From Pseudomonas sp. P8_229 (GTDB lineage: Bacteria; Pseudomonadota; Gammaproteobacteria; Pseudomonadales; Pseudomonadaceae): DNA of 64,000 bases. Position numbers and translations under genes: made by a program. The notes beneath the pieces are model-generated. The model searched no databases. It had not been told where the DNA came from and worked only from the letters and a program-made list of their open reading frames with translations. Each line of letters begins with the position of its first letter. Positions within the stretch are counted from its first letter, which is position 1. The stretch covers positions 772,501-836,500 of the forward strand of contig NZ_CP125378.1 in assembly GCF_034008635.1 (NCBI RefSeq), read 5' to 3'. This document shows positions 1-64,000 of this stretch, in pieces.

Positions 1-1028
1 ACGAATTGCGAACCCATGTTCAGCTTGCGCAGACGACCCACTGGTACGTTCAGGGTGCCGGTGACCTTGGTCGGGCTCAGCTCCTGCATGCTGATCTCGC
101 GCTGGTTCGGCACCAGTTTGACCCAAGGGTTGTGCTGGCTGATCAAACCTTCGATATCAGCGATCGGCACGTCTTTGTTCAGCTTGATGGTCAGCGCCTG
201 GCTGTGGCAACGCATGGCGCCGATGCGCACGCAGATGCCGTCGACCGGGATCGGGCTCTTGAAGCGGCCGAGGATCTTGTTGGTCTCGGCCTGGGCCTTC
301 CACTCTTCACGGCTCTGGCCGTTCGGCAGTTCCTTGTCGATCCACGGGATCAGGCTGCCGGCCAGTGGCACGCCGAAGTTTTCGGTCGGGTACGCGTCGC
401 TGCGCATGGCTTCGGCAACACGACGATCGATGTCGAGGATCGCGCTGGCCGGATCGGCCAGTTGATCGGCAACCGCAGCGTGGGTCGCACCCATCTGCTT
501 GATCAGTTCACGCATGTTCTGCGCGCCGGCACCGGAGGCCGCCTGATAAGTCATGGCGCTCATCCACTCGACCAGACCGGCCTCGAACAGGCCGCCCAAC
601 CCCATCAGCATCAGGCTGACGGTGCAGTTGCCGCCGATGTAGTTCTTGGTGCCCGCGTCCAGTTGCTGGTCGATGACCTTGCGGTTGACCGGATCGAGAA
701 TGATGACGGCGTCATCGTTCATGCGCAGGCTCGAGGCCGCGTCGATCCAGTAACCCTGCCAGCCGGCTTCGCGCAGCTTCGGGAATACTTCGCTGGTGTA
801 GTCGCCGCCCTGGCAGGTCAGGATCACGTCGAGGGTTTTCAGCTCTTCAATGCTGTAAGCGTCCTTGAGCGGAGCAATATCCTTGCCCACGGACGGGCCT
901 TGGCCACCGACATTGGAAGTGGTGAAAAACACCGGCTCGATAAGATCGAAATCCTGCTCTTCCAGCATCCGCTGCATGAGCACGGAACCGACCATGCCGC
1001 GCCAACCGATCAGACCTACACGTTTCAT
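1..1028 (-). CDS. asd: Aspartate-semialdehyde dehydrogenase (3' end cut by window edge)
   Basis: This NADPH-dependent cytosolic enzyme reduces aspartyl phosphate to aspartate semialdehyde, the branch point to lysine/diaminopimelate, threonine and methionine. The protein reads from ATG at 1028 and opens with the nucleotide-binding stretch [17 protein letters not shown]. The catalytic cysteine lies in [10 protein letters not shown] at about residue 135. About 342 codons are present and the last couple of dozen residues fall outside the window, judging from the usual length of about 370. It follows leuB on the same strand after a 66-base gap, the usual Pseudomonas order. The long open frame on the opposite strand is a codon-bias shadow. 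Confidence 0.96.
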
Positions 1029-1094
1029 CGCAACTACACCTTCTTGAAAAGTGGGCCGCTGCTTTGTATTGAATTTCGCAGCGGGCCCGAGAGA

Positions 1095-2177
<1,083 letters not shown>

Positions 2178-2231
2178 GCTTTCCTCGTGTCTTCAGTCGG
2201 TGCGCCACTCAGGGCGCGTCCGGAAAAATTC

Positions 2232-2999
2232 TTATCGCTCAGTCATCAATACGATTACATCTGTACTGAACGAGCCGTCGGCATCAATCTCAAAATATTC
2301 GCGCACTTCGTTGCCCATCGACTGCTGCAACTGGCGGATCGCCGCGCGCATCACTTCAGGTGTGCGCATGCGCTCGACCCAACTGCTGTACTCCAGACGC
2401 AGGCGCTGACGGGTGGTGCTGCGGGTATGCAGCCCGGCCTCGCTGACCTGACGCAACCATTCGCCGGCGGAATAATCGCGCACGTGACTGGTGTCGCGCA
2501 GCACTTCGACGCTTTGCAGGTAAGTGTCGAACAACGGGCTGCCCGGTGACAACACATCGACGAACGCCGCCACGCCACCCGGTTTCAGCACCCGGCGCAC
2601 TTCGCGCAAGGCCACGCCAAGATCGCTCCAGTGATGCGCCGAATAACGGCTGAACACGAAATCGAACTCACCATCGGCAAACGGCAGGCGCTCGGCGGCG
2701 CCGTTGACCGTGGCAATGTTGGCAAACCCGCGATCCACGGCCGCAGCGGCGACCACATCGAGCATCTGCTGCGACAGGTCGTAAGCCACCACTTCCCTGA
2801 CCAGTGGCGCCACATGAAAACTCACATGACCGGCGCCGCAACCCAAGTCCAGCACCCGCGCCGCGCCCTGCCCGGCCAGTTCAGCCTGTAGCAGCGCAAA
2901 TTCGGTGCCTTGAGCGTGAACGGCGCTGTTCAGGTAGGCTGCGGCCTGCTCACCGAATTGCTTTTGGACGACCTGAGTGTGTTGGGCGGTGCTGGTCAT
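2232..2999 (-). CDS. Class I SAM-dependent methyltransferase
   Basis: This 255-residue protein has a Rossmann-like methyltransferase fold. Motif I is VLDLGCGAGH at residues 49-58, followed by the acidic strand end VVAYDLS and a FDFVFSRYSAHHW motif typical of UbiE/Methyltransf_11 enzymes. The start at 2999 was chosen because GGAAG lies just upstream; a longer open frame reaches further 5' but has no better start. It sits between leuD and leuB on the same strand, with short gaps, as in other pseudomonads. The substrate is unknown: nothing in the sequence ties it chemically to leucine synthesis. Confidence 0.88.
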   Translation of the reverse strand: MTSTAQHTQVVQKQFGEQAAAYLNSAVHAQGTEFALLQAELAGQGAARVLDLGCGAGHVSFHVAPLVREVVAYDLSQQMLDVVAAAAVDRGFANIATVNGAAERLPFADGEFDFVFSRYSAHHWSDLGVALREVRRVLKPGGVAAFVDVLSPGSPLFDTYLQSVEVLRDTSHVRDYSAGEWLRQVSEAGLHTRSTTRQRLRLEYSSWVERMRTPEVMRAAIRQLQQSMGNEVREYFEIDADGSFSTDVIVLMTER

Positions 3000-3076
3000 G
3001 GTCACTTCCTTTTTGGTTGGAGTCTTGTGTTGCCTTTGCGGGCCTGCTCGCGATGGCGCCATTCGCCATACGCAAA

Positions 3077-3721
3077 TTATGCGTCGCGGAACAACCAAGG
3101 CTGGCTCACACGGTGCTTTGCTTCAAACGTCGCAATCGCATCACCGTCCTGCAAGGTCAAACCGATATCGTCCAGACCGTTCAACAGGCAATGCTTGCGG
3201 AACGCGTCGATCTCGAAGTTGTAAACCTTGCCATCCGGACGGGTCACGGTCTGCGCTTGCAGATCAACCTGCAATTGATAACCAGGCTCGGCCTCGACCT
3301 GCTTGAACAACTCATCGACTTCAGCGTCGCTCAAGATGATCGGCAGCAAGCCGTTCTTGAAGCTGTTGTTGAAGAAGATGTCGGCGTAGCTCGGCGCGAT
3401 GATGCTGCGAAAACCGTATTCTTCCAGCGCCCACGGCGCGTGTTCACGGCTGGAGCCGCAACCGAAGTTCTCGCGGGCCAGCAACACGCTGGCGCCTTGA
3501 TAACGCTCGGCGTTGAGCACGAAATCCTTGTTCAACGGGCGTTTGGAGTTGTCCTGGTAAGGCTGACCGACATCCAGGTAACGCCACTCGTCGAACAGGT
3601 TCGGGCCGAAACCGGTGCGCTTGATCGACTTCAAGAACTGCTTCGGAATGATCTGGTCGGTGTCGACGTTGGCACGATCCAGAGGCGCGACAAGACCAGT
3701 GTGCTGGGTAAAAGCTTTCAT
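3077..3721 (-). CDS. leuD: 3-isopropylmalate dehydratase small subunit
   Basis: LeuD is the swivel-domain subunit that pairs with LeuC to isomerise 2-isopropylmalate to 3-isopropylmalate. It is 214 residues, normal for the family, and begins [30 protein letters not shown], with the characteristic [16 protein letters not shown] segment that shapes the substrate pocket. It starts 10 bases after the leuC stop, so the two subunits are translated from one message. Confidence 0.97.
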
Positions 3722-3731
3722 GCTGCGCTCC

Positions 3732-5150
3732 TTAAATCAATTCACGAACGTCGATGAAACGACCGTTCACCGCCGCCGCAGCGGCCATGGCCGGGCTCAC
3801 GAGATGGGTACGGCCACCGGCGCCCTGACGGCCTTCGAAGTTACGGTTGGAGGTCGAGGCGCAATGCTCGCCGGACTCCAAACGGTCCGGGTTCATCGCC
3901 AGGCACATCGAGCAACCCGGCTCACGCCATTCGAAACCGGCTTCGAGGAAAATCTTGTCGAGACCTTCGGCCTCAGCCTGGGCTTTCACCAGACCCGAGC
4001 CCGGCACCACGATGGCCTGCTTGATGGTCGACGCCACTTTGCGGCCCTTGGCGATCACCGCCGCCGCGCGCAAGTCTTCGATGCGCGAGTTGGTGCAGGA
4101 GCCGATGAACACGCGATCCAGCTGAATGTCGGTGATCGCCTGATTGGCGCTCAACCCCATGTATTTCAAGGCGCGGACGATCGAGTCGCGCTTGACCAGA
4201 TCCATCTCTTGGGCCGGGTCCGGTACGTTCTGGTCAACTGCCAACACCATCTCAGGCGAAGTGCCCCAGCTGACTTGCGGCTTGATCTGCGCGGCGTCGA
4301 GTTCAACCACGGTGTCGAACTTTGCGTCGGCGTCGGACACCAGGTCTTTCCAGGCTGCGACGGCCATGTCCCACTGCGCGCCTTTCGGGGCGAATGGACG
4401 GCCCTTGACGTACTCGACGGTCTTCTCGTCGGCAGCCACCAGACCCACACGGGCGCCAGCTTCGATGGACATGTTGCAGATGGTCATGCGGCCTTCGACG
4501 GACAAGTCGCGGATCGCGCTGCCAGCGAATTCGATGGCATGGCCGTTACCGCCGGCAGTGCCGATCTTGCCGATCACCGCGAGGACGATGTCCTTGGCGG
4601 TCACGCCGAACGGCAACTGGCCTTCGACGCGCACCAGCATGTTCTTCATTTTCTTGGCGACGAGGCACTGGGTGGCGAGCACATGCTCGACCTCGGAGGT
4701 GCCGATACCGTGCGCCAGCGCGCCGAAGGCGCCGTGGGTCGAGGTATGCGAGTCGCCACAGACCACGGTCATGCCCGGCAAGGTCGCGCCCTGCTCCGGG
4801 CTGATCACGTGGACGATGCCCTGGCGGATGTCGTTCATCTTGAACTCGACGATGCCGTATTCATCACAGTTGTCATCGAGGGTCTGAACCTGCAAACGCG
4901 AGACCTGGTCGGCAATCGCGGCGATGCCGCCCTTGCGCTCTGGAGTCGTTGGTACGTTGTGGTCCGGGGTCGCGATGTTGGCATCGATGCGCCAAGGCTT
5001 GCGCCCGGCCAGACGCAGGCCTTCGAAGGCTTGCGGCGAGGTCACTTCGTGAATGATGTGACGGTCGATGTAGATCAGCGCCGAGCCATCGTCGCGCTGC
5101 TTGACCAAATGCGAATCCCAGAGCTTGTCGTAGAGCGTTTTGCCGGCCAT
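3732..5150 (-). CDS. leuC: 3-isopropylmalate dehydratase large subunit
   Basis: LeuC is the aconitase-like iron-sulfur subunit of isopropylmalate isomerase. The three cluster ligands are visible: Cys352 in FIGSCTNSR, and Cys413 and Cys416 in [11 protein letters not shown]. The start at 5150 ([11 protein letters not shown], 472 residues) is preferred over upstream in-frame starts because GAGGAAC lies about 9 bases before it and the length fits the family. It is the first gene of the leuC-leuD-methyltransferase-leuB run and diverges from a LysR regulator, the usual arrangement for a regulator acting on the shared intergenic region. Confidence 0.97.
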
Positions 5151-5291
5151 CAGACGGTTCCTCATCAGCTTGTTTCTATGCCCTGGGCTTCTCAATAACC
5201 CTTTGGCTTGTGAGGCCGATCCTATGGGGTTAGATTAAATAACTCAAATTCATATTTTTTATGCTTTGGATAACCAACTGGAATACGACCC

Positions 5292-6182
5292 ATGGACCTG
5301 GCCAACCTCAATGCTTTTATCGCCATCGCCGAGACCGGCAGCTTCTCTGGCGCCGGTGAGCGACTGCACCTGACGCAACCGGCGATCAGCAAACGCATCG
5401 CCGGGCTGGAGCAACAGTTGAAGGTGCGGCTGTTCGATCGACTGGGCCGTGAAGTCGGTCTGACCGAGGCTGGCCGCGCTCTGCTGCCCCGGGCTTATCA
5501 GATTCTCAACGTGCTGGACGACACTCGCCGCGCCCTGACCAACCTGACCGGCGAAGTCAGCGGCCGCCTGACCCTGGCCACCAGTCACCACATCGGCCTG
5601 CACCGATTGCCGCCGCTATTAAGGGCGTTCACCCGCCGTTACCCACAGGTGGCGCTGGATATTCAGTTCCTCGATTCGGAAGTGGCCTACGAGGAAATCC
5701 TCCACGGTCGCGCCGAACTGGCGGTGATCACCCTGGCGCCAGAGCCGCATACCCTGGTCAAAGCCACGCCGGTGTGGGATGACCCGCTGGATTTCGTGGT
5801 GGCGCCAGAGCATTCACTGATCAGCAACGGTGCGGTCAATCTGGCGGATATTGCCGGTCATCCGGCGGTTTTTCCCGGAGGCAACACCTTCACTCACCAT
5901 ATTGTCCAACGCCTATTCGAGGCCCAGGGGCTGACGCCGAACATCGCCATGAGCACCAACTACCTGGAAACCATCAAAATGATGGTCTCCATCGGTCTGG
6001 CATGGAGTGTGCTGCCGCGTACCATGCTCGATGAACAGGTGGCGCGCATACCTTTGCCGGGCATACAACTGAGTCGCCAGCTAGGCTATATCGTGCACAC
6101 CGAACGGACGCTGTCGAATGCAGCAAGGGCTTTCATGGCCTTGCTGGATGCGCAAATCGATCTGCCAGGGACTCCAGGCTAA
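5292..6182 (+). CDS. LysR-family transcriptional regulator
   Basis: This 296-residue protein has an N-terminal winged helix (about residues 1-60, with FSGAGERLHLTQPAISKRIAGLEQQL as the recognition region) and a LysR substrate-binding domain covering the rest. It diverges from leuC across a 141-base AT-rich gap that must hold both promoters. By the family habit of regulating the divergent neighbour, it probably controls leuCDB in response to a leucine-pathway metabolite, but the effector cannot be read from sequence. The gap contains the AT-rich stretch around 5230-5265, which may include its operator. Confidence 0.93.
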   Translation: MDLANLNAFIAIAETGSFSGAGERLHLTQPAISKRIAGLEQQLKVRLFDRLGREVGLTEAGRALLPRAYQILNVLDDTRRALTNLTGEVSGRLTLATSHHIGLHRLPPLLRAFTRRYPQVALDIQFLDSEVAYEEILHGRAELAVITLAPEPHTLVKATPVWDDPLDFVVAPEHSLISNGAVNLADIAGHPAVFPGGNTFTHHIVQRLFEAQGLTPNIAMSTNYLETIKMMVSIGLAWSVLPRTMLDEQVARIPLPGIQLSRQLGYIVHTERTLSNAARAFMALLDAQIDLPGTPG

Positions 6183-6250
6183 CTTGTGCTACTCCTATAG
6201 AGCCGCCGCCCCTGTGCCTAACGCCACCACCAGCTCAAGGCCCGTTAACA

Positions 6251-9200
6251 ATGCCGAAATCTGTTGACCGAATTCCGCCGATGCCGCGTATTCAGGCCAT
6301 TGATCCGCGACGTTCCGAGCAGAGCTGGGAGAGTGCGCCGCAATTGCTCGCCGCGCTCAACGGCGCCCGGCTCGGCGCCTGGTATTGGGACATCGAACGC
6401 GGGCAGATCAGCTGGTCACGGGGCACCCAGGCGCTGTTCGGCTTCGATCCACGTCAACCGTTGCCCCGGGATCTGGAATATCTCGACCTGCTGCCGCCCG
6501 AAGACCGGGCGAAAACCGTTCGCGCCTTCCACGCGGTGATTGCCGGCGCGCCACTGGAACAGGCGATGCATCACCGCATCCGCTGGCCCGACGGCAGCCT
6601 GCACTGGCTGGAAATCAGCGGCAGCCTGCTGCCGGACAAACACGGCCGCCCCCGAATGATCGGGGTGATTCGCGAAATCACCCACCAGCGCCAACGCGAA
6701 CAGGCCCTCAGCAGCTCCGAGAAACGTTTCGCCACACTCTTTCATCTCTGCCCGAACATGGTGCTGCTAACCCGCCAGGAAGACGGCCTGATTACCGAGG
6801 CCAACCAGCATTTCGAAAGCCTGTTCGGCTGGCCGGTGCAGAGCGCCATTGGCCGCACCACCCTGGAACTGGGCTTGTGGGTGCACCCGGAGCAACGCGC
6901 CGAACTGGTGAAAAAGACCAAGGCCAAAGGCGAACTGATCAGCATGGAAGTGCAGTTTCGCGCCAGCAACGGGCAGATTCATGACGGCATCCTCAGCGCA
7001 CAGAAGGTCGAACTCGAAGGCCAGCCTTACCTGCTCAGCACCTTTCTCGACACCACTGAACGCAAAGCCGCCGAACACGCCTTGAAAGACAGCCAGGAAC
7101 GCCTCGATCTGGCGCTGGACTCGGCGCAGCTTGGCACCTGGGACTGGCATATCCCCAGCGGCATGCTTTACGGCTCGGCGCGGGCCGCACAACTGCACGG
7201 GCTGGAGCCGATCCCGTTTCACGAGTCGTTCGAGGAGTTTTTCGAAGGCGTGCCCGGCGAAGAGCGCGACAGCATGCGCGACGCTTACCGCAGCCTGCGT
7301 GAAGGCCCGGCGGGCAACTATCAACTGACTTATCGCGTGCAACTGCCGGATGGCAGTTCGCGTTATCTGGAAAGCCGCGCCCGCCTCTACCGCGACGAAA
7401 ACGGCGCACCACTGCGCATGGCCGGGACGCTGCTGGACATCACCGATCAGGTCGAGCGCGAGCAGCGCCTGGTCGCCTCGGAAGAGAAATTCGCCACGCT
7501 GTTCCAGGTCAGCCCCGACCCGATCTGCGTGACCCGTCAGGACAGCGGCGAATTCATCGAAATCAATAACAGCTTCACCCAGACCTTCGGCTGGAGCGCC
7601 GCTGATGTGATCGGTCGCACCGCCGAAGACATCGGCCTGTGGGACGCCTCGGCAAAGAGCCTGCAACGTATCGAACGGGTGATCCGCGAACAGGGCCTGA
7701 GCAATGTCGCGATCATCGTCCAGCACAAGGACGGCCAGTCGCTGACCTGTGTGATTTCCAGCCGGCAGATCAGCGTCGGCAATCAGCCGTGCATCGTTAC
7801 CACCCTGCGCGACATTACCCAACAGCAGCGCTCCGAAGCCGCACTCAAGGCCAGCGAAGAGAAATTCGCCAAGGCGTTCCACTCCAGCCCCGATGCGATC
7901 ACCATCACCGAGCGCGACACCGGGCGCTATCTGGAAGTCAACGACGGCTTCTGTCGCCTCACCGGCTATCGCGCCGAAGAGGTGGTGGGCAAAACCGTGT
8001 ACCAGATCGGCATCTGGGCCGAGGAAAAACAACGCTCGGCACTGCTCGCCGAACTGCAGATCAAGGGCCGCGTGCATCATCAGGAAATGCTCGGGCGCAA
8101 CAAGCGTGGCGAGCTGCTGACGGTCGAAGTGTCGATCGAACCGATCACCCTCAACGAAACCGCATGCCTGCTGCTGACCGCCCGGGACGTCAGCCTGCTG
8201 AAGAACGCTGAAGCACAGATCCGTCACCTGGCCTATCACGACCCGCTGACCAACTTGCCCAACCGTGCCCTGCTGATGGATCGCCTGAGCCAGCAGATCG
8301 CCCTGCTCAAGCGCCACAACCTGCGTGGCGCGCTGCTGTTCCTCGACCTCGACCACTTCAAGCACATCAACGATTCGCTCGGCCACCCGGTCGGCGACAC
8401 GGTGCTGAAAATCATCACCGCGCGACTCGAAGCCAGCGTGCGCATGGAAGACACCGTCGCGCGCCTGGGTGGCGATGAGTTCGTGGTACTGCTCAGCGGC
8501 CTGGAAGGCACACGCAACGAAGTCAGTGTGCAAGTGCGCGAGCTGGCCGACACCATTCGCGAACTGCTGTCGGAACCGATGTTTCTCGACGGCCAGCGCC
8601 TGCAAGTGACGCCGAGCATCGGCGTGGCGCTGATTCCCGACCACGGCTCGACCCCGACCGACCTGCTCAAACGCGCCGACATCGCGCTGTACCGGGCCAA
8701 GGATTCCGGGCGCAACACCACGCAGATGTACCACAACACCATGCAGAAAGCCGCCAGCGAACGTCTGCGCATGGAGACCGACTTGCGCCTGGCACTGTCG
8801 CGCGGTGAATTCAACGTGCACTTCCAGCCGCAGATCGACGCACAGGACAACCGCATCATCGGCGCCGAGGCGCTGGTGCGCTGGAACCACCCGGAACTCG
8901 GCGCGCAATCGCCCACCGAGTTCATCAAGGTGCTGGAGGAAAGCGGGCTGATTCTGGAAGTCGGCACCTGGATCCTCGACGAGGCGTGCGAAGCGTTCAA
9001 GCAATTGATCGCCTTGAAGCTGATCGACCCGCTCAATTTCAGCCTCTGTGTGAACATCAGCCCACGACAGTTCCGCCAGAACGACTTCGTCGAACGCATC
9101 GAACACAGCATGACCAGCCACGGCTTGCCCTGTTCGCTGCTGAAACTGGAGATCACCGAAGGCATCGTCATCCAGAACCTGGAAGACACCATCAGCAAGA

Positions 9201-9529
9201 TGCGCCGCCTGAAAAAACTCGGTGTGAGCTTCGCCATGGACGACTTCGGCACCGGCTACTCGTCACTGACTTACCTCAAGCGCCTGCCAGTGGACACCCT
9301 GAAAATCGACCAGTCGTTCATTCGCGACGCGACCACCGACCCCAACGACGCCGAGATCATCCGCGCCATCGTCGCCATGGCCCGCAGCCTGGAACTGGAG
9401 GTGATTGCCGAAGGCGTGGAGACACCGGAGCAACTGGCGTTTTTGCAGGGGCTCGGCTGCCATTTGTATCAGGGCTATCTGCACAGTCGGCCGGTGGCAC
9501 TGGAGGCGTTGAAAACGATGCTGTCGTGA
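6251..9529 (+). CDS. Multi-PAS diguanylate cyclase/phosphodiesterase
   Basis: This 1092-residue protein carries five consecutive PAS-type sensor modules (about residues 25-155, 155-280, 280-405, 405-525 and 525-650), then a GGDEF domain and an EAL domain. The GGDEF motif is intact (ARLGGDEFVVLL near residue 740), with an RMED inhibitory-site motif placed five residues before it. The EAL domain keeps EALVRW near residue 870 and DDFGTGYSSL. Both cyclic-di-GMP synthesis and breakdown are therefore possible. No signal peptide or membrane segment is evident, so it is probably cytoplasmic. It is a single gene followed by a terminator. Confidence 0.95.
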   Translation: MPKSVDRIPPMPRIQAIDPRRSEQSWESAPQLLAALNGARLGAWYWDIERGQISWSRGTQALFGFDPRQPLPRDLEYLDLLPPEDRAKTVRAFHAVIAGAPLEQAMHHRIRWPDGSLHWLEISGSLLPDKHGRPRMIGVIREITHQRQREQALSSSEKRFATLFHLCPNMVLLTRQEDGLITEANQHFESLFGWPVQSAIGRTTLELGLWVHPEQRAELVKKTKAKGELISMEVQFRASNGQIHDGILSAQKVELEGQPYLLSTFLDTTERKAAEHALKDSQERLDLALDSAQLGTWDWHIPSGMLYGSARAAQLHGLEPIPFHESFEEFFEGVPGEERDSMRDAYRSLREGPAGNYQLTYRVQLPDGSSRYLESRARLYRDENGAPLRMAGTLLDITDQVEREQRLVASEEKFATLFQVSPDPICVTRQDSGEFIEINNSFTQTFGWSAADVIGRTAEDIGLWDASAKSLQRIERVIREQGLSNVAIIVQHKDGQSLTCVISSRQISVGNQPCIVTTLRDITQQQRSEAALKASEEKFAKAFHSSPDAITITERDTGRYLEVNDGFCRLTGYRAEEVVGKTVYQIGIWAEEKQRSALLAELQIKGRVHHQEMLGRNKRGELLTVEVSIEPITLNETACLLLTARDVSLLKNAEAQIRHLAYHDPLTNLPNRALLMDRLSQQIALLKRHNLRGALLFLDLDHFKHINDSLGHPVGDTVLKIITARLEASVRMEDTVARLGGDEFVVLLSGLEGTRNEVSVQVRELADTIRELLSEPMFLDGQRLQVTPSIGVALIPDHGSTPTDLLKRADIALYRAKDSGRNTTQMYHNTMQKAASERLRMETDLRLALSRGEFNVHFQPQIDAQDNRIIGAEALVRWNHPELGAQSPTEFIKVLEESGLILEVGTWILDEACEAFKQLIALKLIDPLNFSLCVNISPRQFRQNDFVERIEHSMTSHGLPCSLLKLEITEGIVIQNLEDTISKMRRLKKLGVSFAMDDFGTGYSSLTYLKRLPVDTLKIDQSFIRDATTDPNDAEIIRAIVAMARSLELEVIAEGVETPEQLAFLQGLGCHLYQGYLHSRPVALEALKTMLS

Positions 9530-9568
9530 CGCGCGCAGCTTGCAACAGAACAATAATTGTCAGGATTT

Positions 9569-9595
9569 GCGACAACCTGTAGGGTCGCGTTTTTT
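9569..9595 (+). terminator. Rho-independent terminator after the PAS-GGDEF-EAL gene
   Basis: A GCGAC/GTCGC stem is followed by GTTTTTTG, about 40 bases after the stop codon. Confidence 0.6.
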
Positions 9596-9615
9596 GCGCT
9601 GTTTCGAGATCGATC

Positions 9616-11307
9616 ATGCAGGATGCAACCCTTCCCCGCCCAGCCCTGCTGGGCATTGACCTTGGTACCACCAACAGCCTGATCGCCGTCTGGCAGGACG
9701 CACAGGCCCGGTTGATTCCCAACGCCCTCGGCGAGGTTCTCACCCCGTCGGTGGTCAGCCTCGATGACGATGACACGATTCTGGTGGGCAAAGCCGCTCG
9801 CGCCCGTCTGACCACGCACCCCGACCGCACAGCCGCTGCCTTCAAGCGCTTCATGGGCAGCGACAAGCAGATCGAACTCGGAAACCGCCACTTCAGTCCG
9901 GAAGAATTGTCGGCACTGGTGCTCGGCTCGCTCAAACAGGACGCCGAAGCCTTTCTCGGCCACCCGGTCTCTGAAGCGGTGATTTCGGTGCCGGCGTATT
10001 TCAGTGACGAGCAACGCAAACGCACGCTGTTCGCCGCCGAACTGGCCGGCCTCTCCGTCACGCGCCTGATCAACGAACCGACCGCTGCCGCCATGGCCTA
10101 CGGGCTGCACGAACAAAAGTTCGAACGCACACTGATCTTCGATCTGGGGGGCGGTACGTTCGACGTCACGGTGCTGGAATACGCACTGCCGCTGATCGAA
10201 GTGCATGCCTCCACCGGCGACAACTTTCTGGGTGGCGAAGACTTCACCGCTGCGCTGCTGCAGGCGTGCCTGAAAAAATGGCAACTGACCCCGTCAATGA
10301 TTGATGCCCAAGCCATGGCCAGCCTTGGCGATGCGCTGGAACAGCTCAAGTGCAAACTCGGCGAAGGCACCCAGGCATTGAGCTGGCGCCATGCCGACCG
10401 GTCATTTGAATGGTCGCTGGACGAAGCCGCCGCCGTAAGGATCTGGGAGCCACTGCTCGCCCGCCTGCGCGCGCCGATCGAACAGGCTCTGCGCGATGCA
10501 CGCCTGAAACCACGGGATCTCGACAGCCTGGTACTGGTGGGTGGCGCCACGCGGATGCCGGCCGTACAACAAATGGTCGCCACCCTGTTCGGACGTCTGC
10601 CCTATCGGCATCTCGACCCGGACACCATCGTTGCACTCGGCGCGGCCACACAAGCCGCGTGCAAGGCGCGCGATGGTGCGGTGGAAGAGTTGATCCTGAC
10701 CGATGTCTGCCCTTATACACTGGGTATTGCGACCATCCGCGGCGAAGACATCAAAGGTGCTTTTTCGCCGATCATCGAACGCAATACCATCATCCCGACG
10801 TCACGGGTGGAGCGCTATCACACCACCCAACCCCGACAGGAACAGATCCGTATTGCGGTCTATCAGGGTGAACGGCCGTGGGTACGCGACAACATCCTGA
10901 TTGATGCTTTCGATGTTGACTTGACGCCCTGCGATCACATTCAGGAACTGGATGTGCGTTTCAGTTATGACATCAATGGGTTGCTCGAAGTCGACGTCAC
11001 CTTGCTCGAGACCGGCGATCGGCATAGCCACAGTATCGACCGCAGTCCTACAGGGCTGAATGAGCAGGCACGCCGGGACAGCCATAACCGGCTGTCCACA
11101 TTGAAGGTCCATCCGCGTGATGCATTGCCCAACCGCACCTTGCTCGCTCGCCTGGAGCGGGCATGGATGCAGAGCCTCGGAGCGCAACGCGAACGCATTG
11201 CCGAATGGCTGCACAGCTTCACCACGATCCTCGGTGGCCAGCAACCATCAGAGATTGCGAGCCACCGCTCAGAGCTCAACAAGGCGCTGGACCAACTGCG
11301 CCTCTAG
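9616..11307 (+). CDS. hscC: Specialised Hsp70 chaperone, HscC type
   Basis: This 563-residue protein is an Hsp70 that is shorter than DnaK (about 640). The nucleotide-binding domain has GIDLGTTNS at residues 13-21, INEPTAAAMAYG, and FDLGGGTFDVTVLE. The substrate-binding part begins near residue 370 with LTDVCPYTLGIAT, which together with the length matches HscC (Hsc62) rather than DnaK or HscA. In E. coli hscC lies with J-domain and DUF1266-type genes, and the same partners face it here. Its stop codon shares the palindromic CTAG (11304-11307) with the stop of the converging J-domain gene. Confidence 0.92.
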   Translation: MQDATLPRPALLGIDLGTTNSLIAVWQDAQARLIPNALGEVLTPSVVSLDDDDTILVGKAARARLTTHPDRTAAAFKRFMGSDKQIELGNRHFSPEELSALVLGSLKQDAEAFLGHPVSEAVISVPAYFSDEQRKRTLFAAELAGLSVTRLINEPTAAAMAYGLHEQKFERTLIFDLGGGTFDVTVLEYALPLIEVHASTGDNFLGGEDFTAALLQACLKKWQLTPSMIDAQAMASLGDALEQLKCKLGEGTQALSWRHADRSFEWSLDEAAAVRIWEPLLARLRAPIEQALRDARLKPRDLDSLVLVGGATRMPAVQQMVATLFGRLPYRHLDPDTIVALGAATQAACKARDGAVEELILTDVCPYTLGIATIRGEDIKGAFSPIIERNTIIPTSRVERYHTTQPRQEQIRIAVYQGERPWVRDNILIDAFDVDLTPCDHIQELDVRFSYDINGLLEVDVTLLETGDRHSHSIDRSPTGLNEQARRDSHNRLSTLKVHPRDALPNRTLLARLERAWMQSLGAQRERIAEWLHSFTTILGGQQPSEIASHRSELNKALDQLRL

Positions 11308-14000
11308 CCGTTGAGTCGACGCAATGCGGCCTGCAGGCCGCCGGACAGCATTTCGCTCCCCCCGTTGTCCGGCGGCACGCCATAGCGGTTGGGCAATTTG
11401 TCTCCCGGAAAACCGAACAGCACCAACGGCAAAAATGGCAGGACCGGTGACAGCGCCATGAATATCAGCAATGTGGGAATGCCCCGACCCATGTCGTGCA
11501 ACCGGCGCAGAATGGCGCCGAGCAACAACAGAACACCGAGCAACAGGATCAGAATGCCAGCGGCCGTGGTGCCACTGATCAGACCGGCCACCGGTGCGAT
11601 CACCACACACCCCAGGACCTGAGCGATAAAAGCCTTGCGCCCCAACCGCGATCCCAGGCGCCAGATCGCACCCGCCGGCGCCGGTTGAATATCACTTTTG
11701 GCCAGCAGTAAACGTTCCGACCAGGACAGCAAGGCACACAGTGCCAGCCGCAAGCCGACGCTGTTCTGCACGTCATCCTTGGCCTGCTGCAATTGGCGCA
11801 GCACTCGCGTTTTCGGCACACCGGCAGCGCCATAACGAATCAGGCCCTTGAGGGCATCGAGCGCTTCATACGCCAGCAGTTTGTCGACGCCAAAATCCGT
11901 CAGCACCTTGCGCGGTGGCCACACCGGCTCGCCCTTGATCAAGCCGTCGCGAAAACCTTCGAACCAGTCATCCTCACAACTGACTGCCGCGATCGATTGC
12001 AGCAAGGCACGATGCTGCTCGGCGCTCAGGCTCGGGTCGTGATAGAGCACGCCCCAGAACATCAACAAGCCCAGCAGATCGTCACCGCAGGCATCCCGAT
12101 CGCTTTCGACGCAGGTGTAAAGCGAGGTATTGGCAGGCAATCTGGCGCTGTCGAGAGCCTGCTGTACGCTGAACAATTGCTGCACCAACAAACCATGAAC
12201 CGGATCATCGCCTTGCAGCCATCCCAATAAACCGTCGCAATTGCCTTGCTCACGTTGCAAGCGTTGCAACAGTGGCTGCAACCGAGCCAAAGGATGAGCA
12301 GGATTGAACGCCAAGCGCTCCAGGCACTGCGCATCAATCAATTGCAACCAGCGTTCGGGCTGCTCCAGCAACGCCAGCAAAAACAAGGTCTGGGCGTACC
12401 ACTCCCAGGTGGCCTGCCCCAGTCCGACCGGCGGCAACTCGATTGCGCGACAGCTCAACTGGAGCAGCAAATCGAGTCCGGACAAGTCACAGTCGTCTTT
12501 GACGGCACTCAGCTTGAACGCTTCGGCCAATCGCTCCAGCGCAGCGTCGTTGTAGGGCCGCAAGCGTTGCAGCCAGACACGACAGACCTTGTGTGGCTCG
12601 CCTTTTGTCAGCACCTCGGGCAATGGCCGCGCGCTTGAATCCGCGCTGCAGAAAGCGTCCATTGCCTGCGCAATCGGTGCCCTGCTCAACCAGCGCAGAT
12701 GTTGACTGGCCTGATATTTGAACCCGCTCAATACCAGGCTTTCGAGCGCATCGACTGGCAGGGGCGCATCCAGAACCTGCTGCAGCAATGCCGAGTCACC
12801 TCGATGCAGCGCCCAGGCGTGGCGGTACAGTTGCAGCAATCGGCTGTCGGCATTTTCGCCCAACAGTTGCGCGAGCAATGGGAGTTCATCGCCCGTCATG
12901 CGCCAATCGACAAAACTCCGGGCCAGACTCTCAAGCTGCAACCGTCCGACACCCAGCCAACGGTTCAGCGTCTCGGGGCGTTGTGACGGACTGCCATATA
13001 CCTGGCATTCATCCCCGAGATCCTCTGACCAGTCAGCGCAGTCCTGCAGACGATCGAATGCCTGAATCAGCAGCGGTAGAAAGGTCGGCTGTCGCTTGGC
13101 ACACAATTCCAGCAGGCGGCTTTCAGCCATCGGATGACGATGTTCGTTCCACAGCCGGATCCAGCAAGGCAATGCCTGATCGTCCCGCCCCAACAAGCTG
13201 TTCTGACACGCCAACAGGTACAGCCAGTCCACATCATCCGGTGCTGCAAGTTGCTGTTCGATACAGCTCTGCAAAAATGTCGACACACCGATGCCCGCCT
13301 GCGTGAACTGCACCAGCAGACGCTTGATGAACGCGGCATCATCCGGCAACGGCAAGCAAGTGTGCTGACTGGCGAAGTCGGCAAACTCATGGAGTGGGCG
13401 CTGGGTGAAAATGAAGTCGAGACTACGGGCGTACCACAGCGATTCAGTCTGCGCAGCCTCTGACCAGGTGCCCATCAGATCCGTGTCGAACGGGTCAGGC
13501 GTTTCGATTCGCTGCAGAAAGGCTTCCACCCGATGGGCGTCATCGAACTCCAGATCCAGCAACTGTTGATCCCAGGCCATACGCTTGGCCAACAGGTTCG
13601 CGCAACGGTAGGACAACGGACCGGCATCGGCCATCCGGTGGTAGAGCCCCCAGCCGAGTTCATCGAGCACATCCAGCGACAGCTCATCCAGTGCCTCGAC
13701 AAATGTCTGCCATGCCGCGAAATTGAAGCGTCGCACGGGATCGTCCAGCAGTTCGCAGAAATCCACGAACGCCTGCGGGACCTCGACGACCTTCTGCTCT
13801 GAGGCTTCGAACTCAGGCTCGAGTTGTTCCTCCTCGTCTTCACGCGCCAGTCGCAGGGCGTTTTCGTAGGCCATGCGCAGCGCCTGAAAGCCTTCCGGAT
13901 CGGTCTCCGGGTGATGCGACGGCAAGCGTGCGCGGTAAGCATTGCGAATCAGGCTTTCGTCAGTCGTAGGCTCGATGCCCAATCGGATCCAGCAACTCAT
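11304..14000 (-). CDS. J-domain protein fused to a C-terminal DUF805 membrane domain
   Basis: The first 60 or so residues form a J-like domain (CWIRLGIEPTTDESLIRNAYRARLPSHHPETDPEGFQALRMAYENAL), in which the usual HPD reads HPE. A long helical middle follows (about residues 90-760), rich in Leu, Trp and Gln and resembling helical repeats. The C terminus (about 770-898) matches DUF805: RLGRKAFI, three hydrophobic segments, RRLHDMGR, and an FPGDKLPNRYG ending. It would be a membrane-anchored co-chaperone for the HscC-type Hsp70 encoded opposite, comparable to E. coli DjlB/DjlC. Its start overlaps the stop of the upstream DUF1266 gene (ATGA), so the two are translationally coupled. No enzymatic motif is seen. 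Confidence 0.87.
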   Translation of the reverse strand: MSCWIRLGIEPTTDESLIRNAYRARLPSHHPETDPEGFQALRMAYENALRLAREDEEEQLEPEFEASEQKVVEVPQAFVDFCELLDDPVRRFNFAAWQTFVEALDELSLDVLDELGWGLYHRMADAGPLSYRCANLLAKRMAWDQQLLDLEFDDAHRVEAFLQRIETPDPFDTDLMGTWSEAAQTESLWYARSLDFIFTQRPLHEFADFASQHTCLPLPDDAAFIKRLLVQFTQAGIGVSTFLQSCIEQQLAAPDDVDWLYLLACQNSLLGRDDQALPCWIRLWNEHRHPMAESRLLELCAKRQPTFLPLLIQAFDRLQDCADWSEDLGDECQVYGSPSQRPETLNRWLGVGRLQLESLARSFVDWRMTGDELPLLAQLLGENADSRLLQLYRHAWALHRGDSALLQQVLDAPLPVDALESLVLSGFKYQASQHLRWLSRAPIAQAMDAFCSADSSARPLPEVLTKGEPHKVCRVWLQRLRPYNDAALERLAEAFKLSAVKDDCDLSGLDLLLQLSCRAIELPPVGLGQATWEWYAQTLFLLALLEQPERWLQLIDAQCLERLAFNPAHPLARLQPLLQRLQREQGNCDGLLGWLQGDDPVHGLLVQQLFSVQQALDSARLPANTSLYTCVESDRDACGDDLLGLLMFWGVLYHDPSLSAEQHRALLQSIAAVSCEDDWFEGFRDGLIKGEPVWPPRKVLTDFGVDKLLAYEALDALKGLIRYGAAGVPKTRVLRQLQQAKDDVQNSVGLRLALCALLSWSERLLLAKSDIQPAPAGAIWRLGSRLGRKAFIAQVLGCVVIAPVAGLISGTTAAGILILLLGVLLLLGAILRRLHDMGRGIPTLLIFMALSPVLPFLPLVLFGFPGDKLPNRYGVPPDNGGSEMLSGGLQAALRRLNG

Positions 14001-14692
14001 GACCAGTCGAACTCCTTGAGCGATGCCGGACGTGGCGGCAGATCAATTTCCATGTGCCAAGGCAAATCGGCGAGAAAGTGCGGAATGTTCTGCGCAAGAC
14101 CACGGGTGATCCGCAGGTTATGGGCGCTGTTGCCTTGTCGGTCCAACTCGCCAGCCAACTCGTCATCGCTGGTGCTCAGGCAGCACCAAAAGGTCCGCCC
14201 CACCACAAAACCATTGAAATAAGCCATCCAGCTGCCGTAGTGAAATTGCGCCCTGATGGCCAAGCGACTGTGCAGCCAGTTGCTCTCGACCAGATCGATC
14301 CACTGATTGCGCACCGCGCATCGCAGGAGAAAGCCCATCCGCCCATAATCCCAGGACAAAATCCCCCCGGGACCGCAACTGCCAAACGTGCGGCTGGCGA
14401 ATTCATGCAGAACACGTTGGCGAGGGCTCAAGTCGTCGAGCAAGGCCTGCCATTCACTCGGCAGACAACGCTGCCACGCCAGATAGGCCGCGCTGAGATG
14501 CTTGGCGTGGCCGTCATCGGTCATCCGTTCGAGCATGTCGAACAATTCCCGCCGATCATCGATCCCCCAGCTGTCTTTCAGATCGATGTAGTGGTCGTCG
14601 CAGAACGCGGGGTCGTCGTACCCGGCGCCGGTATTGAGCGCAGCCATTGGTGCAGAAAGGGCGCACAGCCAGCGCTGTTGAATATCGTCCAT
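13997..14692 (-). CDS. DUF1266 domain protein (YbeR/YbeU type)
   Basis: This 231-residue protein matches the DUF1266 pattern: LKDSWGIDDRRELFDMLERMTDDGH in the first third and WDYGRMGFLLRCAVRNQW in the middle. The start at 14692 (MDDIQQRWL) was chosen because GGAG lies 8 bases upstream; a longer frame begins in poorly coding sequence. DUF1266 genes sit beside hscC and J-domain genes in E. coli (ybeR, ybeU), and the same association here suggests it belongs to the HscC chaperone system. Its biochemical role is not known. Confidence 0.85.
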   Translation of the reverse strand: MDDIQQRWLCALSAPMAALNTGAGYDDPAFCDDHYIDLKDSWGIDDRRELFDMLERMTDDGHAKHLSAAYLAWQRCLPSEWQALLDDLSPRQRVLHEFASRTFGSCGPGGILSWDYGRMGFLLRCAVRNQWIDLVESNWLHSRLAIRAQFHYGSWMAYFNGFVVGRTFWCCLSTSDDELAGELDRQGNSAHNLRITRGLAQNIPHFLADLPWHMEIDLPPRPASLKEFDWS

Positions 14693-14801
14693 GAAAAAGG
14701 CTCCGGGCCGACCGCCAAGGAGTGGGGTCGGCAAAACTGCGGCGAATTGTAGAGAAAGCGCTGTCAGGGGCAAAGCCGAACAGCGCTTTTCTTGCGCCCA
14801 C

Positions 14802-14831
14802 AAAAAAGGCCCCGACGTATCGGGGCCTTTC
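14802..14831 (-). terminator. Rho-independent terminator after the small heat-shock gene
   Basis: GGCCCCGA and TCGGGGCC pair around a 4-base loop. A T tract follows on the minus strand, and shorter T runs flank the other side. Confidence 0.8.
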
Positions 14832-14877
14832 TTCAGCGGCTCAGCGCCTGTTCAGGCATTTTGTTTCTGCAGGTGAA

Positions 14878-15324
14878 TCAGTGTTGCAGAGCCGGCTTCT
14901 GCACCCCGTTGATCGGGATACGCTTGGCTTTCGCTTCTTCCGGGATCACCCGCAACAGGTCGATGCTCAGCAGACCGTTGCTCAGATCGGCGGCCTTGAT
15001 CTCGATGTGATCGGCCAGACGGAAGGACAGCTTGAAAGCACGCTGGGCAATGCCCTGATGCAGGAAGGTCACGCCTTCGTTGGCATCACGCTTGCCGCCA
15101 CTGATGGTCAGCACACCCTTCTCGACTTGCAGCTCCAGGTCTTCTTCCTGGAAACCGGCTGCCGCCACGACGATACGGTATTGATCGTCACCGTGTTTTT
15201 CCACGTTGTAGGGTGGGTAGGTGCTGCCTGGCTCGTTGCGCAGGGCGGTTTCGAACAGGTCATTGAAGCGGTCGAAACCTACCGAGGAACGGAACAGTGG
15301 CGCGAGGGAAAATGCAGTACTCAT
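14878..15324 (-). CDS. ibpA: Small heat-shock protein, IbpA type
   Basis: This 148-residue Hsp20 protein binds unfolding proteins in the cytoplasm and holds them for DnaK/ClpB. The alpha-crystallin domain runs from about residue 35 to 130 (PPYNVEKHGDDQYRIVVAAAGFQEEDLELQVEKGVLTISG), and the N-terminal segment MSTAFSLAPLFRSSVGFDRFNDLF is typical of IbpA. Upstream lie a heat-shock sigma-factor promoter and a ROSE-like hairpin over the ribosome binding site, so both transcription and translation are likely heat-controlled. A strong terminator follows. Confidence 0.95.
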   Translation of the reverse strand: MSTAFSLAPLFRSSVGFDRFNDLFETALRNEPGSTYPPYNVEKHGDDQYRIVVAAAGFQEEDLELQVEKGVLTISGGKRDANEGVTFLHQGIAQRAFKLSFRLADHIEIKAADLSNGLLSIDLLRVIPEEAKAKRIPINGVQKPALQH

Positions 15325-15332
15325 GGTTCAAA

Positions 15333-15355
15333 TCTCCTGAAAGCAATCAGCAAGG
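15333..15355 (-). promoter_or_regulatory. ROSE-like RNA thermometer hairpin
   Basis: In the transcript CCUUGCUGA and UCAGGAGA pair across the loop UUGCUU. The guanine of the UUGCU motif is left bulged opposite the AGGA ribosome binding site, the hallmark of ROSE elements in front of ibp genes. A second hairpin (CCGAA/UUCGG inside CGCGA/UCGCG) lies just upstream at about 15366-15388. Pseudomonas ibpA leaders are known to carry ROSE elements; melting has not been shown here. Confidence 0.85.
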
Positions 15356-15396
15356 TTTTGTGTCTCCGCGACCCGAATTCGGCATCGCGTAACCCT

Positions 15397-15425
15397 TAGA
15401 TAGGGACCGCTGAAATGATTTCAAG
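15397..15425 (-). promoter_or_regulatory. Sigma-32 (RpoH) type promoter of ibpA
   Basis: On the minus strand CTTGAAA (15425-15419) and CCCTATCTA (15405-15397) are separated by 13 bases. This closely matches the heat-shock consensus CTTGAAA/CCCCATNT. Confidence 0.82.
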
Positions 15426-15444
15426 AGAGTATTTGCAGATTTTT

Positions 15445-16404
15445 TCAGGCCGCTTCGGCAACCGGCAAGCCCAGCAAACGCGAGACCTGATCCGGTTCTG
15501 TCTCGCGGCGCAGCACGGTAAACAGCTCGGTGGCTTCGGGATAATTGCGCGTCAGCATCGCCAGCCATTGCTTCAAACGACCCGGCGATTGCCGCGCAGT
15601 CATCTGTGCCTTGGCCTGCAGCCAGAAGTCCTGGATCAGCGGCAACAGCTCGGCCCAGGTCATCTCGACCACTTCTTCACCGGCGCGCGCGGCAGCGATC
15701 TGTTTGGCCAGATCGGGGCGTGACACCAGGCCGCGACCGAGCATGATGTCTTCCACGCCGCTGATCTCGCGGCAACGCCGCCAGTCCTCGACGCTCCAGA
15801 TGTCGCCGTTGGCAAACACCGGCACCTTGACCACGTCCTGCACCCGTGGAATCCATTCCCAGTGCGCCGGCGGCTTGTAGCCATCGACCTTGGTCCGGGC
15901 ATGAACCACGATGTGTTCGGCGCCGCCCTCGGCCAGCGCAGTGGCGCAGACCAGCGAGCCGTCCGGGCTGTCGAAGCCCAGGCGCATCTTCGCGGTGACC
16001 GGGATGTGCGCCGGCACAGCGCGGCGCACGTGCTCGACGATGGAGTTGAGCAGCTCCGGCTCCTTGAGCAGCACGGCCCCGCCCCGGGACTTGTTGACGG
16101 TTTTGGCCGGGCAGCCGAAGTTCAGGTCGATCACTTCGGAGCCGAGCTCGCAGGCCAGCGCAGCGTTTTCCGCCAGGCACACCGGATCGGAACCCAACAA
16201 TTGCACGCGCAGCGGCACGCCGGAACGGGTGCGGGCGCCGTTGAGCAGCTCCGGGCCGAACTTGTGGAAGTAGGCCGGGGTGAGCAACTGATCGTTGATC
16301 CGAATGAATTCGGTCACGCACCAGTCGATGCCGCCAACGCGGGTCAGCACGTCGCGCAGGATGTCGTCGACCAACCCCTCCATGGGCGCCAGGGCAATTT
16401 GCAT
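15445..16404 (-). CDS. dusC: tRNA-dihydrouridine(16) synthase
   Basis: DusC is a flavin-dependent enzyme that reduces uridine 16 in tRNA. The 319-residue protein starts [20 protein letters not shown] and has the catalytic cysteine at residue 98 in [18 protein letters not shown], followed by the FMN-barrel features [13 protein letters not shown] and [10 protein letters not shown]. The [11 protein letters not shown] segment is characteristic of DusC rather than DusA or DusB. The ATG at 16404 is preferred over an in-frame TTG at 16422. It lies 120 bases beyond the ibpA start on the same strand, and the ibpA promoter lies inside that gap. Confidence 0.93.
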
Positions 16405-16472
16405 GGGGAAAACACTACTCAAGGAAAAAACGTGCGGCAGTTTACTGGATATCGCAAGAAATCGCAGATCCC

Positions 16473-16561
16473 TGTGGGAGCGGGCTTGCTCGCGAAGGCG
16501 GTGGATCAGCTAAATGAATGCTGACTGACACGACGCCTTCGCGAGCAAGCCCGCTCCCACA
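16473..16561. repeat. REPIN (paired inverted REP sequences)
   Basis: TGTGGGAGCGGGCTTGCTCG at one end is repeated in inverse at the other, with about 30 unrelated bases between. This is the common P. fluorescens REP type, lying between dusC and the thioesterase gene. Confidence 0.9.
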
Positions 16562-16562
16562 T

Positions 16563-17012
16563 TTAGATATTCGCTGACTCGAGAGACTGGATGGCAGGGC
16601 CATAACCTTCGATGAACTCCGCCGGCATGCGCTTGGGCTTGCCAGTGGACAGCTCGATGCAGACGAAGGTGGTCTGGGCGCGCAACAGGGTGGTGTTGTC
16701 GCTGGGCCGAATCAGCTGGAAATGTCGGGTCATTTTCAGGCGCTGATCCCAATCGACGATCCAGGTCGCCAGTTGCAGCTCATCACCTTCGTAGGCGGCC
16801 GCCAGATAATCGATTTCGTGACGCACCACGGCCATCGCCCGATCCAGGCGCCGGTACTCGACCAGATCCAGCCCCAGCCGCTGCGAGTGGCGCCAGGCAC
16901 AACGTTCGAGCCAGGTCACGTACACAGCGTTGTTCGCGTGGCCCAACCCGTCGATGTCCTCGGCGCCTACTTGCAGATCAATGGTGAACGGCGTTGCCCG
17001 ATCCCAGCCCAT
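16563..17012 (-). CDS. Acyl-CoA thioesterase, hotdog fold (YbgC/FadM family)
   Basis: This 149-residue protein has the 4HBT hotdog signature near its N terminus (VGAEDIDGLGHANNAVYVTWLERC), in which the aspartate before GLGH and the following asparagines are typical active-site residues. Such enzymes cleave fatty acyl-CoA thioesters in the cytosol. It is probably in one transcription unit with the hydrolase and TetR genes upstream, which would link it to fatty-acid or acyl-chain metabolism. Its exact substrate is not evident. Confidence 0.88.
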   Translation of the reverse strand: MGWDRATPFTIDLQVGAEDIDGLGHANNAVYVTWLERCAWRHSQRLGLDLVEYRRLDRAMAVVRHEIDYLAAAYEGDELQLATWIVDWDQRLKMTRHFQLIRPSDNTTLLRAQTTFVCIELSTGKPKRMPAEFIEGYGPAIQSLESANI

Positions 17013-17060
17013 GCCCCACTCCCGGTCAGATTATTTCAACCGGGGCAGTGTAACGGATGC

Positions 17061-17894
17061 TCAGGCCGATTGCCGCGCCTGAAGGCTGCGCCCCGCCAAC
17101 AGTGATAACACGCCATCAACCACCCGAGGGTCGGCCAGCACGCGCTGGTGGCCGCCACTTTCCAGGCGCAGCAGTCGGCTGTCGAACCAGGACTCGTGGA
17201 TCAGTTGCGACTCCTTGACCGAGACGAAGCTGTCGTCCTCGGCATGCACGATCAGACCGGGCATATCCAGTTGATAGTGGGCGACATCCAGCGTGGCGGC
17301 ACGCATGCCGACATCCCGCTCGACCTGCCGGATGAAAGCGGAACGCGCCCTCGGCGGCATGCCGACGTAGCGGGCAAAACCACGCAGCACGCCGAGAATT
17401 CGCGCGGGAGCGGCGATGCTGACGAGGGTTTCGGTGCGCAAGCCCAGTTGCACCGCAAGCATGGCGCTGGCGCCGCCCATGGAGTGACCGATGACCGCTT
17501 GCAGCGGCGGCAACTCGGCAGCGGCTTCGAGCATCGCCCGAGCAAACAGCACGACATTGGCTTCACGCCCCGGCGACCGACCATGGGCCGGGCCATCGAG
17601 CGCGACCACGGTATAGCCGGCCTCGACCAGTGCAGTGATCAGTGCCGCAAACTGGGTGGGCCGGCCTTCCCAACCGTGCATCAACAGCACCGCAGGCCCC
17701 TGCCCCCAGCGCAGCGCCGACAGGCCGAAGCGCAAGGTGATTCGCTCGGAGCTCGCCAACAGCGGCAGCTCCCAATCGCGCAGCGGCAGCGAGCGCGGCG
17801 TCATGAACGCCAGACGCATTTTGCTCGCCACCAGTTTCGGTGCAAACCAGCCCAAGGTGCCATTAACGCCGCGAACCCACTTCAACGTGCTCAT
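17061..17894 (-). CDS. Alpha/beta hydrolase
   Basis: This 277-residue protein shows the alpha/beta hydrolase fold: VLLMHGWEGRPTQF forms the oxyanion region, VVALDGPAHGRSPG follows, and AVIGHSMGGASAML is the nucleophile elbow (Ser about residue 143). The late DDSFVS and GGHQRVLA segments supply the likely acid and histidine of the triad. It starts 29 bases after the stop of the TetR gene and is followed by the thioesterase, so the three probably form an operon. The substrate is unknown. Confidence 0.88.
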   Translation of the reverse strand: MSTLKWVRGVNGTLGWFAPKLVASKMRLAFMTPRSLPLRDWELPLLASSERITLRFGLSALRWGQGPAVLLMHGWEGRPTQFAALITALVEAGYTVVALDGPAHGRSPGREANVVLFARAMLEAAAELPPLQAVIGHSMGGASAMLAVQLGLRTETLVSIAAPARILGVLRGFARYVGMPPRARSAFIRQVERDVGMRAATLDVAHYQLDMPGLIVHAEDDSFVSVKESQLIHESWFDSRLLRLESGGHQRVLADPRVVDGVLSLLAGRSLQARQSA

Positions 17895-17923
17895 CGCTCT
17901 CTCCTCAGGCTGCAGCCTTCAGG

Positions 17924-18463
17924 TCAACGCACCGCCGACTTGGCAGCACGCAGCAATCGATCGGATAAATCGCCCGGGCCCAGCGCTCTTGCCAGCGCCA
18001 GACCACCCACCATCAAGGCCACATCGGCCAACGCTTTATCGGTGTCCTCGGGGCTGGACGCCAACTGCGCAATCATCAGTTCCAGGTGTTCGTTCAGCGC
18101 GATGCGGAACGACTCCGGCAAGCGCCCCAGCTCGCCGATGGAAGCCGGAATCGGGCACGCCGCGTCGCTGGAATCACGGTGCTTGCGCGACAGATAGAAC
18201 GCAGCGACCAAGGCGCGACGCTCTTCGCCGGTGAGCTCGGAGTCCATGTCGGCAATCAGATCGCGTCGACGGCCGAGCAGTTGCTTGAACGCCTCCAGCA
18301 TCATCGCGTCCTTGCTTTCGAAGTGCGCATAGAAACCACCGACGGTCAGGCCGGCGGCGCCCATCACTTCGCCCACGCTTGGATCTGCCGGGCCACGCTG
18401 GATCAGTGCGGCGCTGGCAGCCTTGAGGATGCGTTCGCGGGTTTGAGCTTTTTTATCGTTCAT
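17924..18463 (-). CDS. TetR-family transcriptional regulator
   Basis: This 179-residue regulator has an N-terminal TetR helix-turn-helix (about residues 8-55; ILKAASAALIQRG, VGEVMGAAGLTVGGFYAHFESKDAMMLEAF). The variable C-terminal domain would bind the inducer. GGAGG precedes the ATG at 18463. A long inverted repeat 24 bases upstream is the likely operator, implying autoregulation and control of the hydrolase and thioesterase downstream. Confidence 0.92.
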   Translation of the reverse strand: MNDKKAQTRERILKAASAALIQRGPADPSVGEVMGAAGLTVGGFYAHFESKDAMMLEAFKQLLGRRRDLIADMDSELTGEERRALVAAFYLSRKHRDSSDAACPIPASIGELGRLPESFRIALNEHLELMIAQLASSPEDTDKALADVALMVGGLALARALGPGDLSDRLLRAAKSAVR

Positions 18464-18486
18464 CGTTGCCTCCGAATATTACGACT

Positions 18487-18513
18487 AGAATATTATTCGC
18501 ATAATAATATTCT
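18487..18513. promoter_or_regulatory. Likely TetR operator
   Basis: Two perfect 11-base arms, AGAATATTATT and AATAATATTCT, flank a 5-base spacer. The element lies just upstream of the TetR start. A further GAATATT copy (18474-18480) lies between it and the gene. Confidence 0.7.
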
Positions 18514-18583
18514 GCAAGTCGAGGATATGACCGCTGGTCTGAAGCACAGTGTAAGGAAAAAGGGGAATTGGCCAAACGCCAGA

Positions 18584-18620
18584 CAAACAAAAGGGCCATT
18601 CAATAATTGAATGACCCTTA
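18584..18620 (-). terminator. Terminator of the tRNA-Ala/Glu transcript
   Basis: AAGGGTCATTCAA and TTGAATGGCCCTT pair almost perfectly. TTTTGTTTG follows on the minus strand. Confidence 0.8.
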
Positions 18621-18644
18621 TAAATCCCGCAGAGCGGGTAATCG

Positions 18645-18720
18645 TGGCGTCCCCTAGGGGACTCGAACCCCTGTTACCGCCGTGAAAGGGCGGTGTCCTA
18701 GGCCACTAGACGAAGGGGAC
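18645..18720 (-). tRNA. tRNA-Glu (anticodon TTC), second copy in transcription order
   Basis: The 76-base cloverleaf begins GTCCCCTTCGTCTAGTGG, has CUUUCAC as anticodon loop, GGTTCGAGTCC in the T arm and an encoded CCA end. It is identical to the copy at 18928-19003. Confidence 0.97.
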
Positions 18721-18798
18721 GCAAAACCCTTCTACAACTGATCAGTGCTGAGTGCTGATCGCTTCAAGGCCGGTGTGGCCAGACCTCGAAGTGTAAAT

Positions 18799-18874
18799 TG
18801 GTGGAGCTAAGCGGGATCGAACCGCTGACCTCCTGCATGCCATGCAGGCGCTCTCCCAGCTGAGCTATAGCCCC
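18799..18874 (-). tRNA. tRNA-Ala (anticodon GGC), second copy in transcription order
   Basis: The 76-base cloverleaf begins GGGGCTATAGCTCAGCTGGG, has anticodon loop AUGGCAU and an encoded CCA. It differs from the copy at 19083-19158 by paired changes in the anticodon stem and T stem. Confidence 0.97.
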
Positions 18875-18927
18875 GGATTTTTCGCCTCGCGGCGGAGTGA
18901 CATCTTGCAACATCACTTCTGTAAAAC

Positions 18928-19003
18928 TGGCGTCCCCTAGGGGACTCGAACCCCTGTTACCGCCGTGAAAGGGCGGTGTCCTAGGCCACTAGACGAAGGG
19001 GAC
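18928..19003 (-). tRNA. tRNA-Glu (anticodon TTC), first copy in transcription order
   Basis: This 76-base tRNA with encoded CCA is identical to the copy 283 bases away. The two Glu/Ala pairs are tandem duplicates, and their spacers (18721-18798 and 19004-19082) are also similar. Confidence 0.97.
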
Positions 19004-19082
19004 GCAAACCCTTCTATACAACTGATCAACGCCTGGTGTTGATCGCTTCGAAGCCGGTGTGGCCAGGCTTCGAAGTGTAAAT

Positions 19083-19158
<76 letters not shown>

Positions 19159-19295
19159 TCATCGTTGATGTCATCGCTGAGGACGGGGCGAATCTTAAGG
19201 GCCTATCGAAAGCCTGTCAAACTTATTTTTGAAAAAAATCAAAGTTTTTTGTCGGCATAACAATCACTTACCGCCCTCCCCCCGAAAATCCGGGG

Positions 19296-19339
19296 GAAAA
19301 ACGCCGAAGGCCGGAATCAATCGATCCCGGCCCTCGGCG
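19296..19339 (-). terminator. Terminator after gltX
   Basis: CGCCGAGGGCCGG and CCGGCCTTCGGCG pair, and TTTTTCCCCC follows on the minus strand. It separates gltX from the tRNA genes. Confidence 0.8.
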
Positions 19340-19361
19340 GTTCCTGCAGAGTCAGACGTGC

Positions 19362-20843
19362 TTAGGCAATCGCGCCCAGCAGCTTTTCCCACTCTTTGTT
19401 TTCTTTCTTCGACACGCCGCCCAGCAGGTCAATCGCCTGACGCAGACGGAAACGCGTCAGGTCCGGCCCGAGGATTTCCATCGCATCGAGCACCGACACC
19501 GAACTTGCCTGACCGGTGATCGAGGCAAACATCAGCGGCATCGCGTCACGCAGCTTCAGCTCGAGGGACTCGACCACCGCCTGAATCGTTGCGGTGATGC
19601 TGTCCTTCTCCCACTGACGCAGGCTTTCGAGCTTCCACAGGATCAACTGCATCAGTTGGCGAACCTGATCGCCCGAAAGCTTCTTCGATTCGAACAGCTT
19701 GGCATCCGGGTTCACGCCACCGGCAAAGAAGAACCCGCCCAGCGGTGCAACCTGGCTGAAGGTTTCCACGCGGCCCTGCACCAGCGGCGCAATCTTCATC
19801 ATGTATTCGGAGTTGAACGCCCACTTCTGCACACGTGCGGCGAACTCTTCCACCGGCAGATCACGCAACCACTGACCGTTGAGCCACGACAGCTTCTCGA
19901 TGTCGAAGATCGGCCCGCCGAGCGATACGCGCTTGAGGTCGAAGTTGTCGACCATTTCCTGCAGCGAGAACTTCTCGCGCTCGTCCGGCATCGACCAGCC
20001 CATGCGGCCCAGATAGTTGAGCATCGCTTCCGGCATGAAGCCCATGCGCTCGTAGAAAGTCACCGAGGTCGGATTCTTGCGCTTGGACAGCTTGCTCTTG
20101 TCCGGGTTACGCAGCAGCGGCATGTAGCACAGCTCCGGTTGTTCCCAGCCGAAATACTCGTACAGCAGAATCAGTTTCGGTGCCGACGGCAGCCACTCTT
20201 CGCCGCGCAGCACGTGGGTGATGCCCATCAGGTGGTCGTCGACCACGTTGGCGAGGAAGTACGTCGGCAGACCGTCGGTCTTCATCAGCACTTGCATGTC
20301 CATGCGATCCCACGGGATCTCGACATCGCCACGCAGCATGTCCGGCACCACGCAGACGCCTTCGCTCGGCACCTTCATGCGGATCACGTGCGGTTCGCCA
20401 GCAGCCAGACGCGCGGCGACTTCTTCCTTGGACAGCAGCAGCGCGCGGCCGTCGTAACGCGGGGTTTCGCCACGCGCCATTTGTTCGGCGCGCATCTGGT
20501 CGAGTTCTTCTGCGGTGCAGAAGCACGGGAACGCGTGCCCCATGTCGACCAGTTGCTGGCAATACTTCTGATAGATATCGCCACGCTCACTTTGGCGGTA
20601 CGGACCGTGCGGGCCGCCGACGTCCGGGCCTTCGCTCCAGTCGATCCCCAGCCAGCGCAGGGCGTCGAAGATCTGTTGTTCGGACTCGCGGGTCGAACGC
20701 AACTGGTCGGTGTCTTCGATGCGCAGGATGAACTCACCGCCATGCTGCTTGGCAAAGCAGTAGTTGAACAATGCGATGTAAGCGGTACCTACGTGGGGGT
20801 CCCCGGTAGGCGATGGCGCGATGCGAGTGCGGACGGTGGTCAT
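19362..20843 (-). CDS. gltX: Glutamate--tRNA ligase
   Basis: GltX charges tRNA-Glu with glutamate. The 493-residue protein begins [22 protein letters not shown], containing the HIGH-like motif as HVGT, and has the KMSKS-like loop as KLSKRKNP in the middle. The start at 20843 fits the family; a longer frame to 20876 adds a non-conserved leader. Two of its own tRNA substrates lie directly downstream, separated by a terminator, a common Pseudomonas arrangement. Confidence 0.97.
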
Positions 20844-21071
20844 GGCATGTCTCGAAAAGAATGAAAAGCAAAACAATCAAGCGGCGAATGGTAACAGGCG
20901 ATACCCGCCCCGCTCCAGCGGGCAGGGCATTTAAGCCAAGTTTGCGTCTGTAACGCCCATAGAGCGCGGCGAATGGTCGAATATCAGCCGATGGCATTTA
21001 CCGCTTATCGGCTTCGTGCCAGATTCGCCTCCTGATAACTTTCCTTACAATTCCTCGACTACAGTTTGCCC

Positions 21072-22121
21072 ATGCCTGCCCAACTCAAGCGTCGCCTGTT
21101 TATTTTCCTGTTACTGGTTCTGTTGATCGCCGGGGGCTTCTTCGCCCATTGGTTTTTCAAGGGACGCTTTTATGAAAGCACCGACAACGCTTATGTCCAG
21201 GGCGAAATCACCCGCGTGTCGAGCCAATTGGGCGCGCGCATCGACGAAGTGCTGGTGCAGGACAATCAACACGTGGAAAAAGGCCAACTGCTGGTGCGCC
21301 TTGAACCCAATGATTTCCGCCTGGCTGTGGATCGCGCCAATGCGGCGCTCGCCACCCGCGAAGCCGAACGCCTGCAAGCCCAGAGCAAGCTGACCCAGCA
21401 ATCGAGCCTGATCGCCGCCAGCGACGCACAAGTGGCGACCACCCAAGCCACCCTCGGCCGTTCGCAGATCGACTTGTCGCGCGCCGAAACCCTGCGCAAA
21501 CCCGGTTATGTCTCTGAAGAGCGGGTCACCACCCTTTCCGCCGACACCCACATCGCCCGCTCGCAGGTTGCCAAGGCGCAGGCCGATGCACAGAGCCAGC
21601 GCCAGCAGGTCAATGCCCTCACCGCCGAAATCAAACGCCTCGACGCGCAGATCGCCAACGCCCGCGCCGACCTCGCCCAAGCCGAACTCAACCTGACCCG
21701 CAGCGAAATCCACGCGCCGATCAGCGGCCTGGTTGGCCAGCGCGCCGCGCGCAATGGTCAGGTGGTGCAGGCCGGTGCTTACTTGTTGTCGATCGTCCCG
21801 GACGAAGACATCTGGGTGCAGGCGAACTTCAAGGAAACCCAGATCGGCCACATGCTCCCCGGACAAAAAGCCGAGCTGACCTTCGATGCCTACAGCGACA
21901 CCCCGATCGCAGCGCGGGTCGACAGCCTGTTTGCCGCCTCGGGTGCGCAGTTCAGCCTGCTGCCGCCGGACAACGCCACCGGCAACTTCACCAAAGTCGT
22001 GCAACGGATTCCGGTGAAACTGACGTTCAAGGCTGACAATCCGCTGCACGGCAAAATCCGCCCGGGCATGTCGGTCACCGCCACCGTGAACATCAAAGAC
22101 GCCCCAGACAATGGCCGGTGA
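21072..22121 (+). CDS. HlyD/EmrA-type efflux membrane fusion protein
   Basis: This 349-residue periplasmic adaptor has a single N-terminal membrane segment (about residues 8-28), a biotinyl-lipoyl-like half near YESTDNAYVQGEITRVSSQLGARI, a long alpha-helical hairpin (about 85-200) and the second lipoyl/barrel part with GLVGQRAARNGQVVQAGAYLLSIVPD. It would link the inner-membrane pump encoded next to an outer-membrane channel. Its last 11 bases overlap the pump gene, indicating coupled translation. No outer-membrane partner is encoded nearby. An in-frame TTG two codons upstream is possible. Confidence 0.92.
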   Translation: MPAQLKRRLFIFLLLVLLIAGGFFAHWFFKGRFYESTDNAYVQGEITRVSSQLGARIDEVLVQDNQHVEKGQLLVRLEPNDFRLAVDRANAALATREAERLQAQSKLTQQSSLIAASDAQVATTQATLGRSQIDLSRAETLRKPGYVSEERVTTLSADTHIARSQVAKAQADAQSQRQQVNALTAEIKRLDAQIANARADLAQAELNLTRSEIHAPISGLVGQRAARNGQVVQAGAYLLSIVPDEDIWVQANFKETQIGHMLPGQKAELTFDAYSDTPIAARVDSLFAASGAQFSLLPPDNATGNFTKVVQRIPVKLTFKADNPLHGKIRPGMSVTATVNIKDAPDNGR

Positions 22122-23661
22122 TTCGCTGATCCGCCCGGTCGGCGAACCGACCCGGCGCGATTGGATTGCGGTGATGAGCGTGATGCTCGGCGCGTTCATG
22201 GCGGTGCTCGACATCCAGATCACCAACTCCTCCCTGAAAGATATTCAGGGCGCGCTGTCGGCGACGCTGGAAGAAGGCTCGTGGATTTCCACCTCGTACC
22301 TGGTCGCGGAAATCATCATGATCCCGCTGACCGCGTGGCTGGTGCAGTTGCTCTCGGCGCGGCGGCTGGCAGTGTGGGTGTCGCTGGGGTTTCTGGCTTC
22401 GTCCTTGCTGTGCTCGATGGCCTGGAGCCTCGAAAGCATGATCGTGTTTCGCGCCATGCAGGGCTTCACCGGCGGCGCGCTGATCCCGCTGGCGTTCACC
22501 CTGACCCTGATCAAACTCCCCGAACACCACCGCGCCAAAGGCATGGCGATGTTCGCCATGACCGCCACCTTCGCCCCGTCCATCGGCCCTACCCTCGGCG
22601 GCTGGCTCACGGAAAACTGGGGCTGGGAATACATCTTCTACATCAACATCCCGCCGGGGCTGATCATGATCGCCGGACTGATGTACGGCCTGGAAAAGAA
22701 AGAAGCGCACTGGGAACTGCTGAAGAGCACCGACTACACCGGCATCCTCACCCTCGGCATCGGCCTCGGGTGCCTGCAGGTGTTTCTTGAAGAAGGTCAT
22801 CGCAAGGACTGGCTCGAATCGAACCTGATCGTGACCCTGGGCAGCATTGCCCTCATCAGCCTGATCACCTTTGTGATCGTGCAGGTTTCCAAGCCCAATC
22901 CGCTGATCAACCTCGGCATCCTGCGCAATCGCAATTTCGGCCTGTCGAGCATTTCCAGCCTGGGCATGGGTGTCGGGTTGTATGGGTCGATTTACCTGCT
23001 GCCGCTGTATCTGGCGCAGATCCAGAACTACAACGCCCTGCAGATCGGCGAAGTGATCATGTGGATGGGCGTGCCGCAGCTGTTCCTGATTCCGCTGGTG
23101 CCGAAGCTGATGCAGTTCGTCTCGCCAAAATGGCTGTGCACGCTGGGCTTCGGCTTGTTCGGGCTGGCGAGTTTTTCGTCGGGGGTGCTTAACCCGGATT
23201 TCGCCGGGCCGCAGTTCAATCAGATCCAGATCATCCGCGCACTGGGCCAACCGCTGATCATGGTGACCATTTCACTGATCGCCACGGCGTACATCCTGCC
23301 GCAGGACGCGGGGTCGGCGTCGAGCCTGTTCAATATTCTGCGTAACCTCGGCGGCGCGATCGGCATCGCCCTGCTCGCCACGCTGCTGGATGCACGCACC
23401 AAGACTTACTTCGATTACTTGCGTGAGGCGGTGGTGCCGACCAATCCGCAGGTGGCCGAGCGCCTGGCGTCGATGTCCGACCGGTTTGGCAGCGATACGG
23501 CGGCGCTGGGCAAGTTGAGCGAGATCGTTCATCAGCAGGCACTGATCATGGCCTACAACGATGCGTTTCACTTTGTCGGGATTGCGCTGGGGATCAGCAT
23601 GTTGGCGATTTTGCTGACCAAAAAACTGCCGCAAGGATTGAAGGCTGGTGAATCCCACTAA
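22111..23661 (+). CDS. DHA2-family MFS drug exporter (EmrB type)
   Basis: This 516-residue protein with about 14 membrane segments belongs to the DHA2 branch of the major facilitator superfamily. Visible marks are LGAFMAVLDIQITNSSLKDIQGALSAT in helix 1, a PLTAWLVQLLSARR loop between helices 2 and 3, and TFAPSIGPTLGGWLTENWGWEYIFYINIPPG, the motif C region. It should export drugs or lipophilic compounds by proton antiport together with the adaptor encoded upstream. The substrates cannot be deduced. Confidence 0.94.
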   Translation: MAGDSLIRPVGEPTRRDWIAVMSVMLGAFMAVLDIQITNSSLKDIQGALSATLEEGSWISTSYLVAEIIMIPLTAWLVQLLSARRLAVWVSLGFLASSLLCSMAWSLESMIVFRAMQGFTGGALIPLAFTLTLIKLPEHHRAKGMAMFAMTATFAPSIGPTLGGWLTENWGWEYIFYINIPPGLIMIAGLMYGLEKKEAHWELLKSTDYTGILTLGIGLGCLQVFLEEGHRKDWLESNLIVTLGSIALISLITFVIVQVSKPNPLINLGILRNRNFGLSSISSLGMGVGLYGSIYLLPLYLAQIQNYNALQIGEVIMWMGVPQLFLIPLVPKLMQFVSPKWLCTLGFGLFGLASFSSGVLNPDFAGPQFNQIQIIRALGQPLIMVTISLIATAYILPQDAGSASSLFNILRNLGGAIGIALLATLLDARTKTYFDYLREAVVPTNPQVAERLASMSDRFGSDTAALGKLSEIVHQQALIMAYNDAFHFVGIALGISMLAILLTKKLPQGLKAGESH

Positions 23662-23669
23662 CTGCAACT

Positions 23670-23773
23670 GATCGTTCCCATGCTCCGCGTGGGAATGACT
23701 CCGGTGACGCTCTGCGTCACAGCGGACGCGGAGCGTCCGGGGCTGCATTCCCACGCAGAGCGTGGGAACGATC
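23670..23773. repeat. Palindromic intergenic repeat (GATCGTTCCCA family)
   Basis: GATCGTTCCCATGCTCCGCG and its imperfect inverse at the far end flank inner GACGC/GCGTC and GGACGCGGAGCGTCC hairpins. It fills the gap between the converging efflux and uvrB genes and may also act as a terminator. It is a different family from the GTGGGAGCGGGC repeats. Confidence 0.8.
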
Positions 23774-23777
23774 ATCC

Positions 23778-25793
23778 TTACACAGCCAAAAGCCGCTCAC
23801 GCAGTTTGGCAATCTCATCACGCATCTGCGCCGCCGCTTCAAACTCCAGATCCCGCGCCAGCTGATACATCTTCTCTTCCAGCGCCCGAATACGTTTGGT
23901 GATTTCACTCGGCGAACGCAGTTCGGCTTCGTACTTGGCGTTTTCTTCGGCAGCCTTGGCCATGCCCTTGCGCTTCTTGCTGCGCGAGCCCGGCACGGTG
24001 GCGCCTTCCATGATATCGGCGACGTCCTTGAACACACCTTTGGGGGTGATGCCGTTTTCCAGGTTGAAGGCGATCTGCTTGTCGCGACGACGCTCGGTTT
24101 CGCCGATCGCCCGCTCCATCGAGCCGGTGATACGGTCAGCGTAGAGAATCGCCCGGCCATTGAGGTTCCGTGCCGCGCGGCCAATGGTCTGGATCAGCGA
24201 ACGCTCGGAACGCAGGAAGCCTTCCTTGTCGGCATCGAGGATCGCCACCAGCGACACTTCCGGCATGTCCAGGCCTTCGCGCAGCAGGTTGATCCCCACC
24301 AGCACATCGAAGGTGCCCAGGCGCAGGTCGCGGATGATCTCGACCCGCTCGACGGTGTCGATGTCCGAGTGCAGATAACGCACGCGCACACCGTGATCGG
24401 CGAGGTAATCGGTGAGGTCTTCGGCCATGCGCTTGGTCAGCGTGGTAACCAGCACCCGCTCCTCAACCGCTACGCGCTTGGTGATTTCCGAGAGCAGGTC
24501 ATCGACCTGGGTCAGCGCCGGACGCACCTCGACTTGCGGATCGACCAGACCGGTCGGGCGCACCACTTGCTCGACCACACGCCCGGCGTGCTCGGCCTCG
24601 TAGTTTCCCGGCGTCGCCGAGACGAAAATGGTCTGCGGGCTGACCCCTTCCCATTCATCAAAGCGCATCGGCCGGTTGTCCAGCGCCGACGGCAGACGGA
24701 AACCGTATTCCACCAACGTCTCTTTACGCGAGCGGTCGCCCTTATACATCGCGCCGACTTGCGGCACGCTGACGTGGGATTCGTCAATCACCAGCAAGGC
24801 GTCGGCCGGCAGGTAATCGTAGAGCGTTGGTGGCGCGGCACCGGCCGGGCGTCCGGACAGGTAGCGCGAGTAGTTTTCGATGCCGTTGCAGTAACCCAGC
24901 TCGAGAATCATCTCCAGATCGAAACGGGTGCGCTGCTCCAGGCGCTGGGCCTCCACCAGTTTGTTATTGCTGCGCAGGTATTCGAGGCGCTCCTGCAATT
25001 CAACTTTGATGTGTTCGATAGCGTCGAGCAGGGTTTCGCGCGGCGTCACATAGTGGCTCTTCGGGTAGAAGGTGAAGCGCGGCATCTTGCGGATGACTTC
25101 GCCGGTCAACGGGTCGAACGCGGAAATGCTCTCCACTTCATCGTCGAACAGCTCGATGCGGATCGCTTCCAGATCGGATTCGGCCGGATAGATGTCAATC
25201 ACGTCGCCACGCACACGGAACGTCGCCCGGGCGAAATCCATGTCGTTGCGGGTGTATTGCAAGTCGGCCAGACGCCGCAGCAATGCGCGCTGATCGAGTT
25301 TGTCGCCGCGATCGACGTGCAACACCATCTTCAGATAGGTTTCCGGGCTGCCCAAGCCGTAGATGCACGACACCGTGGTGACGATGATCGCGTCCTTGCG
25401 TTCGAGCAACGCCTTGGTCGCGGACAGGCGCATCTGCTCGATGTGATCGTTGATCGACGCGTCCTTCTCGATGAAGGTGTCGGACGAAGGCACATAGGCT
25501 TCAGGCTGGTAGTAGTCGTAGTAAGACACGAAGTATTCGACGGCGTTGTTCGGGAAAAACGCCTTGAACTCACCATAAAGCTGCGCGGCGAGGGTTTTAT
25601 TCGGCGCCAGCACCAGCGTCGGGCGCTGCACTTGCGAGATGACGTTGGCGATGCTGAAGGTCTTGCCCGAGCCGGTCACACCGAGCAGCGTCTGGTGCGC
25701 CAGCCCGGCTTCGATGCCCTCGACCAGTTGGCGAATGGCTTGCGGCTGATCGCCGGCGGGCTCGAAGCGGGTGACTAGCTGGAATTCGGACAT
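23778..25793 (-). CDS. uvrB: Excinuclease ABC subunit B
   Basis: UvrB is the helicase-like damage-verification subunit of nucleotide excision repair. The 671-residue protein has the Walker A motif in [16 protein letters not shown] (near residue 40), the beta-hairpin region [21 protein letters not shown], helicase motifs [21 protein letters not shown] and QTIGRAARN, and a C-terminal UVR helix ([23 protein letters not shown]) that contacts UvrC. GAGGTG lies upstream of the start at 25793; a longer frame to 25838 is not supported. It is a single-gene unit facing away from the aminotransferase gene. Confidence 0.97.
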
Positions 25794-26130
25794 ACACACC
25801 TCTGGGATCGCGGCTCGCGCAGAAAACAGTCGAGTCACGGGGATGACCGCAAACGACCGTTGTCGCCCAAGGAAAAACGAAGATTGTGCTCAATGTGGAG
25901 TCGATTGCCTCACCTTTCAAGGCAAACGTCCTACATCCGGTAAAGTCTGCGACAAGACCAATCGACTAACGGTCAAAAAATAATCGGAAAAACTTGGCCG
26001 AAAAACCTAATCGCCTGTCGCCATTGCTCAGTGATGGCCTCTATACTAGCTCCCCGTTTGTGCACCGCTCTAGTGCATTCGGCTGGAGCGCCACACGTCC
26101 CTCCATTATCCATTCAGAGCCGCCGTAATA
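25794..26130. other. Divergent intergenic region uvrB / aminotransferase
   Basis: This 337-base gap holds the uvrB promoter on one side and the aminotransferase promoter on the other. A good -10 match, TATACT at 26042-26047, lies about 80 bases before the aminotransferase start. No convincing LexA-type operator or coding sequence was found. Confidence 0.55.
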
Positions 26131-27327
26131 ATGAGCCTGTTCTCCGCTGTCGAAATGGCACCCCGCGATCCAATCCTGGGCCTCAACGAAGCATTCAACG
26201 CCGATACCCGGACCACCAAGGTCAACCTGGGCGTCGGTGTGTACTGCAACGAAGAGGGGCGAATTCCCCTGCTGCGCGCCGTGATCGAAGCCGAAACCAT
26301 TCGCGCTGCTCAGCACGCCTCCCGTGGCTACCTGCCGATCGACGGCATCGCGGCCTACGACCAGGCGGTGCAAAAGCTGCTGTTCGGTAACGACTCGCCG
26401 CTGATCGCTGCCGGTCGGATCGTCACCACTCAGGCCGTCGGCGGAACCGGCGCACTGAAAATCGGTGCCGACTTCCTCAAGCAACTGCTGCCGAACGCCG
26501 TCGTGGCGATCAGCGACCCGAGCTGGGAAAACCACCGCGCGCTGTTCGAAACCGCCGGCTTCCCGGTGCAGAACTACCGTTACTACGACGCCGCCAGCCA
26601 CGACGTGAACCGTGCCGGCATGCTCGAAGACCTCAACGCCCTGCCGAACGGCTCGATCGTTATCCTGCACGCCTGCTGCCACAACCCGACCGGCGTCGAC
26701 CTGACCCCGGCGGACTGGAACAACGTGCTCGAAGTGGTGAAGGCCAAAGGTCACGTGCCGTTCCTCGACATGGCTTACCAGGGTTTCGGCGACGGCATCG
26801 ACGAAGACGCCGCAGCTGTGCGTCTGTTCGCTGAGTCCGGCCTGACGTTCTTCGTCTCGAGCTCGTTCTCCAAGTCGTTCTCGCTGTACGGCGAGCGCGT
26901 TGGCGCCCTGTCGATCGTCAGCGAGTCGAAAGAAGAAAGCGCGCGCGTGCTGTCGCAGGTCAAACGCGTGATCCGCACCAACTACTCCAACCCGCCGACC
27001 CACGGTGCAAGCATCGTCGCCGCTGTGTTGAACAGCCCGGAACTGCGCGCCCAGTGGGAAGCCGAACTGGCTGAAATGCGTCTGCGCATTCGTGGCATGC
27101 GCGAGCAGATGGTTGCCCTGCTGGCCGAAAAAGCCCCGCAGCGTGACTTCAGCTTCGTCGGCCGTCAGCGCGGGATGTTCTCCTACTCCGGCCTGACCAC
27201 TGAACAAGTGCATCGCCTGCGTAACGAGTTCGGCATCTACGCCCTGGACACCGGCCGCATCTGCGTGGCCGCGCTGAACCAGAGCAACATCAAAGCGGTA
27301 ACGGATGCGATCGTTCAGGTCATCTGA
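26131..27327 (+). CDS. tyrB: Aromatic amino acid aminotransferase (class I)
   Basis: This 398-residue PLP enzyme is of the AspC/TyrB type. It begins MSLFSAVEMAPRDPILGLNEAFNAD, and the PLP lysine is Lys248 in SSSFSKSFSLYGERVGAL. The HACCHNPTGVDLT segment and the NYSNPPTHGA region are also typical. Such enzymes interconvert aspartate or aromatic amino acids and 2-oxoglutarate; the split between aspartate and aromatic preference cannot be made safely from sequence, so the symbol is tentative. It is monocistronic, followed by a strong terminator. Confidence 0.88.
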   Translation: MSLFSAVEMAPRDPILGLNEAFNADTRTTKVNLGVGVYCNEEGRIPLLRAVIEAETIRAAQHASRGYLPIDGIAAYDQAVQKLLFGNDSPLIAAGRIVTTQAVGGTGALKIGADFLKQLLPNAVVAISDPSWENHRALFETAGFPVQNYRYYDAASHDVNRAGMLEDLNALPNGSIVILHACCHNPTGVDLTPADWNNVLEVVKAKGHVPFLDMAYQGFGDGIDEDAAAVRLFAESGLTFFVSSSFSKSFSLYGERVGALSIVSESKEESARVLSQVKRVIRTNYSNPPTHGASIVAAVLNSPELRAQWEAELAEMRLRIRGMREQMVALLAEKAPQRDFSFVGRQRGMFSYSGLTTEQVHRLRNEFGIYALDTGRICVAALNQSNIKAVTDAIVQVI

Positions 27328-27344
27328 TTGCGCTTTGCAATGAG

Positions 27345-27376
27345 AAACGGGAAGCCCTGGGGCTTCCCGTTTTTTA
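27345..27376 (+). terminator. Terminator after the aminotransferase gene
   Basis: ACGGGAAGCC and GGCTTCCCGT pair, followed by TTTTTTATTT. Confidence 0.88.
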
Positions 27377-27425
27377 TTTGTCCGAATGAACGCTGCTTAA
27401 CCTCTAGACTGCACATAAATCCCAT

Positions 27426-27514
27426 TGTAGGAGTGAGCCTGCTCGCGATGGCGTCTCGTCAGGCTCATCATCACTGTCTGACACACCGCTATCGCGAGCA
27501 GGCTCACTCCTACA
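27426..27514. repeat. REPIN, GTAGGAGTGAGCC subtype
   Basis: TGTAGGAGTGAGCCTGCTCG is inverted at the other end about 40 bases away. Both halves are the variant with GAGTGAGCCTG, in contrast to the GAGCGGGCTTG type at 16473. Confidence 0.9.
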
Positions 27515-27552
27515 GGTTAATGTGTACACCTCAGAATTTTGTGAGAAACCCA

Positions 27553-27753
27553 ATGAAAAACGACAACCTGCGCGCCGACCGTGACGATCTGGATGATTTC
27601 ATCCCCCGCGCATCGGCCAAACGCGAAAAAAGCCTGGTGCTGCAAGTCGCAGCAGGGGTGTTTCTCGGTGGCCTGGCCCTGTGGCTGGTGCAACTGGCCG
27701 CCACGGCGGCTTACGCCAAGTTGCTGCTAGGCACGATCACCTTCGGCAGTTAA
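27553..27753 (+). CDS. Small membrane protein of unknown function
   Basis: This 66-residue protein begins MKNDNLRADRDDLDDFIPRASAKREK, a charged N terminus, then has one long hydrophobic segment (about residues 29-60, LVLQVAAGVFLGGLALWLVQLAATAAYAKLLLG). I do not recognise the family beyond small single-pass proteins. A longer frame extends upstream through the REPIN and is not credible. Its TAA overlaps the stop of the converging gene within TTAA (27750-27753). Confidence 0.65.
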   Translation: MKNDNLRADRDDLDDFIPRASAKREKSLVLQVAAGVFLGGLALWLVQLAATAAYAKLLLGTITFGS

Positions 27754-27980
27754 GCCAGCTCGCTCGCGCGCTGACTGGCCGCATCGTCATAAGCGACGTA
27801 TAGCGATTCGGCGATCTGGCTTTTTATCGCCTTGGTGCTTTCCAGGCCCAGCACAAACCCTTCGGCCTTGCCGCCAGCACGGTTCAATTCTTCAGTGGTG
27901 CTGGCCTGAGTGATCGCGTCGAAGAGTTTCTCGGCGTGCGGGCCGACCCCTTTGGGCAGGCTGATTTGCGCGATGCTCAT
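27750..27980 (-). CDS. Small conserved protein of unknown function
   Basis: This 76-residue soluble protein begins MSIAQISLPKGVGPHAEKLFDAITQASTTEELNRAGGKAEGF. The start at 27980 follows GAGGTG at good spacing, and a longer frame upstream has no such signal. The composition is mildly acidic and helical, with no membrane segment or known motif. It converges on and overlaps the small membrane protein gene by its stop codon. Confidence 0.65.
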   Translation of the reverse strand: MSIAQISLPKGVGPHAEKLFDAITQASTTEELNRAGGKAEGFVLGLESTKAIKSQIAESLYVAYDDAASQRASELA

Positions 27981-28208
27981 GCGAACACCTCGTCTGGACG
28001 GGAAACGAGAACGGATTGATTCATGGCGCGTACCTTTTCGGCGAATGGCCGGCAGCGCGTGTGACCACTTCCGGGCGACCATGGTAGACGTATGAGGCGG
28101 TTCTGGTAATCGCTAATCACTGACAAATCACCGTCCGTCCTGATAAAACCAGAAACTTCACACCCAATGCTTGACTTCTCTTTTTGAATCAGTAACATAC
28201 GCACCAAT

Positions 28209-28284
28209 TCCGCAATAGCTCAGTTGGTAGAGCAAATGACTGTTAATCATTGGGTCCCTGGTTCGAGTCCAGGTTGTGGAGCCA
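28209..28284 (+). tRNA. tRNA-Asn (anticodon GTT)
   Basis: The 76-base cloverleaf starts TCCGCAATAGCTCAGTTGG, has anticodon loop CUGUUAA, GGTTCGAGTCC in the T arm, and an encoded CCA. The acceptor stem pairs over seven positions with one G-U pair. Confidence 0.97.
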
Positions 28285-28291
28285 AATAGCA

Positions 28292-28326
28292 AAGCCCCTG
28301 AATCGAAAGATTCAGGGGCTTTTTTG
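28292..28326 (+). terminator. Terminator of tRNA-Asn
   Basis: AGCCCCTGAATC and GATTCAGGGGCT pair around GAAA, followed by TTTTTTG. Confidence 0.92.
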
Positions 28327-28357
28327 TGGATGATCGAAAATCCGCTGCAAAACGAAC

Positions 28358-28388
28358 AAGGCCGATCTGTCTCCAGATCGGCCTTTTT
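28358..28388. terminator. Bidirectional terminator between tRNA-Asn and the permease gene
   Basis: AAGGCCGATCTG and CAGATCGGCCTT pair around a 4-base loop, with T runs on the plus side. It probably serves the NCS2 permease gene on the minus strand as well. Confidence 0.75.
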
Positions 28389-28402
28389 CATGCCATCAGC
28401 GG

Positions 28403-29929
28403 TCAGACGTGTTCGCCGCTCTTCATCTGCGTCTTCGGCGCACCGTGACCATGGTCATGATCCGAATCGACCTCGATCACCGGCACTTCCTTGCCATCGC
28501 AATCATGCAGCTTGCCGTCACTGAAGTAATCGCCTTCACGCAGCGCCGCCAGATCGCGATAGCGCAGGGTCCGCTCTTCCGCTGCGGCAAACACCGACTG
28601 CTGATCCGAATTGCCGGCGGTGAAGTGGTTGAAGGTCAGGTTCAGCACGATCGCCATGATCGCCGACGAGCTGATGCCCGAATGGAAAATGGTCGCGAAC
28701 CAGCTTGGGAAATGATCGTAGAAGTTCGGCGCGGCAATCGGGATCATGCCGAAGCCGATCGACGTCGCGACGATGATCAGGTTGACGTTGTTGCGGTAAT
28801 CCACCTTCGACAGCGTGCGGATGCCGCTCGCTGCCACTGTGCCGAACAGCACAATACCGGCACCGCCGAGCACCGAGGTCGGCACCGCCGCAATCACCCG
28901 TCCCATGAACGGCAGCAGGCCGAGAATCACCAGGAAGATACCGCCAGTGGCCACCACATAACGGCTCTTGATCCCGGTCACTGCCACCAGCCCGACGTTC
29001 TGGGCGAACGCGCTTTGGGTGAACGAACCGAAGATCGGCGCAAACATGCTCGACAGCATGTCTGCGCGCAGTCCGTTACCGAGGCGCTTGGAGTCGACCT
29101 TGGTGCCGATGATTTCACCGACCGCCAGGATGTCTGCCGAGGTTTCCACCAGGGTCACCATGACCACGATGCACATCGACAGGATGGCGGCGAAGTGGAA
29201 GGTCGGCATGCCGAAGTGGAACGGTGTCGGGAAGCCGAACATCGGCCCTTGAGCGACACCGGAGAAGTCGGCCATGCCGAGGAACACCGCCAGCACCGTA
29301 CCGATCACCATGGCCAACAGGATCGACAGGCGCGAGATGGTCGAACTGCCGACCTTGCTCAGCAGCAACACCAGCACCAGCGTTACCGCCGCCAGACCGA
29401 TGTTCTGCATGCTGCCGAAGTCCGGCGCGTGACTGTTGCCACCCATGGCCCAGCGCGCGGCCACCGGCATCAGCGTCAGGCCGATGGTGGTGATCACGAT
29501 GCCGGTCACCAGCGGCGGGAAGAACTTGGTGATGCGCGAGAACACCGGCGTGATCAATAAGCCGATCAACGACGCGACAATTACCGCCCCCAGCACCGAC
29601 TGAAAGCCGCCCTCCCCGCCACTGCTGACGATTGCGACCATGGTCGCCACACCCGAGAACGACACGCCCTGCACCAGCGGCAACTGACAGCCAAAAAACG
29701 GTAGACCCAGGGTTTGCAGCAGTGTCGCCAGCCCCCCCGCAAACAATGAAGCAGCAATCAACAAACCAATGTCCGCCGGCGACAGGCCGGCCGCCTGACC
29801 GATGATCAGTGGCACCGCGACGATACCGCCATACATCGTCAGAACATGTTGCAGGCCGTAAGCCATATTCGCGCCGACCCCGAGATTTTCGTCCTCGGGC
29901 CGTTGGTGTGAAACATGGGGCGTTTTCAT
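28403..29929 (-). CDS. NCS2-family nucleobase (uracil/xanthine/urate) permease
   Basis: This 508-residue protein has 12 or more hydrophobic segments and belongs to nucleobase:cation symporter 2. Family marks are GLQHVLTMYGGIVAVPLIIGQAAGL at the N terminus, the NCS2 signature region ETSADILAVGEIIGTKVDSKRLGNGLRADMLSSMFAPIFGSF, and the QNVGLVAVTGIKSRYV segment. The purine branch is favoured over pure uracil transporters, but the substrate is inferred. The C-terminal tail is cytoplasmic and His-rich (DSDHDHGHGAPK). The start at 29929 was chosen as the first conserved Met; a 14-base palindrome upstream is a candidate operator. Confidence 0.92.
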   Translation of the reverse strand: MKTPHVSHQRPEDENLGVGANMAYGLQHVLTMYGGIVAVPLIIGQAAGLSPADIGLLIAASLFAGGLATLLQTLGLPFFGCQLPLVQGVSFSGVATMVAIVSSGGEGGFQSVLGAVIVASLIGLLITPVFSRITKFFPPLVTGIVITTIGLTLMPVAARWAMGGNSHAPDFGSMQNIGLAAVTLVLVLLLSKVGSSTISRLSILLAMVIGTVLAVFLGMADFSGVAQGPMFGFPTPFHFGMPTFHFAAILSMCIVVMVTLVETSADILAVGEIIGTKVDSKRLGNGLRADMLSSMFAPIFGSFTQSAFAQNVGLVAVTGIKSRYVVATGGIFLVILGLLPFMGRVIAAVPTSVLGGAGIVLFGTVAASGIRTLSKVDYRNNVNLIIVATSIGFGMIPIAAPNFYDHFPSWFATIFHSGISSSAIMAIVLNLTFNHFTAGNSDQQSVFAAAEERTLRYRDLAALREGDYFSDGKLHDCDGKEVPVIEVDSDHDHGHGAPKTQMKSGEHV

Positions 29930-29995
29930 GTTGGGGGGTTCCCTGGTTTTTGTTATGCGCACACTGTATTCAATACTCGTGACAAATGTCCATAG

Positions 29996-30009
29996 AGTTG
30001 TATACAACT
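29996..30009. promoter_or_regulatory. Candidate GntR-type operator of the permease gene
   Basis: The perfect palindrome AGTTGTATACAACT lies 67 bases upstream of the NCS2 start. TTGTATACAA resembles the TGTA..TACA boxes bound by HutC/GntR regulators. The regulator is not encoded in this window. Confidence 0.5.
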
Positions 30010-30182
30010 TGCCGGTCACATAATGGATAGGTAGCCACCCAACCTTCTATCTCGCCACCTCCATCTCCCACAAATCCGGCAACACATCCCCTCCTGCCCC
30101 CGTTTTTATCGCACCAGGCTGAAGTGTTCATGGCGACCAGCGGTGCATGGGCGCTCTTTTTTATACATATAAAGTATGCATA

Positions 30183-30468
30183 ATGAAGTCATTCGAAATT
30201 CAGTTCGACAAAAGCAAGAACGCAGCCAACAAACTCAAGCACAGGGGCGTCAGCCTTGCCGAGACCGAGCCGGTCTTTCACGACGAACGCGCCCTGACGG
30301 ATTGAGGACAACGACCATGACGAACAGCGCTGGATCACCCTCGGTCTCGATGGCAAAGGGCGTTTGCTGGTGGTTGCGTACAGTTATCGCGAAGCCAATG
30401 TCGTTCGAATCATTTCTGCACGTGTCGCTACACCGAGCGAATGTTGCGCTTACTTTCTGGAGGCTTGA
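30183..30468 (+). pseudogene. brnT: BrnT-type toxin, frameshifted
   Basis: Frame 1 reads MKSFEIQFDKSKNAANKLKHRGVSLAETEPVFHDERALT and then hits a stop. Moving one base onward gives IEDNDHDEQRWITLGLDGKGRLLVVAYSYREANVVRIISARVATPSECCAYFLEA, the remainder of a BrnT toxin. One extra G in the run at 30299-30300 explains the break, since ALT-IED would join directly without it. BrnT is a ribosome-independent RNase neutralised by BrnA, encoded four bases downstream. The gene is otherwise intact, so the change is recent or a sequencing error. Confidence 0.82.
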
Positions 30469-30471
30469 CCG

Positions 30472-30804
30472 ATGAAAGATGAATATGACTTCTCGCAGGG
30501 CAAACGCGGCGCTCTGGCGCCCAACAAGGGCAAGACCCGCATCACCATCATGCTCGACGACGCCGTCATCGAAGCCGCCCGCAGCGTGGCGGAAAATGAA
30601 GGGTTCGGTTATCAGACGGTCATCAACAACACCTTGCGCCACGCCCTGCTGGAGGCTGAAAGCAAACCGCAGCAGCCCGACGTGCCGCACGCCGGGCATT
30701 TCAAGCAGGGGATTACCGCCGCCGACCTCAAGAGTCTGGAAAAAAAGCTGTCGGCGGCGGTCGGGGAAATCCGCCGGGTTCTGGAGCCGGAAGCCAAGCC
30801 CTGA
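30472..30804 (+). CDS. brnA: BrnA-type antitoxin
   Basis: This 110-residue protein begins MKDEYDFSQGKRGALAPNKGKTRITIMLDDAVIEAARSVAE. The first part matches the BrnA N terminus, and the second resembles a ribbon-helix-helix DNA-binding domain (about residues 22-60). The C-terminal half is longer than in usual BrnA (about 90 residues) and partly coiled. It follows the brnT remnant by 3 bases. If the toxin is dead, the antitoxin may survive as an orphan repressor of the promoter region around 30160-30182. Confidence 0.82.
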   Translation: MKDEYDFSQGKRGALAPNKGKTRITIMLDDAVIEAARSVAENEGFGYQTVINNTLRHALLEAESKPQQPDVPHAGHFKQGITAADLKSLEKKLSAAVGEIRRVLEPEAKP

Positions 30805-30806
30805 AA

Positions 30807-31634
30807 TCAGACGGGCACGAGCATCCGCGCCAGCGACTGGCGCACCTGTGGCTGGTCAGGCAGACGCAGATCGAACTCTTGCTCCAGCACTTCAATCAGT
30901 TCATCGACATCCGCCATTTCGCGCCGCTCACTCTCGGCGCCCATGCGATGAATCGCGAAGCTGCCGTTGTTCAGTGTCCGACGCCAGCCATCGCCAGTAC
31001 GCGCGACCATCAACCGCTTGGCAAACGGTGACTCGGGATGGGTCGAGACATACCAGTTGCCGAGGGTGTAATCGATATCTTCCTGGCGTTGCAGATCAAA
31101 CAGGTACATCGACCGCCACTCGCCCGCGACATCGGCGCGCAGCATGTAGCCGTCGGCCTGTTTTTCGATGCGATAGGACTCGTGCGGCGTCGGCTGTGCA
31201 TCCTCGATATCGAGCAGCAGCGGCGCGGTCGGCACCATGCCGCCGAAGCCGACATCGGTGATGTAGCGCTCGCCATCGATGATCACCAGACTCAAGCGAT
31301 GGGTGCGCGCCGTCCACGTGCCTTCGGGCTGCGCCAGCACCACGCGCCCCGAGATGCCACGCGCCTCGAAGCCCAATTCCAGCAACAACGTCAGAAACAG
31401 ATTGTTCAGTTCGTAGCAGTAGCCACCACGGCCACCGTTCAGGACTTTTTGCTCGACCGATGCCAGATCGATCAGCACCGGCGCGCCCGTGATCGTCGAC
31501 AGGTTCTCGAAGGCAAAGACCCCGGTATGGCGCAACTGCAATTGCCGCAGGGTTTCCAGGGTCGGTGCCGGTGGGGCATCGAACCCCAGGCGTTGCAGGT
31601 ACAACGCCGGATTCGCCAGACGTGGCTCGCTCAT
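30807..31634 (-). CDS. nat: Arylamine N-acetyltransferase
   Basis: NAT transfers acetyl groups from acetyl-CoA to aromatic amines and hydrazines in the cytosol. The catalytic triad is visible in this 275-residue protein: Cys73 in NGGRGGYCYELN, His112 in TARTHRLSL and Asp127 in YITDVGFGG. The N-terminal HTGVFAFENLSTITG segment is also typical. It is a single-gene unit whose stop lies two bases from the converging brnA stop. Confidence 0.95.
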   Translation of the reverse strand: MSEPRLANPALYLQRLGFDAPPAPTLETLRQLQLRHTGVFAFENLSTITGAPVLIDLASVEQKVLNGGRGGYCYELNNLFLTLLLELGFEARGISGRVVLAQPEGTWTARTHRLSLVIIDGERYITDVGFGGMVPTAPLLLDIEDAQPTPHESYRIEKQADGYMLRADVAGEWRSMYLFDLQRQEDIDYTLGNWYVSTHPESPFAKRLMVARTGDGWRRTLNNGSFAIHRMGAESERREMADVDELIEVLEQEFDLRLPDQPQVRQSLARMLVPV

Positions 31635-31734
31635 TGCTCAGTCCTTTTGCATGTGGCCGCGGATCGCTGCGCCGATGGCCGACATGTATACGGGATTGCC
31701 CCCTGAGTCCGACAATTGATTTCGCCAATCACCG

Positions 31735-32529
31735 CTACCGACGTTTGCGTGAACCGATGCGAATCCAGGTCGGGGCATGGTCGCTGGCATGTGGCTCATT
31801 GCGTACCCACGCATCTACCCCAGCCTCGTGTAGATACGGACTGAGTGCTGGGTTAAGCAGCAGATGATCGATGCGCAGGCCGGAGTTGGTTTGCCAGTGC
31901 TGGCGGAAATAATCCCAAAACGTGTAGAGGCGATCGTCGGGATACAGGTGTCGCAGCGAATCGCTCCAGCCCTGCGCCAGCAAGCGTTGATAACACTCGC
32001 GGCTCTCGGGTTGCAGCAACGCATCCTTGAGCCAGGAGCGCGTATTGTAGATGTCCATGTCGGTAGGCACCACGTTGTAATCACCGGCCAGCACCACCGG
32101 ATGATCGCTGCTTTGCAGGTCTTTCGCGTAGCGGATCAAGCGCTCGAACCAGGCCAGTTTGTAGTCGAATTTGGGTCCCGGTTGCGGGTTGCCGTTGGGC
32201 AGGTACAGGCACCCGACCAGCACACCGTGCACCGCCGCCTCCAGATAGCGGCTGTGCTTATCCTCGGGGTCGCCCGGCAAACCACGGCGGCTTTCCAGCG
32301 GTTGCGCATCGCGGGCGAGGATCGCCACCCCGTTCCATGACGCCTGACCCTGCCAGGTCGCGCCGTAACCCGCCGCCTCCAATTCGGCAACAGGGAATGC
32401 ACTGTCCACCGACTTGAGTTCCTGCAGGCACGCGATGTCCGGCTGCTCGCGCTTGAGCCATTCCAGCAGGTTCGGCAGCCGCGCACGCAAGCCGTTGACG
32501 TTGAAGGTGGCGATCCGCAGGTTTTTCAT
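31735..32529 (-). CDS. xthA: Exodeoxyribonuclease III
   Basis: XthA is an AP endonuclease and 3'-5' exonuclease of base excision repair. The 264-residue protein starts MKNLRIATFNVNGLRARLPNLLEWL, with the metal-binding glutamate in CLQELK (about residue 37), then the NGNPQPGPKFDYKLAWFERL helix, GDYNVVPTDMDIYN and the C-terminal SDHAPTWI motif. The start at 32529 is supported by family alignment; a 46-codon longer frame upstream is not. It diverges from the acetyltransferase gene. Confidence 0.94.
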   Translation of the reverse strand: MKNLRIATFNVNGLRARLPNLLEWLKREQPDIACLQELKSVDSAFPVAELEAAGYGATWQGQASWNGVAILARDAQPLESRRGLPGDPEDKHSRYLEAAVHGVLVGCLYLPNGNPQPGPKFDYKLAWFERLIRYAKDLQSSDHPVVLAGDYNVVPTDMDIYNTRSWLKDALLQPESRECYQRLLAQGWSDSLRHLYPDDRLYTFWDYFRQHWQTNSGLRIDHLLLNPALSPYLHEAGVDAWVRNEPHASDHAPTWIRIGSRKRR

Positions 32530-32656
32530 CGTCCAGGCTCCGGCAAACAACGTGTGAAGATTGTGACCTTGGGCTGACGACGGTGGTTGCATCGGATCAT
32601 CCGGCTGCGGCGTAATAGGCGCTCGCCACCCGCCCGATCTGCCGAGACCTGCACCC

Positions 32657-33241
32657 ATGCTCACCACGCTGCAAGGCCCGCGCCTCCTCCTGCGCCCGCT
32701 TCAGTACAGCGACGCCAACGCCCTGCTCCACGCGGCCGCCGACGGCGAGCTGTGGAACCTCACCGTCACCGTGGTGCCGTCTGCGAGCACCGTCGACAGC
32801 TACCTGAAAAAGGCCCTCGACGGCCGCGACGCCGGCACGGTCATACCGTTTGTGATTGTGTTGAAGGACAACGGCGAAGTGATCGGCTCGACCCGTTTCT
32901 GGAAGATCGATCCGCTCAATCGCAAACTGGAAATCGGCAGCAGTTGGATCGCCGCGCGCTGGCAGAAATCCTTCGTCAACACCGAAGCCAAGTACCTGAT
33001 GCTGCGCCATGCCTTCGAGGTGCTCGACTGCGTGCGGGTGCAGTTCACCACGGACGAGAACAACCAGAAATCGCGCGACGCGATCCTGCGCCTCGGTGCG
33101 CAGCAGGAAGGCATCGTGCGCCACGAGCGGATCATGCCGGACGGGCGCAAGCGCAACTCGGTGCGCTTCAGCATCATCGATGACGAGTGGCCGCAGGTGC
33201 GCCTGGCGCTGGAGCAGAAACTGGCGGACGAGCGACGCTGA
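32657..33241 (+). CDS. GNAT-family N-acetyltransferase (RimJ/RimL type)
   Basis: This 194-residue protein begins MLTTLQGPRLLLRPLQYSDANALL, the typical start of RimJ/RimL-like acetyltransferases. The core contains EIGSSWIAARWQKSFVNTEAKYLMLRHAFEVLDCVRVQFTTDENNQKSRDAILRLGAQQEG, the acetyl-CoA-binding region and the N-terminal-acetyltransferase motif. The likely substrate is an amino acid, peptide or protein N terminus; which one cannot be told. Confidence 0.9.
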   Translation: MLTTLQGPRLLLRPLQYSDANALLHAAADGELWNLTVTVVPSASTVDSYLKKALDGRDAGTVIPFVIVLKDNGEVIGSTRFWKIDPLNRKLEIGSSWIAARWQKSFVNTEAKYLMLRHAFEVLDCVRVQFTTDENNQKSRDAILRLGAQQEGIVRHERIMPDGRKRNSVRFSIIDDEWPQVRLALEQKLADERR

Positions 33242-33330
33242 GGTTCGTTAACCGCTCGTCAGCCAATCGGCACCAACCGCGACCGGTGTCAGACCAAATT
33301 CAGGTAACCGACCCTTTCTGGAGACGTACC

Positions 33331-33636
33331 ATGACAATGCACACACTCACCTCTTTGTTGCTCGCCGGCCTGCTCGCCAGCGCCTCGGCCGCCAGCTTTG
33401 CGGCGAACGACAGTTCCGCCACCTCCGGCACCAACCCCGACGTCAACAAAAGCACGCCCAAGCCACCGGACAACACCCCGGGCGCGCCTGCCGGCAGTAA
33501 CGGCGCTGGCAGTCCCGGTTCTGGCAACGGCACCGGCACCAACGGCGGCGCCATGGGATCGGGCTCGGGCGCTGGCGGCGGAACCGGTGCGGCAGGCGGC
33601 GGGACTGGCGGCGCGGGCGGTGGCTCGGGCAGCTGA
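33331..33636 (+). CDS. Secreted glycine-rich low-complexity protein
   Basis: This 101-residue protein has a signal peptide (about residues 1-25, MTMHTLTSLLLAGLLASASAASFAA) and a mature part made mainly of Gly, Ser, Ala, Thr and Pro. A PKPPDNTPGAPAG segment precedes a long GGxGxGG run to the end. It would be exported to the periplasm and is probably disordered. There is no conserved motif and no clear partner gene. ATG at 33331 follows TCTGGAGACG, a usable ribosome binding site. Confidence 0.75.
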   Translation: MTMHTLTSLLLAGLLASASAASFAANDSSATSGTNPDVNKSTPKPPDNTPGAPAGSNGAGSPGSGNGTGTNGGAMGSGSGAGGGTGAAGGGTGGAGGGSGS

Positions 33637-33670
33637 ATGAACCGGCGTGATGGTTGGTAGTTAGACATGA

Positions 33671-33715
33671 AACTGTGGCGACGGCGGCTCGCTCGCTCGC
33701 TCGCTCGCCACAGTT
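33671..33715. repeat. Hairpin with a GCTC tandem repeat
   Basis: AACTGTGGCGA (33671-33681) is inverted at 33705-33715, and the loop contains four to five tandem GCTC units. It lies between the Gly-rich gene and the converging cyclase gene, and may be a terminator or a slippage-prone repeat. Confidence 0.6.
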
Positions 33716-33728
33716 GATCGCGAAAACC

Positions 33729-35297
33729 TCAGCGATCCGAACGCATCAACTCGGCAACCTCCGCCTCCAGCGACAACACCGCCGCGCGATTGCGTCCGGC
33801 ATTCTTCGCCTGATACAACGCCGCGTCGGCCCGCTGGATAAATACTTCCAGGCTGTCATTGCCGCGGGGAATAAACGAGTAACAGCCCAGACTCACCGTC
33901 AGATACCCGGTCGGCGAACCGCTGTGGGTGATGCGCTTGTCCATCACGCTGCGGCGAATCTGCCCGGCAATCGCCAGCACGCCGTTGATGTCAGTGTCCG
34001 GCAGCAGCACCGCGAATTCCTCGCCACCATAACGCACTGCCAGATCGGCTTTACGCTGACAGCAACTCTTCAACGCCTGGGCCACCTGAGTCAGGCAATG
34101 GTCGCCCGCCACATGGCCGTAGGCATCGTTGTAGCGTTTGAAGAAATCGATATCGAGCATGATCAGGCCGACCGGACTCGACTGCCGCGCGCCACGGGCA
34201 AATTCGATCTCCAGTGAGCGCTCGAACAGTCTCCGATTGGCCAGCCCCGTCAGGCTGTCATGGGTTGCGATCTGCTCCAGCGCCCGTTGCGCCTTGCGCA
34301 GGTTCTTCTCGATGCGCTCGCCGTCGCGCACCTGATGAATGAACACCCAGCCAAACAAGCCAACGCCAAGGATCACCAGCGCGACGATCACGCTGGACTG
34401 AAAGGCCCGCTCATACCAACCCTTGAGAATCGTGTCGCGCGATGACGCCGCCGCGACTACCAGCGGGTACGAGCCCAACTGCCGATAACCGTACAAACGC
34501 ACCACGCCATCGACCACTGAGCGGATCATCGCGGTGCCGGCGGGGGCTTCGGGCAGCAGTTTCTGGTAAATCTTGCCTTGCGCCAGCGACGAACCGATCA
34601 GGCTTTCGTCAAACGGCCGCCGCGCCAGCAGGGTGCCGTCCTTGAGTCCGAGGAACATGATGCCGTTGTCATCGAGGCTGAAGCTTTTGAAGAACCGGTC
34701 GAAGTACGCCATCTTGATCCCGGCCATCAGCACGCCCTGAAAATTGCCGTCGCGGTCGTTGATGCGTTTCGAGATCGGGATGATCCACTCGCCATTCTCG
34801 CGGCTGCGAATCGCCCGGCCGATGTGCGCCACGGTGGAAACGTTCTGCTGGTGAAACTTGAAGTATTCGCGGTCGACCACGCCGTCGCCACGGGGCAAGT
34901 CGGGAAACGAGGTAATCACCCACTGCCCCTCGCGGTCGAACAGGAACATCCCGTGCAGTTGTTCCAGTTGCTGCACCCGACGGGCGAAGGTTTTTTGCAG
35001 ACGCGGTCGTTGCGCGGCGCCGTAACCATCGTCCTCGACCCAATCGGCCAGACTGGTGAGCACCAGGTCGGCGGCCAGAAAGGTGTCTTCGGCCTGCTGC
35101 GCCATGGCCCGGGTCAGGTTGGTGGAGGCGATCTGCGCGTTCGCCAGATCCTGGCGCCGCGTCTGCTCCAGTTGCAAATAGAGCAAGCCGGACAGGCACA
35201 GGCACACCGCAACGATGAACAACGCTGCCGCCTTGCGCAGCGGCAAGCGTTTAAGCGTGCCGGGAGTCTGATGCGGGTCGTGAATGGGGATTGGCAA
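33729..35297 (-). CDS. Membrane diguanylate cyclase with periplasmic Cache-like sensor
   Basis: A first membrane segment (RKAAALFIVAVCLCLSGLLYLQL) is followed by an extracytoplasmic double-Cache-like sensor of about 240 residues (containing DREYFKFHQQNVSTVAHIGRAIRSRENGEWIIPISKRI), a second membrane segment (SSVIVALVILGVGLFGWVFIHQV) and a GGDEF domain. The motif is GGEEF, active in many cyclases, with an RKAD inhibitory-site motif five residues before it. It would make cyclic-di-GMP in response to a periplasmic ligand. TTG at 35297 with AGGA upstream is chosen; the open frame extends to a GTG at 35450, but the extra 51 residues look non-coding. Confidence 0.88.
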   Translation of the reverse strand: MPIPIHDPHQTPGTLKRLPLRKAAALFIVAVCLCLSGLLYLQLEQTRRQDLANAQIASTNLTRAMAQQAEDTFLAADLVLTSLADWVEDDGYGAAQRPRLQKTFARRVQQLEQLHGMFLFDREGQWVITSFPDLPRGDGVVDREYFKFHQQNVSTVAHIGRAIRSRENGEWIIPISKRINDRDGNFQGVLMAGIKMAYFDRFFKSFSLDDNGIMFLGLKDGTLLARRPFDESLIGSSLAQGKIYQKLLPEAPAGTAMIRSVVDGVVRLYGYRQLGSYPLVVAAASSRDTILKGWYERAFQSSVIVALVILGVGLFGWVFIHQVRDGERIEKNLRKAQRALEQIATHDSLTGLANRRLFERSLEIEFARGARQSSPVGLIMLDIDFFKRYNDAYGHVAGDHCLTQVAQALKSCCQRKADLAVRYGGEEFAVLLPDTDINGVLAIAGQIRRSVMDKRITHSGSPTGYLTVSLGCYSFIPRGNDSLEVFIQRADAALYQAKNAGRNRAAVLSLEAEVAELMRSDR

Positions 35298-35519
35298 AAA
35301 CGTGTCCTGGGCAGGTACGACAGGGGCCGCAGCCCGAAACCCTTGCTTTTCGTGAGCGTAGCCCACCGGGGTGTGCTCGGCAAACCCGCCGCGCCAACAC
35401 TCGCCCGCCCCGTTGTATCGGCGCGCGAGGGATATGGATGACCTCCGCACGTCGATTTATTTTCAGTTGTGGTTTTGCGGGTGATCGCCTCGCGTATCTG
35501 CGCAGGGCACCGATGACGG

Positions 35520-36044
35520 TTATCGGGGTTTGTTGATTTCGCGCAGCAGATCCGCGACCGGCAGGTTCATGGTGTTTGAGTAGTAGGGTTTGTAGCCGTA
35601 CGCGGTGACGACGACTTTGCAGGGGATTTGTTGTTTACCAAACAGAAGGTCATTCAACTCCTGTACAGAGAGATCCTCTTGCGAAGTACCGTTATTTTGG
35701 GTCTGTCGCAAAAAAGCACTCGTCATGTAGTTGAATTTACCGCCTGCCTGACTGGTTTCGTCCACCTCAATCAGTCCGTAAGCCGAGTACCTGAATCGGT
35801 TAGTGATGGAAAAATTCTGATCATCACCAAGCGGACACTCAAACATCGTCGACGCTGCGCCCTTCTCCATACCTCTTCCGAACAAATCCAAAAGATTTAC
35901 ATCCGAGCCGTAATGAATTTTGTAAAGCAGACCAATACTTTCCCTTTCGACTGACAGAAAGTTGAGATTCGCAGGAGGCACTGTGTGATCTTTGGCACAT
36001 GACGAGCACAATATGGCCAACAGAAGAACAGACAATCTTTTCAT
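35520..36044 (-). CDS. Putative lipoprotein, likely immunity protein of the lipase-like effector
   Basis: This 174-residue protein has a lipoprotein signal (MKRLSVLLLAILCSSC, lipid-anchored Cys16) and a mature domain I do not recognise. Its ATG overlaps the TGA of the lipase-like gene upstream by one base (TGATG), so the two are translated together. Periplasmic lipoproteins commonly neutralise T6SS lipase effectors, and the gene's place after a PAAR and an effector fits that role. Its GC content is visibly lower than that of the housekeeping genes. The function is inferred from position only. Confidence 0.7.
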   Translation of the reverse strand: MKRLSVLLLAILCSSCAKDHTVPPANLNFLSVERESIGLLYKIHYGSDVNLLDLFGRGMEKGAASTMFECPLGDDQNFSITNRFRYSAYGLIEVDETSQAGGKFNYMTSAFLRQTQNNGTSQEDLSVQELNDLLFGKQQIPCKVVVTAYGYKPYYSNTMNLPVADLLREINKPR

Positions 36045-36772
36045 CAGCGATTGCTCTCTCGAATTGACTCGAACATCAAGTCACTTGCCGATTTTCCTTC
36101 AGCGACAGGTCGGGTAAACATCGCTGGAGCATTAGCGTGGTTCGTATCCATGGTGACATTAATGTCAGGCCCGCACAGCACTTGCCATTTTTCCCCAAAA
36201 TCCGCCACCGAGTCGGATTGGTCTGGCTTGGAGGGCATAGCCTTTATGTTTATCCAGAAATCAGCCACCGGTGTCGGTTTGTCTCCGTAGATATCGGACC
36301 CCAGCCACACCAAAGTACCTTCACCTACGGGGTCGAGCGTAACGAGCATGTTGATCCTGTAACCCCACTCCGACATTACACAGGTCAAATGCGCGCCGTT
36401 CCATCCCCCAAGGCTGTGACCGACAATGTAGATTGGGCAAGACTTGTAGGGAATTATGTTGAGAACATTTTTTTGGATGTCCTTCTTTCCCCGAACCTCG
36501 TTATACCCAAGCCATTGGGATTTATACTTGCCTAGTTTGGTCAGGTCTAAATTACGTTTGTCGAAACCGGTCATGGCCTGGTTCACGTTCCCGAACGGTC
36601 CGGAAAAATAATAACTTTCCTTATCCCCTGCGCCGCCAATAAAAAACACAATCGCCTTGGTACTCTCCACCGGCACAGGCTTGTCACTGACATCCTTCTT
36701 GTCCGTCAGCGCATGTTCCTTGTGCAACTTGTAATTGTTGCCTTTCGCGCACGTTACTGTTTCAGCGGCCAT
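36044..36772 (-). CDS. Alpha/beta-hydrolase effector, lipase-like (T6SS cargo)
   Basis: This 242-residue protein has no signal peptide. A lipase nucleophile elbow is present in YIVGHSLGGWNGAH (Ser120), and Asp147 in TLDPVGEG and His212 in TNHANAP complete a plausible triad. The N-terminal AIVFFIGGAGDKESYYFSGPFG resembles the oxyanion segment of Tle-type phospholipases. It starts 3 bases after a PAAR gene and is followed by a lipoprotein gene, the classic order tip-effector-immunity for type VI secretion. The target would be membrane lipid of rival bacteria. It does not clearly belong to a numbered Tle family that I can assign. Confidence 0.78.
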   Translation of the reverse strand: MAAETVTCAKGNNYKLHKEHALTDKKDVSDKPVPVESTKAIVFFIGGAGDKESYYFSGPFGNVNQAMTGFDKRNLDLTKLGKYKSQWLGYNEVRGKKDIQKNVLNIIPYKSCPIYIVGHSLGGWNGAHLTCVMSEWGYRINMLVTLDPVGEGTLVWLGSDIYGDKPTPVADFWINIKAMPSKPDQSDSVADFGEKWQVLCGPDINVTMDTNHANAPAMFTRPVAEGKSASDLMFESIRESNR

Positions 36773-36775
36773 GCC

Positions 36776-37273
36776 TCACTCCTCCAAAAACAACTTGATG
36801 GTTTCAGGCAGGTGCGAGCTGACTTCGTGGGTGAACCCGTTAGCGTCAGACACCCCATGTTCCAGTCGCCCATCTGCGCGCTGAATCACGTAGGGATGAT
36901 TGATCATGGGCTCACCGGTCACGTCATTGACCAGTTTCAACTTGTCCGTGAAATGCACCGGCATTGGCAGCAGACCACTGAAAGGCGCCGCTGTTACTGT
37001 GTCACCGATGATGACCGTGCCTGACCCACCAATGACCACATTGCCGTGCCCCCCGGTGCTGTCCAGGGTCGCGGCGTTCAAGCCATTGATAAACACCGTC
37101 GAGGAAACGCCGCCAGTAATGGGGCTACCGCACGCTGATTTATCAGTCATTCGCGCAGCCGCCAATCCGTCGAAATTCACATTCGGCGAGCCACTGGCAA
37201 TCGGATTGGTGCCATGTCCCGGGAGTGGGCAGGCGGTTGGGTCGGTGACGCGGGCGGCGGGTTTTCCGCTCAT
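36776..37273 (-). CDS. PAAR-domain T6SS spike-tip protein with C-terminal extension
   Basis: The first 100 residues form a PAAR domain (AARVTDPTACPLPGHGTNPIASGSPNVNFDGLAAAR, then VFINGLNAATLDS and GSGTVIIGD) that caps the VgrG spike. A further 65 residues (MPVHFTDKLKLVNDVTGEPMINHPYVIQRADGR) look like a small beta domain that may dock the effector. AAGGAG lies ahead of the start at 37273. It leads a three-gene unit with the lipase-like gene and the lipoprotein. No VgrG or other T6SS component is in the window. Confidence 0.88.
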   Translation of the reverse strand: MSGKPAARVTDPTACPLPGHGTNPIASGSPNVNFDGLAAARMTDKSACGSPITGGVSSTVFINGLNAATLDSTGGHGNVVIGGSGTVIIGDTVTAAPFSGLLPMPVHFTDKLKLVNDVTGEPMINHPYVIQRADGRLEHGVSDANGFTHEVSSHLPETIKLFLEE

Positions 37274-37356
37274 GAACAGCTCCTTGCAGTGTGGCGGGTC
37301 ATCCTTTGGGGGGCGCAAGCATGCGTGAATTTTCCGGGTGCTTCAAACCTTCAGGC

Positions 37357-37385
37357 AAAAAAAAGCGCCCGATCGGGGCGCCCTT
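37357..37385 (-). terminator. Terminator after the RNase T2 gene
   Basis: GCGCCC and GGGCGC pair around GATC, followed by a run of eight T on the minus strand. Confidence 0.85.
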
Positions 37386-37409
37386 TTCTGTTCGTGGGAA
37401 CTGCTCACA

Positions 37410-38075
37410 TCAACGCGACGGCGGCACCCGAATATCCCCCGCCCGGCACTGGGTCTTCACGCCCTTGCCGCAGGCACCGAACTGCAGATCCTTGCCCATG
37501 CACACCCGCACTTCCGACAGTTCCGGACCGCTGCAGACTACCGCGATACCATCCGCTGGAATCCCCGGGTTGGCCTTGCGGAAAAGGTCGGCGATTTCCT
37601 GGGCTTCAAAGTAGTAGGAGCTGCTGAACGGTTGCAGCTCTTGGGGGATTTTCACCGCGCCGACGGCTTTGTCCGCTTCGTCCAGATAACCCATCGCACC
37701 CAGACCGCTGCAGGTACCGTGCTTGGACCATTCGTGGTCGAGCAGTTTCTTGGTCGGGAACAGCGTCAGGCCCTTGCTGGTTTCCGCCGCCGTCAGCATG
37801 GTCAGCGGTGGGCAGGATTCCGGCCAGCCACCGTTGGCATATTGCGGCCACAAACCGTGCAGCACGAAGCCGTAGCCCTTGCCGGAACATTGCACGTCAT
37901 CTTTATGGGTCAGGCAGAACGTCGGTGACCAGGACAACGTCAGCAGGTAGTAATCGAACTGCCCCGCCACCGCCTCCGTTTGCACTTTGCTGGCGTGCGA
38001 CTGACGCGCCGAACTCAGGCCGATGCTACCGGCCGTCAGCGCGATCAGCGCCAGAATTGTAAACAGCTTTTTCAT
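37410..38075 (-). CDS. Ribonuclease T2 family protein (periplasmic)
   Basis: This 221-residue secreted RNase cleaves RNA through 2',3'-cyclic intermediates. A signal peptide covers about residues 1-22 (MKKLFTILALIALTAGSIGL). Both catalytic signatures are intact: FVLHGLWPQ with His73, and HEWSKHGTC with His114 and His119. The start at 38075 is preferred (AAGGAG upstream); a longer frame begins in non-coding sequence. It is a single-gene unit between the PAAR module and an unknown gene. It probably scavenges RNA, as in other RNase T2/RNase I systems; no link to the effector module is evident. Confidence 0.92.
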   Translation of the reverse strand: MKKLFTILALIALTAGSIGLSSARQSHASKVQTEAVAGQFDYYLLTLSWSPTFCLTHKDDVQCSGKGYGFVLHGLWPQYANGGWPESCPPLTMLTAAETSKGLTLFPTKKLLDHEWSKHGTCSGLGAMGYLDEADKAVGAVKIPQELQPFSSSYYFEAQEIADLFRKANPGIPADGIAVVCSGPELSEVRVCMGKDLQFGACGKGVKTQCRAGDIRVPPSR

Positions 38076-38239
38076 GTACCCGCTCCTTGGGACGCCTGCG
38101 TCCGTGGTTTTCGATCCTGGCCAGGCTGGCCAGCGCTGATTTCGACACGCTTGTGTTGCAAGCGCATGACGCAAGGCAACGCCGTACGCCGTTGAAAGGT
38201 CTACGATTAACAGGCAGACATCAAACCAAGGGATCCGAA

Positions 38240-38710
38240 ATGAGTAAAGCAGACGAACTGGCCGCCAAACTCAAGCAAACCCGGCATACCCACGCGGATG
38301 CCGCGCTGGAGATCGATTGCTGGCCGGCGCAGGTCTACGATCTGTACCACCGCATCGAGGCCTGGCTGCAGCCAGTCACCGAAGTCGGCCTGAAAATCCG
38401 CCGCAATCCGACCCACGTTTGCGAAAGCTCGCCCGATGGCGAAAGCCACGATTACGCGATCGACCAATTGGTGATAGAGGCCAACCAACAAACCCTGACA
38501 TTTGATCCCATCGCGCGTTTTACCGAGGACGGCGCCGGGCGCGTGCAGATCACCCTGCCCGAGCGCAACACCTATCTGCTGCGCACCGTCGATGAACACC
38601 ACGAAAGTCATTGGTGGTTGCAGACGGTGGAAACCGGTCAGGAGCTGGATGCCATCGCGCTGACCGAAAACAACCTGTTGCAGGTGGTGCAGGAAGGACT
38701 GGGGCTTTAG
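38240..38710 (+). CDS. Conserved protein of unknown function
   Basis: This 156-residue soluble protein begins MSKADELAAKLKQTRHTHADAALEIDCWPAQVYDLYHRIEAWLQPV. A middle region with alternating beta-like segments (VGLKIRRNP, YAIDQLVIEANQQTLTFDPIARF, GRVQITLPERNTYLLR) ends in HHESHWWLQTVETGQELDAIALTENNLLQVVQEGLGL. I see no catalytic motif, signal peptide or membrane segment. AGGGA precedes the ATG at 38240. It is a lone gene next to the T6SS module, so an immunity or accessory role is possible but unsupported. Confidence 0.7.
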   Translation: MSKADELAAKLKQTRHTHADAALEIDCWPAQVYDLYHRIEAWLQPVTEVGLKIRRNPTHVCESSPDGESHDYAIDQLVIEANQQTLTFDPIARFTEDGAGRVQITLPERNTYLLRTVDEHHESHWWLQTVETGQELDAIALTENNLLQVVQEGLGL

Positions 38711-38835
38711 GTACTCTCTGTCACCATCAAGACTGAGTGCTCGATCCGCCACACTCAACGGCCAGATTTCCTAAAGGATTCTGGCCGCTTGTCGTTACAG
38801 GACCACTAGTCCAACCCATTGGAAAACCTGACCGC

Positions 38836-40107
38836 ATGGATGCTTTGACCGTAACGCCGCTTACGCAATTCTTTAAACGCAATTTCAAACGGGTTCTTGA
38901 TTACTGGAGCCAGATCACCGTCACGCTGGGCCTCCTTGGTGCAGGCCTGGCGATCCTTGGGCTGTATATCTATACCCGTGCGATTGGTCGTACAGATCTT
39001 TTCCTGCCGAGTATCGATGCCAAATCGGTGCTTGCCATCTGGCTGCAATTAATTGTGCTGATCATGATCGGCTATCTGGTCGTACTCTCCGCCAGCGCTT
39101 GTTTTTACGGCATCACGGTGTCGATGTTCGATAAAGTACCCAAAAAACACAATCGAATCGCTAGTTGGCTGCTACTTCCTCTGTGCTCTGGCTTTTTTAC
39201 TTTTACTATTCTACTTTTCATTTTTCCTGAAAGATTCAGTGCCGGGATTTCGATGCTGACAGTCTTTTTGGTAACCCTGCTCGCCTACTCCGCGCTTTTC
39301 CTGTTCAAACCCTTTCGAAAAATCTTCAACCAAAACACCGAAAAAATGCTGGGCTGGGAGAAAAATTTCTTTCGACTCCTTATCGGTAGCATCGTCGGCC
39401 TTGCCGTTCTCTTCGCTTCACTCCCGACCTTATTAATTCTCTCGACTTACGTCGGCGAAGATAACGCTGACGCAGTAATGGTCGTCGGATTACTCTGCTT
39501 AGGCACACTCGTTTTGAGCCTCGTTCCGGTTTTCATTTTTTACATCAGTAAAGGTCATGTCTTTGCGCGTATCGCTTATGGCATCGCAACAGCACTGGTG
39601 CTGTTCAGCGCGTTTCTTCTTCTATCACCTGGAGCAATGCCAAGCATCACCTACGCAGCCGCCGGAAACCTGGCTATCCGTCAAATGCCGGCGCGTTTCA
39701 TTCTGGATGAAAGCATCAGCCTCGGCGACGTAGATAACAGAGAGTGGCGAACCAGACTCAATGAAAAGAAAAAGGTCGAAGTCACGGCGTTTCCATTGTT
39801 CGCCTTCGGCGATATCTTGCTGTTGTGCAGCAGAGATTTGTTGCGCTTGAACCTGTATGACCTGCCTCGCTACACAGGTTTCTGCATTGCCACACGCAAC
39901 AGCAAGGTGACCCAGAAACCGTTGCGCCCCGGACTTGCACGTGCGCTCACCTGGCAACAGCGCGCTGAACACGTCGTGGGCTGGGAGCACTTGCGCTCAG
40001 CTGTTTTAAATCCCATTCACGCATCATCACGAGCGCTGGAATTCAAACGCTTGAGTGAGCAGACAGCTGAACCTGTCAAAACTGTAATCCCCCTCTCAGC
40101 CAACTGA
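38836..40107 (+). CDS. Multi-pass membrane protein of unknown function
   Basis: This 423-residue protein has about seven to eight hydrophobic segments in its first 280 residues (including VTLGLLGAGLAILGLYIYTRA, WLQLIVLIMIGYLVVLSASACF and FFTFTILLFIFP), then a soluble C-terminal part of about 140 residues (from MPARFILDESISLGDVDNREWRTRLNEKKKVE) that looks polar and beta-rich. I do not recognise a family. Base composition is more AT-rich than the neighbouring copper genes, consistent with transfer. The start at 38836 is the first ATG before the hydrophobic part. Confidence 0.7.
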   Translation: MDALTVTPLTQFFKRNFKRVLDYWSQITVTLGLLGAGLAILGLYIYTRAIGRTDLFLPSIDAKSVLAIWLQLIVLIMIGYLVVLSASACFYGITVSMFDKVPKKHNRIASWLLLPLCSGFFTFTILLFIFPERFSAGISMLTVFLVTLLAYSALFLFKPFRKIFNQNTEKMLGWEKNFFRLLIGSIVGLAVLFASLPTLLILSTYVGEDNADAVMVVGLLCLGTLVLSLVPVFIFYISKGHVFARIAYGIATALVLFSAFLLLSPGAMPSITYAAAGNLAIRQMPARFILDESISLGDVDNREWRTRLNEKKKVEVTAFPLFAFGDILLLCSRDLLRLNLYDLPRYTGFCIATRNSKVTQKPLRPGLARALTWQQRAEHVVGWEHLRSAVLNPIHASSRALEFKRLSEQTAEPVKTVIPLSAN

Positions 40108-40160
40108 AAGCCAGCGCTGGTTAGCCTCCCCGTCATGTGTCAAACGGGGACTTCCAGCGC

Positions 40161-41867
40161 ATGCCTTCCACCACTTCAAGACGCGCCTTCGTCAAAGGCC
40201 TCGCCGCCAGCGGCCTGCTCGGCGGCCTCGGCCTGTGGCGCGCGCCGGTCTGGGCGCTAAGCGAATCGGGGCAGATCAACCAACTGAGCGGCAGCGAGTT
40301 CGAGCTGTTCATCGGCGAAACCCCGGTCAACTTCACCGGCAGCCCACGCACCGCGCTGACCATCAACGGCAGTCTGCCCGGCCCGCTGCTGCGCTGGCGC
40401 GAGGGCGATACGGTGACGCTGCGGGTGCGCAACCGGCTCAAGGACAGCACCTCGATTCACTGGCACGGCATCCTGCTGCCGGCCAACATGGACGGCGTGC
40501 CGGGCCTGAGTTTCCATGGCATCGAACCGGGTGGCGTGTACGTCTACCAGTTCAAGGTGCGGCAGCACGGCACCTACTGGTATCACAGCCATTCCGGGTT
40601 GCAGGAACAGGCCGGAGTCTACGGGCCGCTGGTGATCGACGCCAAGGAACCGGAGCCGTTCCAGTACGACCGCGACTACGTGGTGATGCTCAGCGACTGG
40701 ACCGACGAAGCCCCGGCCAGCCTGATGAAGACCCTGAAAAAGCAGTCCGACTACTACAACTACCACAAGCGCACCGTCGGCGATTTCATCGACGACGTCA
40801 GCGAAAAAGGCTGGAGCGCCACCGTCGCCGACCGCACCATGTGGGCCGAAATGAAGATGAACCCTGCCGACATCGCTGACGTCAGTGGCGCCACCTACAC
40901 CTTCCTGATCAACGGCCACACCCCCGATTCCAACTGGACCGGGCTGTTTCGCCCCGGCGAAAAACTGCGCCTGCGCCTGATCAACGGCTCGGCCACGACC
41001 TACTTCGATGTGCGCATCCCCGGACTGAAAATGACCGTGGTCGCGGCGGACGGCTTGCACGTCAAACCGGTCAGCGTCGATGAGCTGCGCATCGCGGTGG
41101 CGGAAACCTACGACGTGATCGTCGAACCCGCCGCCGAGGCCCACACCCTGTTCGCCCAGGCCATGGACCGCACCGGTTACGCCCGCGCCACCCTGGCAAC
41201 GCGTGCCGGTTTGTCAGCCCCGGTGCCTGCGCTGGACCCACGTCCGTTGGTGACCATGGACGACATGGGCATGGGCGGTATGGATCACGGCTCGATGGAC
41301 ATGAGCGACATGGCGGGCATGGATCACTCGGCGATAGGCCCGATGCAATCCCACCCCGCCAGCGAGAAAGACAATCCGCTGGTGGACATGCAAGCCATGA
41401 GCACCGCCCCCAAACTCGATGACCCTGGCCTCGGTCTGCGCAACAACGGTCGCCGCGTGCTGACCTACGCCGACCTGCGCAGCACCTTCGAAGACCCGGA
41501 CGGCCGCGACCCCGGCCGCACGATTGAGCTGCACCTGACCGGGCACATGGAGAAATTCGCCTGGTCGTTCAACGGCATCAAGTTCTCCGACGCCGAGCCG
41601 CTGCGCCTCAAGTACGGCGAGCGCATTCGCCTGGTGTTGGTCAACGACACAATGATGACCCACCCCATCCACCTGCACGGTATGTGGAGCGATCTGGAAG
41701 ACCAAAACGGCAACTTCCAGGTGCGCAAACACACCATCGACATGCCGCCCGGCACCCGCCGCAGTTACCGGGTGACAGCCGATGCATTGGGCCGCTGGGC
41801 CTATCACTGCCATCTGCTCTATCACATGGAAATGGGCATGTTCCGCGAAGTGCGGGTGGAAGAATGA
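40161..41867 (+). CDS. copA: Copper-resistance multicopper oxidase
   Basis: CopA is a periplasmic cuprous oxidase. The 568-residue protein begins with a Tat signal ([17 protein letters not shown]), so it is exported folded. Copper ligands are clear: HWHG (His100, His102), YHSHSG (His142, His144), HPIHLHGMW, and the C-terminal [12 protein letters not shown] of the type-1 site. A Met/His-rich stretch near residues 375-400 ([22 protein letters not shown]) is typical of CopA. It is the first gene of copABCD; its stop is 11 bases before copB. No copRS regulator is in the window. Confidence 0.96.
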
Positions 41868-41878
41868 AGGGGCCGATC

Positions 41879-42745
41879 ATGACTCGAATCGCAGCGTTCT
41901 GCGTGTTGCTCATCGGCACAGGCGCCATGGCGGCCAACGACATGCCGGGCATGGATCACAGCCAGATGCCCGGCATGGATCACTCGATGCAAAGCATGGA
42001 CGACGGCATGATGCAGCCACCCGCGCCGACTGAAAGCCGCACGCCGATCCCGGTGCTGACCGACGCCGACCGCGCCGCCGTGTTCGTCAGTCCCGGCGGC
42101 CATCAGGTGCATGACAGTGCAATCAACACGTACTTCCTTGCCGACAAACTCGAATGGCAGGACGCCGATGACGGCAGCACGCTGGCCTGGGATCTGTCTG
42201 GCTGGATCGGCGGCGACATCGATCGCCTGTGGCTGCGTTCGGAAGGCGAACGCAGCAACGGCAAGACCGAGGACGCCGAGATCCAGGCCTTGTGGGGCCA
42301 CGCCATTTCACCGTGGTGGGACGTGGTCAGCGGCGTGCGCCAGGACTTCAAACCCGGCGCGCCGCAAACCTGGGCCGCGTTCGGTTTGCAGGGCATGGCG
42401 CTGTACAACTTCGAGGCCGAGGCCACCGCGTTTCTCGGTGAGGGCGGGCAAAGCGCGGTACGGCTGGAGGGCGACTACGACATTCTGTTGACCAACCGGC
42501 TGATCCTGCAGCCCACCGCCGAACTCAACGTCTACGGCAAGAACGACCCGCAACGGGGCCTCGGCTCCGGTCTGTCGAACACCGAAGCAGGTCTGCGCCT
42601 GCGCTATGAAATCCGCCGTGAATTTGCGCCGTACATCGGCGTGACGTGGAACCGCACCTACGGCAACACCGCCGATTACGCTCGCGAAGAAGGCGAGGAT
42701 CGCAGCGAAGCGCGCCTCGTGCTTGGCGTGCGGATGTGGTTCTGA
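41879..42745 (+). CDS. copB: Copper-resistance outer-membrane protein
   Basis: This 288-residue protein has a signal peptide ([19 protein letters not shown]), a short Met/His-rich segment ([22 protein letters not shown]) and a C-terminal beta-barrel-like domain of about 200 residues ending in aromatic-rich strands ([10 protein letters not shown]). It should form an outer-membrane barrel that sequesters or exports copper. ATG at 41879 with AAGGGG upstream is preferred over the in-frame ATG at 41864 that overlaps the copA stop. It is shorter in the Met-rich part than classic CopB. Confidence 0.94.
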
Positions 42746-42776
42746 ATCCCATTAGAAAACAACCCAGAGGTCTTGC

Positions 42777-43151
42777 ATGCGCACGTCGAATATCACCCTT
42801 GTACTCGCCAGCGGATTGCTCTTGAGCACCCTCGCCCAGGCCCACCCGAAACTGCTGTCATCGACCCCGGCCGACGGCGCCGACGGCGCAGCACCCGGCA
42901 AGATCGAACTGCACTTTTCCGAGAACCTGCTGACCCAGTTCTCTGGCGCCAAACTGGTGATGACCGAGATGCCCGGCATGGCCCATTCGCCGATGCCGAT
43001 GAAGGCCAGGATCAGCGCCGGCAGCGACCCGAAAACCATGCTCGTCACCCCGCTCGACCCGCTGCCTGTCGGCACCTACAAGGTCGAGTGGCGCGCGGTG
43101 TCGTCCGACACGCACCCGATCACCGGCAACGTCATGTTCAAAGTGAAGTGA
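42777..43151 (+). CDS. copC: Periplasmic copper chaperone
   Basis: CopC is a small periplasmic cupredoxin-like copper-binding protein. The 124-residue precursor has a signal peptide ending at AQA, so the mature protein begins with His23 (HPKLLSSTPADG), the amino-terminal copper ligand. A Met-rich loop (MTEMPGMAHSPMPMK) forms the cuprous site, and WRAVSSDTHPITGNVMFKV ends the fold. It lies between copB and copD in the operon. Confidence 0.96.
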   Translation: MRTSNITLVLASGLLLSTLAQAHPKLLSSTPADGADGAAPGKIELHFSENLLTQFSGAKLVMTEMPGMAHSPMPMKARISAGSDPKTMLVTPLDPLPVGTYKVEWRAVSSDTHPITGNVMFKVK

Positions 43152-43154
43152 GCG

Positions 43155-44024
43155 ATGATTGAACTGAGCAACATCATCCTGCGTCTGGCGTTGTATGTGA
43201 ATTTGCTGCTGTTGTTCGGGATGGCGTTGTTTGCGCTGTACAGCGGTAACGTCGTCCTGCGGTTTGGCCCGATGTTGCGTGGGTTGGCGTTGCTCGGGGC
43301 GCTGCTGTCTGTGACTGGATTGTTGCTGATGACCAGCGCCATGAGCGGCGAAACCGAGTTCGCCGCGCTGTGGCCGCACCTGCAGATGATGCTGCTGGAA
43401 ACGGATGTCGGGGCGGCGTGGGTGGTGCGCCTGGTGGTGCTGATTGTAGTGCTGATCCGGCCGGTTTTCTGGATCGTGTCGATTGCCGGAGCGATCGCCC
43501 TCGCCTCTCTCGCGTGGAGCGGACACGGGGCGATGGATGAGGGCCTGCTGCGGGCCTGGCATTTCCTCAGCGACATCCTCCATCTGCTGGCGGCGGGTGC
43601 ATGGTTGGGGGGCATGCTGGCGCTGGTGTTGCTGGCCCGTGGCCGTGTGGATGAAACGCGGATTCGCCTGTTGGCTGATGCAGTGAAACGCTTCGAATGG
43701 GTCGGCGCGGCGATTGTGCTGACGCTGTCGATCACTGGCGTGGTGAATTACCTGTTCATCGTCGGCCCGAAGCTGGATGACATGCTATTCGGCACCTACG
43801 GGATGTTGCTGGCAATCAAGGTTCTGCTGTTTGCCGGGATGTTGGTGCTGGCCGCGCTGAACCGCTTTCACCTTGGGCCTGCGCTGGAACGATCAGTACG
43901 CGATGAGCAGCACGTCGTCGCGGCGAATGCGCTAAGACGCAGCGTGCTGCTGGAACTGGGCATGGCCCTGCTGATCGTCGCCTTGGTGGCGTGGCTCGGC
44001 ACGTTGAGCCCGGACGCGGGATGA
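43155..44024 (+). CDS. copD: Copper-resistance inner-membrane protein
   Basis: This 289-residue protein has about eight hydrophobic segments and starts 3 bases after copC. Family marks include the HGAMDEG motif near the middle, HLLAAGAWLGGMLALVLLARG, and GVVNYLFIVGPKLDDMLFGTYGMLLAIKVLLF. It is thought to work with CopC to move copper across the inner membrane. It is the last gene of the cop operon. Confidence 0.94.
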   Translation: MIELSNIILRLALYVNLLLLFGMALFALYSGNVVLRFGPMLRGLALLGALLSVTGLLLMTSAMSGETEFAALWPHLQMMLLETDVGAAWVVRLVVLIVVLIRPVFWIVSIAGAIALASLAWSGHGAMDEGLLRAWHFLSDILHLLAAGAWLGGMLALVLLARGRVDETRIRLLADAVKRFEWVGAAIVLTLSITGVVNYLFIVGPKLDDMLFGTYGMLLAIKVLLFAGMLVLAALNRFHLGPALERSVRDEQHVVAANALRRSVLLELGMALLIVALVAWLGTLSPDAG

Positions 44025-44082
44025 CACCCGCGAAGGCCTTTCACTACACTGGCTCACCGTCCTCTTCAAAAGCCCGATCTCC

Positions 44083-44868
44083 ATGACAATTCTAAAAAGC
44101 ACCCAGATCCTTTGCGGTGCGCTGACATTGGCCACCGCCGTTCAGGCCCAGGAAACGCCTTCGCACCTCGACAGCATCCAGCAACAAGGCCAACTGCGCG
44201 TCTGCACCACCGGCGACTACAAGCCCTACACCTTCAAGCGCAGCGACGGCGACTTCGAAGGTATCGACATCGCCATGGCGCGCTCGCTGGCCGCCAGCCT
44301 CGGGGTCAAAGTGGAATGGGTGCAGACCACCTGGAAAACCCTGACGCCAGACATGCAGGCCGGCAAGTGCGACATCGGCATGGGCGGCATCTCGGTCACC
44401 CTGGAGCGGCAGAAAAAAGCCTACTTCAGCAACACCCTCGACAGCGACGGCAAGATCCCGCTGGTGCGCTGCGCCGATCAAACCAAGTACCAGACCCTCG
44501 AGCAGATCAACCAGCCCAACGTGCGCCTGGTCGAACCCGCGGGCGGCACCAACGAAGCCTTCGTCCACGCCCTGCTGCCCAAGGCGCAACTGGCCCTGCA
44601 CGACAACGTGACGATCTTCCAGCAGTTGCTCGACAACAAGGCCGACGTGATGATCACCGACGCCTCGGAAGCGCTGTACCAGCAGAAACTCAAACCCGGT
44701 TTGTGCGCGGTGAATCCGCACCAGTACATGCAGTACGGCGAGAAGGCTTACCTGCTGCCGCGCGATGACATCAGCTGGAAGTTGTACGTCGATCAGTGGC
44801 TGCACCTGAGCAAAGTCACCGGCACTTATCAGAAGATCATTGGTGAATGGTTGGCTGTGCCGCAGTAA
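44083..44868 (+). CDS. Periplasmic solute-binding-type protein, cyclohexadienyl dehydratase (PheC) like
   Basis: This 261-residue protein has a signal peptide (about residues 1-22) and a family 3 solute-binding fold. VCTTGDYKPYTFKRSDGDFEGIDIAMARSLA, the middle part GISVTLERQKKAYFS, and the GGTNEAFVHALLPKAQ segment closely follow P. aeruginosa PheC, a periplasmic cyclohexadienyl dehydratase that makes phenylpyruvate. Whether it is an enzyme or an amino-acid receptor is open. No ABC permease lies beside it, which favours an enzyme or an orphan receptor. Confidence 0.85.
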   Translation: MTILKSTQILCGALTLATAVQAQETPSHLDSIQQQGQLRVCTTGDYKPYTFKRSDGDFEGIDIAMARSLAASLGVKVEWVQTTWKTLTPDMQAGKCDIGMGGISVTLERQKKAYFSNTLDSDGKIPLVRCADQTKYQTLEQINQPNVRLVEPAGGTNEAFVHALLPKAQLALHDNVTIFQQLLDNKADVMITDASEALYQQKLKPGLCAVNPHQYMQYGEKAYLLPRDDISWKLYVDQWLHLSKVTGTYQKIIGEWLAVPQ

Positions 44869-44931
44869 GCGGTTTCAGCGCTTCACTGGCCTGGCTGTCC
44901 GGCGCGGCGGTCAGGACGATAGCGCCCGTTC

Positions 44932-45102
44932 TGAAGCCGACACCCGTTACTTCAGCGAACTGGCGATCGAGAAGGCGTTGGAGCCGAAGGAGTTGATTCT
45001 GATTGAAGGCGCGAGCCACATCGACCTGTACGACAAGGAAAGGAATAGTTTGTCGGGCCGGCGGTGGAGAAAATGGTGGGGAGCTTCAAGCACTACCTGT
45101 AA
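44932..45102 (+). pseudogene. Remnant of an alpha/beta hydrolase (C-terminal end)
   Basis: Frame 1 reads SEADTRYFSELAIEKALEPKELILIEGASHIDLYDKE, matching the acid/histidine end of dienelactone-hydrolase-like enzymes. The sequence then needs a frameshift to continue as VGPAVEKMVGSFKHYL before a stop at 45100-45102. No matching N-terminal part exists upstream, so only the last fragment remains. It sits directly after the PheC-like gene. Confidence 0.6.
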
Positions 45103-45116
45103 CGCGGCAGGCACAA

Positions 45117-45325
45117 AAAAAAGGCGCCCGAGATGGGCCAACGCCGATCAGTTAAGCGAACTCAATGCTCAAAGCAACGAAGATCAATTGTGGGAGCGGG
45201 CTTGCTCGCGAAGACATCGGCCCAACAAACATTGATGTTGACTGCCCACCGCTTTCGCGAGCAAGCCCGCTCCCACAGGGGATCTGCGCTTAACTGATCG
45301 GCATTACCCGATATGGGCGCCTTTT
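45117..45325. repeat. Long inverted repeat interrupted by a REPIN
   Basis: Outer arms match at 11 bases (AAAAGGCGCCC) and 16 bases (GCCGATCAGTTAAGCG), separated by a mismatched dozen. They are about 150 bases apart and enclose the REPIN at 45189-45277. The arms resemble a terminator stem with T-rich outer ends. Confidence 0.75.
45189..45277. repeat. REPIN nested in the inverted repeat
   Basis: TGTGGGAGCGGGCTTGCTCG is mirrored at the other end, with about 36 bases between. It is of the same subtype as the element at 16473. Confidence 0.9.
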
Positions 45326-45410
45326 CTATTGTCTGAACACTGAACCGGTGGAGCCTGAGGAAACAGGTGAACCTGTGGAACTAATTGCACCTGTAGAGCC
45401 AATACACCAA

Positions 45411-45537
45411 TGGAGCGAATTACACCTGTGGCGAGGGGATTTATCCCCGATGGACTGCGTAGCAGTCCTCTGTTTTAAAAGCGGAGTCCGCGACCCATCG
45501 GGGCGGTGCGACGTTTCGCCAAATCCCCTCATCACAA
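45411..45537. repeat. Palindromic repeat, GTGGCGAGGGGATTTATCCCC family
   Basis: CACCTGTGGCGAGGGGATTT at one end and AAATCCCCTCATCACAAGT at the other are inverse-related, with inner ATCCCCGATGG/CCATCGGGG and GGACTGC/GGAGTCC stems. This is a third repeat family. It is preceded by degenerate CACCTGT-like direct repeats. Confidence 0.65.
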
Positions 45538-45561
45538 GTTCAGTATCAGCCTCGATTTCCA

Positions 45562-45777
45562 TCAATCGTCATGCAACATCCCGGAACTGTACTGATTCAA
45601 GCTGCTGCCAATACTGTTGCCACCAAACTTGAGCGTCGTCGCATTACTGCGACCCTCCGGCGATTGGCAATCCGAGGAAAAACAACTGGTGGTGGTCAAG
45701 CCACCGGAGCCCGAACAGGCACTCAATACCGAGACAGCTGCAGCGATCAACAGCACTTTGACGACATTGGTGCGCAT
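45562..45777 (-). CDS. Small lipoprotein of unknown function
   Basis: This 71-residue protein has a lipoprotein signal (MRTNVVKVLLIAAAVSVLSAC, lipid-anchored Cys21) and a short mature part (SGSGGLTTTSCFSSDCQSPEGRSN) with two further cysteines. AAGGGGAG precedes the ATG at 45777. I do not recognise the family. Confidence 0.65.
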   Translation of the reverse strand: MRTNVVKVLLIAAAVSVLSACSGSGGLTTTSCFSSDCQSPEGRSNATTLKFGGNSIGSSLNQYSSGMLHDD

Positions 45778-45876
45778 GGTACGGCTCCCCTTGGGATGAT
45801 CTTGTGCAAGCATCGTAGGCCTTCACCGCGTGTGGCAAGATGAAACTTTGCGGATCGACAGCACGGGTTCAGGTTC

Positions 45877-46245
45877 ATGGGACACTCACCAACTCCCAGC
45901 GAGTTGTACAAAATCAGGGCCGCCCTGTCCGACATCTTTGTCGACACTGGGGTGGACTACCCCTACATCGCTGAGCAAATCAAAGGCTACGAGCCGGAAC
46001 TGCTCAAAAACATCCTCTACTCGGAAGTCGCCGTCGTCTGCGCCGACAACCTGGAATGCGTACTTCCCCCGATCTGGACAGGCTTCGAACCCGACTGGTT
46101 GAACCGGGAAATCGAGCAAATGCTGCTCGCCAACAGGAACAGCAGGTTTCGCCGGCAACTTCATAATCTACATACCGCCTGGCTGCGCTTCAGCTATCGG
46201 GACGTCTGGAAAGAACTGTCAGCCCACCTCAAACAATCGAGCTGA
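45877..46245 (+). CDS. DUF7079 family protein, orphan immunity-like
   Basis: This 122-residue protein closely parallels the DUF7079 gene at 48423: RAALSDIFVDTGVDYPYIAEQIKGY against WALSDAFVDTEVDYEAIARQTENY, then EVAVVCADNLECVLPPIWTGFEPDWL against EIAPVCHTNLETVIPMIWSAFNLENL, and a shared NRNSRFRRQ/RKNSYFRRQ element. The second copy is the last gene of a PAAR-effector module, so this family probably provides immunity. Here there is no effector beside it, so it would be an orphan immunity gene protecting against related toxins. Confidence 0.8.
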   Translation: MGHSPTPSELYKIRAALSDIFVDTGVDYPYIAEQIKGYEPELLKNILYSEVAVVCADNLECVLPPIWTGFEPDWLNREIEQMLLANRNSRFRRQLHNLHTAWLRFSYRDVWKELSAHLKQSS

Positions 46246-46295
46246 TACAGCCCTCCGTGGCACCGGCCTGACCGCTCGCCACAGAGGCACGCGCC

Positions 46296-46658
46296 CTACG
46301 CCTTCAACTCAACGTTATCCAACGCCTGATTCACCGCCAACTCCCCCAACATCACCACCTGCGCAATGCCCAGCAGCGTCTTGCGGTGCGAGATATCCAG
46401 CAACGCGGCGAAATCGTTGAGCATGGTGGTGGCGGAACCCAGCGACTCACTGGCGTTGGCGAGCAGGGATTCAGTGTCGTAGGCCGGGTTGGCGAGGAAC
46501 ATCGGTTTGGCGGTGTTGACGCTGGCCATGATCTGGCTGGTTGGAGTGAGGTAGTGATCGAGAGCGCGTTCGGCGGCTTCGTGGAGTTTGCGGGAATCGA
46601 GGGATTCGTAGGGGGATGCGGGGTCGGTTTCTGGTGGGTTTGGGGTTGGTTTGATCAT
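46296..46658 (-). CDS. DUF6124 (formerly DUF3077) family protein
   Basis: This 120-residue Pseudomonas-specific protein has a charged N terminus (MIKPTPNPPETDPASPYESLDSRKLHEAAERALDHYL) and a helical middle with small residues (PSSQ-like PTSQIMASVNTAKPMFLANPAYDTESLLANASESLGSATTMLNDFA). No enzymatic motif or membrane segment is seen. The start at 46658 has an excellent ribosome binding site, TTAGGAG, 8 bases upstream. That site is perfectly complementary to a segment of the long leader (46667-46858), so translation is probably controlled by RNA folding. Confidence 0.85.
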   Translation of the reverse strand: MIKPTPNPPETDPASPYESLDSRKLHEAAERALDHYLTPTSQIMASVNTAKPMFLANPAYDTESLLANASESLGSATTMLNDFAALLDISHRKTLLGIAQVVMLGELAVNQALDNVELKA

Positions 46659-46666
46659 GGATGAAA

Positions 46667-46858
46667 CTCCTAACACTTTTAGTGAAGGCTTCACTCTTTC
46701 GCTACCAAACGAAGGGTGGCGGCCATGAACAGGTTGGTAGACCGGGTGTTAGGAGCCGGCGCGCCCGAAGACGCCCTGTACATGACCACCATAGACCCCG
46801 ATCGAAAGTACGATCGGTGATGGTGACGCTGTACATCTAACACTCGGGCTACCAAACC
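46667..46858 (-). promoter_or_regulatory. Switch-like structured leader of the DUF6124 gene
   Basis: In the minus-strand transcript CUCCUAACAC (46755-46746) is a perfect 10-base complement of the ribosome-binding segment GUGUUAGGAG (46676-46667). The same central segment can instead pair with an upstream arm: 46752-46732 matches 46858-46837 over about 20 bases (GGTTTGGTAG.CCGAGTGTTAG). A second copy of TTGGTAG (46708-46702) supports the downstream fold, aided by an AGTGAAG/CTTCACT hairpin (46681-46695). The two folds exclude each other. A further apical hairpin, CCGATC/GATCGG, lies at 46798-46817. I know of no named RNA family for it. Confidence 0.7.
46691..46792 (-). CDS. Possible 33-residue leader peptide upstream of the DUF6124 gene
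   Basis: An open frame starts ATG at 46792 and ends TGA at 46691, reading MVVMYRASSGAPAPNTRSTN followed by LFMAATLRLVAKE. A weak GGGG ribosome binding site lies before it. It runs through the segment that can mask the downstream ribosome binding site, so its translation could control the fold. It could equally be chance. Confidence 0.35.
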   Translation of the reverse strand: MVVMYRASSGAPAPNTRSTNLFMAATLRLVAKE

Positions 46859-47099
46859 CGATCACTGGTTTTCAGTGACCCGAGAACGATAGAACCCACG
46901 GTCTAGACGCACAAGCCGGCGGATTCTGTCTTAGGTGTAGGGGGAGGCGCAAGGTGGTGTAGGGCCGAATCCGTGCTGACCACCACACTTTAAACAGACT
47001 GAATCTCAACCGTTTAAATTGAAGGCGCTGTACCAAGGCACGGGTCCAAGCAAGTCTGATAAAGTCGGCACCGGTTCATTCGTTGACAGGGAGTCAACC

Positions 47100-47645
47100 A
47101 TGGCAAAGCCAGCCGCACGCATCACCGATCCCATCAGTTGCCCAATGCCCGGGCACGGCCCCAAAGCCATCGCCTCCGGTTCCCCCGACGTATTCTTCGA
47201 CGGACTTGCAGCCGCCCGAAAAGGCGACGCCTGCACCTGTGGCAGCGCATTGGCATCAGCGGTTTCAGGGACAGTTTTCATAAACGGCAAAAACGCCGCG
47301 CTTGTCGATACGGTCGGCACTCATGGTGACATCATCATTGGCGGATCAGGTACGGTGATCATTGGTGATTCGCATACCCCTGCTCCCTTCATTCCACCTA
47401 CCCCGATGGTCGTTCACGGCGACTGGATCGGGTTCAAAATTCCGGCTAACGAAAACTATGAAGGACTTTCCTGCGTCGCTCATTTTGAAGACGGCTCTAA
47501 AATGGAAGGCGTGTTTGACGCAAATAACACGGTGAAATTTTCAAATCCCACGGGCAAGGCCTGTACTGCGATTGATTACGGAACTGACGAGATCCAAAGC
47601 GGCCCGTCGATTCTGGAAACTATTCTCGGCAAAATTCAGAGATAA
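47100..47645 (+). CDS. PAAR-domain T6SS spike-tip protein with C-terminal extension (second module)
   Basis: This 181-residue protein begins AKPAARITDPISCPMPGHGPKAIASGSPDVFFDGLAAARKGDACTCG and continues VSGTVFINGKNAALVDTVGTHGDIIIGGSGTVIIGD, a complete PAAR domain close in sequence to the one at 36776. About 85 further residues (VVHGDWIGFKIPANENYEGLSCVAHFEDGSKMEGVFDANN) form a beta-rich extension unlike the first copy's. AGGGAG precedes the start at 47100. It heads a module with a helical effector-like gene and a DUF7079 gene. Confidence 0.88.
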   Translation: MAKPAARITDPISCPMPGHGPKAIASGSPDVFFDGLAAARKGDACTCGSALASAVSGTVFINGKNAALVDTVGTHGDIIIGGSGTVIIGDSHTPAPFIPPTPMVVHGDWIGFKIPANENYEGLSCVAHFEDGSKMEGVFDANNTVKFSNPTGKACTAIDYGTDEIQSGPSILETILGKIQR

Positions 47646-47655
47646 GGAGTATCTC

Positions 47656-48438
47656 ATGACAGAACCAATGCTCATTACTGGTAGCTATGTCTTGAAGAGA
47701 GAGCACGATCTTCATAGCTCACCTTTAGAAATGGCAATCGCTGGAATGGAAGGCGCAGCAGCACGTTTTGCGACTGATGCTATTAAAGACGCTAATACTC
47801 GTCTGAAATATCAAGCCAAGATCAAGGAAATGTCTCGCCTGGTTGAGGCTGAGGTCATGGCAGGAAAGGTTTCAGCCAAAGACGGCGTTGCTTACTGCCA
47901 AGAAATGCGAAACAACATTATGAACGAGCACCGCAAGTTTACGTCTGCTCAGGGCGTCGCCGTTGCGGAATACATCAAGCTCAACGGCCCAACACTACAG
48001 ACCACTTTAGACAAATACGCTCACACGCTATTCAAGAAAAAGTTTGACCTTTTGACCGATGCAGAAAAGTCTAAAGTCCATTATCTGATTCTGAAAAAGT
48101 CCGGCGTAGACAATGCCAAGGTTACTCGTGGCACGAAGATGATGAAAGTCACCGGTAAGGTCGCATGGATTGTAACCGCTGCCTTCGCTGCCTCTGAGAT
48201 CTACAAAGCAGACAACAAGCCAAAAGAAGCCGGACGCCAAGGGATTATCCTGGGTGGAGGCGCCGCCGGTGGTGCGTTAGCCGGATTGAGTATTTCGATG
48301 CTGTGCGGACCCGCCGCCCCGGTCTGTGCAATCGCAGTTGTGGTTGCGGGAGGCGTCGCAGGCGGTATTCTTGGCGACGTAGTGGCGGATAGTCTGGATG
48401 AAGAACTGGAGGAGTTTTTGACATGGAACGTTCAATGA
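47656..48438 (+). CDS. Helical effector-like protein with glycine-zipper membrane segments
   Basis: This 260-residue protein is helical for about 165 residues (including ATDAIKDANTRLKYQAKIKEMSRLVEAEVMAGKVSAKDGVAYCQEM), then has hydrophobic segments rich in Gly and Ala (WIVTAAFAASEIY, GIILGGGAAGGALAGLSISMLCGPAAPVCAIAVVVAGGVAGGILGDVVA) that would insert in a membrane. It has no signal peptide. Position after a PAAR and before a DUF7079 gene suggests a T6SS toxin, perhaps pore-forming. I recognise no specific toxin family; base composition is distinctly AT-richer than the genome norm. Confidence 0.7.
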   Translation: MTEPMLITGSYVLKREHDLHSSPLEMAIAGMEGAAARFATDAIKDANTRLKYQAKIKEMSRLVEAEVMAGKVSAKDGVAYCQEMRNNIMNEHRKFTSAQGVAVAEYIKLNGPTLQTTLDKYAHTLFKKKFDLLTDAEKSKVHYLILKKSGVDNAKVTRGTKMMKVTGKVAWIVTAAFAASEIYKADNKPKEAGRQGIILGGGAAGGALAGLSISMLCGPAAPVCAIAVVVAGGVAGGILGDVVADSLDEELEEFLTWNVQ

Positions 48439-48785
48439 CGGATGAGGAACTCGCTTACGTCTATTGGGCGCTATCTGACGCTTTTGTTGATACAGAAGTT
48501 GATTACGAAGCTATTGCGCGCCAAACCGAAAACTATGACCCTGAGGAGATCAGGCGAATTCTCTATCACGAGATAGCGCCTGTCTGTCATACGAATCTTG
48601 AGACGGTGATTCCAATGATATGGTCAGCATTCAATTTAGAAAATTTGAAAGCGGACATAGAGAGCATGCTAAGCATGCGAAAAAATAGTTACTTTCGCCG
48701 CCAAAAAGACAAACTATTAATACGTTGGCTAGAATTCAGGTACAGCTATATCTGGAAAGAGATTAAAAAACACTACAAGAGTTAA
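48423..48785 (+). CDS. DUF7079 family protein, likely immunity protein
   Basis: This 120-residue soluble protein overlaps the effector-like gene by 16 bases and is translated with it (GGAG before the ATG at 48423; a second ATG at 48435 forms ATGA with the stop). The core WALSDAFVDTEVDYEAIARQTENYDPEEIRRILYHEIAPVC is the DUF7079 signature. It is the last gene of the PAAR module, and a homologue stands alone at 45877. A cytoplasmic immunity protein would be unusual for a pore former, so the toxin's true target is uncertain. Confidence 0.8.
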   Translation: MERSMTDEELAYVYWALSDAFVDTEVDYEAIARQTENYDPEEIRRILYHEIAPVCHTNLETVIPMIWSAFNLENLKADIESMLSMRKNSYFRRQKDKLLIRWLEFRYSYIWKEIKKHYKS

Positions 48786-48910
48786 CCACCTTGAACAAAA
48801 GACCATATCGAAATAGCAGGCTTAGGATTACTGATGAAGCTGTGTTTGAAACGAAAAATTGGCGTATGTATTTACTACCAAGCATCCCAACGACTAACAA
48901 AGGACTAACA

Positions 48911-48969
48911 AAGGGGACGGATTTATTTACCGCCGAAACCTCAGCCTCTAAATAAATCCGTCACTTTTT
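48911..48969. terminator. Palindrome ending the PAAR module (terminator-like)
   Basis: GACGGATTTATTTA (48916-48929) is inverted as TAAATAAATCCGTC (48949-48962), with A and T runs outside. It lies between the DUF7079 gene and the converging DUF6232 gene and could terminate both. The core AAGGGGACGGATTTATTT resembles ends seen near REP-associated transposases. Confidence 0.65.
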
Positions 48970-49346
48970 CATCCCCGATGAATGATTGAGTCATTTATCG
49001 CGCCGACGACTCTGGAAATCCAGGACAGATCCACATCTTGCAGCGCCTGTTGCTCTCCAGAGGACGTAGTAAGCACAATTGTGTAGATCGTCTTCTGCAT
49101 AAAGAACCAAGCAAGACCTGCAAAAAACAAGACGACGGAAACCGTATTGATACCTTTGTTATATCCGATAATCACCCCAACGATCATCAGCAGTACGGGC
49201 CAAGTACGGTTAGGATTTATTTGAGAGGTTTTCACAGCCGTGACTCCACTCATCGCAAACGTCTTTTGCCCCGGAAGGATGAACCGGCTGTTGGTAACCT
49301 TTACTTCACGTTCGTCAAAAAAGACCTTTTCTTGCTGAGCGTCCAT
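48969..49346 (-). CDS. DUF6232 family membrane protein
   Basis: This 125-residue protein has a soluble N-terminal part (MDAQQEKVFFDEREVKVTNSRFILPGQKTFAMSGVTAVKTSQINPNRTW), then two membrane segments (PVLLMIVGVIIGYN and VSVVLFFAGLAWFFM), then a short tail of about 40 residues. AGGA precedes the ATG at 49346. The function is unknown. It adjoins the PAAR module and has similarly AT-rich sequence. Confidence 0.75.
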   Translation of the reverse strand: MDAQQEKVFFDEREVKVTNSRFILPGQKTFAMSGVTAVKTSQINPNRTWPVLLMIVGVIIGYNKGINTVSVVLFFAGLAWFFMQKTIYTIVLTTSSGEQQALQDVDLSWISRVVGAINDSIIHRG

Positions 49347-49548
49347 TGCTTTTCCTTTCACAAGCTTGTGGTTTTGTTGCTCTAGAAAATAGATGTTCGG
49401 CCATCAAATCGCCACCCCTAGCTAGTCGATTGATCGAAAAAAGCACTCTTAAATGCGACGAGTACCATGGAAGAGCATCTGCAAGCCCACCACCCTCAAT
49501 CCTGATAAACTCCCCCACCTCCCAGCCCCACCCAATCCAGAACCGCCA

Positions 49549-50544
49549 ATGTCCCCTATCTCCGCCACACCCGCCCCACTCTCCCGCCGCTTCTCCGTCG
49601 CCCCGATGATGGACTGGACCGACCGCCACTGCCGTTTCTTCCTACGCCTCCTGTCGAAGAACGCCCTGCTCTACACCGAAATGGTCACCACTGGCGCGCT
49701 GCTCAATGGCGATCACGAACGTTTCCTCCGCCACAACGAAGCCGAGCATCCGCTGGCGCTGCAGTTGGGCGGCAGTGTGCCGCTCGATCTGGCCGCGTGC
49801 GCGCGCATGGCCCAGGAGCACGGCTACGACGAGGTGAACCTCAACGTCGGCTGCCCAAGCGATCGTGTGCAAAACAACATGATCGGCGCCTGCCTGATGG
49901 GGCATCCGCAGTTGGTGGCGGATTGTGTGAAGGCGATGCGTGATGCGGTGTCGATTCCGGTGACGGTGAAGCATCGGATCGGGATCAATGGGCGGGACAG
50001 TTACGCCGAGTTGTGTGATTTCGTCGGTACGGTGCGGGATGCCGGGTGTACCAGTTTTACCGTGCATGCGCGGATTGCGATTCTGGAGGGGTTGTCGCCG
50101 AAGGAGAATCGCGACATTCCGCCGTTGCGGTATGACGTGGCGGCGCAGTTGAAGGCGGACTTTCCGGAGCTGGAGATTGTGCTGAACGGCGGGATCAAGA
50201 CGATGGAGGCCTGCCATGAGCATTTGCAGACCTTTGACGGTGTGATGCTCGGGCGTGAGGCTTATCACAATCCGTATTTGCTGGCGGAGGTGGATCAGCA
50301 GTTGTTCGGCAGCACCGCGCCGGTGATCAGCCGTGCAGAGGCGCTGGCGCAGTTGCGGCCTTATATCGCCGAGCATTTGCAGGCGGGCGGCGCGATGCAT
50401 CACATCACGCGGCATGTGCTGGGCTTGGGCACCGGGTTCCCGGGGGCGCGTAAATTCCGCCAGTTGTTGTCGGTGGATATTCACAAGGCCAAGGATCCGC
50501 TGGCGTTGCTGGATCAGGCGGCTGAGTTGCTTGAAGGCCGTTGA
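49549..50544 (+). CDS. dusA: tRNA-dihydrouridine(20/20a) synthase
   Basis: DusA reduces uridines 20 and 20a of the tRNA D-loop. The 331-residue protein has RRFSVAPMMDWTDRHCRFFLRLLSKNALLYTEMV at its start and the catalytic Cys in EVNLNVGCPSDRVQNNMIGACLM, followed by VTVKHRIGI and VLNGGIKT of the FMN barrel. The start at 49549 suits the family; a longer frame reaches into the upstream AT-rich region. A terminator follows. Confidence 0.96.
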   Translation: MSPISATPAPLSRRFSVAPMMDWTDRHCRFFLRLLSKNALLYTEMVTTGALLNGDHERFLRHNEAEHPLALQLGGSVPLDLAACARMAQEHGYDEVNLNVGCPSDRVQNNMIGACLMGHPQLVADCVKAMRDAVSIPVTVKHRIGINGRDSYAELCDFVGTVRDAGCTSFTVHARIAILEGLSPKENRDIPPLRYDVAAQLKADFPELEIVLNGGIKTMEACHEHLQTFDGVMLGREAYHNPYLLAEVDQQLFGSTAPVISRAEALAQLRPYIAEHLQAGGAMHHITRHVLGLGTGFPGARKFRQLLSVDIHKAKDPLALLDQAAELLEGR

Positions 50545-50560
50545 TTGATGGTTTGAATGT

Positions 50561-50593
50561 GCGGGCAACGCATGAGCATTGCCCGGCTTTTTG
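50561..50593 (+). terminator. Terminator after dusA
   Basis: CGGGCAA and TTGCCCG pair across about ten bases, followed by GCTTTTTG. Confidence 0.75.
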
Positions 50594-50619
50594 TTGTGCT
50601 GACAGGATGTCTTTGGTTT

Positions 50620-50991
50620 ATGCCCGCGTTTAATTTCACTGGTTTCAAACGCTACACCCTCCTTTCCTTGCTCAGCGTCACTTCCAATGTTTACGCACAC
50701 TGCGACGGCTTCTGCATGGGGCGTACCGACACGCCTTGGGAGGTCACGCAGTTCTCCGGTTTTACGTTTGTCTCTTTATTGCTCACGCCGTTTTCTGCCA
50801 GCCAGGAAACCACTGAGAGCCACAAACGCGTTTACTCTGCCGAAGAGTTGGAGGATGCCCGCCTCTACCTCGCCAGCGACGGCATGCTGCAAGCCGCGTA
50901 TTTCACCTCAGCCTTGCAGCGCTACCGTCAGGAGTCGCCCGACTCGGCATTGAGCGACCTCGCCGTTGCGACATTGATCAGCAGTCAGTGA
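50620..50991 (+). CDS. DUF2388 family secreted protein
   Basis: This 123-residue protein has a signal-like N terminus (MPAFNFTGFKRYTLLSLLSVTSNVYAHC) and a C-terminal half matching DUF2388 (AEELEDARLYLASDGMLQAAYFTSALQRYRQESPDSALSDLAVATLI). The ATG at 50620 was chosen because earlier in-frame starts lie inside the dusA terminator. Its function is unknown. It abuts the uppP stop directly. Confidence 0.75.
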   Translation: MPAFNFTGFKRYTLLSLLSVTSNVYAHCDGFCMGRTDTPWEVTQFSGFTFVSLLLTPFSASQETTESHKRVYSAEELEDARLYLASDGMLQAAYFTSALQRYRQESPDSALSDLAVATLISSQ

Positions 50992-51822
50992 TCACGCCGC
51001 CGCTTCGGTCCAGCTCACCCAGCCAAACACCCACGTCGCCAGGATCAACAAGCCAAACGCGATCCGATACCAGGCGAACGCGGCGTAGCTGTGGTTGGCG
51101 ATGAATTTGAGCAGGCCGCGCACGGCGATCATGGCAAAGATGAAGGCGATGACGAAACCCAGGGCAAACACTGGCAGGTCGCTGGCCTGGAACAGGTCGC
51201 GGTACTTGTAGCCTGAGTACACTGCGGCGCCGACCATGGTCGGCATGGCGAGGAAGAACGAGAACTCTGTGGCGGCTTTCCGGGACAAGCCGAACAATAA
51301 ACCGCCGATGATGGTCGAGCCGGAGCGCGAAGTGCCGGGAATCATCGCCAGGCATTGTACGAAGCCAATCTTCAACGCATCGGACCAGCGCATGTCGTCG
51401 ACATGCTCGACGCTCACCACGTGGCTACGCTGTTCGACCCACAACATCACAATGCCGCCCATGACTAACGCGACTGCCACGGTGATCGGGTTAAACAGGT
51501 ATTGATGGATTTTGTCGGCAAACAACACGCCGAGCGCCACCGCCGGAAGAAAGGCGATCAACAGGTTGAGGGTGAAACGTTGCGCATTGCGCTGAGTGGG
51601 CAGGCCTTTGACGATTTCAAAAATCTTCGGTCGAAACTCCCAGACCACGGCCAGAATCGCACCCAGCTGGATAATGATGTTGAACGCCATGGCGCGTTCA
51701 CCGCCGAAGTCCAGCAGGTCGGCGACGATGATCTGGTGGCCGGTACTGGAGATCGGCAAGAACTCGGTCAGGCCTTCTACCGCGCCTAAAATCAACACCT
51801 GGATAAAGGTCCAGAAATCCAT
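50992..51822 (-). CDS. uppP: Undecaprenyl-diphosphatase
   Basis: UppP (BacA) recycles undecaprenyl pyrophosphate, the lipid carrier for peptidoglycan and polysaccharide precursors, at the inner membrane. The 276-residue multi-pass protein has [18 protein letters not shown] near its N terminus and [17 protein letters not shown], the two catalytic motifs of the BacA family. It converges on the DUF2388 gene and diverges from the regulator gene. Confidence 0.96.
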
Positions 51823-52045
51823 TAATCCTCCGTCAGAGCGCTCTTGATGAGCGACCGGTCAACTGCATTCAGGAATTGAGTATCTGAAGTTAAACAATCG
51901 GTATAACGACACCCATTGCCTGATCAGGCGACGGAGAATATGTCTTATCAAAAGACACACTCAAGCCATGTTAATAAACGTCCGCCTACGAACCACTGTG
52001 AAAATATTTAAGCATTTAGTAGCAAAAAGTTCGACCAACCAATAA

Positions 52046-52065
52046 AGTGTGATCAAGCTCACACT
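52046..52065. promoter_or_regulatory. CRP/Vfr-like binding site
   Basis: AGTGTGA and TCACACT arms are separated by TCAAGC, matching TGTGA-N6-TCACA. It lies about 235 bases before the first regulator gene. Confidence 0.65.
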
Positions 52066-52126
52066 ATTCCATGAGCGCATGCAGTGGCAATTGGACATGA
52101 ACAAAGCTTTGGTCGCAGATTCAAAA

Positions 52127-52153
52127 TAGTGGCACAATTTCACATTGCCACTA
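52127..52153. promoter_or_regulatory. Inverted repeat upstream of the regulators
   Basis: TAGTGGCA and TGCCACTA flank an 11-base spacer. The TGGCACAAT 9-mer here recurs inverted as ATTGTGCCA at 54207-54215, in front of the sugar transferase gene. Confidence 0.45.
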
Positions 52154-52300
52154 TGTGACGACTAGTTCACAGCCCCGAGAAAATCAACTAAAAGCTTGAA
52201 ATGCTTAATTATTGTTAGAAAACTCGGGAGCCACGTCTAAAAATCGCGTGAATGTTACCAATTGTCAGTCACAGATGAGAACCGGTGCTTTAACATCCCG

Positions 52301-53068
52301 ATGTCAGCACCTAATTCGAGTCAATGCATGATGCTCTCAGGGAACTTGGCGACTAGAAGTCCGCGCCCGACAAACGATGATCCCGGTGTACTCACTCTGG
52401 GCCGTACCCGTGGCGTGGCCGAACATTTTAGAGCGCTGGTCGCACAGCACGTACGCACTGATATGGCACTTGAGGCCGGTTCATACACTAGTTCATATAA
52501 GCACAATGAACTTTCTGGTTCGTATCGCGCCATCTTCATCATTATCGACAGTCCGCAAGCGCTGGAAGACAATCTTGCGCTGATCGAGAACCTGCGCACC
52601 GACAACTTGAAGCCGATCATCTGCGCGGTCATCACCGGTCGTGGCGCCTTCAACAAGATCAAGTACTTTCTTGCCGGCGCCGACTTCTGTATCAAACTCA
52701 ATACTCTTTCCGACGAAGGCGCGGAGTTGCTCGGTGAGTTCTTCAACAGCGAAGAGTGGCAGCGGGATATAAATCTGACGCTCGACCCGACGCGTATCTG
52801 CCTGCTGGGAACCCGCCAGAAACTCGACATCTCGTTTGCCGAGATGAAGATCCTGGAAGCTTTTGCGCAGACCAGCAATCACATTCTCAGCCATGATGAA
52901 ATCGCCAGCATCATGGGGCTCAATACCAATTTCTACGACCCGAGAGCACTGGAAAAATCGATCAGCCGCTTGCGTGGAAAAATCAAGGACATGTATGGTA
53001 CGAACGCGATTCAGAGCATCCGCGGCTACGGCTATCGCCTGATGCGGGGTCTGATATCGACTGCCTGA
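52301..53068 (+). CDS. Winged-helix transcriptional regulator with receiver-like N terminus
   Basis: This 255-residue protein has a receiver-like N-terminal part (about residues 60-150): RAIFIIIDSPQALEDNLALIENLRTDNLKPIICAVITGRGAFNKIKYFLAGADFCIKL, which has an Asp, Thr and Lys in receiver-like positions. The C-terminal part (about 165-250) is an OmpR/PhoB-type winged helix (SFAEMKILEAFAQTSNHILSHDEIASIMG, ALEKSISRLRGKIKDMYG, IRGYGYRLM). There is no sensor kinase beside it. The start is uncertain: ATG at 52301 is used, with in-frame Mets at 52328 and 52331. Confidence 0.82.
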   Translation: MSAPNSSQCMMLSGNLATRSPRPTNDDPGVLTLGRTRGVAEHFRALVAQHVRTDMALEAGSYTSSYKHNELSGSYRAIFIIIDSPQALEDNLALIENLRTDNLKPIICAVITGRGAFNKIKYFLAGADFCIKLNTLSDEGAELLGEFFNSEEWQRDINLTLDPTRICLLGTRQKLDISFAEMKILEAFAQTSNHILSHDEIASIMGLNTNFYDPRALEKSISRLRGKIKDMYGTNAIQSIRGYGYRLMRGLISTA

Positions 53069-53347
53069 CTCACGGGCAGCCATCCTCTTTGCATACTTAC
53101 GAAGGATCGTCATATGCAACCATACAGCTCTAGCTCCACTTCAAATCTACTAATAATCAAGCAATTGAATGAGCGCGGCCACACCGAACCATAACAATAA
53201 ACTTAACAACATAGCAGCAGAACGAGTGGAACTTATCGAGGGCCATTTTGGGCCCAGACCCTGCCTGTCGATTACTTCCAAGGAAGTCATTGCTCGCCTG
53301 CCGATTTATCTTTTCGCCCATTTTGGTGCACATTTTAGGAGAGAGAC

Positions 53348-54001
53348 ATGGAAACTAGTACAACCCTCCCGAGAAAATATTTTGTCGTCGTGACTCACAG
53401 TACAACGTCGCAGCGTGAACTTGAGAGCATTCTGTCCAGCGAGCGCTTCAATTCGTTTGGTACGTCTCAGGCACAAATGTTTATTGAAGGTGCTACTTCG
53501 CCCTCTTCCGCCCCCATGCTGATGGAGTTCTCTTACCCAAGTGGCACCCGGAAAAACGTCGCCCGCACGATTGAACACGACACCCAGCGCATACTGGCCA
53601 CCCTCGAATCGGAATGGCTGGCCGCACAATCGGCCAATCGGTTTCACAGCGTCCCGACGATGAGCGGGGAAACCGACAATCGAGTGGCAGCCATTGAAGA
53701 CAGTGCTCCCTGCAGCGAAACCTGGCACCTGGATCAAGGCGCACTGGTCAAGGAAGGCGTCGAGATCAGCCTTACCGGGCTGGAAACCGCGCTGGTCAGA
53801 AAGATGCTCCATCACGAAGAACGCGTGGTCAGTCGAGATGACCTGATCCTCAGCATCGGCCGCGAGCCGGAGCAGTATCGTGGCCTTGAGATGTGCCTGA
53901 GTCGCCTGCAGGACAAGTTCAAAAGCGCCAGTAATGGTGAGCGATTGTTTCGTGCCGTAAGAAACCGCGGTTATTGCCTCATCCAGGAAATCGTTGCGTA
54001 A
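53348..54001 (+). CDS. Winged-helix transcriptional regulator, atypical N terminus
   Basis: This 217-residue protein has an OmpR-type winged helix at its C terminus (about residues 138-215: ISLTGLETALVRKMLHHEERVVSRDDLILSIGREPEQYRGLEMCLSRLQDKFKS, RAVRNRGYCLIQE). The N-terminal 120 residues (KYFVVVTHSTTSQRELESILSSERFNSFGTSQ) do not look like a normal receiver. GGAGAG lies ahead of the ATG. It follows the first regulator by 279 bases and precedes a sugar-transferase gene, which suggests the pair control exopolysaccharide. Confidence 0.82.
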   Translation: METSTTLPRKYFVVVTHSTTSQRELESILSSERFNSFGTSQAQMFIEGATSPSSAPMLMEFSYPSGTRKNVARTIEHDTQRILATLESEWLAAQSANRFHSVPTMSGETDNRVAAIEDSAPCSETWHLDQGALVKEGVEISLTGLETALVRKMLHHEERVVSRDDLILSIGREPEQYRGLEMCLSRLQDKFKSASNGERLFRAVRNRGYCLIQEIVA

Positions 54002-54392
54002 ACACCGCCGATATCCGCGGACAAAACAAACAGAAAACAGTGCGATTACAAGAACAACAAGAGCACTCTGTTTGATTTCACCTCCCCTGGTAAATGTAAG
54101 CTCCCTGCCTCCACCCCTCCTACAGTAACAAACACAACATCATTTATTCACCTCTTCCTCCACGACCTTTTCTAACAGCCTTGTATTTGACTATTAAAAA
54201 GTTGGCATTGTGCCATCTTGTTAGAACTCGTCAGACACCCTCTCCGGCAATAATTTAGTCTATTGATTGACGACAGTTCGGCCTATCGACGTTGTTACCT
54301 CAGGACACTCGTCCAATAACAACAACAAGCCTACTTAGCAACTCGGACTTCAACTGTCGAAACCTGAATGGACGTATTTCTGGGGATATTTC
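54002..54392. other. Upstream region of the sugar transferase gene
   Basis: This 391-base non-coding region contains TGGCATTGTGCCA (54203-54215), an inverted repeat sharing a 9-mer with 52130-52138. No reading frame of note occurs. Confidence 0.5.
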
Positions 54393-55787
54393 ATGGAACT
54401 TTCTCTACGGATCAATCGAAATAACGGCCTCAAGGGACTTACCTTCTGGGGCCAATGGGCGCTGGCGCAGAGTTTCATTGTTGCGCTGCTGTTCATACTG
54501 GCGGAACAGCACACGGGAACCGTCGAGTTCTATTACCGCATGTGCGCGACACTGGCGGTACTGGCCTCGGTTCCGGCGTATACGTTCAGCGGTGTGTATC
54601 GTAAACAGGACAATTACCTGACCGGTCTGGGGCGGCTGTTCATGGGCTGGTCGATGACCATGGTCGCACTGGCCTGCATCGCGTTCGTGTGCAAGGCCGA
54701 TGAGGTGTTCTCCCGTGAAGTGACGCTGAGCTGGGCGGTGTACGGCTTCCTCGGCCAGGCGTTGCTGTATGCGCCACTGCATGCCTTTTCCAAGTACTAC
54801 CAGCGTTCCCGCACCAGCGCTCAGAAAACCCTGATCGTCGGTACGGGTGAGTTGGCACTGGGCTTGGCGAAGAAGATCAGTCAAGTGGAAAACCTGCCGT
54901 TGGTAGGTTTGGTCAGCAATGGCGCGACGGCGGATCTGGATTCGGATGCACCGCGTGTGGTCGGCGATCAGGAAGATCTCCTGCAACTGATCAAGGACCA
55001 TGACATCCGCCGCTTGTACATCACCCTGCCGTTGGCGGAGGCCGCGAAAATCGAGGCGATGTACGTCGACTTGCTGGGTGCCAACGTTGACGTGGTCTGG
55101 GTCCCGGACTTGAACAGTCTGACTCTGCTCAATCACTCGGTGAAGGTGGTGGACGGTCTGCCGGCGATCTGCCTCAACGAAAGCCCGCTGACCAGCCGCC
55201 CTACCGCTGCGCTGAGCAAAAGCCTGGTGGAAAAAGGCGTAGCGTTGCTGGCGATCATCCTGCTGAGCCCGCTGCTGCTGCTGATTGCGCTGGCGGTGAA
55301 GATCAGCTCGCCTGGCCCGGTGTTTTTCAAGCAGGATCGCCACGGCTGGAACGGCAAGGTGATTCAGGTCTGGAAGTACCGTTCGATGCGCGTACACGAT
55401 GATCGTGAAGTGATTCAGGCCAGCCGCAATGACTCGCGCATTACTGCGGTCGGGCGTTTCATCCGCCGCACGTCGCTGGACGAACTGCCGCAGTTGTTCA
55501 ACGTGCTGCAGGGGCAGATGGCCCTGGTCGGCCCACGTCCGCACGCGGTGGCGCACAACAACTACTACTCGGGGAAAATCCTTGCGTACATGGCCCGTCA
55601 CCGAATCAAGCCGGGCATCACCGGGCTGGCGCAAATCAGCGGCTGCCGTGGCGAGACCGACACCATCGACAAGATGCAACGGCGCGTCGAGATGGACCTG
55701 CATTACATCAACAACTGGTCGCTGTGGCTGGACTTGAAGATCCTGGTGAAGACGCCGTTTACGTTGTTGTCGAAGGATATTTATTGA
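54393..55787 (+). CDS. Undecaprenyl-phosphate glucose phosphotransferase (exopolysaccharide priming)
   Basis: This 464-residue polyprenol-phosphate sugar transferase begins exopolysaccharide synthesis by putting hexose-1-phosphate on undecaprenyl phosphate. Four hydrophobic segments occupy the first 120 residues, a CoA-binding-like domain follows (TLIVGTGELALGLAKKI), then a fifth segment (LLAIILLSPLLLLIALAVKI) and the catalytic domain. VFFKQDRHGWNGKVIQVWKYRSMR and RRTSLDELPQLFNVLQGQMALVGPRPHAVAHN are the active-site motifs. A terminator follows. It lies between the regulators and the yjb/wza genes. Confidence 0.93.
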   Translation: MELSLRINRNNGLKGLTFWGQWALAQSFIVALLFILAEQHTGTVEFYYRMCATLAVLASVPAYTFSGVYRKQDNYLTGLGRLFMGWSMTMVALACIAFVCKADEVFSREVTLSWAVYGFLGQALLYAPLHAFSKYYQRSRTSAQKTLIVGTGELALGLAKKISQVENLPLVGLVSNGATADLDSDAPRVVGDQEDLLQLIKDHDIRRLYITLPLAEAAKIEAMYVDLLGANVDVVWVPDLNSLTLLNHSVKVVDGLPAICLNESPLTSRPTAALSKSLVEKGVALLAIILLSPLLLLIALAVKISSPGPVFFKQDRHGWNGKVIQVWKYRSMRVHDDREVIQASRNDSRITAVGRFIRRTSLDELPQLFNVLQGQMALVGPRPHAVAHNNYYSGKILAYMARHRIKPGITGLAQISGCRGETDTIDKMQRRVEMDLHYINNWSLWLDLKILVKTPFTLLSKDIY

Positions 55788-55812
55788 TGGGCTGACGGTA
55801 GACCAGACAATG

Positions 55813-55840
55813 CCACAAGGGGACGAAAGTCCCCTTTTTT
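55813..55840 (+). terminator. Terminator after the sugar transferase gene
   Basis: AAGGGGAC and GTCCCCTT pair around GAAA, followed by a run of T. Confidence 0.9.
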
Positions 55841-55880
55841 GTGGGCGGGATTTGGTGAACGGTCGACGGCGCGCCACAAG

Positions 55881-56288
55881 ACCATTGTAGGAGTGAGCCT
55901 GCTCGCGATAGCGGTGGGTCAGGCGACATGGTTGTTGAATGAGCTGACGCCTTCGCGAGCAAGCCCGCTCCCACAGGGGATTGGAGGCTGGATCGGCATG
56001 GGTGGCTTGCCGCAGGACCATTGTAGGAATGAGCCTGCTCGCGATAGCGGTGGGTCAGGCGACATGGTTGTTGAATGGTCCGACGCCTTCGCGAGCAAGC
56101 CCGCTCCCACAGGGGATTGGAGGCTGGATCGGCATGGGTGGCTTGCCGCAGGACCATTGTAGGAGTGAGCCTGCTCGCGATAGCGGTGGGTCAGGCGACA
56201 TGGTTGTTGAATGAGCTGACGCCTTCGCGAGCAAGCCCGCTCCCACAGGGGATTGGAGGCTGGATCGGCATGGGTGGCTTGCCGCAGG
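55881..56288. repeat. Three tandem copies of a 136-base chimeric REPIN unit
   Basis: Copies begin at 55881, 56017 and 56153 and are nearly identical. Each has a GTAGGAGTGAGCCTGCTCGC half and an inverted GAGCAAGCCCGCTCCCAC half, plus a shared tail ending GGCATGGGTGGCTTGCCGCA. The second copy differs at a few bases (GTAGGAATGAG, GGTCCG). A partial REP follows at about 56295-56312. Confidence 0.92.
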
Positions 56289-56324
56289 CCCCTGTGTGGG
56301 AGCGAGCCTGCAGGCCCCGAGGGT

Positions 56325-58403
56325 TTACTCGGTAATCTTCGAGAAGTTGCGGTAGAACATGTCGCCCTCGCGGCTATCAGTCATCGAGTGCAGCTGGAAG
56401 CTGCGATTGAGCCTTGCGCCGCCGTCACGGGTCAGTGGGGCCCAGACGAGGTTGGCGCGGCGCATGGTCGACATGCTCATCATTTCGTCGAACGGGATCG
56501 ACAGGTAGATACCCTTGTCGAAACTACCCTCCCCGTACTCCGCACTGCCGGCGGTGGTGATCGTGGCCCAGGCGCCGAAGCGTACGCCGTTGAAAAACTC
56601 GCGAGAGATGTCGAGCGTGCCGCCCCAGTCGCCTGCCAGATATCGCCCGACGCTGACCGCGGCCAACGTGTCGTACGGCAGGTCGGTGTAACCGGTGATG
56701 TGGCCGGTCCAGACCGAGTAGTCGCGCAGGCCGAAACCCTGGTCGAATTCGCGCTGGCGCACATAGTTCAGGTCCGCCCCCACCGACCAGCGCTCACCGG
56801 TCGGACGGAACAGCACCTCGCCGCCGACACCGGCAAACATCGATTCCAGATACCCGCCGTAGACCATGCCATACAGGTCCTTGTCCAACTGCTCGGCATG
56901 GCTGACCTGGAACAACGGCATGGTCACTTCCGAGGTGGTCAGGTACTGACGCAAATCGGTGCGCACCCGCGGCAGGCCGCTTGGCGCATCGTAGGTGAAC
57001 TTGTCGAAGTTGTTCGCCAGGTTGGCACTGAGCAGCCCGCTCCACCAGGTGTTGCGGTTGAAGCGGTACTCGGCGTCCGCGTCGGCACTCAACTGATAGA
57101 GCAAGCCATCAGGGCCGCCAACGTTTTGCTTGAAGCCCAGGCCGACGCCATAACTGAAATGCTGCGGCGCTTCGGTGTAGAGAGTTTGCTCGTTGTGCGG
57201 CATCGCCGGATTGATCTCGGTGGTGCGGTGCAACGACTCCAGCGGTTCCTCGTTGTTGATCACTTCGCGGAAGGTTTGGCGTGGCACGCTGGTCTCCTCC
57301 AGCGGCAGGTCGTAGCGCTTGTTGACCACGGTGAACCAGTTGATGTCGTCGTTCACACTGTTGTCGAGAATCCGGCTCGCACGGCCAACCGCCTTGGACG
57401 AATGGAAGTAGCGCTGCTGCTCGCCGTACACGATCAATTCGGAATCGCGCTGGCTGATGCGCTCGACCTTGTACCCGGCATTTTGCTGCAGGCGTTGCGA
57501 CACATCGGCCCAGTTGACCTGATCGAGCGGCGTGGTCGGCGCCTTCGCCGGCAACGGTTCGGGCGTTGGGTCGTAAGTCTTGGCCGGGGCCTTGCGGCTA
57601 ACGAAATTGGTGTGAAAAGTCACGCCGAACATCGCCGTGTTGCCCCGCTCCCACGCCGCGCTGACGTCGACCGAATCAGTGACTTTGAACACTGCGCCGA
57701 GGTTGATCGGCGAGTCCTGCACGATCACGTTGTCCTTCGGTTCGTGCTTGTAGTCGTTGCCTTCGTATTCGAGTTTCAGGCTGAGCCGATCCCACGGCGT
57801 CTGATAGCTCACGCCCCCGAAGAACGAAGGCTTGCCGCGAAAGTACGAACCGGCATTGACATCACCGGTGCCTTCCATCGCCGGTCGGGTCTTGAAGCGA
57901 TCATCGAGGTAGCCCAGCGGGTTGTCGATGTCACCGCGATTACCGAGATAACCCCAGGCAATGCCGGCGCTGAAATCGAAATTATCAAAGCGCTTGTTGG
58001 CGACGAAATATTCGCTGGCGAACAAGCCGGTACCGCCGATGTCCCGGAAGCCCAAAGCGACATCGGGCGCCCAGTGGGTTTCCTGCCAGAGCCGGACTTT
58101 GGCGTCGACCGCCTTGTCCTTATAGCTCTGGCTACCGCTCATCGACTCCGGCCCGTACGGGCGGTTAGTGATGGCGGTGTAGCGGAATGAACCTTCGAGC
58201 CAGTCCAGCGGCTGTAGCGACACGCTGTAGCGGCTGTAAGGCTCGGTGCGGTTGGCATTGACGCTCAGTTCACCGGCCTGGGCCATGCGCGCGGTCGGCG
58301 TCTGCAACAGACCCGTGCCACCGAAATCATTTTGAGTAATGCGCGGCTCGGCATGCACCAGGCCGCACGGCAATAACAACACAGCTGCAACACGTAACTT
58401 CAA
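56325..58403 (-). CDS. yjbH: Outer-membrane exopolysaccharide protein, YjbH family
   Basis: This 692-residue protein has a signal peptide (MKLRVAAVLLLPCGLVHA) and begins EPRITQNDFGGTGLLQTPTARMAQAGELSVNANRTEPYSRYSVSLQPLDWLEGSFRYT, the start of the YjbH family. The rest is aromatic-rich alternating beta structure expected of an outer-membrane barrel. Its ATG overlaps the yjbG-like stop by 4 bases. In E. coli yjbEFGH encodes an exopolysaccharide assembly system; the length matches (about 700). Confidence 0.9.
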   Translation of the reverse strand: MKLRVAAVLLLPCGLVHAEPRITQNDFGGTGLLQTPTARMAQAGELSVNANRTEPYSRYSVSLQPLDWLEGSFRYTAITNRPYGPESMSGSQSYKDKAVDAKVRLWQETHWAPDVALGFRDIGGTGLFASEYFVANKRFDNFDFSAGIAWGYLGNRGDIDNPLGYLDDRFKTRPAMEGTGDVNAGSYFRGKPSFFGGVSYQTPWDRLSLKLEYEGNDYKHEPKDNVIVQDSPINLGAVFKVTDSVDVSAAWERGNTAMFGVTFHTNFVSRKAPAKTYDPTPEPLPAKAPTTPLDQVNWADVSQRLQQNAGYKVERISQRDSELIVYGEQQRYFHSSKAVGRASRILDNSVNDDINWFTVVNKRYDLPLEETSVPRQTFREVINNEEPLESLHRTTEINPAMPHNEQTLYTEAPQHFSYGVGLGFKQNVGGPDGLLYQLSADADAEYRFNRNTWWSGLLSANLANNFDKFTYDAPSGLPRVRTDLRQYLTTSEVTMPLFQVSHAEQLDKDLYGMVYGGYLESMFAGVGGEVLFRPTGERWSVGADLNYVRQREFDQGFGLRDYSVWTGHITGYTDLPYDTLAAVSVGRYLAGDWGGTLDISREFFNGVRFGAWATITTAGSAEYGEGSFDKGIYLSIPFDEMMSMSTMRRANLVWAPLTRDGGARLNRSFQLHSMTDSREGDMFYRNFSKITE

Positions 58404-59161
58404 CGAACCACCTCAGCCAGCTGCGTGGCAATCAATTCGGCCAACTGCTGATTCAGTTCAGGAACAGGCGGATCAAGATCATCATTTTTCACCGGCACCA
58501 GAATCTTGCTGCCGGCTACGGGGAAGTGCCCGCTCTCGCGATTCCAGTGCGCAATGCCCACACGCCGCACCGCACCATTGGGCTGGATCAGCCACAGATA
58601 ATCGGCCTCGGCATCGCCCAGCGGTGTGCAGCTTTCCAGGTACTCGCGCGCTTCCAGCAGCGGCTGATAAGGCACGTGACAGGTGTCGGCGACCGCGCCC
58701 AGCACTTGCACTTCGTCGACGCGTTTCGGGTAGATCAGGCGATCGCCATCGTCGAGACGAATGTTGCGTGCAAAACCGACTTCCACGGCGACCGGGTCGA
58801 GATCCGCGACCTGGCGTCCGGTGACCGGCATCTGCTGCACCTGCTCGGCCAGACGCAACGCCAGCGCTGCGCGGCTCGGTCGATCGAACAGCGAGGCCAT
58901 GCGCTGCAGCACATCCAGATCAAACAGCACTCCGGCCTTGAGCCGGGCTTGTTCTTCCAGCAACGACTGGCGCAGCAACGCCCCCGCCAGCCAGTAACCT
59001 TCGGCATTCGGTTGCGCCACGCTGATCACGTCGAGCAAGCGCCCGCCCGGCGGCAACTCGACCGGCCCCGGATTCGTGACATCGCCGCTGACAGTGACCG
59101 CTGCCTGACTGACGCCGCTGGTCAACAGCAGGCACGCCGATAACATCCGCCAGCGCTTCAC
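58400..59161 (-). CDS. yjbG: Periplasmic capsule/exopolysaccharide protein, GfcC/YjbG family
   Basis: This 253-residue protein has a signal peptide (MKRWRMLSACLLLTSGVSQA) and a Wza-like SLBB region (VTVSGDVTNPGPVELPPGGRLLDVISVAQPN), then a helical segment and the C-terminal part with DDGDRLIYPKRVDEVQVLGAV. This is the GfcC/YjbG pattern. It lies between yjbF- and yjbH-like genes with overlapping start and stop codons at both ends, so the three are translationally coupled. Confidence 0.9.
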   Translation of the reverse strand: MKRWRMLSACLLLTSGVSQAAVTVSGDVTNPGPVELPPGGRLLDVISVAQPNAEGYWLAGALLRQSLLEEQARLKAGVLFDLDVLQRMASLFDRPSRAALALRLAEQVQQMPVTGRQVADLDPVAVEVGFARNIRLDDGDRLIYPKRVDEVQVLGAVADTCHVPYQPLLEAREYLESCTPLGDAEADYLWLIQPNGAVRRVGIAHWNRESGHFPVAGSKILVPVKNDDLDPPVPELNQQLAELIATQLAEVVR

Positions 59162-59823
59162 GGCAGATGCCTGCGATCAGGGGTCAGCTGCACGATGCGC
59201 ACGCGCAGTTGCGAGGTCAGTTGTTGCTCGCTCTGCACAATGAAACCGTCCACCGGATCGACCCAATAATGGTTGGTCGCCCGCAGGCCGATGGCCGGGA
59301 CGTCGATCTGCTCATCGACACGCAGCACGGTGTATTCCTTGTCGAGAATGTCCAGGGTTTGCGTGGACCGGCGCACGAAGCGGCTGTTGACGATCAAGCC
59401 CACTTCCTGGCCCTTGTAGAGGTCGATCCAGCGCCGGCTGGTGAAGCCATCGGCGACGCGGTGCAGGCCTTGCTTGAATGGTGCGTCGTCGGCCAGCCGC
59501 GTACCGTCCAGATCGCCCTCCACGCCCAGGCCGATGGTGCGCACGGCGAGGCCGTCACGCAGCAACAACACCTGCTTGCCGGAGGCGACCCAGAACTGCA
59601 GATCTTCACGCTCGCGCATCAGCGCCAGCACCCCGGAGCCGGAGGGCGTGGTCAGTTTGATTTGCGGGTACTTGACCTCGGCCACCTGGGCCGCGGTCAC
59701 GTCCAGATCATCCGGGCCGAGCAACGCTGACTTGAGGTTGCGCACCGAAGCGGTCATCAACGGGTTACAGCCACACAGCAACAAGGCCGCCGTCAGGCAG
59801 ACGCCAACTTTCAAGGTTTTCAC
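59158..59823 (-). CDS. yjbF: Exopolysaccharide lipoprotein, GfcB/YjbF family
   Basis: This 221-residue protein has a lipoprotein signal (MKTLKVGVCLTAALLLCGC, lipid-anchored Cys19) and a beta-rich mature domain (YPQIKLTTPSGSGVLALMREREDLQFWVASGKQVLLLRDGLAVRTIG) matching GfcB/YjbF. It is anchored in the outer membrane. It starts 9 bases after the wza-like stop and overlaps yjbG by four bases. Confidence 0.9.
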   Translation of the reverse strand: MKTLKVGVCLTAALLLCGCNPLMTASVRNLKSALLGPDDLDVTAAQVAEVKYPQIKLTTPSGSGVLALMREREDLQFWVASGKQVLLLRDGLAVRTIGLGVEGDLDGTRLADDAPFKQGLHRVADGFTSRRWIDLYKGQEVGLIVNSRFVRRSTQTLDILDKEYTVLRVDEQIDVPAIGLRATNHYWVDPVDGFIVQSEQQLTSQLRVRIVQLTPDRRHLP

Positions 59824-59832
59824 AGTCAGGCC

Positions 59833-60951
59833 TTATTTGGCGTTGTTGTTGCTGAATTCGCTCCAGTTCTTCGCAGCGGAAGCGCCGGTGCCGACAATCG
59901 ATGCCGATGGCACCAACTGGCTGATCAGGCGGTTCCAGCGTGTCACGTTGGCAGGCCCGACATACACCACGTCCTGGGGACGTACCTGGAAGTGCGAAGC
60001 GAGCGCCATGGCCGTTGGCGATTCGGCTTCCAGCTGATAGATCTTCGCCGGCTCGACATCGAGGTTTTCCACCCCGCGAATGACGTACACCGCGTTGCCG
60101 TTGGAGGTGGTCTGACTCAGGCCGCCGACCGAACCGAGTACATCGGACAGGTTCATCGTCGCAGTCTTGAAGCTCAGCGCACGGGGCTGATTGACTTCGC
60201 CCATGACGTAAATGCGTTTGTTGTCGTTGTACGGCAGATACAACTGATCACCGCCCTTGAGGTAGACGTTCTGCAACTCGGAATCATGCTGATTGAGCGC
60301 GTCGAGATTGAGCGGATACACCCGACCATTGCGGGTCAGCAGCAGGCCGGACAAATCGGCATTGTTGGTGTCGATGCCGGCAGAGCCGAGGGCCTCGACC
60401 ACGCTCAACGGGTTGGTCGAAATCGGCTGCGGACCGGCCTTGGCCACAGCGCCCGAGACCACCACTTTCTGACTGGCGAAACGCAGCACCGCAACATCCA
60501 CTTGCGGCTCGGCGATGAACGCCGACAGTCGTGTTTCGATGTCCGCGCGCAGTTGCTGGATGGTTTTGCCGGCCGCCTGCACTTCCTTGATGAACGGGTA
60601 GTACAGCGTGCCATCGGAGCGCACCAGACGACCGTTGGCGTCGATCTGCTGTTGTGCCCCCGATGGCGCGGTCAGCTCCGGGTGATCCCACACCGTGATG
60701 TACAGCACGTCGTTGCTGCCGATGTGGTATTCGGCAGGCGTTGCCAGCAGTTCCGCCGGCACCGACTCACGCTTTTGCGTGGCGCGCGTCATCGAGATCA
60801 GCTTGGGCGTGATCGGGATCAGCTCGACCCGACTGCTTTCGCTGGCGCCCTGGCGCGTGATGTCACTGGTGCTCAGGTACTGACCGGGGGAAAACATGCA
60901 ACCTTGCAAAGCGAAACTTGCCAACATCAAGAGAGAAAAACTACGAGTCAT
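59833..60951 (-). CDS. wza: Polysaccharide export outer-membrane protein, Wza type
   Basis: This 372-residue protein has a lipoprotein signal (MTRSFSLLMLASFALQGC, Cys18). The poly_export domain is marked by IGSNDVLYITVWDHPELTAP and LYYPFIKEVQAAGKTIQQLRADIETRLSAFI, and two SLBB domains follow (VVSGAVAKAGPQPISTNPLSVVEALGSAGI; IYVMGEVNQPRALSFKTATMNLSDVLGSVGGLS). It should form the outer-membrane export channel for the polymer. No Wzc-type kinase is encoded with it. Confidence 0.93.
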   Translation of the reverse strand: MTRSFSLLMLASFALQGCMFSPGQYLSTSDITRQGASESSRVELIPITPKLISMTRATQKRESVPAELLATPAEYHIGSNDVLYITVWDHPELTAPSGAQQQIDANGRLVRSDGTLYYPFIKEVQAAGKTIQQLRADIETRLSAFIAEPQVDVAVLRFASQKVVVSGAVAKAGPQPISTNPLSVVEALGSAGIDTNNADLSGLLLTRNGRVYPLNLDALNQHDSELQNVYLKGGDQLYLPYNDNKRIYVMGEVNQPRALSFKTATMNLSDVLGSVGGLSQTTSNGNAVYVIRGVENLDVEPAKIYQLEAESPTAMALASHFQVRPQDVVYVGPANVTRWNRLISQLVPSASIVGTGASAAKNWSEFSNNNAK

Positions 60952-61040
60952 AATGGCACTACGCTATTCAAGGCAAATCTAAAAATAAAGTCACCCGACT
61001 GGCGTCGGGCGACCCTGTACTGCACTAACAAATGTTCCTG

Positions 61041-61277
61041 TTAGTTGTGCGTGCCGGTGGTGCCGGTAGTACCGGTGGTGCCAGTGGTACCGCCGTTGGC
61101 ACTTCCGCCGCTGTTGGACGCTGCGACTGCACTGGCAACCATTGCCGTACTGGCAGCAGGCGCTGTAGAAGCCGCGACACTGCCAGATACATTGGTTACC
61201 GCAGTAAGCGGCGCTTCAGCGGCGGACGCCCAGTTGGTCAACATCGTCAACAGGGCAATCGCCATCACTTTTTTCAT
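61041..61277 (-). CDS. yjbE: Small secreted protein, YjbE-like
   Basis: This 78-residue protein has a signal peptide (MKKVMAIALLTMLTNWASA), a Ser/Ala/Thr-rich middle and a C-terminal GGTTGTTGTTGTTGTHN made of tandem nine-base units. The design and place match YjbE of the E. coli yjbEFGH exopolysaccharide operon. AAGGAG precedes the ATG. It is the first gene of the export cluster after galE. Confidence 0.78.
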   Translation of the reverse strand: MKKVMAIALLTMLTNWASAAEAPLTAVTNVSGSVAASTAPAASTAMVASAVAASNSGGSANGGTTGTTGTTGTTGTHN

Positions 61278-61290
61278 ATCAACTCCTTTC

Positions 61291-61307
61291 TAACAGTCGG
61301 CCTGTTA
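61291..61307. repeat. Inverted repeat in the yjbE leader
   Basis: TAACAG and CTGTTA flank TCGGC just upstream of the yjbE ribosome binding site. Confidence 0.4.
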
Positions 61308-61508
61308 AAAACCGGCCTGTGTTAGAGGTGGTAGCGTTCAAGTCCGCGAAAAGCGCGAACAAGATCCGTCGTTCTTTCACAGTCTTACGCAACTGATAAA
61401 AGTCGAACGGCAGGTTTATATCTACGGACTTGCAAAAGGCATTTCCAGCGTATTTTCCCGACGATATCTAACAGCTGACCGAAACTAACGTTCAGTATTA
61501 GAACGACA

Positions 61509-62525
61509 TCATTCGAGATAACCGCGCGGATGGTTCGATTGCCAGCGCCAGGTATCGGTGACCATGTCCTGCAAATTGCGCGTGGCTTTCCAGCCGAGCT
61601 CTTTGGCCGCTTTCGAGGCGTCGGCCCAGCTCTCGGCAATATCCCCGCTGCGACGCGGCATGACCCGGTATGGCACCGGTCTCCCGCTGGCCTGTTCGAA
61701 GGCATGCAGCACTTGCATCACGCTGTAACCGTCGCCGGTCCCGAGGTTCCAGGTGTGAATGCCCGGGCGTCCGGCAATCGACTGCAACGCCTTCAGGTGG
61801 CCGTCGGCGAGGTCGACGACATGGATGTAATCGCGCACGCCGGTGCCGTCGATCGTCGGGTAATCGTCGCCGAAGATCGACAACTCCTGCAGGCTGCCGA
61901 CCGCCACCTGGCTGATATAAGGCAGCAGGTTGTTGGGAATGCCGCTGGGGTCTTCGCCCATGTGCCCGCTGTGGTGGGCGCCGATCGGGTTGAAGTAGCG
62001 CAGCAAGGCGATACTCCAGCGCGGCTCGGCCTGACTCAGGTCGCGCAGCACGTTCTCGACGATCAGCTTGGATTGGCCGTAAGGGTTGGTTGGGGTGCCG
62101 GTGGGGAAATCCTCGCGGATCGGCATCTGCTCGGGCTCGCCATACACCGTGGCCGACGAGCTGAACACCAGGCGGAATACCCCTGCCGCGGCCATCGCCT
62201 GGCACAGCGTAACGCTGCCACCGACGTTGTTCTCGTAGTACTCCAGCGGCTTGCGCACGCTCTCGCCGACGGCCTTGAGCCCGGCGAAATGCAGGACGGC
62301 GTCGATGGGGTGTTCGCGAAAAATCCGGTCCAGCAACGCCCGGTCGCAGACATCGCCGCGAATCATCAACGCACTTTTGCCGCAAATACCTTCCACCGCG
62401 TGCAGTGCCGCATCGCTGCTGTTGCAAAGATTATCCAGTACAACAACTTCATAACCTGCTTCAAGCAGCGCAAGTGTGGTGTGCGAGCCGATATAGCCGG
62501 CACCACCCGTTACCAGAATCTTCAT
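61509..62525 (-). CDS. galE: UDP-glucose 4-epimerase
   Basis: GalE interconverts UDP-glucose and UDP-galactose. The 338-residue protein begins MKILVTGGAGYIGSHTTLALLEAGYEVVVLDNLCNSS, the NAD-binding start, has SSATVYGEPEQMPIREDFPTGTPTNPYGQSK with the Tyr-x-x-x-Lys catalytic pair, and a C-terminal GTGDGYSVMQVL segment. The start at 62525 is preferred; a five-codon longer ATG at 62540 has no ribosome binding site. It stands at the head of the yjb/wza genes, so it likely supplies their sugar donor. Confidence 0.95.
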   Translation of the reverse strand: MKILVTGGAGYIGSHTTLALLEAGYEVVVLDNLCNSSDAALHAVEGICGKSALMIRGDVCDRALLDRIFREHPIDAVLHFAGLKAVGESVRKPLEYYENNVGGSVTLCQAMAAAGVFRLVFSSSATVYGEPEQMPIREDFPTGTPTNPYGQSKLIVENVLRDLSQAEPRWSIALLRYFNPIGAHHSGHMGEDPSGIPNNLLPYISQVAVGSLQELSIFGDDYPTIDGTGVRDYIHVVDLADGHLKALQSIAGRPGIHTWNLGTGDGYSVMQVLHAFEQASGRPVPYRVMPRRSGDIAESWADASKAAKELGWKATRNLQDMVTDTWRWQSNHPRGYLE

Positions 62526-62914
62526 AGCGCGGTCCGTCATTGAATAAGTGACAAGTAGCGTGTCAAGTCCCTTTTATTGATTCTGTGGCGCACCGCACAA
62601 TCAGGGACGACAACAACCTCAAACAAAATCAGTTCAACCACTGGCAATAAGTATTTTTGCAGGTCAAACTGTATTGCCCGGTACTTATTAGCACCCCAAG
62701 TACACTCGTCACTATCAACAGATACCGACTAAAAATAACTAACAAGACTGTCACCGACATCTCATAACATTGTCATGTTTTACCGCGCCTGCTAATTGCC
62801 ATTAACTACCCGACTCAGGTATTAAAGCAGTCTTTCAATATTCATTGAAACTTGCACACCTTCGTTAGTGCGCGCACCCGTTGGCTGTGCTCCATGACTG
62901 TTCAGGATACTTTT
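62526..62914. other. Divergent region between galE and galU
   Basis: This 389-base AT-rich gap must hold promoters in both directions. An inverted repeat AATAAGTA (62646-62653) / TACTTATT (62682-62689) is a candidate regulatory element. No gene is evident. Confidence 0.5.
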
Positions 62915-63748
62915 ATGATTCGTAAATGTTTGTTCCCCGCCGCCGGTTACGGCACGCGTTTCTTGCCGGCCACCAAAGCCATGCCCAAAGAAATGCTGCC
63001 GATCGTCAACAAGCCGTTGATCGAATACGCCGTCGAAGAAGCACGGGACGCCGGCCTGCAACACATGGCCATCGTCACCGGTCGGGGCAAGCGTGCGCTG
63101 GAAGACCACTTCGACATCAGCTACGAACTCGAACACCAGATCCGTGGTACCGAGAAAGAGAAATTTCTCGCCGGCACCCGCGAGCTGATCGACACCTGCA
63201 CCTTCTCCTACACCCGTCAGGTGGAAATGAAGGGTCTGGGCCACGCGATTCTCAGCGGCCGTCCGCTGATCGGCGACGAACCCTTCGCCGTGGTGCTGGC
63301 CGATGACCTGTGCCTGAACCTGGAAGGTGACGGCGTGCTCACGCAGATGATCCAGCTGTACAAGAAATTCCGCTGCTCGATCGTCGCCATCCAGGAAGTC
63401 CCGGCCGACCAGACCCACAAGTACGGAGTCATCGCCGGCGAGCTGATTTCCGACGGCATCTACCGGGTCAACCACATGGTGGAAAAACCGGCGCCGCAAG
63501 ACGCCCCATCGAACCTGGCAATTATCGGGCGCTACATCCTGACCCCGGACATCTTCGACCTGATCGCCGACACTGAACCTGGCAAGGGTGGGGAGATCCA
63601 GATCACCGACGCACTGATGAAACAGGCGCAAAACGGTTGCGTGCTGGCCTACAAGTTCAAGGGCCTGCGCTTCGACTGCGGCGACGCCGAGGGTTACTTG
63701 CAGGCGACCAATTTCTGCTACGACAACGTGTACCTCAAGGGCCGCTGA
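62915..63748 (+). CDS. galU: UTP--glucose-1-phosphate uridylyltransferase
   Basis: GalU makes UDP-glucose, precursor for LPS core and exopolysaccharide. The 277-residue protein begins MIRKCLFPAAGYGTRFLPATKAMPKEMLPIVNKPLIEYAVEEA, the nucleotide-binding motif of the family, and continues with VVLADDLCLN, VPADQTHKYGVIAG and FDCGDAEGYLQA. AGGA lies 8 bases ahead of the ATG at 62915. It feeds the galE and exopolysaccharide genes beside it. Confidence 0.96.
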   Translation: MIRKCLFPAAGYGTRFLPATKAMPKEMLPIVNKPLIEYAVEEARDAGLQHMAIVTGRGKRALEDHFDISYELEHQIRGTEKEKFLAGTRELIDTCTFSYTRQVEMKGLGHAILSGRPLIGDEPFAVVLADDLCLNLEGDGVLTQMIQLYKKFRCSIVAIQEVPADQTHKYGVIAGELISDGIYRVNHMVEKPAPQDAPSNLAIIGRYILTPDIFDLIADTEPGKGGEIQITDALMKQAQNGCVLAYKFKGLRFDCGDAEGYLQATNFCYDNVYLKGR

Positions 63749-63785
63749 GACGGTTCCCCGCCCACTTCTCTTTCAGGAGACCAGC

Positions 63786-64000
63786 ATGAACATGGCACAA
63801 CATTCAGCGGACATTGAGCGGGAGGTGGGCAACCTCGGGGTGGTGAACTGGCTGTCACGCCATCAGCCGTTGCCCAGCGCCAACGAGTCCTGGCTGGGGA
63901 GCATTCTGCTGGTGGAGCGTATCGGCATGTTCCCCGCGTCCGGCGACATTCGGCGGACGCTGGCGGATCCCTATCCCCTGCTCGCTCACCTGAAAAAAAG
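63786..64000 (+). CDS. Start of an unrecognised gene, cut by the window edge
   Basis: The frame begins MNMAQHSADIEREVGNLGVVNWLSRHQPLPSANESWLGSILLVERIGMFPASGDIRRTLADPYPLLAHLKK and runs off the end. TCAGGAG precedes the ATG and it follows galU by 37 bases, so it is probably cotranscribed. The first 70 residues have no motif I recognise. Confidence 0.6.
   Translation, partial: MNMAQHSADIEREVGNLGVVNWLSRHQPLPSANESWLGSILLVERIGMFPASGDIRRTLADPYPLLAHLKK

Follow-up and report, generated by a model that had tools for sequence, protein, structure and literature searches.

The C4 antisense RNA of phages P1 and P7 represses the phage antirepressor operon, the gene behind it being icd/ant. C4 itself is well known, also as a multi-copy RNA: the part of PMC5320573 devoted to Acinetobacter baumannii describes 21 similar Group 1 (C4-like) sRNAs in one genome, with a variable target-specifying loop, and the c4 entry of Weinberg 2010 lists the RNA in Proteobacteria and phages (PMC2864571). 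Two further leaders are comparable. According to the relevant section of PMC4825925, IsrK of Salmonella Gifsy-1 (RF01394) combines an a1/b1-like RNA, a C4-like RNA, and a small gene in a leader with alternative folds, a layout shared by the locus reported here. The CI RNA of satellite phage P4, named in the same paper together with seqA and seqC, is likewise an antisense RNA that is released from a leader and flanked there by complementary sites; it is said to act via transcription termination (PMC4825925).

The leader analyzed here lies on the minus strand of a 64,000-nt stretch of the Pseudomonas sp. P8_229 chromosome (contig NZ_CP125378.1, positions 772,501 to 836,500; hereafter the window, to which coordinates refer unless stated otherwise), and it precedes a gene of the DUF6124 family. 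The first-pass annotation of this region knew of no fitting named RNA family, but one does fit: an Rfam scan of 46000-47500 returned the C4 antisense RNA (RF01695; 46796-46712, minus strand; 74.3 bits, cut-off 45, E 1.2e-12 in the whole window) and the c4-a1b1 region complementary to it (RF03163; 46892-46841, minus strand; 51.7 bits, cut-off 46.7). Both stay above their cut-offs over the whole window and stand in the correct order and spacing. On grounds of homology the leader almost certainly belongs to the C4 family. The scaffold of stems P1, P2, and P3 is the same as in the C4 of P1/P7 (RF01695, RF03163), a loop and a linker are likewise complementary both to an upstream site and to the ribosome binding site of the gene behind, and GGU stands at the expected RNase P cut (46790-46788, minus strand), which is a probable cut site by comparison with the P1/P7 section of PMC5320573; the a/b lettering order used below is also taken from that section. 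The locus differs from P1/P7 in that the gene behind is DUF6124 and not icd/ant, that it sits beside a PAAR/DUF7079 cluster and not in an evident phage immunity operon, and that about twenty differently coded copies are found around one chromosome. The antirepressor is a matter of the target, and lies outside the Rfam definition of C4.

All elements of the unit are on the minus strand. A candidate promoter read from the sequence (46914-46886; TTGTGC at 46914-46909, a 17-nt spacer, and TATCGT at 46891-46886) would place the transcription start upstream of both arms described below. When 22 loci of the P8_229 genome are aligned, its TTG and TA..T blocks are seen again, as is the upstream block around them; a stricter consensus promoter scan of 46200-47100 reported none, this candidate included. 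Within the c4-a1b1 region lies a1 (TTGGTAG, 46855-46849), followed by the b1 block (GTGTTAG, 46843-46837), which extends four bases beyond the RF03163 match. We presume that a and b are assigned to the same loops in P1. The central strand recognized in the first-pass annotation corresponds in C4 terms to the P3 loop (b', CTCCTAACAC, 46755-46746) and to the linker from P3 to the 3' arm of P1 (a', CTACCAA, 46740-46734), both placed by the Rfam alignment. Its pairing with the upstream arm (46858-46837 with 46752-46732), claimed over about 20 bases, consists of two perfect 7-base blocks, GTGTTAG with CTAACAC and TTGGTAG with CTACCAA, with a less regular middle. The claimed 10-base complement to the ribosome binding segment is likewise exact: the P3 loop is the reverse complement, 10/10, of the b2 target site GTGTTAGGAG (46676-46667), which includes the Shine-Dalgarno sequence. 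Short repeats of the upstream arm ahead of the gene are also as described, TTGGTAG recurring at 46708-46702, where it forms the a2 target site about 43-45 nt before the start codon (so that the linker is a 7/7 complement of both a1 and a2), and GTGTTAG recurring within 46676-46667. The a2 and b2 sites are assigned from the sequence together with linker/target covariation and loop/target pairing, respectively. The DUF6124 gene (46658-46296, ATG at 46658-46656) encodes 120 amino acids (PF19619, E 3e-18, 65.9 bits, cut-off 27). It is followed by a post-stop hairpin (CCTCTGTGGC ... GCCACGGAGG, 46287-46252), which by its sequence may be the transcript end; the sole terminator-like site in a scan of 46200-47100 (46253-46239) is distinct from this hairpin and overlaps it. 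When dinucleotide-preserving shuffles of the C4 and pre-start stretches were compared, 8/5000 pairs reached a perfect run of 10, so that for the window locus alone a chance origin of the run is unlikely, if not decisively so.

The genome of P8_229 (one contig, 6.365 Mb) contains 22 C4 matches, 21 of them above cut-off, and 19 DUF6124 genes above cut-off. Sixteen of the 19 have a C4 starting at most 450 nt upstream on the same strand, a count that includes L019, where the start of DUF6124 is frame-disrupted. The three genes without C4 are one behind tandem repeats that replace the leader, one fragment, and one divergent gene, L032 (about 5285183-5285368 of the genome, minus strand). This last gene has a leader of its own, matches both DUF6124 and DUF3077, and adjoins a match to the PrrF sRNA; weak DUF3077 matches with similar scores are present in several relatives. 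Six C4 copies have no over-cut-off DUF6124 gene behind them: C4 precedes a DUF3077 gene in L010, lies within an operon holding a DUF3077 gene in L009, is part of a prophage alongside Rha, primase, and tail genes in L011, precedes a Bro-N protein in L030 and an unnamed protein with a P-x-PP motif in L029, and has no reading frame behind it in L025. The window locus is one of about twenty cassettes of this genome, each with a private matching code. Scanning of 99 of the 136 flanking frames in this genome and in a second one, G019, gave 69 Pfam families, none in more than two members, so that the cassettes have no common neighbor. Upstream of a1/b1 (about 47010-46890) a block with GTTTAAA, repeated CCTACA, and CAGAATCCGCCGGCTTGTGC is common to many of the paralogs, and the sharing of the block upstream of the promoter suggests a common regulator.

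The distribution of these units was addressed in 57 genomes, P8_229 included. C4 was found in 36 of them, spanning five of 22 genera, while DUF6124 (28 genomes) and DUF3077 (26 genomes) were confined to the genus Pseudomonas; the maxima per genome were 42 C4 and 43 DUF6124. Across the 36 genomes of the genus, which are related to each other, C4 counts followed DUF6124 counts (Spearman 0.83, or 0.79 for the C4-DUF correlation after regression on genome size) and the sum of DUF6124 and DUF3077 (0.90), a sum which counts genes matching both twice. A scan for named Pseudomonas DUF6124 loci retained the 80 best out of at least 583 relatives and therefore samples close ones. In 79 of these a complete C4 ends 46-56 nt ahead of the start codon, and the eightieth (L168), truncated by its contig end, retains a partial C4; all C4 loci are related, so that locus counts here and below are not independent events. 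Of 63 DUF6124 loci in viral contigs of IMG/VR, 46 had a C4 whose end lies 30-110 nt ahead of the start, eight had one 521-547 nt upstream (in L210, the one opened, a DUF6124-like gene lies in between), and nine had none, three of these being too close to the contig end to judge; many of the IMG/VR matches sit close to a contig end and may represent flanking host DNA. Of 50,697 records of named phages, one matched DUF6124 at E 0.01, with the match at the extreme end of the sequence and a C4 ahead of it, and none of 72,556 plasmid records matched. One IMG/VR contig (L229) carries two tandem C4-DUF6124 cassettes between apparent tail genes (named by eye), with a short copy of the following gene's start between the two.

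Cognate specificity was assessed with a code score, adding the longest perfect pairing between the P3 region and the pre-start segment to that between the linker and the 30 nt that follow C4; within each genome, all C4 copies were scored against all targets. In P8_229 the cognate mean was 14.9 against 9.1 for non-cognate pairs, the largest of 10000 permutations reaching 11.9, and the cognate target was best or tied for 21 of the 22 copies (strictly best for 19). The segment limits had been set on this genome and were applied unchanged to G019 and G009, which are therefore the fairer test. Thirty of the 42 copies of G019 gave a cognate mean of 15.0 (non-cognate 9.1, permutation maximum 10.6), with the cognate best or tied in 29/30 and strictly best in 26, and 30 of the 38 copies of G009 gave 13.6 (9.2, 10.7), with 20/30 and 19; six of the ten failures in G009 are C4 copies without a matching gene behind. 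Pairing with the upstream a1/b1 was weaker, the cognate being best or tied in 16/22, 18/30, and 9/30 (P8_229, G019, and G009, respectively). Runs of at least 6 with both b1 and b2 were found in 17/22, 19/30, and 11/30 loci, and in most of these (14, 18, and 10, respectively) b1 and b2 pair with shared bases of the loop. An earlier measure, free duplex energies of C4 against whole targets, was set aside: its mean beat all 20000 permutations, yet the cognate was best in only 9/22 (post) and 8/22 (pre), the energies being too noisy because stem sequences pair too, and the loop and linker runs were used instead.

The individual contacts were then counted over 161 loci, 82 from the three genomes and 79 named. 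Linker and a2 were paired at 7/7 positions in 133 of these loci and in 23 of their 44 distinct combinations, against 4/1364 non-cognate pairs. At position 3 the 44 combinations comprised GC 17, UA 11, AU 10, CG 4, and two mismatches, i.e., 42/44 standard Watson-Crick pairs; position 7 was the weakest (30/44). For the loop and b2, 153 loci with a gene starting 40-60 nt after C4, or named, gave 137 distinct combinations, 95 with a run of at least 7 and 27 with a run of at most 5 (L026, L028, and L029 are among the poor cognate pairs), whereas 2.0% of about 3000 random non-cognate pairs reached 7. For this reason the complementarity of loop and target is decisive when taken across loci. Where the run was at least 6, the paired segment overlapped the Shine-Dalgarno zone in 103/110. 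MAFFT alignment of the leaders misplaces the variable b2 segment, and the count of paired positions was therefore kept off that alignment. The first-pass annotation had proposed a central strand for which two partners compete, including the DUF6124 ribosome binding site, and had named covariation as the check; compensatory changes were found in both helices, which are kept by them. Of six PAAR-neighboring loci that were opened, two, from two other species (G029 and G105), have a cassette in the same orientation with b1, b', and b2 all changed together relative to the window; their proteins are clearly unlike that of the window, so that the change could equally well reflect a paralog taking the place of the cassette as a stepwise process. 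Judged by covariation, pairing of C4 as an antisense with the target of its own gene appears nearly certain.

Folding predictions gave two pictures of the leader. The intact transcript of the window locus had a minimum-energy fold of -93.8 kcal/mol (z -5.2, 0/200 shuffles equally stable) with the upstream arm paired with the central strand, while the 85-nt C4 piece alone was predicted to form the three-stem P1-P2-P3 structure of the Rfam model (-39 kcal/mol, z -4.2). In an alignment of 21 of the 22 C4 copies of P8_229, 17 of 21 predicted pairs in P1 and P2 had at least one pair-preserving two-sided change; P3 was not recovered and two extra predicted pairs fall outside the C4 structure. RF03163 was above cut-off in only some of the other loci of this genome. 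In the predicted folds of 20 of its intact leaders the linker pairs upstream in 11, not upstream in nine, and downstream in none. The ribosome site was also predicted to be closed to some extent by itself. Among the 109 of 136 distinct leaders with a loop-b2 run of at least 6, the Shine-Dalgarno zone had an unpaired probability of 0.28, against 0.46 in shuffled leaders, and paired with sequence 5' of b2 at 0.68, whereas the part of b2 upstream of this zone (82 leaders) was unpaired at 0.74; b2 thus tends to sit in a loop, which suggests that C4, through P3, and the hairpin at the ribosome site first meet loop to loop. Co-folding of 20 leaders of P8_229 with C4 gave near-zero pairing of C4 at the Shine-Dalgarno zone (mean 0.03), a zone that was mostly paired already without C4, but the program cannot form loop-loop contacts and this value neither refutes nor supports the C4 model. 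This partial closure of the site by itself means that DUF6124 may be restrained by more than C4 alone.

Taken as a whole, the C4 homology, the complementarity, the coordinated change, the genome-wide repetition, and the linkage to DUF6124 computed here are best explained by a C4 antisense RNA unit controlling DUF6124, a reading we hold to be very probable. A single transcript from the candidate promoter would carry a1/b1, the C4 RNA, a2/b2, and the DUF6124 gene in this order, and C4 (~77 nt) would be excised from it, probably via RNase P. By analogy with described C4 RNAs it likely represses in trans: the P3 loop (b') would bind b2, in or near the loop of the Shine-Dalgarno hairpin, the linker (a') would bind a2 about 43-45 nt before the start, and the pairing would block translation of DUF6124. 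The a1/b1 copy would pair with the same C4 bases, either by folding back before the transcript is cut or as a short RNA sponge for C4, and this competition may tune or lift the block. The sign could also be the opposite. PMC4825925 reports for Salmonella Gifsy-1 that the long isrK transcript has no activity of its own and is activated in trans by the short IsrK, and it is conceivable, if rather unlikely, that here too the uncut leader is silent, with its site in a hairpin and C4 held by a1/b1, until an a1/b1 RNA acting in trans switches DUF6124 on. The Shine-Dalgarno zone that is more paired than in shuffles, and the predicted placing of a1/b1 on the C4 center in the intact fold, agree with such activation. 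The isrK model, on the other hand, scores 27.1 bits at the window locus, below its cut-off of 50 (which L009 of the same genome passes with 60.0 bits), and the scan of 46200-47100 found no terminator-like site after a1/b1, the place of a Rho-independent terminator in IsrK, so that a short IsrK-like RNA would be left without an obvious 3' end; the conserved C4 scaffold, moreover, is nothing that such a mechanism requires.

The first-pass annotation had favored the logic of a riboswitch, thermometer, or leader peptide, that is, one RNA refolding purely in cis in response to a ligand, temperature, or ribosome movement and without a separate C4. The very stable alternative fold of the intact leader and the intrinsic hairpin predicted around the ribosome binding site speak for the idea, but the locus matches a family of trans-acting antisense RNAs whose stem is conserved, and the P3 and linker sequences, which would have to be the constant aptamer-type parts, are the most variable between copies, the C4 scaffold being what stays constant. 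No aptamer-like conserved core was seen in the aligned leaders, and no riboswitch or thermometer family of Rfam matched 46000-47500 at E up to 1. This logic is therefore unsupported and we regard a switch in cis as very improbable. That the locus is the decayed relic of a C4 phage-immunity operon with no present function is scarcely credible. Decayed copies do exist (L025 is frameless after C4, the frames of L019 and L057 are disrupted, and six G009 copies have no matching gene), but loops and targets change in coordination, C4 stands ahead of nearly all named DUF6124 genes, and the DUF6124 gene is under purifying selection, with dN/dS of 0.15-0.28 for the window gene against six relatives and of 0.05-0.37 in 36 pairs from nine loci of one group. 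A type I toxin-antitoxin system was also considered, as an antisense RNA here would silence a small protein, and no supporting family match was found.

The proteins behind C4 were examined in the three genomes, where 70 of 78 called frames were aligned and four further loci were frameless. Of the 70, 41 match DUF6124, eight DUF3077, and two are Bro-N antirepressor-like; the gene behind the C4 of the window is a DUF6124, unlike the antirepressor operon of P1/P7. A P-x-PP motif opens the frame in 63 of 82 loci, counted with a frame picker that favored the motif, although for plus-strand loci the same proteins had come from an earlier picker that did not favor it. Starts of this kind (MIKPTPNPP, MKKLVPDPP; in the window from 46658 downwards) are common to otherwise dissimilar C4-controlled proteins, and could reflect a role in the protein, a slowing of early translation, or a trace of the RNA pairing. 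In profile comparisons DUF6124 and the DUF3077-like proteins gave a weak match of 89.5% over the C-terminal half, and DUF6124 against alignment A7 gave 84.8%, which suggests a shared C-terminal domain; a further DUF3077-like comparison at 99.9% is not independent, alignments A5 and A7 having a member in common, and the comparison with an 80-aa family (A6) gave 5.9%, i.e., no support. The AlphaFold model of DUF6124 (mean pLDDT 74.8, pTM 0.48) is good in a C-terminal helical hairpin and poor in the N-terminal third. Foldseek gave no match at E <=0.001 among the 137 PDB and 417 BFVD matches listed (E up to 10), and a sequence profile against PDB found one match, at E 1, so that no function can be derived from structure. 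Neither PADLOC on five proteins nor NCBIfam on the 70 proteins returned a match.

Two of the C4 copies of P8_229 point to the possible origin of the cassettes. Locus L009, which passes the isrK cut-off, belongs to an element in which an integrase is followed by C4, a frame of 52 aa, another frame, DUF3077, and a DUF927/primase gene; the surrounding region L254 (1738000-1756000 of the genome) shows the integrase, isrK/C4 leader, small frames, DUF3077, and DUF927/primase all in one direction, and is possibly a satellite element. In L011, inside L255, C4 is flanked by genes for a Rha regulator and a primase, and a tail assembly gene follows at a greater distance. We take the layout of these two elements to recall that of satellite phage P4. 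These phage- and satellite-type layouts, together with the weak likeness of DUF6124 and DUF3077, suggest that the cassettes of the chromosome descend from immunity operons of phages or satellites.

The literature search found no paper on DUF6124 and only a passing mention of DUF3077. The use of C4 at this scale with the DUF6124 family looks new, and the C4-DUF6124 link in Pseudomonas is probably, if not provably, new to the literature. With the Group 1 sRNAs of A. baumannii the cassettes share the multi-copy C4-type RNA and the variable target-specifying loop; the targets are left open in that part of PMC5320573, whereas here each C4 precedes its own matching gene, mostly of one family. As this arrangement is repeated up to 42 times per genome, the question of C4 targets becomes directly testable. 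For DUF6124 and DUF3077, both large paralog sets, a first handle is now that each copy would stand behind a private RNA lock, and the twenty or more antisense-target pairs, mostly without cross-match, would be useful for builders of RNA regulators. A bolder proposal, which we offer as a long shot, is that Pseudomonas genomes maintain, dispersed around the chromosome, as many as about forty mutually orthogonal cassettes that are silenced by RNA and derive from phage/satellite immunity operons, a library in which each member is a sentinel: invader RNA with the matching code would soak up one C4 and free one DUF6124/DUF3077 protein, which would stop the cell or the invader, and new codes would arise by coordinated change or whole-cassette replacement.

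The surroundings of the cassette in the window deserve mention. Two DUF7079 genes (45877-46245 and 48423-48785, both plus strand) flank the DUF6124 cassette, a PAAR gene, and a 288-aa frame for which the Pfam scan gave no match, and by gene content these surroundings look like a PAAR-linked effector/immunity cluster. Matches to the Rfam family "Pseudomonas sRNA P10" (RF01668) were found at 47120-47191 (plus strand) and 37179-37250 (minus strand), both in sense orientation within PAAR-type frames (47097-47642, plus strand, Pfam PAAR; 36776-37318, minus strand, PAAR-like by eye), so that P10 may be coding sequence or an RNA derived from PAAR mRNAs. The sole thermometer match in the window, to ROSE_3, lies at 15319-15391 on the minus strand (66 bits, cut-off 43).
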